From the NCBI GenBank assembly GCA_021813275.1, contig JAKALD010000004.1:1-36227 (forward strand): DNA of 36,227 nt, written 5' to 3'. Source of the stretch: Pseudomonadota bacterium. Its GTDB lineage: Bacteria > Pseudomonadota > Gammaproteobacteria > Burkholderiales > SG8-39. Positions 1 to 36,227 of this stretch are shown here, piece by piece (the first letter of the stretch is position 1; each line of letters begins with the position of its first letter). Position numbers and translations under genes: made by a program. The notes beneath the pieces were generated by a model. It was given only the letters and a program-made list of their open reading frames with translations. It was not told where the DNA came from and made no database searches.

Positions 1-178
1 AAAGGCCGAGCTCGGGAAACACGCACAGCAGGGCCTGGTGGCGCGCGGCCTCGCGCATGAGCGCGAGCGTGCCCTGGACGTTGAACGCGGGATCCGCGAC
101 GCGCAGCGCCGGCGTGGCGACCGCCACGCGCACGAAGCCGTGCCGGTACAGGTTGAAGAAATCGTCGCGCGAAGCCAT
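1..178 (-). CDS. nadE: NAD+ synthase (glutamine-hydrolysing), N-terminal nitrilase-type domain; truncated by window edge
   Basis: Reverse complement from ATG at 178 reads MASRDDFFNLYRHGFVRVAVATPALRVADPAFNVQGTLALMREAARHQALLCVFPELGL, typical N-terminus of glutamine-dependent NAD synthetase. Confidence 0.8.
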   Translation of the reverse strand, partial: MASRDDFFNLYRHGFVRVAVATPALRVADPAFNVQGTLALMREAARHQALLCVFPELGL

Positions 179-235
179 CGCGGAGCCGTCCTGCGGGGCA
201 TTCTACCGCAACTCCATTATGGTATCCTAGGCCAT

Positions 236-526
236 ATGTCGAGAGCCGTTCCGGAGCCGTGCGCGTCGCTGCTGGAGGAGACGGTGGTGCTGCCCGGCGG
301 CGCGCAGATCACGATCGCGCTGTGGCGTGAGCGGGTCCGCGGTCTGCGCTATCGCCTGTGCTTCGTGCGCGGCGCCGCCTGCCTGGTGCGCTACGACAAC
401 GAGACGCCCGGCCGTGCGCGCCGGCAGCTGCGCGGGCGCACGCTGCCCTACGAGGTCCGCTCGGTCGAGCAGCTGCGCTACGACTTCGAGCGCGACGTCG
501 AGGCCGTGCATGGCGCGCAGCCTTAG
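236..526 (+). CDS. TumE-like toxin (DUF6516-type) of a toxin-antitoxin pair
   Basis: MSRAVPEPCASLLEETVVLPGGAQITIALWRERVRGLRYRLCFVRGAACLVRYDNETPGRARRQLRG...; internal ATG of ORF 38..526; overlaps the downstream HTH gene. Confidence 0.6.
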   Translation: MSRAVPEPCASLLEETVVLPGGAQITIALWRERVRGLRYRLCFVRGAACLVRYDNETPGRARRQLRGRTLPYEVRSVEQLRYDFERDVEAVHGAQP

Positions 527-869
527 CCTGCGCGTGGCGAGCTCCGCGCAGGCGCTCGATCGCTTCGAGGCCGGCTGGAATCAGCTCGCCGAGGGCGGGC
601 GCCTGCCGCCCGAGCGGGTGCTCAGCTTCGCCGATCTGCCGCTGCTGCTGCGCACGCTCACGCCCGCACGCTGGGCGCTGCTCGAGCGCCTGGCCGCCGA
701 CGGGCCGGTGTCGGTCTACGAGCTCGCGAGGCGGCTGCAGCGCGACTACAAGAACGTGCATACTGACGCGAAGCGGCTCGCCGAGCTGGGCCTGGTCGAG
801 CGCCGCGAGCACGCGCTCGTGGCGGTCGGCTGGGACGCGGTGCGCGCCGAGCTGCGTCTTGGCGTCTGA
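510..869 (+). CDS. HTH/MarR-like antitoxin (TumA-like)
   Basis: ATG at 510 inside the 3' end of the upstream gene (17-nt overlap); winged-helix-like segment LAADGPVSVYELARRLQRDYKNVHTDAKRLAELGLVER. Confidence 0.65.
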   Translation: MARSLSLRVASSAQALDRFEAGWNQLAEGGRLPPERVLSFADLPLLLRTLTPARWALLERLAADGPVSVYELARRLQRDYKNVHTDAKRLAELGLVERREHALVAVGWDAVRAELRLGV

Positions 870-882
870 ACCGGAGACCGTC

Positions 883-2218
883 ATGAATGCCCCCCGCACG
901 AACGCCCTCGATCTCGAGCACTACTGGATGCCGTTCACCGACAACCGGCGCTTCAAGCGCGCGCCAAAGCTGGTGGCGAGCGCCAGGGACATGTACTACA
1001 CGATCACCGACGGCCGGCAGGTCCTCGACGGCCTGGCGACGCTGTGGTGCGTGAACGCGGGCCACTGCAGGCCGAGGATCGTGGAGGCGATCCGCGCGCA
1101 GGCGGGCGTGCTCGACTTCGCCTCCTCGTTCTCGCTCGGCCATCCGTTGCCGTTCCGCGTCGCCGCGCGCGTCGCCGAGCTCGCGCCGCCCGGCATGTCG
1201 CACGTGTTCTTCACCAACTCGGGCTCCGAGGCGGTGGACACCGCGCTCAAAATCGCGCTCGCCTACCACCGCCTGCGCGGCGAGGGGACGCGGACGCGCT
1301 TCATCGGCCGCGAGCGCGGCTATCACGGAGTGAACCTCGGCGGCATCTCGGTTTCGGGCGTGCCCGCCAACCGCAGGGCCTTCGCCGGCGCGCTCCTGCC
1401 GGCGGTCGATCACCTGCGCCACACGCAGGACCTGGCGCAGCCGCGCGTTCGCGCGCGGCTGCGCCGCCACGGGCGCCGAGCTCGCCGATGAGCTCGCCGA
1501 GCGCCTTGTGCCGCTGCACGGCGCCGAGAACATCGCCGCGGTGATCGTCGAGCCGGTGGCGGGGGCGGGCGGCGTGCTCGTGCCACCCAGGGGCTACCTC
1601 GAGCGGCTGCGCGAGATCTGCACGCGCCACGGCATCCTGCTCGTGTTCGACGAGGTGATTTGCGGCTTCGGGCGCCTGGGCAAGCCGTTCGCCGCGCAGC
1701 ACTTCGGCGTGCAGCCCGACCTGATCACCTTCGCGAAGGGCATCACCTCGGGCGCGGCGCCGCTCGGCGGCGTGCTGGTGCGCGACGCGCTCTACGAGGC
1801 GTTCATGGCCTCGCCGGGCGCGGGGGTCGAGTTCTTCCACGGCTATACCTACTCGGGCCATCCGCTCGCCTGCGCCGCCGCGCTCGGCGCGCTCGACACC
1901 TACGCCGAGGAGGGCCTGCTCACGCGCGCCGCGGGCGAGATCGGCAGCTATTTCGAGGACGGGGTGCACGCGCTCAAGGGCCTGCCGAACGTGATCGACT
2001 GCCGCAACCTGGGGCTGATCGGCGCGGTGGAGCTCGCGCCGCGCTCGGGCGCACCCGGCGCGCGCGCCTTCGAGGCCTTCGAGAAATGCTGGGACAGGGG
2101 GGTGTTCGTGCGCCCGATCGGCGACGCGCTCGCCTTTTGCCCGCCGCTCATCGCCGAGAAGAAGCACCTCGACCAGATGTTCGGCGTCGTGGCCGAAGTC
2201 CTGCGCGCGCTCGGCTGA
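883..2218 (+). pseudogene. omega-amino acid (beta-alanine)--pyruvate aminotransferase, class III, interrupted by an apparent +1 frameshift near 1440
   Basis: Frame 1 from 883: MNAPRTNALDLEHYWMPFTDNRRFKRAPKLV...FFTNSGSEAVDTALKIALAYHR...LRHTQDLAQ; continues in frame 2 as RAFARGCAATGAELADELAERLVPLHGAENIAAVIVEPVAGAGG...FDEVICGFGRLGKPFAAQ...ITFAKGITSG... Confidence 0.85.
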
Positions 2219-2382
2219 CAGCGCCTGTCAACGCCCCAAGTCCGTGCGGCGCGCTCGCTCGGAGTGCGCCGCGGGCGGATGCTGACGCTTATGTCATAGA
2301 ATGTGCTCTCGGGCGGCGATCGAGCGCGGTGCAGGCACGGCGCTTGCTTAGCCACGGCATTTCTTACCAAAGGGGAGCATTC

Positions 2383-3963
2383 ATGAAAGCATCCTTTCGC
2401 TCGTTGATGGGCGCAGCGGTGCTCGCGGCCGCAATGCTGCACGCGGGCGGCGCAGCAGCGGAAAAGACCATCAAGTTCATCCCGGAGGCGGATCTGAAGA
2501 GCCTGGATCCGATCTGGACCACCGCCTACATCACCCGCAACCACGGCTACATGGTGTACGACACGCTGTTCGCCACCGACGCGAAGTTCCAGGTGCGCCC
2601 GCAGATGGTCGACACCTACCAAGTGAGCGCGGACAAGCTCACCTGGACCTTCACGCTGCGCGATGGGCTGAAGTTCAGCGACGGCCAGCCGGTGCGCTCG
2701 GCCGACTGCATCGCCTCGATCGAGCGCTGGGCGAAGCGCGACGTGCTCGGCCAGAAGCTCGGCGAGCTGACCGAGTCGTGGACCGCGGTGAACGACAAGA
2801 CCTTCAAGCTCAAGCTGAAGAAGCCCTTCGCGTTCGTACTCGAGGCGCTCGGCAAGCCTTCTTCGAACGTGCCGTTCATCATGCCCGAGCGCGTCGCCAA
2901 GACCGACGCCTTCACCCAGATCACCGATCCGATCGGCTCGGGCCCGTTCATGATGGTGAAGAGCGAGTGGGTGCCCGGCAGCAAGGTGGTGTACGTCAAG
3001 AACCCCTACTACAGGCCGAGGAGCGAGCCGCCCTCGTGGGCCGCGGGCGGCAAGGTGGTGAAGGTCGACCGCGTCGAGTGGCTGTACATCCCGGACTCGG
3101 CGACCGCCGCCAACGCGATCAACGCGGGCGAGGTCGACTGGTGGCAGCAGCTGCCGCCCGATCTGATCCCGGTGCTCGCGGCGAACAAGGACATCAAGAT
3201 CGAGAACACCGATCCGCTCGGCTCGATCGGGATCCTGCGCTTCAACCACCTGCAGCCGCCGTTCAACAACCCGAAGATGCGCGAGGCGCTGCTGTACGTG
3301 GTGAACCAGCAGGACTACGCAATCGGCATCGCCGGCAGCCCGAAGAACGGCCATCCCTGCTACTCCTTCTACACCTGCGGCACGCCGCTCGCGAGCGAGC
3401 TCGGCGCGGGGCCCCTCAAGGGCAAGCGCGACTTCGACAAGGCGAAGGCGCTCATCAAGGAGGCCGGCTACAAGGGCGAGAAGATCGTGGTGCTGGACGC
3501 CACCGACCAGCCGATCGTGCACGCGCAGGCGCTGATCACGCTCGAGCTGCTGAAGAAGCTGGGGCTCAACGCGGAGCTCGCCTCGAGCGACTGGGGCACG
3601 CTGATCACCCGGCGCGCCTCGAAGGAGCCGGTGGACAAGGGCGGCTGGTCGATCTTCCACACCTGGTTCGTCGGCCCGGACATGACCACCCCGGCGCTCA
3701 ACGCGCCGCTGCGCGCCTCAGGGGCGGACGCCTGGTTCGGCTGGCCGAGCGATCCGAAGATCGAGGCGCTGCGCAACCAGTGGTTCGCGGCCGCCGATCC
3801 GGCCGCGGCGAAGACCCTCGCCGAGCAGATCCAGGCCGAGGCGTTCAAGAGCGTGCCCTACATCCCGACCGCGCAGTTCATCATCCCGACGGCGTATCGC
3901 ACGGACCTGTCGGGGATCCTGGTCTCGCCGATTCCGCTGATGTGGAACGTGGAGAAGAAGTAG
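2383..3963 (+). CDS. ABC transporter substrate-binding protein, peptide/opine/nickel family (SBP_bac_5)
   Basis: Signal peptide MKASFRSLMGAAVLAAAMLHAGGAAAEKT followed by SLDPIWTTAYITRNHGYMVYDTLFATD...; start is an internal ATG of ORF 1660..3963. Confidence 0.92.
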   Translation: MKASFRSLMGAAVLAAAMLHAGGAAAEKTIKFIPEADLKSLDPIWTTAYITRNHGYMVYDTLFATDAKFQVRPQMVDTYQVSADKLTWTFTLRDGLKFSDGQPVRSADCIASIERWAKRDVLGQKLGELTESWTAVNDKTFKLKLKKPFAFVLEALGKPSSNVPFIMPERVAKTDAFTQITDPIGSGPFMMVKSEWVPGSKVVYVKNPYYRPRSEPPSWAAGGKVVKVDRVEWLYIPDSATAANAINAGEVDWWQQLPPDLIPVLAANKDIKIENTDPLGSIGILRFNHLQPPFNNPKMREALLYVVNQQDYAIGIAGSPKNGHPCYSFYTCGTPLASELGAGPLKGKRDFDKAKALIKEAGYKGEKIVVLDATDQPIVHAQALITLELLKKLGLNAELASSDWGTLITRRASKEPVDKGGWSIFHTWFVGPDMTTPALNAPLRASGADAWFGWPSDPKIEALRNQWFAAADPAAAKTLAEQIQAEAFKSVPYIPTAQFIIPTAYRTDLSGILVSPIPLMWNVEKK

Positions 3964-3971
3964 CCGTGCGG

Positions 3972-3999
3972 GGGCGCGAGGCGAGCAAGCCCCGCGCCC
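3972..3999 (+). other. Intergenic stem-loop between substrate-binding protein and first permease gene
   Basis: GGGCGCG-a-GGC-GAGCAA-GCC-c-CGCGCCC: 10 paired positions with one A.C mismatch, 6-nt loop. Confidence 0.65.
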
Positions 4000-4024
4000 G
4001 CGCCGCGATCCTGCGACCGGCTCG

Positions 4025-4966
4025 ATGTTGGGCTACTTCCTGAGGCGGCTGCTCGCGACCATCCCCGTCATGGGGGTGGTCGCGCTGTTCGTCTTCTCGC
4101 TGCTCTACCTCAGCCCGGGAGACCCGGCGGCGATCATCGCCGGCGATCTCGCCACGCCGGCGGACATCGCGCGCATCCGCACCAAGCTCGGGCTGGACGA
4201 GCCGTACTTCGAGCGCTTCGGGCACTGGCTCGCGGCGCTTGCGCACGGCGACCTGGGGACCTCGATCTTCACCGGCCTGCCGGTCGCGCACCTGATCGCG
4301 CAGCGCGTCGAGCCGACGGTCGCGCTCACCGTGTGCACGCTGATCGTCACGGTGCTCCTCGCCGTGCCGCTCGGCGTGCTCGCCGCCTGGAAGGCGGGCG
4401 GCTGGGTCGACCGGGCGGTGATGGCCTTCTCGGTGCTCGGCTTCTCGCTGCCGGTGTTCGTATTCGCCTACCTGCTGATCATGCTGTTCGCGATGAAGCT
4501 CGGCTGGCTGCCGGTGCAGGGCTACCGCCCGATCGAGGACGGGTTCTGGCCGTTCCTGCGCCACCTCGTCCTGCCCTCAGTCGCCCTCGGCACGGTGTAC
4601 ATGGCGCTGATCGCGCGCATCACCCGGGCCACGATGCTCGACGTGCTGGCGCAGGACTACATCCGCACCGCGCACGCGAAGGGGCTCGCGCCCGGCGAGG
4701 TGCTCGTCGGCCACGCGCTCAAGAACGCCTCGGTGCCGATCGTCACCGTGATCGGCATCGGCGTCACCCTGCTCATCTCGGGGGTGGTGGTCACCGAGAC
4801 CGTGTTCGCGATTCCCGGTATCGGGCGGCTCACGGTCGACGCGATCCTGCGGCGCGACTACCCGATCATCCAGGCGGTGACGCTGATCTTCTCCGCGGCG
4901 TACGTGATCATCAACCTCCTGGTGGACCTGAGCTACACGGTGCTCGATCCGCGCATCCGCTACTGA
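4025..4966 (+). CDS. ABC transporter permease (DppB/OppB family)
   Basis: MLGYFLRRLLATIPVMGVVALFVFSLLYLSPGDPAAIIAGD...; GIGVTLLISGVVVTETVFAIPGIGRLTVDAILRRDYPIIQAV. Confidence 0.93.
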   Translation: MLGYFLRRLLATIPVMGVVALFVFSLLYLSPGDPAAIIAGDLATPADIARIRTKLGLDEPYFERFGHWLAALAHGDLGTSIFTGLPVAHLIAQRVEPTVALTVCTLIVTVLLAVPLGVLAAWKAGGWVDRAVMAFSVLGFSLPVFVFAYLLIMLFAMKLGWLPVQGYRPIEDGFWPFLRHLVLPSVALGTVYMALIARITRATMLDVLAQDYIRTAHAKGLAPGEVLVGHALKNASVPIVTVIGIGVTLLISGVVVTETVFAIPGIGRLTVDAILRRDYPIIQAVTLIFSAAYVIINLLVDLSYTVLDPRIRY

Positions 4967-4979
4967 ACGCCGCCGACCC

Positions 4980-5867
4980 ATGGCCGCAGTCCCCGCCGAA
5001 GCCGCGCTGCCTGCGCGCTCCGAATCGCCCACCTGGCGGCGCTTCAAGGACGCCTTCCGCCGCCATCCGACCGCGATCTTCGGCGCGGTGGTGCTCGTGC
5101 TGATGGTCCTGGTCGCGCTCGCCGCGCCTTATCTGCACACGGTCGATCCGCAGGCGCTCTCGCCGATCCGGCGCCTGCGCCCGCCTTCGGCCGAGTACTG
5201 GTTCGGCACCGACATGCTCGGGCGCGACGTCTACAGCCGCGTGCTCTACGGCACGCGCGTGTCGCTCACCATCGGCATCGCGGTCGCGCTGCTCGCGACC
5301 GCGGTGGGCCTAGCGATCGGACTGGTGACCGGCTTCGTGCGCTGGGCCGACGCGATCGTGATGCGCGTCATGGACGGCCTGATGTCGATTCCGGCGGTGC
5401 TGCTCGCGATCGCGCTGATGGCGCTCACCCACGCGAGCCTGGGCAACGTGATTTTCGCGATTACCGTGTCGGAGTTTCCGCGCGTGGTGCGCCTGGTGAG
5501 GAGCCTGGTGCTTGGCCTGCGCGAGCAGCCGTTCGTCGAGGCGGCGACCGCCGCCGGCACGAGCCTCGCGCGCACGCTCGTGCGCCACATCCTGCCGAAC
5601 ACGCTCGCGCCGCTGCTCGTGCAGGCGACCTACATCTGCGCCTCAGCGATGATCACCGAGGCGATCCTGTCGTTCATCGGCGCGGGCACACCGCCGAACA
5701 TCCCGAGCTGGGGCAACATCATGGCCGAGGCGCGCAGCCTGTTCCAGATCGCGGGCTACCTGATTCTGTTTCCCGGCGCGTTTCTCTCGCTCACCGTGCT
5801 CGCGGTGAACCTGCTCGGCGACGGCATGCGCGACGCGCTCGATCCCCGCCTCGCGCGCCGCATGTGA
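4980..5867 (+). CDS. ABC transporter permease (DppC/OppC family)
   Basis: [28 protein letters not shown]...; [26 protein letters not shown]. Confidence 0.93.
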
Positions 5868-5874
5868 GCCGCGC

Positions 5875-6875
<1,001 letters not shown>

Positions 6876-6879
<4 letters not shown>

Positions 6880-7898
6880 ACGCCGTGCTCCCGGGCGGCG
6901 CCGCGCCTGCCGACACCCTGCTGCGGGTGTCGGAGCTGCGCAAGTACTTCCCGGTGAGAAAGGGCCTGTTCGGCGCCGCCTCGGGCGAGGTGCACGCGGT
7001 GGACGGCGTGAGCTTCTGGATGCGCGAAGGCGAGACGCTCGGCCTGGTGGGCGAGTCCGGCTGCGGCAAGTCCACGACCGGCAAGGCCATCCTGCGCCTG
7101 CTCGATCCGACGAGCGGCACGATCGAGTGGCGCGGCCGGCGCATCGAGCGCCTCGGCCGCGCCGCGATGCGCCCGTACCGGCGCGAGCTGCAGGCGGTGT
7201 TCCAGGACCCGTACTCCTCGCTCAACCCGAGGATGCGCGCGGCCGACATCGTCGCCGAGCCGCTGCGCAACTTCGAGCGCGTCTCGCGCGCCCAGGCGCG
7301 CGAGCGCGCCGCGTTCCTATTCGAGAAGGTCGGCCTGCACGCCGACCAGTTGGTGAAGTTCCCGCACGAGTTCTCCGGCGGGCAGCGCCAGCGCCTCGGG
7401 ATTGCGCGCGCGCTCGCGGTGCGCCCCAGGCTGATCGTGTGCGACGAGCCGGTCTCCGCGCTCGACGTCTCGGTGCAGGCGCAGGTGGTCAACCTGCTCG
7501 CCGACCTGCAGGCCGACTTCGGCCTGTCGTACCTGTTCGTGGCGCACGACCTGGCGGTGGTCGAGCACATCAGCGACCGCGTCGCGGTGATGTACCTGGG
7601 CAAGATCGTCGAGCTCACCGACCGGCGCTCGCTGTTCCGCAGCCCGCAGCACCCGTACACCGAGGCGCTCCTTTCGGCGGTGCCGGTGCCCGATCCGAAG
7701 GCGAAGCGCAAGCGCATCATCCTGACCGGCGACGTGCCGAGCCCGATCGCCCCGCCGCCCGGCTGCCGCTTCCATACCCGCTGCCCCTACGCCGAGGAGC
7801 GCTGCCGCGTCGAGGAGCCGGTCATGAAAGAGGTCCGCCCCGGGCACTTCGTCGCCTGCCATCTGCGCAACGCGCCGCGCGAGGGTGCAATGCAATGA
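6876..7898 (+). CDS. ABC transporter ATP-binding protein (DppF/OppF family)
   Basis: ATG overlaps the upstream stop (ATGA); [62 protein letters not shown]. Confidence 0.93.
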
Positions 7899-9049
7899 GT
7901 GAAATACGCGTCGTCGTCAATCCGTGTGCGGCCGCGCGCGCCGAGCCCTACGGCAGCGCGCGCGCGGCGGTGCTGAACGCCGAAGGGTTTGCCGCCGCGC
8001 GACGCGAGATCTCGGCTTGGCCTGGATACGCGCCGACGCCGCTGCGGGTGCTGCCCGGGCTTGCCGCGCGCCTTGGGCTCGAGCGCCTGTGGTACAAGGA
8101 CGAGCGCACGCGCTTCGGGCTGAAGAGCTTCAAGGCCCTGGGCGGCGCGTACGCGGTGCGGTGCGTACTCGAGCGCAATCGGGGCGTGGCCGCGAGCGCG
8201 CTCACGGTCACCTGCGCGACCGACGGCAACCACGGCCGCTCGGTTGCCTGGGGCGCGCAGCTGTTCGGCTGCCGCTGCGTGATCTTCATTCACGAGGCGG
8301 TGAGCGAGGGCCGGCGCGCCGCCATCGCGCGCTACGGCGCAAAGGTGGTGCGCGTTCCCGGCAACTACGACGACGCGGTGCGCCATGCGGCCGCGGAGGC
8401 GGCGCGCAACGGCTGGTTCGTGGTCTCCGATACCTCCTACGAAGGCTACCGGGACGTGCCGCTCGACGTGATGCACGGCTACGGCGTCATGGCCGACGAA
8501 GCGGCCGAGCAGCTCGGGGGTGCGGCGCCGAGCCACGTGCTGGTGCAAGCCGGGGTCGGCGCGCTCGGCGCGGCGCTGTGCGCGAGCTTCTGGCTGCGCT
8601 GGGGCGCGCAGCGGCCGCGCTGCGTGCTGGTCGAGCCGACCCGGGCCGACTGCTACTACCGCAGCATCGCCGCGGGGCGGCCGGTCGCGGTGCACGGCGA
8701 GCTCGCCACGGTGATGGCCGGGCTCGCCTGCGGGGAGGTCTCGGAGCTCGCCTGGCGGATCCTCGAGCACGGCGCCGGCGCGGTCGTCGCGCTCGACGAC
8801 GAATGGGCGCTCGAGGCGGTGCGCGCGCTCGCGAACCCCGCGCCCGGCGACTCGCCAGTGGTCGCCGGGGAGACCGGCGCCGCCGGCCTGGCCGCGCTGC
8901 TTGCGCTCGCGCCGCGCGCCGATCTGCGCCGGCAACTCGGGCTCGGCGCCGATTCGCGCGTGCTGCTGATCGGCAGCGAAGGCGATACCGACCCGCAGAT
9001 CTACCAGCGCATCGTCGGCCGCAGCGCCGAAGAGGTCCTTGCCGAATGA
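7895..9049 (+). CDS. dpaL: Diaminopropionate ammonia-lyase (PLP-dependent, fold type II)
   Basis: ATGA overlap; [23 protein letters not shown] (PLP lysine region), [48 protein letters not shown]. Confidence 0.88.
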
Positions 9050-10278
9050 AAGCCGAAGCGCTGCGCATCGACGCCGATCGCCTGCTCGCGCGGCTCGGCA
9101 CGCTCGCCGAGATCGGCGCGATCGAGGGCGGCGGCTGCTGCCGCCTGGCGCTCACCGACGAAGACCGCGCCGGGCGCGACCTGGTCGTGCGCTGGATGCG
9201 CGAGCTCGGGCTCGAGGTCTCGATCGACCCGATCGGCAACATCTTCGGCTGCCGCGCCGGAACCGAGGCGGCGGCACCGGTCATGGCCGGCTCGCACATC
9301 GACACCGTGCGCACCGGCGGGCGCTACGACGGCAACCTGGGCGTGCTCGGCGCGCTCGAGGCGATCGCCACGCTCAACGCCGCCGGAGTGCGCACGCGCC
9401 GGCCCCTGGTGGTCGCGGTGTTCACGGACGAAGAGGGCGCGCGGTTTGCGCCGGACATGCTCGGCTCGCTGGTGTACGTAAGTGGCCTGCAACTGGAGGA
9501 GGCACTTGCCACCGTCGGGATCGACGGCGCGGTGCTCGGCGATGAGCTCAGGCGTATCGGCTACGCGGGAGCCGCTCCGCTCGGCATTCACCGGCCGCAT
9601 GCCTACCTCGAGCTGCACATCGAGCAGGGGCCGGTGCTCGACGCCGAGGGCGTCACGATCGGCGCGGTCGAGAATCTGCAGGGCATCTCCTGGCAGAAGA
9701 TCGCGATCACCGGGCAGTCGAACCATGCCGGCACCACGCCGATGCGCCTGCGCCACGACGCCGGCTACGGCGCCGCCGCGGTCGGAAATTTCCTGCGCCA
9801 GCTCGCGCGCGAGCTCGGCGGCGACCAGGTCTGCACCATGGGGCGCGTCGCGCTGCACCCGAACCTGATCAACGTAATCGCCGCGCGCGCCACGGTGTGC
9901 GCCGACCTGCGCAACACCGACGAGGCGCGGCTGCGCGAGGCCGAGCGCCGGCTCGCCGCATTCCTCGAGGAGCTGGCGCGCGCCGAGGGCCTGCGAATCA
10001 CGAGCAGGCCGCTCGCCCGCTTCGAGCCGGTGCGCTTCGACCCGGGGCTAGTGCAGCTCGTCGAACGCACTGCGGCGCGCCTGGGGTATACGCACCGGCG
10101 CATGACCTCGGGGGCCGGGCACGACGCGCAGATGCTCGCGCGCATCTGCGCCGCGGCGATGGTGTTCGTGCCGAGCGTGCGCGGGATCAGCCACAATCCG
10201 GCCGAGCACACCGAGACGGCCGACCTGGCCGCGGGCGCAAACGTTCTCCTGCACAGCCTGATGGAGCTTGCCGCATGA
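9046..10278 (+). CDS. Zn-dependent M20-family amidohydrolase (N-carbamoyl-L-amino-acid hydrolase / beta-ureidopropionase / allantoate amidohydrolase type)
   Basis: ATGA overlap; MAGSHIDTVRTGGRYDGNLGVLGALEAI, FTDEEGARF, LHIEQGPVLD, ITGQSNHAGTTPM, TSGAGHDAQMLA. Confidence 0.9.
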   Translation: MKAEALRIDADRLLARLGTLAEIGAIEGGGCCRLALTDEDRAGRDLVVRWMRELGLEVSIDPIGNIFGCRAGTEAAAPVMAGSHIDTVRTGGRYDGNLGVLGALEAIATLNAAGVRTRRPLVVAVFTDEEGARFAPDMLGSLVYVSGLQLEEALATVGIDGAVLGDELRRIGYAGAAPLGIHRPHAYLELHIEQGPVLDAEGVTIGAVENLQGISWQKIAITGQSNHAGTTPMRLRHDAGYGAAAVGNFLRQLARELGGDQVCTMGRVALHPNLINVIAARATVCADLRNTDEARLREAERRLAAFLEELARAEGLRITSRPLARFEPVRFDPGLVQLVERTAARLGYTHRRMTSGAGHDAQMLARICAAAMVFVPSVRGISHNPAEHTETADLAAGANVLLHSLMELAA

Positions 10279-11216
10279 CGCGCATCGTCACCGTGGGCGC
10301 GGCGCAGCTCGGCCCGATCGCGAGGCGCGAATCGCGCCGGCAGGTGGTCGCGAGGCTCGTCGAGCTGATGCGCCGCGCAAGATCGCACGGCTGCGACCTG
10401 GTGGTCTACCCCGAGCTCGCGCTCACGACGTTCTTTCCGCGCTGGTACTTCGAGGACCAGGCCGAGATCGACGCCTGGTTCGAGCGCGAGATGCCGGGGC
10501 CGGAGACGCAGCCGATTTTCGACGAGGCGCGCAAGCTCGGCGTCGGCTTCTACCTCGGCTACGCCGAGCTGGCCGAGGAGCAGGGGCGCACGCGCCGCTT
10601 CAACACCTCGATCCTCGTCGACAGGAACGCCGCGATCGTCGGCAAGTACAGGAAGGTCCACCTGCCGGGCCATGCCGAGCACGAGCCGTGGCGCCGCTTC
10701 CAGCACCTGGAGAAGCGCTACTTCGAGACCGGCAACTTGGGCTTCCCGGTGTTCCGCGCATTCGGCGGCATCATGGGGATGTGCATCTGCAACGACCGCA
10801 GGTGGCCGGAGACCTATCGGGTGATGGGCCTGCAGGGTGTCGAGATGGTGCTGCTCGGCTACAACACCCCGGTGCACAATCCGCCCGCGCCGGAGCACGA
10901 CAACCTGTCCAACTTCCACAACTGCCTGGTGATGCAGGCCGGGGCTTACCAGAACGGCACCTGGGTGGTCGGCGTGGCCAAGGCCGGCTGCGAGGAGGGG
11001 GTCGACCAGATCGGCAACTCGATGATCGTCGCGCCCTCCGGGGAAATCGTCGCCGCCTGCTCGACGCTCGGCGACGAGCTCGCGATCGCGCGCTGCGATC
11101 TCGATCTCACGCGCTCCTACAAGAGCACGGTGTTCGACTTCGCGCGCCACCGCGAACCGCAGCACTACGCGCTGATCGTCGAGCGCAAGGGCGCAGTGCC
11201 TCCGCCCGAGCGCTAG
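10275..11216 (+). CDS. Nitrilase-superfamily amidohydrolase, N-carbamoyl-D-amino-acid hydrolase-like
   Basis: Glu-Lys-Cys triad contexts VVYPELAL, GKYRKVHLPGH, GMCICNDRRWPETYRVMGLQG; YNTPVHNPPAPEHD. Confidence 0.88.
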   Translation: MTRIVTVGAAQLGPIARRESRRQVVARLVELMRRARSHGCDLVVYPELALTTFFPRWYFEDQAEIDAWFEREMPGPETQPIFDEARKLGVGFYLGYAELAEEQGRTRRFNTSILVDRNAAIVGKYRKVHLPGHAEHEPWRRFQHLEKRYFETGNLGFPVFRAFGGIMGMCICNDRRWPETYRVMGLQGVEMVLLGYNTPVHNPPAPEHDNLSNFHNCLVMQAGAYQNGTWVVGVAKAGCEEGVDQIGNSMIVAPSGEIVAACSTLGDELAIARCDLDLTRSYKSTVFDFARHREPQHYALIVERKGAVPPPER

Positions 11217-11230
11217 GCGGGAAAGCGCTC
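11208..11230. terminator. Inverted repeat between convergent genes, candidate bidirectional terminator
   Basis: GAGCGCT-aggcgggaa-AGCGCTC perfect 7-bp stem spanning the nitrilase stop and the corA 3' flank; no clear T-run. Confidence 0.45.
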
Positions 11231-11231
11231 C

Positions 11232-12197
11232 CTACAGCCACCCCGCGCGGCGGAAGCGCCGGAACAGCCAGAAATCGATGCTTGCCATGACGGCGAGCGC
11301 GAGGGGATAGCCGAAGGGCAGCTCGAGCTCGGGCATCGACCTGAAGTTCATGCCGTAGATGCCCGCGATCAGGGTCGGAACGGCGACGAGCGCGGCGTAC
11401 GCCGCGAGCCGCTTCGTGACCTCGTTCTCCTGCAGCGTGATCATCGACAGGTTCACGTTCAGCGCCGTGGTCACCATGTCGCGGATCGAGTCGATGGTGG
11501 AGTTCAGCCGCACGAGGTGGTCGTACACGTCCCGGAAATACTCGCCCATCCCCGCGCACACGGGCGGCACACGGCCGCCGTAGAGCTTGCCGGTCGCCTC
11601 GAGCAGCGGGCCGACGGCGTGCTTGAGCGTCATCAGCTCCTGCTTGAGGCCGTAGAGCGCCTCGACGTTCGCGCGCGCCGACTTGCCGGTGAAGATCTGC
11701 TCGTCGATCGACTCCAGGCGCGTCTCCAGCTGATCGAGCACCGGGAAATAGCGGTCCACCACCGCGTCCATGAGCGCGTAGAGCACGTAGCCCGATCCAC
11801 GCTCGAGCAGCTCGGGCTCGCGCTCGCAGCGCGCGCGCACCTCGGCGAACCCGCGCTCGACGCGGCTCCTCACCGAGAGCACGTAGTTCGCCCCGACGAA
11901 CACGTCGAGCTCGCCCACGTGCAGCGCCTCGCCCGCCGGCTCGACCGCCTGCAGCACCACGAACAGCGAATCGCCGTACTCCTCGATCTTCGGGCGCTGG
12001 TGGCCGTGGCGCGAGTCCTCGACCGCCAGCGCATGCAGGCCGAACTCCCGCTGCATCTCCTCCAGCTCGCCGTCGGCCGGATCGCGCAGCGCCACCCACA
12101 CGAAGCACTCCGGGCGGCTCACATAGGCGCGGATCTCGTGCTTGCCGATCTCGGCGAGCTTCCTGCCCTTCTCGTAGGCGACGCAGTTGACGAGCAT
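11232..12197 (-). CDS. corA: Magnesium/cobalt transporter CorA
   Basis: C-terminal YGMNFRSMPELELPFGYPLALAVMASIDFWLFRRF with the GMN motif; N-terminal CorA cytoplasmic domain. Confidence 0.9.
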   Translation of the reverse strand: MLVNCVAYEKGRKLAEIGKHEIRAYVSRPECFVWVALRDPADGELEEMQREFGLHALAVEDSRHGHQRPKIEEYGDSLFVVLQAVEPAGEALHVGELDVFVGANYVLSVRSRVERGFAEVRARCEREPELLERGSGYVLYALMDAVVDRYFPVLDQLETRLESIDEQIFTGKSARANVEALYGLKQELMTLKHAVGPLLEATGKLYGGRVPPVCAGMGEYFRDVYDHLVRLNSTIDSIRDMVTTALNVNLSMITLQENEVTKRLAAYAALVAVPTLIAGIYGMNFRSMPELELPFGYPLALAVMASIDFWLFRRFRRAGWL

Positions 12198-12221
12198 GGC
12201 GGTTCGCGCGCGGATGATACG

Positions 12222-13343
12222 TCAGGCGCCCGCGAGCGCGGAACCGGGAGCGGTGAAACCGAGGCCGAGCGCCTCGGCCACCGCGCGGTGCGTCACGCGG
12301 CCGCGGTGCACGTTCAGCCCCGCCATCAGGTGGGGGTCGCGCTCGAGCGCGGCGCGCACGCCGTGCTCGGCGAGCGCGAGCACGAAGGGCAGGGTCGCGT
12401 TGTTGAGCGCGAAGGTCGAGGTGTGCGGCACTGCGCCGGGCATGTTCGCCACGCAGTAGTGCACCACGCCATCGACCACGTAGGTCGGCTGCTCGTGCGT
12501 GGTCGGGCGCGAGGTCTCGAAGCAGCCGCCCTGGTCGATCGAGACGTCGACCACGACGGCGCCCGGCTTCATGCGCTTCACCAGCTCGCGGGAGACGAGT
12601 CTCGGCGCCGCGGCGCCGGGGATCAGCACCGCGCCGATCGCGAGGTCCGCGCTCGGCACGTGCTGCTCGATCGCGCTGCGCGTGGCGAGCGAGGTGCGCA
12701 GCGCGTGGCCGAAGCGCTCCGCGAGCGCGCGCAGCCGCCCGAGCTCGTGGCCGAGCACCCACACCTCCGCGCCCAGGCCGAGGGCGACCTCGGCCGCGTG
12801 GCTGCCGACCTTGCCGCCGCCGAGCACCACGACCTTGGCGGGGGCGACGCCGGGCACGCCCCCGAGCAGGATGCCGCGTCCGCCGTGCGGCTTCTCCAGG
12901 TAGTGCGCGCCGACCTGCACCGCCATGCGCCCGGCGACCTCGGACATCGGCGCGAGCAGCGGCAGTCCGCCGCCTGGCGCGGTCACGGTCTCGTAGGCGA
13001 TGCAGGTTGCGCCGCTCGCGACGAGATCCATCGCCTGCTCGCGGTCGGCGGCGAGGTGCAGGTAGGTGAAGAGGGCCTGGCCAGGCCGCAGCTGCCTGCG
13101 CTCGCCGGCCTGCGGCTCCTTCACCTTGACGATCAGCTCGGCGCGCGCCCAGATGGCCGCGGCGTTCGCGGCCACGCTCGCGCCCGCCGCGCGGTACTCC
13201 TCGTCAGGCACACCGATGCCCGCGCCGGCGTCGCGCTCGACGAGCACCTCGTGCCCGTGCGCGACCAGCTCGCGCACGCTCGCCGGCACGAGGCTGACGC
13301 GATGCTCCTGGACCTTGATTTCCTTCGGTACGCCGATCAGCAT
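12222..13343 (-). CDS. ald: Alanine dehydrogenase
   Basis: [50 protein letters not shown]...; internal ATG of ORF 12222..14549; [50 protein letters not shown]. Confidence 0.93.
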
Positions 13344-13403
13344 GGGCTTCTCCCGCGGCCGCCGACGGGGCATCTTAGCAGCCGAAAGAGCGCCGCCATC
13401 GGC

Positions 13404-13409
13404 TAAAAT
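13404..13409 (+). promoter_or_regulatory. Candidate -10 element (TAAAAT) upstream of the 13431 aminotransferase gene
   Basis: ggcTAAAATccgcgc about 22 nt upstream of the ATG; no -35 confirmed. Confidence 0.35.
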
Positions 13410-13430
13410 CCGCGCTTTTCCTTCACCCGC

Positions 13431-14636
13431 ATGTCCGAGATCAGCCGCCGCGCCCGCGAGCTGGGCACCGAGAACGCCTTCGTTGTCCTGGCCGAGGTGA
13501 ACGCGCTCGTGCGCCAGGGTAAGGACATCGTCTCGTTCTGCATCGGCCAGCCCGACTTCCCGGCGCCGCCGAACGTGCAGGACGCAGGCGTGCGCGCGAT
13601 CCGCGAGGGCAAGCACGGCTACACGCCCTCGGCCGGCATCGACGAGCTGCGCCAGGCGGCCGCGGCATACCTCGCGAAGATGCGCGGCGGGCTGCCGATC
13701 CGCCCCGAGGACGTCGTCGTCGGCGCCGGGGCGAAGCCGTTCATCGCTTACGCGATCCTGTCCACGACCGACCACGGCGCGGGCGACGAGGTGATCTATC
13801 CCAATCCCGGCTTTCCCATCTACGAGTCGCAGATCCTCGCCTGCGGCGCGAAACCCGTGCCGGTGCACCTGCGCGAGGCGCGCGGCTTCTCGTTCGACCC
13901 GGCCGAGCTGGGAAAGCTCATCACGCCGAAGACGAAGCTCGTGATCCTCAATTACCCGCACAACCCGACCGGCGGGCTGCTCTCGCGCGCCGAGCTCGAG
14001 GCGATCGCCGCGATCCTCGAGCGCCACCCGCAGGTCTGGGTGTACGCCGACGAGATCTACGGCCGGCTCGCGTACGCGGGCGAGTTCTTCTCGATCGCCC
14101 AGGTTCCGGGCATGTACGAGCGCACCATCATCTCGGACGGTGCCTCCAAGACCTGGGCGATGACCGGCTGGCGCATCGGCTTCACGTCGAACCCGGCGCT
14201 CGCGCCGGTGTTTACGCGCTGGATCACGAACACCGACTCGTGCGCCTCGCAGATCTCGCAGTGGGCGGCCCTCGCCGCGATCACCGGTCCGCAGGACGCG
14301 GCCGAGGCGATGCGCGCGAGCTTCCTCGAGAGGCGCGACCTGATCGTGGGCCTGCTCGACGACGTGCCGGGCGTGAGCTGCCAGGTGCCGGGCGGCGCCT
14401 TCTACGTCTGGCCGAACGTCACCGAGGCCTGCCGCAGGGTGGGCGCGGCCGACTCGGAGGCATTCAGGAAGCGGCTCCTGCACGAGGCCGGGGTCGCGGT
14501 GCTCGCCGACATCCACTTCGGCGCGCGCGTGCCGGGCGAAGGCCAGCACCTGCGCTTTTCCTACGCGGCCTCGAAGGACGTGATCGAGCGCGGCGTCGCG
14601 CGCATGGCCGCTTTCATCCGCAAGGGGACCCGGTGA
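13431..14636 (+). CDS. PLP-dependent aminotransferase, class I/II (aspartate/alanine-type)
   Basis: MSEISRRARELGTENAFVVLAEVNALVRQGKDIVSFCIGQPDF...; NYPHNPTGG, YADEIYGRLAY, SDGASKTWAMTGWRIGF. Confidence 0.9.
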   Translation: MSEISRRARELGTENAFVVLAEVNALVRQGKDIVSFCIGQPDFPAPPNVQDAGVRAIREGKHGYTPSAGIDELRQAAAAYLAKMRGGLPIRPEDVVVGAGAKPFIAYAILSTTDHGAGDEVIYPNPGFPIYESQILACGAKPVPVHLREARGFSFDPAELGKLITPKTKLVILNYPHNPTGGLLSRAELEAIAAILERHPQVWVYADEIYGRLAYAGEFFSIAQVPGMYERTIISDGASKTWAMTGWRIGFTSNPALAPVFTRWITNTDSCASQISQWAALAAITGPQDAAEAMRASFLERRDLIVGLLDDVPGVSCQVPGGAFYVWPNVTEACRRVGAADSEAFRKRLLHEAGVAVLADIHFGARVPGEGQHLRFSYAASKDVIERGVARMAAFIRKGTR

Positions 14637-15088
14637 GCGAAGTCTGGCGGCCGAGCGTCACGGTCGCGGCGCTCATCGAGCGCGACGGGCGCTTCCTCCT
14701 CGTCGAGGAGATGGCCCACGGCCGGCTGGTGCTCAACCAGCCCGCAGGCCACCTCGACCCGGGCGAGTCGTTGGTGGCGGCCTGCGCGCGCGAAGCGCTC
14801 GAGGAGACCGCGCATCGCTTCGCGCCGAGCGCGCTCGTCGGCATCTACCGCTGGCATTTCGCGCCCGAGGACGTCACGTTCCTGCGCTTCGCGTTCTGCG
14901 GCCGCCTCGAGGGGGTCGACGAGGGCCGGGCGCTCGACAGGGAGATCGTGCGCCTGCACTGGCTCACGCGCGAGGAGCTCGCCGCGCGCCGCGCGCAGCA
15001 CCGCTCGCCGCTGGTGATGCGCTGCGTTGAGGACTACCTCGCCGGGCGGCGCTTCCCGCTCGAAGTGCTGTCGCGCGAGTTCGCCTGA
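14633..15088 (+). CDS. NUDIX hydrolase (NudJ-like)
   Basis: GTG start overlaps upstream TGA; Nudix box [23 protein letters not shown]. Confidence 0.88.
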
Positions 15089-15093
15089 GCGCC

Positions 15094-16167
15094 ATGGCCG
15101 AGCGCGTGATCGTCGGCATGTCGGGCGGCGTGGACTCCTCGGTGGCGGCGCTGCTGCTCAAGCGCGCCGGCTACGAGGTCGTCGGCCTGTTCATGAAGAA
15201 CTGGGAGGACGACGACGACGCCGAGCACTGCTCGACGCGCCAGGACCTGGTGGACGCGGCCGCCGCGGCGGAGGTGATCGGCATCGAGCTCGAGGCGGTG
15301 AACTTCGCCGCCGAGTACAAGGACCGGGTGTTCGCCGAGTTCCTGCGCGAGTACGCGGCGGGGCGCACCCCGAACCCCGACGTGCTGTGCAACGCCGAGA
15401 TCAAGTTCAAGGCCTTCCTCGATCACGCCATGCGCCTGGGCGGATCGAAGATCGCCACCGGCCACTACGCGCGCCTCGGCGAGCGCGCCGGGCGCATCGA
15501 GCTGCTGCGCGGCGCGGACGCGGCCAAGGACCAGAGCTACTTCCTGCACCGGCTCACGCAGGCGCAGCTCGCGCGCGTGCTCTTTCCCGTGGGGCACCTG
15601 AAGAAGAGCGAGGTGCGGCGCATCGCGCGCGAGGCGGGGCTGCCGAACCACGCCAAGAAGGATTCGACCGGCATCTGCTTCATCGGCGAGCGGCCGTTCC
15701 GCGAGTTCCTCAACCGCTACCTGCCGCGCAGGCCGGGCCCGATCGTGACGCCCGCGGGCGAGCGCGTCGGCGAGCACATCGGGCTCGCCTTCTACACCAT
15801 CGGGCAGAGAAAGGGCATCGGCCTCGGCGGCAGCCGCGAGGGCTCGGGCGAGGCGTGGTACGTCGCGAAGAAGGACCCTGCGAGCAACACGCTCACCGTG
15901 GTCCAGGGCCACGACCATCCGCTGCTCATGAGCCGCTCGCTCGAGGCGCTCGAGGCGAGCTGGGTGGCGGGCGATGCGCCGCCGCGCCCCTCGCGCCACG
16001 GCGCGAAGACGCGCTACCGGCAGGCGGACGCCGCGTGCACGCTGACGCGCGCTGCCGACGGCGGAATCTCGATCGAGTTCGACCAGCCGCAATGGGCGGT
16101 CACGGCGGGCCAGTCGGTCGTCCTCTACGACGGCGAAGCGTGTCTGGGCGGCGCGATCATCGCCTGA
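15094..16167 (+). CDS. mnmA: tRNA-specific 2-thiouridylase MnmA
   Basis: [76 protein letters not shown]. Confidence 0.95.
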
Positions 16168-16919
16168 GCGCGCGCGCCCGCCTCGCCTGCTGGGGCGCGG
16201 CGCTTGCGTTCGCGGCGGCCGGCAGCGCCGCGGCCGCGCCGCTCCAGGTCACGCACGAGGTCTACGGAGGCAGCGCCGCGCCGATACCGGTGACCGCGTA
16301 CCGCGGCGGCGGCCCCGGCCTGCACCCGGCGATCTTCCTGCTCTACGGCGCGCGCGGCCTGGAGCTCGGCGGCGCGATGTACGACGCCTACGCGCGCGCG
16401 CTCGCGGCCGCCGGCGACAACGTCTACGTGGTCGACTACTACGCCCGCACGAAGGTCGTGCCGAAGACGCCGCAGGAGCGCCGCGCGGCGTTCAACGCCG
16501 ACCTCGCGGGATGGGTGAAGGCCGTGGAGCAGGTGATCTCGGCGGTGTCCGACGAGCCGGGCGTGGACGCCTCGCGCCTCGGGCTGCTCGGCTTCTCGCA
16601 GGGCGCCTACCTCGCGATCGCGGTCGCGGCCGACGACCCGGACATCGGCGCGGTGGTCGAGTTCTACGGCGGCATTCCGCCGTCGCTGCGCGGCCACCTC
16701 GTTCGGTTACCGTCGACGCTGATCCTGCACGGCGCTGCGGACAAGGTCGTTCCGGTGCGCGAGGCGCATCGGCTCGCCGACGCGCTGAGCGCCTCGGGCT
16801 CGCGCTACGACATCGTGATCTACCCGCACGCGGGGCACGGCTTCAACGCGCGGCTCGACAGCAAAGCCGGGCGCGACGCCCTGCGGCGCACGCTGCGCTT
16901 TTTCAGGGACAACCTGTAA
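16140..16919 (+). CDS. Dienelactone hydrolase-family alpha/beta hydrolase, putative signal peptide
   Basis: Probable GTG start inside mnmA; hydrophobic N-terminus [19 protein letters not shown]; nucleophile motif [10 protein letters not shown] and H in [10 protein letters not shown] and PHAGHGFNA. Confidence 0.75.
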
Positions 16920-16924
16920 GGAAT

Positions 16925-17533
16925 CTAGCGCGGGGCGGTGTCGGCGAACGCCGGCCGCTCGGACAGCCTGTCGTAATAGCGCGCGAGGCTGGCGTGGCGC
17001 TCGCGCCAGTCGACGCCGCCGGGCTTGCGGAACTCGAGCCAGCCCAGGCAGCTGCCCACCGCGATGTCGGCGAGCGTGTAGCGATCGCCGTGGCACCAGT
17101 TGCGCTCGGCGAGCTCGCCCGCGATCTGCGCCAGGCCGCGGTTCAGCTTGCCGAGCTGTCTTTCGACCCAGGCCGCGCTCTGCTCCTTCTTCGCGCGCGC
17201 GAGCTCCTGGCGCACGAGGAGCGCGGCGTCGAGCAGCCCGTCGGCGAGCGCCTCCCAGCGGCGCACCGCGACGCGCTCGCGGTTTTCCTCCGGGATCAGG
17301 CGGCCGATCGGCGACACGTTGTCGAGGAACTCGACGATGACGCGCGAGTCGTAGAGCGCCGTGCCGTCGTCCAGGACGAGCGTGGGAATCTTGCCGAGGG
17401 GGTTGAAGCCGGCGACCGCGCTGTCCTCGCGCGAGAGATCCACCAGCTCGACGTCGCAGTCGATGCGCTTCTCGGCGAGCACGATGCGCACCTTGCGGGT
17501 GTACGGGCTGGTGAGCGAGGCGAGGAGCTTCAT
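16925..17533 (-). CDS. Glutathione S-transferase family protein
   Basis: MKLLASLTSPYTRKVRIVLAEKRIDCDVELVDLSREDSAVAGFNPLGKIPTLVLDDGTALYDSRVIVEFLD. Confidence 0.9.
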   Translation of the reverse strand: MKLLASLTSPYTRKVRIVLAEKRIDCDVELVDLSREDSAVAGFNPLGKIPTLVLDDGTALYDSRVIVEFLDNVSPIGRLIPEENRERVAVRRWEALADGLLDAALLVRQELARAKKEQSAAWVERQLGKLNRGLAQIAGELAERNWCHGDRYTLADIAVGSCLGWLEFRKPGGVDWRERHASLARYYDRLSERPAFADTAPR

Positions 17534-17560
17534 GCGGCGACGTGCAACGACGGGACACGG

Positions 17561-17566
17561 ATTATA
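17561..17566 (-). promoter_or_regulatory. Candidate -10 element (TATAAT) for the GST gene
   Basis: Reverse complement of ATTATA in cggATTATAcagcg upstream of the ATG at 17533. Confidence 0.45.
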
Positions 17567-17599
17567 CAGCGCGTCATGAGCGCGGCGCGGCGGCCGACT

Positions 17600-18999
<1,400 letters not shown>

Positions 19000-19027
19000 T
19001 CCGCGCCCGCCCCGGCGGCTGACGGAG

Positions 19028-19969
19028 TTAGACGACCGCGCCCTCGTGCTGGTCGCGGCGGTCCTTCTTCGGCGGTTTGACGAACTGCTCGCGCTTGACG
19101 CCGAGCCACATCACCAGCGGGCTCGCCACCAGCACCGACGAGTAGATGCCGAACAGGATGCCGATCGTGAGCGCGAGCGCGAAGTAGTGCAGCGCCGGGC
19201 CGCCGAAGATCAGCATCGTCGTCACCATCGCCTGCGTGCTGCCGTGCGTGATGATGGTGCGCGAGATCGTGCCGGTGATCCCGGCGTCGATGATGTGCGG
19301 CACGCTCGCCTTGCGCATCTTCCTGAAGTTCTCGCGCACCCGGTCGAAGACCACCACCGACTCGTTCACCGAGTAGCCGAGCACCGCGAGCACCGCCGCG
19401 AGCACCGGCAGCGAGAACTCCCACTGGAAGAACGCGAAGCAGCCCAGGATGATCACCACGTCGTGCAGGTTGGCGATGATCGCCGCCAGGCCGAAGCGCC
19501 ATTCGAAGCGGAACCACAGGTAGAGCACGATTCCGACCGCGGTCACCAGCAAGGCGAGCGCGCCGTACTGAGCGAGCTCGGCCCCCACCTGCGGACCGAC
19601 GAACTCGACGCGCCGCACCTCGGCGCTCGCGTCCTGCGCCTGCAGCAGCTTGCCGACCGCCTGCGACAGGTCGGAAGTCGACTGGTTCTTGGCGATCGGC
19701 ATGCGCAGCAGCACGTCGCGCGACGAGCCGAAGATCTGGACCTCGGCCTTGTAGCCGGCCCTGTGCAGGACGTCCCGGATCTTGTTGACGTCCGCGCTGT
19801 CCTTGTAGTGCACCTCGATCTGCGTCCCGCCGGTGAATTCGATCGAGAAGTTGAGCCCCTTGGTGGCGAGGAAATACACCGCGGCGCTGAAGGTGATCAG
19901 CGATATGACGTTGAAGATCAACGCATACCGCATGAACGGGATCACGCGGCGGATCTTGAAGAATTCCAT
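19028..19969 (-). CDS. secF: Protein translocase subunit SecF
   Basis: FSIEFTGGTQIEVHYKD; VLGYSVNESVVVFDRVRENFRKMRK. Confidence 0.95.
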   Translation of the reverse strand: MEFFKIRRVIPFMRYALIFNVISLITFSAAVYFLATKGLNFSIEFTGGTQIEVHYKDSADVNKIRDVLHRAGYKAEVQIFGSSRDVLLRMPIAKNQSTSDLSQAVGKLLQAQDASAEVRRVEFVGPQVGAELAQYGALALLVTAVGIVLYLWFRFEWRFGLAAIIANLHDVVIILGCFAFFQWEFSLPVLAAVLAVLGYSVNESVVVFDRVRENFRKMRKASVPHIIDAGITGTISRTIITHGSTQAMVTTMLIFGGPALHYFALALTIGILFGIYSSVLVASPLVMWLGVKREQFVKPPKKDRRDQHEGAVV

Positions 19970-19987
19970 GTGCCGTCGCTCGCCGCG

Positions 19988-21847
19988 CTACTTCCAGGCG
20001 GTGTTGCCGATCGAGAGCTTCGCCACCCGCCGGCGATGCCCGTAGATCAGGTTGACGATGCCGCGCGAGACCACCACCGCGGAGAAGATCGAAGTCAGGA
20101 TGCCGAGGACGTGCACCACGGCGAAGCCGCGCACCGGGCCGGTGCCGAAGATGAGCAGCGAGAGGCCCGCGATCAGGGTGGTGACGTTCGAGTCGAGGAT
20201 CGTCCCCCAGGCGCGCGTGTAGCCGGCCGCGATCGCCGCCTGCGGCGTGGCGCCGCCGCGGATTTCCTCCCGGATGCGCTCGTTGATCAGCACGTTCGAG
20301 TCGATCGCCATGCCGAGGGCGAGCGCGATCGCCGCGATTCCTGGCATGGTGAGCGTGGCCTGCAGCAGCGAGAGCAGCGCGACGAGGAACAGCAGGTTCA
20401 CCGCGAGCGCGATCGCGGACACCACGCCGAACAGCAGGTAGTAGACCGACATGAAGACGACGATCGCGCTGAAGCCCCACCTGGTCGCATCGAAGCCCTT
20501 CTGGATGTTCTCCCTGCCGAGCGAAGGACCGACGGTGCGCTCCTCGACGATGTTCATCGGCGCGGCGAGCGCGCCGGCGCGCAGCAGCAGCGCGATGTTG
20601 TTCGCCTCCATCGTGTTCATGTGGCCCGAGATCTGCACGCGGCCGCCGCCGATCTCGCTGCGGATCACGGGGGCGGTGATGACCTCGCCCTTGCCGCGGT
20701 CGATGAGCAGGATCGCCATGCGCTTGCCGACGTTCTCGCGCGTGACATCGCGGAAGATGCGCGCCCCGACCGAGTCGAGCGTGAGGTGCACCGCCGGCTC
20801 GCCGGTCTGCGAGTCGAACCCCGGCTCGGCGTCGGTGATGCGGTCGCCGGTGAGCACGACCTGCTTCTTGATGAGCAGCGGCTGCCCGTTGCGATCGACG
20901 TAGTACTCGTCGCCGAAGGGCACCTGGCCTTTCGCCGCGGCGGCGAGCGTCTCGGCGTTCATTTGGTTCTCGTCGACCATGTGGACCTCGAGGCTCGCGG
21001 TGCGCCCGAGAATCTCCTTCGCCCGGGCGGTGTCCTGGATCCCCGGCAGCTCCACCACGATGCGGTCCGCGCCCTCCTGCTGGATCACCGGCTCGGCGAC
21101 GCCGAGCTCGTTGATGCGGTTGTGCAGCGTCTGGATGTTCTGCTTGAGCGCGTAGTCCTCGGTGCGCTTGATCGCCTCGCGCTTGAGCGTGCCGACCAGC
21201 ACGTAGTCGCTGCCTTCGTCGCGGTCGGCGAGCGCTAGGTCCGAGGTGAGCGAAACGATCGCATCGCGCGCCTTGGCGCGCATCGCCGCGTCGCGGAAGC
21301 TGATCTTGAGCAGGCCGCCCTGGCTCGTCAGGCCGGTGTAGCGGACGTCCTTGTCGCGCAGGCGCGTGCGGATCTCGCCGGCGATGCTCTCGGCGCGCTT
21401 CTTGAGCGCATATTGCATGTCGACCTGCAGCAGGAAGTGAACGCCGCCGCGCAGGTCGAGGCCGAGATACATCGGGTAGGCGTGGATGTCGGTGAGCCAG
21501 CCTGGCGAGGCCGACACGAGGTTCAGCGCGACGACGTAGGCCGGGTCGGACGGATCCGGGTCGAGGGCCTGCTCGATGACGTGCTTGGCCCGCAACTGGA
21601 TGTCGGTATCGCTGAAGCGCACGCTCGCGCTGTTCGCGGCGAGCATCGCGGCGGTATAGGGAATGTTCGCCTGCTTGAGAGCGTCCTCCATGCGGCCGAG
21701 CAGCGCGGCGTCGACCGTGACTGTCGCCTTCCCGGCGGTCACCTGCACAGCCGGCGCGTCTCCGTACAGATTGGGCAGCGCGTAGACGAGCGCGACCAGG
21801 ATCGTGATCCCGATCAGGATGTACTTCCACAGCGGATAACGGTTCAT
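19988..21847 (-). CDS. secD: Protein translocase subunit SecD
   Basis: MNRYPLWKYILIGITILVALVYALPNLYGDAPAVQV; LGLDLRGGVHFLLQVD; ALALGMAIDSNVLINERIREE. Confidence 0.96.
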   Translation of the reverse strand: MNRYPLWKYILIGITILVALVYALPNLYGDAPAVQVTAGKATVTVDAALLGRMEDALKQANIPYTAAMLAANSASVRFSDTDIQLRAKHVIEQALDPDPSDPAYVVALNLVSASPGWLTDIHAYPMYLGLDLRGGVHFLLQVDMQYALKKRAESIAGEIRTRLRDKDVRYTGLTSQGGLLKISFRDAAMRAKARDAIVSLTSDLALADRDEGSDYVLVGTLKREAIKRTEDYALKQNIQTLHNRINELGVAEPVIQQEGADRIVVELPGIQDTARAKEILGRTASLEVHMVDENQMNAETLAAAAKGQVPFGDEYYVDRNGQPLLIKKQVVLTGDRITDAEPGFDSQTGEPAVHLTLDSVGARIFRDVTRENVGKRMAILLIDRGKGEVITAPVIRSEIGGGRVQISGHMNTMEANNIALLLRAGALAAPMNIVEERTVGPSLGRENIQKGFDATRWGFSAIVVFMSVYYLLFGVVSAIALAVNLLFLVALLSLLQATLTMPGIAAIALALGMAIDSNVLINERIREEIRGGATPQAAIAAGYTRAWGTILDSNVTTLIAGLSLLIFGTGPVRGFAVVHVLGILTSIFSAVVVSRGIVNLIYGHRRRVAKLSIGNTAWK

Positions 21848-21877
21848 GCGCGACTGCCGGCTGTGGGCGCGGTCCTG

Positions 21878-22204
21878 CTAGATGCTCTTGATCGTGCCCT
21901 TCGGCAGCAGCGTCTGCACCGAGGCTTTCTGCACGTTGACTTCGGTGTTCGGCGCGATCTCCAGGGTGACGTAGGACTCGCCGAGCTTGGAGATCTTGCC
22001 GATCAGTCCGCCCGCGGCGACGACCTCGTCGCCCTTCTGCAGGCTTTCGATCATCTGGCGCTGCTCCTTCGCGCGCTTCATCTGCGGACGGATCATCAGG
22101 AAGTAGAGCAGACCGAACATCAGGATGATCGGCAGGAAACCCAGCAAGCCCTGCTCGGCGCCGCCCGCGCCCTGCGCGTATGCGGGGGTGATCAGCACAT
22201 GCAA
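21878..22204 (-). CDS. yajC: Preprotein translocase subunit YajC
   Basis: LLGFLPIILMFGLLYFLMIRPQMKRAKEQRQMIESLQKGDEVVAAGGLIGKI. Confidence 0.95.
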   Translation of the reverse strand: MHVLITPAYAQGAGGAEQGLLGFLPIILMFGLLYFLMIRPQMKRAKEQRQMIESLQKGDEVVAAGGLIGKISKLGESYVTLEIAPNTEVNVQKASVQTLLPKGTIKSI

Positions 22205-22232
22205 CTCCTTGGAGATTCGGGCAAAGCGCCGA

Positions 22233-22238
22233 ATTATA
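22233..22238 (-). promoter_or_regulatory. Candidate -10 element (TATAAT) upstream of yajC-secD-secF
   Basis: Reverse complement reads gatgcTATAATtcggcg upstream of the yajC ATG at 22204. Confidence 0.45.
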
Positions 22239-22272
22239 GCATCGCGCTCGGGCCTGCCCGCGAGCCGGGAGG

Positions 22273-24526
<2,254 letters not shown>

Positions 24527-24534
24527 GGCGCCGC

Positions 24535-24540
24535 ATTATA
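24535..24540 (-). promoter_or_regulatory. Candidate -10 element (TATAAT) immediately upstream of queA
   Basis: Reverse complement reads ccccTATAATgcggcgccATG; 8 nt between the -10 hexamer and the ATG. Confidence 0.45.
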
Positions 24541-24589
24541 GGGGCGCGCTTTCCGCGCGCGTCGAACTCCGCGATAATGCGCCTGCCGC

Positions 24590-24676
24590 GCCGGAATGGC
24601 GGAACTGGTAGACGCAGCGGACTCAAAATCCGCCGGTGGCGACACCATGAGAGTTCGAGTCTCTCTTCCGGCACCA
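24590..24676 (+). tRNA. tRNA-Leu, anticodon CAA
   Basis: Acceptor GCCGGAA pairs with TTCCGGC; anticodon arm gcgga-ctCAAaa-tccgc; long variable arm; T arm gagTTCGAGTctc; encoded CCA. Confidence 0.96.
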
Positions 24677-24864
24677 GCACGGCCGGCGCATCGGGCCGCG
24701 GGGCGGCGGCGCAGACCGCGCCCGGTTCCGTGACCAACCTCACACCGGAACGGTGAATTTCTGTCAGGGCCGCGACATGGCGCCTTTGCGCTCGGTGCCT
24801 TGCTAGACAGGGCACGCCCCCAAGCGTACCTTCTCGGCTGATCTCGCATGGGGGAGTCGGCGGC

Positions 24865-25956
24865 ATGGCGAAAGCGCAGATCCGGGTGCTGCCCGGCGCG
24901 CGCAACAGCATCATGGTGGTGGACGATCAGTCCACCAGCCGCGCCATCCTCGAGCAGGTGGTCCGCAACCTCGACGAGCGCGTGCTGGTCGAGGGGTTCA
25001 TGCGGCCGATCGACGCCGTCTTGTGGGCCACCAAGCACATCGCCGACCTGGTGCTCGTCGACTACATGATGCCGGACATGGACGGCATCGAGTTCGTCAA
25101 GCGCCTGCGCTCGGTACCCGGCTACGAGCACGTGCCGATGGTCATGGTGACCGTGCACGACGACCGCAAGGTTCGCTACGCGGCGCTCGATGCGGGGGTC
25201 ACCGATTTCCTCACCAAGCCGGTGGACGCGCGCGAATGCCTGGCGCGGTGCCGCAACCTGCTCACGCTGCGTCGCCAGCAGCTCGCCCTCGAGGATCGCC
25301 GGCGGCTGCTCGAGCACATGGTGGACGAGGCGACGCACGAGGTGCGCGAGCGCGAAAAGGAGACGCTGCTGCGCCTGGCGCGCGCCGGCGAGTTCCGCGA
25401 CGCCGAGACCGGCTACCATTTGCAGCGCATGTCGCGCTACTCGCGGCTGATCGCCGACGCGATCGGGCTGGAGCGCGACGAAGCCCAGACCATCGAGCTG
25501 GCCGCGCCGCTGCACGACATCGGCAAGATCGGCATCCCGGACCACATCCTGCTGAAGTCCGGCAAGCTCGACGGCGAGGAATGGGCGGTCATGCGCCGCC
25601 ACCCCCTGATCGGCCACGAGATCCTCAAGGGCAGCGCGTCGAAGTACGTGCGCATGGGCGCGCTCATCGCGCTCGGGCACCACGAGAAGTACGACGGCTC
25701 GGGCTATCCGAACGGCCTGGTCAGCGAGCACATCGCGCTCAGCGCGCGCATCGTCGCCGTGGCGGACGTCTACGACGCGCTCACCTCGGTGCGACCGTAC
25801 AAGAAGGCGTGGCCGAGCGAAGAGGCCTTCGAGTACCTGCGCAGCCAGCGCGGCAAGCACTTCGATCCGCAGCTCGTCGACGCATTCCTCGGCGCGCGCG
25901 AGGACGTGCTGCGCGTGCAGCACGAGTACCGGGACACGCCTGCGGCCGCGGAATGA
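24865..25956 (+). CDS. Response regulator with HD-GYP c-di-GMP phosphodiesterase domain, RpfG-like
   Basis: REC: IMVVDDQSTSRAILEQV, LVLVDYMMPDMDGIEFVKRL, FLTKPVDA; HD-GYP: LHDIGKIGIPDHILLKSGKL, GHHEKYDGSGYPNGL; directly upstream of an RpfC-like kinase gene. Confidence 0.9.
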   Translation: MAKAQIRVLPGARNSIMVVDDQSTSRAILEQVVRNLDERVLVEGFMRPIDAVLWATKHIADLVLVDYMMPDMDGIEFVKRLRSVPGYEHVPMVMVTVHDDRKVRYAALDAGVTDFLTKPVDARECLARCRNLLTLRRQQLALEDRRRLLEHMVDEATHEVREREKETLLRLARAGEFRDAETGYHLQRMSRYSRLIADAIGLERDEAQTIELAAPLHDIGKIGIPDHILLKSGKLDGEEWAVMRRHPLIGHEILKGSASKYVRMGALIALGHHEKYDGSGYPNGLVSEHIALSARIVAVADVYDALTSVRPYKKAWPSEEAFEYLRSQRGKHFDPQLVDAFLGAREDVLRVQHEYRDTPAAAE

Positions 25957-25972
25957 GGGGGCGAGGACCCGG

Positions 25973-28492
25973 ATGAGCCCGTTCTCCCGCTGGTGGGGCG
26001 CCATGCGCGCGCGGCTTGCCGCGCGGCCCGACACCGAGCACGAGCAGGCGATCGTGCGGCTGGTGGTGGGAGTCCTGATCGAACTGTATCTGTTACCCGG
26101 CGCCTTACAAGGCCACCATCCCGAGCCGACCATGTGGGTAATGGGGGCGTATTTCGCAATATCGCTGTTTCTGTTCCTGCACATCCTAGTGGCGCCCAAG
26201 GAATCGCCAGTGCGTCGCGTGCTGGCGGCGGTGGCCGACGTAGCCACTTTGACGTGGTGCATGGCTTTTCTGGGCGAGCATGCGGCTCCATTGTTCCTTG
26301 TCTACATCTGGGTGACATTGGCGAACGGCTTTCGCTTTGGCGCGCGCTATCTTTTGATTGCGCTTGGCCTCAGCATCGCGGGCTTTACGACGGTCGTCTT
26401 CTTTAGCGAGTTCTGGCGACAGCATGTCGCGGTCGGTGTTGGGCTGACGATCGGCTTCATAGCACTGAGTTTGTACGTGCTGTCCTTAGTGAGGCGCATG
26501 TTCGACGCGCTTACGCACGCGGAGGCTGCAAATCAGGCCAAACGTCAATTCATCTCCGTTGTGAGCCACGAATTGCGCACGCCGCTGAACGCAATCATCG
26601 GCATGGCCGATCTGCTACGCGATACACCGCTCAATCGCGAGCAGGCGGACATGCTGCAGACGCTGCGCGGCTCGTCGCGCGTGATGCTCGGCTTGGTGGA
26701 GGACGTGCTCGATTTCTCGAAGATTGAGGCCGGAAAACTAGCCCTGGAGCGCGTCGACTTCGACCTGCACGCCTTAGTCAATAGCACCAGCAGGATTCTG
26801 GCCGCCCAGGCTGCGGCCAAGGGTATCGACTTCGTCATATCGATCATGCCGGAGGTTCCGCCCGCGGTGTGCGGCGACCCCCATTACCTGCGTCAGGTTC
26901 TAATCAATTTGGCGGGAAACGCAGTCAAGTTTACGGAACACGGTAGCGTGACAGTGCATGTGTCGTCGCAACATGAGAACGACGCGCATGTGCGCTTGAA
27001 GTTTTCTGTCCGCGACACTGGCGTGGGGATCGCGCCCGATGCGCAGAAGCGCATCTTCGAAAGCTTCACCCAGGCTGACCAGTCGACCGCCCGCCGCTTT
27101 GGCGGCACAGGCCTCGGCACGACGATCGCAAAGCAGCTCGTCGAACTAATGGGTGGGACTATCGGCCTCGAAAGCGCCGTTGGCCTGGGCAGCACCTTTT
27201 GGTTCCAGATCGATCTGGAAAAGCAGCCGGAGCGCCCTGCGTCTGGTACCGGAGAGCTGGCTGGCGCACGCATTCTGCTCGTCAGTCTGCCGGATACCGA
27301 GCGCGAAACGCTCGCACAGGCGCTATCGGGCTGGGGGGCGGTTCCGGTGGCGGTCAGCGGCGTCGAGGAAGGTGTGGCGCGCCTGGTGTCCGAAATCAGC
27401 CTGGCGAGGCCGTACCACAGCGCGCTGCTTTACGCGGGTGCGCAGGACTTGCAGCTCGCCCAGCGGTTCCGGCGCGCGGCTCCTGACCCGGCGCCGCCCA
27501 TCATTCTCGCGGTTCCGAAGGAGGCCGACGTACAACGTTTCGCGGCATTGTCCTCGGGATTCTCCGCGGTGCTCGAGCTGCCATTCGGCAAGCGACAGCT
27601 GTTTAACGTGCTGCATTCTGTTTCCGCCGGCGACGAGGTCCGTGAGGGCGTCGTGCGCTTGCAGGACTATGCGCGTAGCGCTGCGATGGGCCGGCGCCTG
27701 CGGATCCTGGTCGCGGACGACAACCCGACGAACCGCGAAGTGCTGGGCAAGATCTTGGAGCGAGGCGGCCATTCCGCCACTCTGGTAGCAGATGGCGACC
27801 TTGCCCTGGACGCGCTCGAGGCCGCACATTATCACGTTGTACTGCTCGATCGCAATATGCCCGGCATGAGCGGGATCGAAACCCTGCACGCGATCCGCCT
27901 GATGACCCAGGGGCGAGAGCGCTTGCCGATCGCCATGCTTTCAGCTGATGTGACCCCGGATGCACGCCGTGAAGCGCTAGAGGCCGGTGCCGACGCGTTT
28001 CTAGCGAAGCCGGTGGAGGCACTTAAGCTGCTGGAGCAGATTCAGACCCTGAGTCTGGGCGCCGAGGAGACGCCGGCGCGAGTCGAAAGCGGCGCGCCAG
28101 CTAAACACTCGTTCGGCAGCGACGCAACAAACCCGGTGGTGAACGTCGAGACACTTTCGTTCTTGGCAGATCTCGGTTCTTCCCATGCCTTTCTCGAAAG
28201 ACTTGTAGAAGTCTTCTTGGCGGACGGTGCGACCTTGCTCACCAAGATTGAGAGCTCACTTGCTGCGCGCAACTACACGGTATTCCGCGCTCATCTGCAT
28301 GCGATGAAAGGGTCGTCGGCGAGCATGGGCACCGACCGTCTCACCAGACTTTGTGAGACCTACGGGCGTCTTTCCGATGGCGAGCTTCGGCTCCAAACAC
28401 CCGCTTTGCTTCCGTCACTGTGCGGGGAATTCGCGTCGGCACGCGAGGAGCTCGAGCGCTACCTACGCGAGAAGCAGCACTCGTTCGGCTAG
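25973..28492 (+). CDS. Hybrid sensor histidine kinase, RpfC-like: N-terminal TM region, HisKA, HATPase, degenerate REC, canonical REC, Hpt
   Basis: Several hydrophobic helices in roughly the first 170 aa; ANQAKRQFISVVSHELRTPLNAIIGMADLLRDTPLN; GNAVKFTEHG; FGGTGLGTTIAKQLVELMGG; RILVADDNPTNREVLGKILERGG with VVLLDRNMPGMSG; Hpt FRAHLHAMKGSSASMG. Confidence 0.9.
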   Translation: MSPFSRWWGAMRARLAARPDTEHEQAIVRLVVGVLIELYLLPGALQGHHPEPTMWVMGAYFAISLFLFLHILVAPKESPVRRVLAAVADVATLTWCMAFLGEHAAPLFLVYIWVTLANGFRFGARYLLIALGLSIAGFTTVVFFSEFWRQHVAVGVGLTIGFIALSLYVLSLVRRMFDALTHAEAANQAKRQFISVVSHELRTPLNAIIGMADLLRDTPLNREQADMLQTLRGSSRVMLGLVEDVLDFSKIEAGKLALERVDFDLHALVNSTSRILAAQAAAKGIDFVISIMPEVPPAVCGDPHYLRQVLINLAGNAVKFTEHGSVTVHVSSQHENDAHVRLKFSVRDTGVGIAPDAQKRIFESFTQADQSTARRFGGTGLGTTIAKQLVELMGGTIGLESAVGLGSTFWFQIDLEKQPERPASGTGELAGARILLVSLPDTERETLAQALSGWGAVPVAVSGVEEGVARLVSEISLARPYHSALLYAGAQDLQLAQRFRRAAPDPAPPIILAVPKEADVQRFAALSSGFSAVLELPFGKRQLFNVLHSVSAGDEVREGVVRLQDYARSAAMGRRLRILVADDNPTNREVLGKILERGGHSATLVADGDLALDALEAAHYHVVLLDRNMPGMSGIETLHAIRLMTQGRERLPIAMLSADVTPDARREALEAGADAFLAKPVEALKLLEQIQTLSLGAEETPARVESGAPAKHSFGSDATNPVVNVETLSFLADLGSSHAFLERLVEVFLADGATLLTKIESSLAARNYTVFRAHLHAMKGSSASMGTDRLTRLCETYGRLSDGELRLQTPALLPSLCGEFASAREELERYLREKQHSFG

Positions 28493-28512
28493 GGCCGCGA
28501 TAGCTTACAATT

Positions 28513-28533
28513 GCGCCCGCGCTCAGCGGGCGC
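28513..28533 (+). other. Stem-loop in the rpfC/HDO intergenic region
   Basis: GCGCCCGC-gctca-GCGGGCGC: perfect 8-bp stem with 5-nt loop, no following T-run. Confidence 0.6.
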
Positions 28534-28571
28534 CGCAACCCGCACTATTACTATTCTGGAGAGCAAACCGG

Positions 28572-29243
28572 ATGTCGTTTTTTATTACCTTGGTGGAGAT
28601 GACCGACGCGAATCGGCGGGATTTGGAGAGCGTGCCGAAGGTCCACGAGATGATCCACCGGGGTCTGACCCTCTCGGAATATCGCGCGTTTCTGCACGAC
28701 CTCTACCACGTTGTCTGGCATTTCTGCCCGATCATGGCCACCGCGGCGTCGCATTGCGACGATCGTTTTCGCGGCGTGCGTTATGAGCTCTACGAACGCA
28801 TCAATGAAGAGCAACATCACGAGGAGTGGGTGCTTGAGGACATCGAGGCGATGGGGGGGAACGCAAAGCAGGTCAGCGTCACTCCGCCCAGCCCGCCTGT
28901 ACAAGCAATGATCGGGTTCAATTACTCGGCCTGTGAGCGCATCCATCCATGCTCCGTGTTGGGGATGCTTTACACGCTCGAGGTTGTGGCGTCCGTCTAC
29001 GGGGGGAGGGTGTCGGACTCGATCGCGCGCGCGCTCGGGCGCGATACCGAAGCTGGCGGTTTCAAGTTTCTCTCCTCACACGCGACAATGGATGTCGAGC
29101 ACATGGCGAAGCTCAACAAGCTCGTGAAAACGATTGAAGACTCCGTCGCGCAACAGGCCATCATCGACGCCACGCGCGTTAACTTCTATCAGTTCAGCCA
29201 GATGTTCCGCGAGGGCGGGTTCCAGTCGCTCGTCACCGGCTGA
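28572..29243 (+). CDS. Iron-containing redox enzyme family protein, heme-oxygenase-like diiron oxidase (HDO; TenA/PqqC-like fold)
   Basis: Start at internal ATG of ORF 28353..29243 with ggagag RBS-like upstream; ligand-type motifs ERINEEQHHEEW (ExxH), MLYTLEVV, and SSHATMDVEHM (HxxxDxxH). Confidence 0.8.
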   Translation: MSFFITLVEMTDANRRDLESVPKVHEMIHRGLTLSEYRAFLHDLYHVVWHFCPIMATAASHCDDRFRGVRYELYERINEEQHHEEWVLEDIEAMGGNAKQVSVTPPSPPVQAMIGFNYSACERIHPCSVLGMLYTLEVVASVYGGRVSDSIARALGRDTEAGGFKFLSSHATMDVEHMAKLNKLVKTIEDSVAQQAIIDATRVNFYQFSQMFREGGFQSLVTG

Positions 29244-29275
29244 TCGACAGTGAACGTCCCGGTCGCGCGGCAGGC

Positions 29276-30202
29276 CTAGGCCGTAGCCGCGAGCGCATCA
29301 GCTGTGACGTCAGGGACATCGCCATATTCCATGCGTCGCATTTGTGCACGGACGATCCGGCTCATCATCTTCAGGTCGCGATCCTCTAGTCGCATGGCGG
29401 CGTCTACCCAAGTCTCTGTGATAGCGTCCAGTTCGTCGCGCGTCACCGGATGAATGAGCTGCCGCGTGCGGAACACCGCCTGCACGCCGTTGCGCCGCTT
29501 GCCGTTCTTCGCGATCCATTCATGCACAGCTGACGCCCCGTCGCCGTCCTTTGCAAGGACGTCCACCACGCCCATCTCGTGTAGCTGTTTGGCTGGCAAT
29601 ACGCGGCCGGAGAGGATGAGCTCTTCCGCCGCGCGCATGCCGAGCCGACGCGCGAGAAGGCTGTACGCGCCCATCCCGGGAAATAGGTTGAACAGAATCT
29701 CGGGCAACCCCATCAGCGCGCTTTCCTCGGCGACGATCACATCCGAAGAGAGCGCGGACTCGAACCCGCCACCCAGCGCATCACCTTGCACTAGAGAGAT
29801 TGTGGTCAACGCCGGGCTGAAGAAGTTCTGAATGCGCGGGTACATATTGTCGATGCACAGCTTCGCATAATGCGCGAGCGCATCGCGATCGCGTGCCTTA
29901 ATGAGGAGCACGAACAACGCCAAATCGCCACCAAGGTTAAACACCCGCGGCGTTCTCGAGGCTAGAACGTAGTAGTTTGCCTTGTGGTGTTCGCCATCGA
30001 CCTCGACCCGGCCCTGGTTCGAGGCGAGCGCACAATCGTGAGAGCGAATGTCCTTGAGCAATCCCAAGCTGAAGCACGGGGTCCCCTTAGGCTTGAAATA
30101 CCCCCAGATCGTCCCGCTGCCGGGCTCGAACTCGGTTTCGTATTGCGTGTTCCTCTTTCCGTAGGGCACACGAAGGCCCATCGCATCGCGCAGATTGCTC
30201 AC
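29276..30202 (-). CDS. rpfF: Crotonase-family DSF synthase, RpfF-like
   Basis: GTG start; TISLVQGDALGGGFESALSSDVIVAEESALMGLPEILFNLFPGMGAYSLLARRLG with the two crotonase/RpfF glutamate positions (GGGFE, GLPE); genomic context with rpfG/rpfC-like genes. Confidence 0.9.
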   Translation of the reverse strand: MSNLRDAMGLRVPYGKRNTQYETEFEPGSGTIWGYFKPKGTPCFSLGLLKDIRSHDCALASNQGRVEVDGEHHKANYYVLASRTPRVFNLGGDLALFVLLIKARDRDALAHYAKLCIDNMYPRIQNFFSPALTTISLVQGDALGGGFESALSSDVIVAEESALMGLPEILFNLFPGMGAYSLLARRLGMRAAEELILSGRVLPAKQLHEMGVVDVLAKDGDGASAVHEWIAKNGKRRNGVQAVFRTRQLIHPVTRDELDAITETWVDAAMRLEDRDLKMMSRIVRAQMRRMEYGDVPDVTADALAATA

Positions 30203-30783
30203 TTGATTCCCCTTCCCAAAGGGCCCCCTTGGCGGAGGGCTGTTATGTCTCGGCCCGGACTCAGGGATAAGGCAAGCCCGAACCTCCCGCGTCGATTAGA
30301 CCCCCGATCCGATCTATGTGCAATCTGTCACACCCCGCGCAGGGACCTCTTCGCCTTGGCCATCGCGCATTGCGAAGGCTTCGTGATCGCGCAGCCGCTC
30401 GACCGTAATGTCATTCAGGCAGCGAGCGGGGGCGAGTCGGAGACTGGTGATCGTTTCGTGATCCGGCGAGGTACCTGCCGTGCGCTCGAGGCCACAGATC
30501 GTGGGCGGACACGATCACGCGATCGGGCGACTCTTGCTGCGTATGCAAGCTTGCGGCAGTCACCCGGGCCACGACGAGTCGCGCTCGGCTCTTGACCCCG
30601 GAAGCACGCATACCCTCGCGCCCGACGGACCGCGTGAACGACGGGCGGCGAGCGTCGGCGCGTCGTGGCAGACGCGCGTTCGCTCGAACCGTTGGGAGGC
30701 GGACCCGGCAATTGGAGGATCGTCGGCGGATGGGTTAAAGTCCCCGTTCGAGCGAATCGCGCGGCAATCTCGTGGGGGGCAGC

Positions 30784-32490
<1,707 letters not shown>

Positions 32491-32532
32491 GCCGGGACGC
32501 CCCCGTGGAGCCGCTCGTGCGGTGGCGCATGG

Positions 32533-33012
32533 CTATGCGATTCTCGCCAGCCGCTGATCTGCGCATTCCGCAAGGAGCGCGCTCGCCGGACCGCGCCCCG
32601 GAATCCGCGCTTCGGGGTCGAGCTCGAGCAGCGGCCGCAGCACGAAGGCGCGCTCGTGCATGCGCGGGTGAGGCACCCTCAGCCCGGCCGAGTCGATGCG
32701 CGCATCCCCGTAGAGCAGCAGGTCGAGGTCGAGCGTACGCGGCGCGTCGGCGAAGGAGCGTTCGCGGCCGTGGCGCCGCTCGACGGCGAGCAGCTCGGCA
32801 AGCAGCCGCTCGGCCGACAGAGCGGTCTCGATCCGCGCCACGGCATTGACGAAGTCGGGCTGCGCCGCGTAGCCGAGCGGGGCGCTGCGATACAGCGACG
32901 AGCGCGCCGTGACGCGCGTCTGCGGCAAGCGGTCGAGCTCGTCGAGCGCCGCGAGCACCTGATCGCGCGGCGCGGCCAGATTGGCGCCCAAGCCGACGTA
33001 CGCGGCGACCAT
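32533..33012 (-). CDS. folK: 2-amino-4-hydroxy-6-hydroxymethyldihydropteridine diphosphokinase
   Basis: VAAYVGLGANLAAPRDQVLAALDELD; YRSAPLGYAAQPDFVNAVARIETAL; PRTLDLDLLLYG; LRVPHPRMHERAFVLRPLLEL. Confidence 0.95.
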   Translation of the reverse strand: MVAAYVGLGANLAAPRDQVLAALDELDRLPQTRVTARSSLYRSAPLGYAAQPDFVNAVARIETALSAERLLAELLAVERRHGRERSFADAPRTLDLDLLLYGDARIDSAGLRVPHPRMHERAFVLRPLLELDPEARIPGRGPASALLAECADQRLARIA

Positions 33013-33014
33013 GG

Positions 33015-34340
33015 TCAGCCTTCCGGCCCGGCCTGAGGGGCCGCCGCGGGTTTTCTGCGCCGGCGCCGGCGCCGCTTTCTCGGCCCGGTCTCGGGCAGCA
33101 GCATGGCGCGCCGCGTCTCGAGGTCGGCGTCCTGGTAGGTGCGCCACCAGGCCTCGAGCTCCGCGGGCACCTCGCCGCTCGCCGCGCGCAGCGCCAGGAA
33201 GTCGTAGCCCATCCGGAAGCGCGGGTGCTCGAGCAGCCGGTGCGGGCGCTGTCCCGAGCGCTGCTCGAAGCGCGGCTGCAGCGCCCAGATCTCGCGCATG
33301 GTCGCGGTCAGCTTGCGCGTGATGGCGAGCTTCTCGCATTGCGCGTCGAGGATCTCGTCCATGGCGGCTTCGAGCGCGGGCAGCGAGCGCTCGCCGCGCG
33401 CCTGCCGCGCCTTCCAGGCCGCGAGCACCTGGTGCCAGAGGAGCGCCGCGAACAGGAACGCCGGCGACACCGGGCGATCGGTGCGCACGCGCTCGTCCGT
33501 CTGCGCCAGGGCGAGCGTCACGAACCGCTCGCCCAGAGGCTGCTCGAGGATCATGTCGAGCAGCGGCAGCAGCCCCTTGTGCAGGCCTTCGTCGCGCAGC
33601 TGGCGCACGCACGCGCTGGCGTGCCCCGAGAGCAGCAGCTTGAGCATCTCGTCGAATACGCGCGCCGCGGGCACGTGCTCGATGAGGCCCGCGAGCCGGC
33701 GCACGGGCGCGCGGGTCGCCGGATCGAGCGTGAATCCGAGCTTCGCCGACATTCGCACCGCACGCAGCATGCGCACCGGGTCCTCGCGATAGCGAGTCTC
33801 CGGATCGCCGATCACGCGCAGCACGCGCTTGCGCAGGTCGGCCAGCCCGCCGTGGTAGTCGATGATCTCGCCGCTTCCCGGGTCGTAGTACAGCGCGTTG
33901 ATGCTGAAGTCGCGCCGCCGCGCGTCCTCCTCCAGCGAGCCGAACACGTTGTCGCGCAGCACGCGCCCGTGCTCGTCCTTCTCCACGGTCTCGAGATCCG
34001 CGGCGCGGAACGTCGAAACCTCAACCGTTTCGTGCCCCATGATGACGTGCACCAGCCGGAAGCGGCGGCCGATGATGTGCGCGCGGCGGAACAGCGGCTT
34101 GATCTGCTCGGGGCGCGCGTCGGTCGCCACGTCGTAATCCTTGGGCGCGATGCCGAGCAGCAGGTCGCGCACCGCGCCGCCGACCACGTAGGCGGCGAAC
34201 CCGGCCCCGCGCAAGGCCTCGCAGACCTTGCGCGCACCCGGGCTGATCGCTTCGGGCGCGATCCCGTGCCGCTCGGGCGGCACGCGCTGCGGTGAGCGGC
34301 CGCCCAGGCCCAGGACGCGGCGGATGAACCTCTTGATCAT
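33015..34340 (-). CDS. pcnB: Poly(A) polymerase I
   Basis: YVVGGAVRDLLLGIAPKDYDVATDARPEQIKPLFRRAHIIGRRFRLVHVIMGHE; DARRRDFSINALYYDP; Arg-rich C-terminus RKRRRRRRRKP. Confidence 0.94.
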   Translation of the reverse strand: MIKRFIRRVLGLGGRSPQRVPPERHGIAPEAISPGARKVCEALRGAGFAAYVVGGAVRDLLLGIAPKDYDVATDARPEQIKPLFRRAHIIGRRFRLVHVIMGHETVEVSTFRAADLETVEKDEHGRVLRDNVFGSLEEDARRRDFSINALYYDPGSGEIIDYHGGLADLRKRVLRVIGDPETRYREDPVRMLRAVRMSAKLGFTLDPATRAPVRRLAGLIEHVPAARVFDEMLKLLLSGHASACVRQLRDEGLHKGLLPLLDMILEQPLGERFVTLALAQTDERVRTDRPVSPAFLFAALLWHQVLAAWKARQARGERSLPALEAAMDEILDAQCEKLAITRKLTATMREIWALQPRFEQRSGQRPHRLLEHPRFRMGYDFLALRAASGEVPAELEAWWRTYQDADLETRRAMLLPETGPRKRRRRRRRKPAAAPQAGPEG

Positions 34341-34395
34341 GAAGGGCGGGGATTTTAGCCTCTTCTCGCCTGAGGCGCGGCCCGCGCGGAGAGCT

Positions 34396-35070
34396 TCAGG
34401 ATGCTTGCCGCCTGAGCGAGATCACCGGCCAGCCGCGCCGGCCGGCCTCGTCGGCGAGCTGCGCATCGGGATCGACCGCGACCGGGCGCGTCACGCGCGC
34501 GAGCAGCGGCAGGTCGTTGTGCGAATCGCTGTAGAAGGTGCTCTCGGCGAAGCTCGCCAGGGGCCGGCCCAGGCCGGCGAGCCATTCGTCGACGCGCCGG
34601 ATCTTGCCCTCGCGAAAGCAGGGGGTGCCCGCGACCCGGCCGGTGAACCGCCCGCCGGCCTTCTCGGGCTCGGTCGCGATCAGGTGCGGCACGCCGAACT
34701 CGCGCGCGATCGGCGCGGTCACGAAGCTGTTCGTCGCGGTGACGATCGCGCACAGGTCGCCGGCCGCGATGTGGCCCCGCACCAAGTCGCGCGCGCGCGG
34801 CGTGATCATCGGGCGGATGCGGCTCGCCATGAAGGCGGCGTGCCAGCGCGCCAGGTCCTCGGGCGCGTGCTCGGCCAGCGGCCGCAGCGCGAAGCCGAGG
34901 TACTCGTGGATGTCGAGCGTCCCGGCGGCGTACTGCTCGTAATAGGCGCGGTTCTGTGCCTCGTAGGCCTCGCGCGCGAGCACCCCGCGGTCGACGAGGA
35001 ACTGGCCCCATTCGTAGTCGCTGTCGCCCGCGAGCAGCGTGTTGTCCAGGTCGAAGAGCGCGAGCTTCAC
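34396..35070 (-). CDS. HAD-superfamily hydrolase subfamily IB (SerB-like phosphatase)
   Basis: GTG start at 35070; MKLALFDLDNTLLAGDSDYEWGQFLVDRGVL; IVTATNSFVTAPIAREFG; FYSDSHNDLPLLARV. Confidence 0.92.
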   Translation of the reverse strand: MKLALFDLDNTLLAGDSDYEWGQFLVDRGVLAREAYEAQNRAYYEQYAAGTLDIHEYLGFALRPLAEHAPEDLARWHAAFMASRIRPMITPRARDLVRGHIAAGDLCAIVTATNSFVTAPIAREFGVPHLIATEPEKAGGRFTGRVAGTPCFREGKIRRVDEWLAGLGRPLASFAESTFYSDSHNDLPLLARVTRPVAVDPDAQLADEAGRRGWPVISLRRQAS

Positions 35071-35723
35071 CCCTCCAGCTCCTGCAGCGCCTGACGCACC
35101 AGGGGCAGCGTGACCGAGCGTTGCCGCTCGAGCGAGTAGCGGTCCAGGTGCTCCAGGATCGCGTTGAGCGACGGCATGTCGCGCCGCACATGCGTGAGCA
35201 CATACCAGACGACGTCGTCGGCGAGCCGCAGCCCGCGCCGCTCGGCCTCGGCGCGCAGCCACAGCGCCTTGTCGGCGTCGGTGAGCGGATGCACCTGGTA
35301 GGCGAGCCCCCAGCCGAGACGGCTGCGCAGGTCGTCGCGCAGCGCGAGCTGCGCCGGCGGGACATTGCCGGCCGCGAGCACGGTGCCCGCGCCGTCGCGC
35401 GCGCGGTTGATCAGGCGAAAGACCGCGACCTGCTCGTCGTCGGCGAGTCGCTCGACGTCGTCGACCGCCAGCAGGCGCACTTCCGGGGCACCGAGCACCG
35501 AGCCCGCGGACACGTACCCTGCGTCCGGCGCGGCGCGGACCGCTGCGCGCAGCAGGTGCGTGCGCCCCGAGCCGGGATCGCCCCACAGATAGATGACCGC
35601 TTCCTTCGAGCGTGCGCCCGCTACATCGCGCAGGCGCGCGAGCAGCTCGACATTGGCCCCCGGCACGAAATTGTCGAACGTGGCCTCGGGCGCCGGCTGG
35701 ATCGCGAGCAGGAGCTGCCGCAT
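35067..35723 (-). CDS. hda: DnaA regulatory inactivator Hda
   Basis: MRQLLLAIQPAPEATFDNFVPGANVELLARL; YLWGDPGSGRTHLLRAAV; LLAVDDVERLADDEQVAVFRLINRAR. Confidence 0.92.
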   Translation of the reverse strand: MRQLLLAIQPAPEATFDNFVPGANVELLARLRDVAGARSKEAVIYLWGDPGSGRTHLLRAAVRAAPDAGYVSAGSVLGAPEVRLLAVDDVERLADDEQVAVFRLINRARDGAGTVLAAGNVPPAQLALRDDLRSRLGWGLAYQVHPLTDADKALWLRAEAERRGLRLADDVVWYVLTHVRRDMPSLNAILEHLDRYSLERQRSVTLPLVRQALQELEG

Positions 35724-35725
35724 TC

Positions 35726-36227
35726 CTAGCGGTCCTCGCGTTCGTCGCGATACAGCGCGCTCGCGAGGTAGGCGCCCTCGAGATGCCGCAGGCCGACCAG
35801 CAGCGCCGCGCTCGCCGGCAGCGCGAGCAGCACGCCGAAAAAGCCGAACAGCTGGCCGAAGGCGAGCAGCGCGAAGATGACCGCGACCGGGTGCAGCCCG
35901 ATGCGCTCGCCGACGAGCAGCGGCGTGACCGCCATGCCCTCGAGCGTCTGGCCGATGCCGAAGGCGAGCCAGACCCAGAGCACGCCGCCGAAGTGGCCGA
36001 ACTGCAGCACCGCGGCGATCGTGCCGAGCGTGAACCCTGTGAGCGCGCCGACGTAGGGGATGAACACGAGCACGCCGGTGATGATCCCGATCGGCAGCGC
36101 GAACTCCAGGCGTGCGAGCCACAGCGCGAAGACGTAGTACAGGCTCATCACCAGGATGACGAGCAATTCGCCGCGCAGGAACTCGGCGAGCACCGCGTCG
36201 ATTTCGCCCAGGAGCGCGCGCGCGCGC
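35726..36227 (-). CDS. AI-2E family transporter / PerM-type permease, truncated by window edge
   Basis: FALPIGIITGVLVFIPYVGALTGFTLGTIAAVLQFG; GIGQTLEGMAVTPLLVGERIGLHPVAVIFALLAFGQLFGFFGVLLALPASA. Confidence 0.88.
   Translation of the reverse strand, partial: RARALLGEIDAVLAEFLRGELLVILVMSLYYVFALWLARLEFALPIGIITGVLVFIPYVGALTGFTLGTIAAVLQFGHFGGVLWVWLAFGIGQTLEGMAVTPLLVGERIGLHPVAVIFALLAFGQLFGFFGVLLALPASAALLVGLRHLEGAYLASALYRDEREDR

Follow-up and report, generated by a model that had tools for sequence, protein, structure and literature searches.

A heme-oxygenase-like oxidase linked and fused to RpfF, with an inferred role in tailoring DSF-family signals

A gene encoding a heme-oxygenase-like dimetal oxidase (HDO) was identified in the rpf locus of the window, by which we mean the whole stretch of 36,227 nucleotides of DNA that was analysed, and the HDO subfamily to which it belongs is recurrently and exclusively linked, in four genomes even fused, to RpfF. 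A role of this HDO in DSF metabolism is well supported by genomics, as the fold match, the set of ligand residues, the linkage and fusion to RpfF and the conserved catalytic Glu residues of RpfF are all shown; its specific chemistry is inferred, and sequence does not distinguish between desaturation, hydroxylation and other outcomes. On balance we favour the view that the HDO is a soluble diiron oxidase or oxygenase which tailors the acid released by RpfF and thereby gives a modified DSF-family signal, although substrate, reaction and the use of the product as a signal are inferred. In current descriptions, DSF signalling consists of synthesis by RpfF, sensing by RpfC/RpfG and RpfB-type removal, and HDO members as well as DSF loci and RpfB turnover are already known. 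What is new is the presence of an HDO as a dedicated partner in a DSF locus and with it an apparently undescribed oxidation step, which is suggested by adjacency and fusion, the oxidation of the signal itself being an inference. The open-access literature searched contained no account of a DSF locus with an HDO (subscription papers were outside the scope). An oxidase that is dedicated and fused to RpfF would add a chemical step to DSF signalling and predict unknown signals, while the fusion is a rare and strong substrate clue for an orphan HDO clade. The hypothesis is directly testable in culturable hosts, e.g. Noviherbaspirillum.

The HDO gene (Table 1) is a genuine open reading frame for an HDO, as is shown for the frame, the fold and the ligand residues; metal binding and O2 activation are inferred. 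It is separated by 79 bases from rpfC and its end lies 32 bases from the stop of the convergent rpfF. In Pfam searches the protein matched PF14518 (Haem_oxygenas_2) with 1.2e-18 and 68 bits against a cut-off of 28.9, and the match is therefore far above chance; TENA_THI-4 was matched more weakly (1.2e-06, 29 bits).

Table 1. Positions of the rpf genes, the HDO gene and its ligand codons in the window.
Feature	Position	Strand	Basis
rpfG-like response regulator, REC + HD_5, HD-GYP type	24865..25956	+	Pfam
rpfC-like hybrid histidine kinase (5 predicted TM, HisKA, HATPase, REC, Hpt)	25973..28492	+	domains, PDB match
Shine-Dalgarno-like GGAGAG, 8 nt before HDO ATG	28558..28563	+	read from sequence
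HDO gene, 223 aa, PF14518, rpf-linked subfamily	28572..29243	+	ORF, ATG start, Pfam, alignment, fold search
Helix-1 ligand codons, E80 to H83 (E-x2-H)	28809..28820	+	alignment, UndA E101/H104 counterpart
Helix-2 ligand codon, E137	28980..28982	+	alignment
Helix-3 ligand codons, H170, D174, H177	29079..29102	+	alignment
rpfF-like crotonase (DSF synthase family), convergent with HDO gene	29276..30202	-	family and PDB matches, residues

The identity of the neighbouring genes was supported by structure and family matches. The top PDB match of the receiver domain of the RpfC-like kinase was Xanthomonas RpfC (3m6m_D, 1.7e-28), an entry which also contains RpfF, and the window RpfF matched PDB RpfF with 4.6e-53. 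Both catalytic Glu residues could be read from the translation of the window RpfF (motifs GGGFE and GLPE), and the pair was kept in 109 of 109 RpfF motif instances in the fetched loci. The window RpfF reached 226 bits with the NCBIfam RpfF equivalog, under the cut-off of 550, and 354 with the PRK08788 crotonase family, well over the cut-off of 177. It is thus placed in the DSF synthase family as a divergent branch, for which the production of a DSF-family signal is inferred. Compared with the canonical rpf/DSF locus of Xanthomonas (RpfF, RpfC, RpfG, RpfB), the window likewise has rpfF, rpfC and rpfG with catalytic and receiver features, but it harbors the HDO as an additional partner, and no rpfB-like gene was recognised beside rpfF in this window.

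In an alignment of HDOs, E80, H83, E137, H170 and H177 were invariant (43/43) and position 174 was Asp in 42 of 43 sequences. The window residues E80-H83-E137-H170-D174-H177 correspond in the alignment to the UndA ligand counterparts at chain positions 103, 106, 161, 196, 200 and 203 of 4wwj, which we take to be UndA E101, H104, E159, H194, D198 and H201, assuming a two-residue numbering offset. The alignment shows that they form a 3H/3C set filling all six UndA ligand positions; clustering of the ligands in the model was not measured, and metal binding is inferred. The AlphaFold model (AF2) of the HDO had a pLDDT of 95 and a pTM of 0.91, and the closest solved structures found by Foldseek were 3dde, CADD and UndA, with a probability of 1.00. 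These results bear on an earlier note on the locus, which had been made from the sequence alone. Its 223-aa HDO reading frame between an RpfC-like kinase gene and a convergent RpfF-like gene held, and the flanks, including the rpfG-like gene, were confirmed; the Glu which it had placed in the helix LYTLEVVAS is E137, and its H170-xxx-D174-xx-H177 motif is present. Its helix-1 ligands, E79-xx-H82, did not hold. Position 82 is Gly in 32 of the 34 rpf-linked orthologues, and the pair is for this reason a register error; E79 is variable, and the correct pair is E80/H83. As to the metal site, for which the note had proposed a check, the ligand set is conserved and the fold matches CADD and UndA, with the site geometry in the model not measured. 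The best family match is PF14518 and not TenA, so that the HDO reading held.

That the protein is a p-aminobenzoate synthase of the CADD/NePabS type, or else a TenA thiaminase, which lies here by chance can be almost entirely dismissed. In favor of it, the best fold matches include CADD and a weak TenA Pfam match exists, and the self-sacrificing pABA synthases CtCADD and NePabS have the fold and a 3H/3C site in common with the window HDO. However, their helix-1 ligand spacing is E81/H88, and their Tyr27 and Lys152 are not present in the window HDO. Among the 34 rpf-linked sequences no Tyr occurs at positions 20-30, where Tyr27 of CADD would be expected, and position 147, the counterpart of Lys152, is hydrophobic (Val in 26/34) and never Lys; moreover, TIGR04305 gave 31 bits, far under its 200-bit cut-off. 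TenA is contradicted by the higher PF14518 score and by the presence of the metal-ligand set. Absence of the sacrificed residues refutes the pABA synthase mechanism, and the family scores together with the lack of these residues led us to reject both the TenA/thiaminase and the CADD reading.

Only about a dozen of >10,000 HDOs are functionally validated, and the substrates of those characterised, except for UndA, are mostly amino acids or peptides (PMC13108848). UndA, the fatty acid decarboxylase of Pseudomonas (PDB 4wwj, 6p5q), shares with the window HDO the heme-oxygenase fold, the six ligand positions and the helix-1 E-x2-H spacing, but it is remote (16-17% identity, profile E 7.7e-05) and a close sequence relationship is not met. 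Furthermore, W190 of UndA is replaced by Phe in the window HDO, which is rpf-linked, and 1-alkene-forming activity can at most be inferred. The top match in both sequence and fold was 3dde (Sden_3740 of Shewanella denitrificans, function unknown; 2.8e-26 by profile, TM 0.83), which has E-x2-H-x6-D in common with the window HDO at ~20% identity. The same motif is shared with MboA, the mangotoxin acetylenase (9ypi; profile match 2e-07), which is an HDO able to desaturate (PMC13185094). As an iterative desaturase MboA provides a chemical precedent, but unlike the window system it has a peptide substrate and a redox partner, MboB.

Linkage of the HDO to rpfF was surveyed within the window's family and beyond. 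Among the 99 genomes of the family, RpfF was present in 53 and the HDO in 25; the HDO adjoined rpfF in 24 of these 25 cases and was cut by a contig end beside rpfC in the 25th. Since more than half of the RpfF genomes of the family are without HDO, it is not needed for DSF signalling as such. In a wider scan of 85,462 species with one genome per species, all 38 loci at >=43% identity were rpf-linked, 37 of them with rpfF within ~1 kb and the 38th (L093) truncated beside rpfC, and rpfF was absent from all six loci at <=34% identity. Three further linked HDOs were present in other families of the order (G358, G941, G1011). Gene orders vary among Burkholderiales families and Alphaproteobacteria: rpfG-rpfC-HDO faces rpfF in the window family and in Herminiimonas, rpfC-HDO-rpfF lies on a single strand in Noviherbaspirillum, as does rpfF-HDO in Inquilinus, and in Azohydromonas the HDO-rpfF pair is found with the kinase on the opposite strand. 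The linkage persists through these changes of order and strand and is real and recurrent, and the reading of the HDO as a chance neighbour of rpfF was ruled out by the neighbourhood surveys.

In the HDO tree, all 37 of the 37 rpf-linked HDOs fell into one clade with a support of 100/100. W49 and N204 were invariant among the rpf-linked HDOs and not outside, and Arg predominates at position 49 of the outgroup; from the alignment we infer that this change may reflect a different pocket in the rpf-linked HDOs. Tree neighbours of this clade are HDOs of AMP-ligase/HDO/SDR operons of Proteobacteria, which have the same ligand set at 28-36% identity but are separate from the rpf-linked clade and mostly carry Arg in place of W49; rpfF was nearby in none of the checked loci. 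The operon itself, with genes for an AMP-binding acyl ligase, an HDO and an SDR, is widespread and conserved (L130-L157, L160-L173, L010, L011, L015, L102, L103), and its substrate is likely acyl.

Single loci showed peculiarities of their own. In L065 (G004:C246) a frame-broken second HDO and an rpfF fragment lie next to the intact HDO and rpfF, for which local duplication with decay and misassembly are both possible. One TAA interrupts the HDO frame of L009 (G003:C52), either as a pseudogene or as a sequencing error, and in Azohydromonas a gene for a PF10118 predicted metal-dependent hydrolase (L096:5031-5918) overlaps with the beginning of the HDO-rpfF pair.

In four MAGs that are either alphaproteobacterial or unplaced proteobacterial ones (L097, L098, L099, L101), RpfF and HDO are joined via a linker in a single uninterrupted frame of 632-698 codons, with the HDO part C-terminal to RpfF. 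Both ECH_1 and PF14518 were found by Pfam in the two fusions tested. No stand-alone RpfF was found elsewhere in the four fusion genomes, apart from which there was one additional weak crotonase match in G511. As the four fusions group together in the HDO tree, where they adjoin the unfused Inquilinus, one fusion event is the simplest reading. Around the alphaproteobacterial genome no fusions beyond the first four were detected, the family search covering two genomes only, and other class-level matches with long open frames were AMP-ligase/SDR neighbours rather than RpfF fusions.

It was described that RpfF of Xanthomonas acts as dehydratase and thioesterase on C8-C14 acyl-ACPs and that its products are free fatty acids and BDSF (PMC4542539), and that in UndA the carboxylate of lauric acid is bound on Fe1 (PMC13108848). 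From this release of free acids, the binding of lauric acid by UndA and the fusion, we infer that the HDO oxidises the RpfF-released acid near its carboxylate. In the proposed sequence of events, RpfF would release a free fatty acid of medium chain length, usually a cis-2-enoic one, which the HDO would bind with the carboxylate probably on Fe1; O2 would be activated at the E80/H83/E137/H170/D174/H177 site and the acid oxidised near the carboxylate by desaturation, hydroxylation or another C-H oxidation, and the modified DSF-family signal would be read by RpfC/RpfG. Against tailoring speak the remote relationship to UndA, the amino acid and peptide substrates of most HDOs and the possibility that the fusions trace to one event, and there are no substrate, product or mutant data.

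Alternatively, the HDO might serve turnover, decarboxylating or otherwise destroying the DSF acid in an UndA-like manner as a new route beside RpfB-type acyl-CoA ligation, which would limit the signal or end the response. UndA, with the same ligand set and spacing, takes medium-chain free acids, and the position of the HDO gene downstream of rpfC makes co-transcription with the receptor possible. Nevertheless, we consider turnover unlikely. The HDO is fused to the synthase in four genomes and co-directional with rpfF in others, and destruction of the product inside its synthase would be futile, for which reason tailoring is favoured; in addition, F166 stands in the place of UndA W190 in 34 of 34 rpf-linked sequences. 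Of the functional claims of the earlier note, recurrent linkage of the HDO to rpfF held and extends to fusion. That the HDO acts on the RpfF product is supported by genomics as far as a DSF role is concerned, the choice between oxidation, decarboxylation and desaturation remaining inference, and where the note had left a modified signal and a new turnover route side by side, the synthase fusion favours the former. The note knew of no described rpf locus with an HDO, and our search of open-access literature found none either.

The gap between rpfC and rpfF can host fatty-acid enzymes in relatives, as seen in individual loci without an enrichment statistic. In six loci the stretch between rpfC and HDO contains a PF04116 fatty-acid hydroxylase-like gene, divergent from the HDO (L068, L074, L078, L080, L081, L177; assigned by Pfam for three and by similarity for the remainder), and a DesA-like PF00487 fatty-acid desaturase occupies this place in L069 (L069:4312-5217). 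In L121-L124 a FabB/FabF-like beta-ketoacyl-ACP synthase replaces the HDO, an alpha/beta hydrolase is found in the gap of L031, L037, L038 and L081, and some loci have no gene there at all. The substrates of these hydroxylase, desaturase and ketoacyl synthase families are acyl chains or lipids, with the hydrolase being less specific. The beta-ketoacyl synthase, an upstream acyl-ACP enzyme, together with the acyl ligase of the sister HDO operon, would fit an HDO that modifies an acyl-ACP or acyl precursor ahead of RpfF, which would then make an unusual signal. This also appears improbable, since UndA, the fatty-acid HDO that has been characterised to date, acts on free acids, and the HDO is C-terminal to RpfF in the fusion, albeit weak evidence of order. 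Still less probable is that the HDO is a protective, sensory or structural partner, which would detect O2 or iron or keep peroxide in check and gate RpfF or RpfC with the signal unchanged. Acinetobacter DtpC is a precedent for an HDO with a role in oxidative protection (PMC13232832), but in relatives this gap holds fatty-acid enzymes and the pairing is strictly with RpfF and not RpfC, as in Azohydromonas, where the kinase is on the other strand.

Beyond the tailoring role favoured here, a bolder reading can be put forward, which we hold only tentatively and consider rather less probable than its negation. The cis-2-enoic acid of RpfF, oxidised by the partnered or fused HDO (e.g. to a dienoic, 4-oxidised or possibly butenolide product), would represent a chemically new DSF class read by RpfC, and the gap would be an exchangeable tailoring cassette of HDO, fatty-acid hydroxylase, desaturase, ketoacyl synthase or hydrolase. 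If true, lineages would gain private signals, and signalling would be tied to oxygen and iron.

The taxonomic labels of some contigs were at odds with their loci. L079 and L093, from MAGs labelled Bordetella parapertussis, cluster with uncultured Burkholderiales loci and their label looks wrong, and the Rhodospirillales-labelled contig of L084 carries a locus near the window family (HDO 64%, RpfF 71%), which probably reflects mis-binning or transfer.
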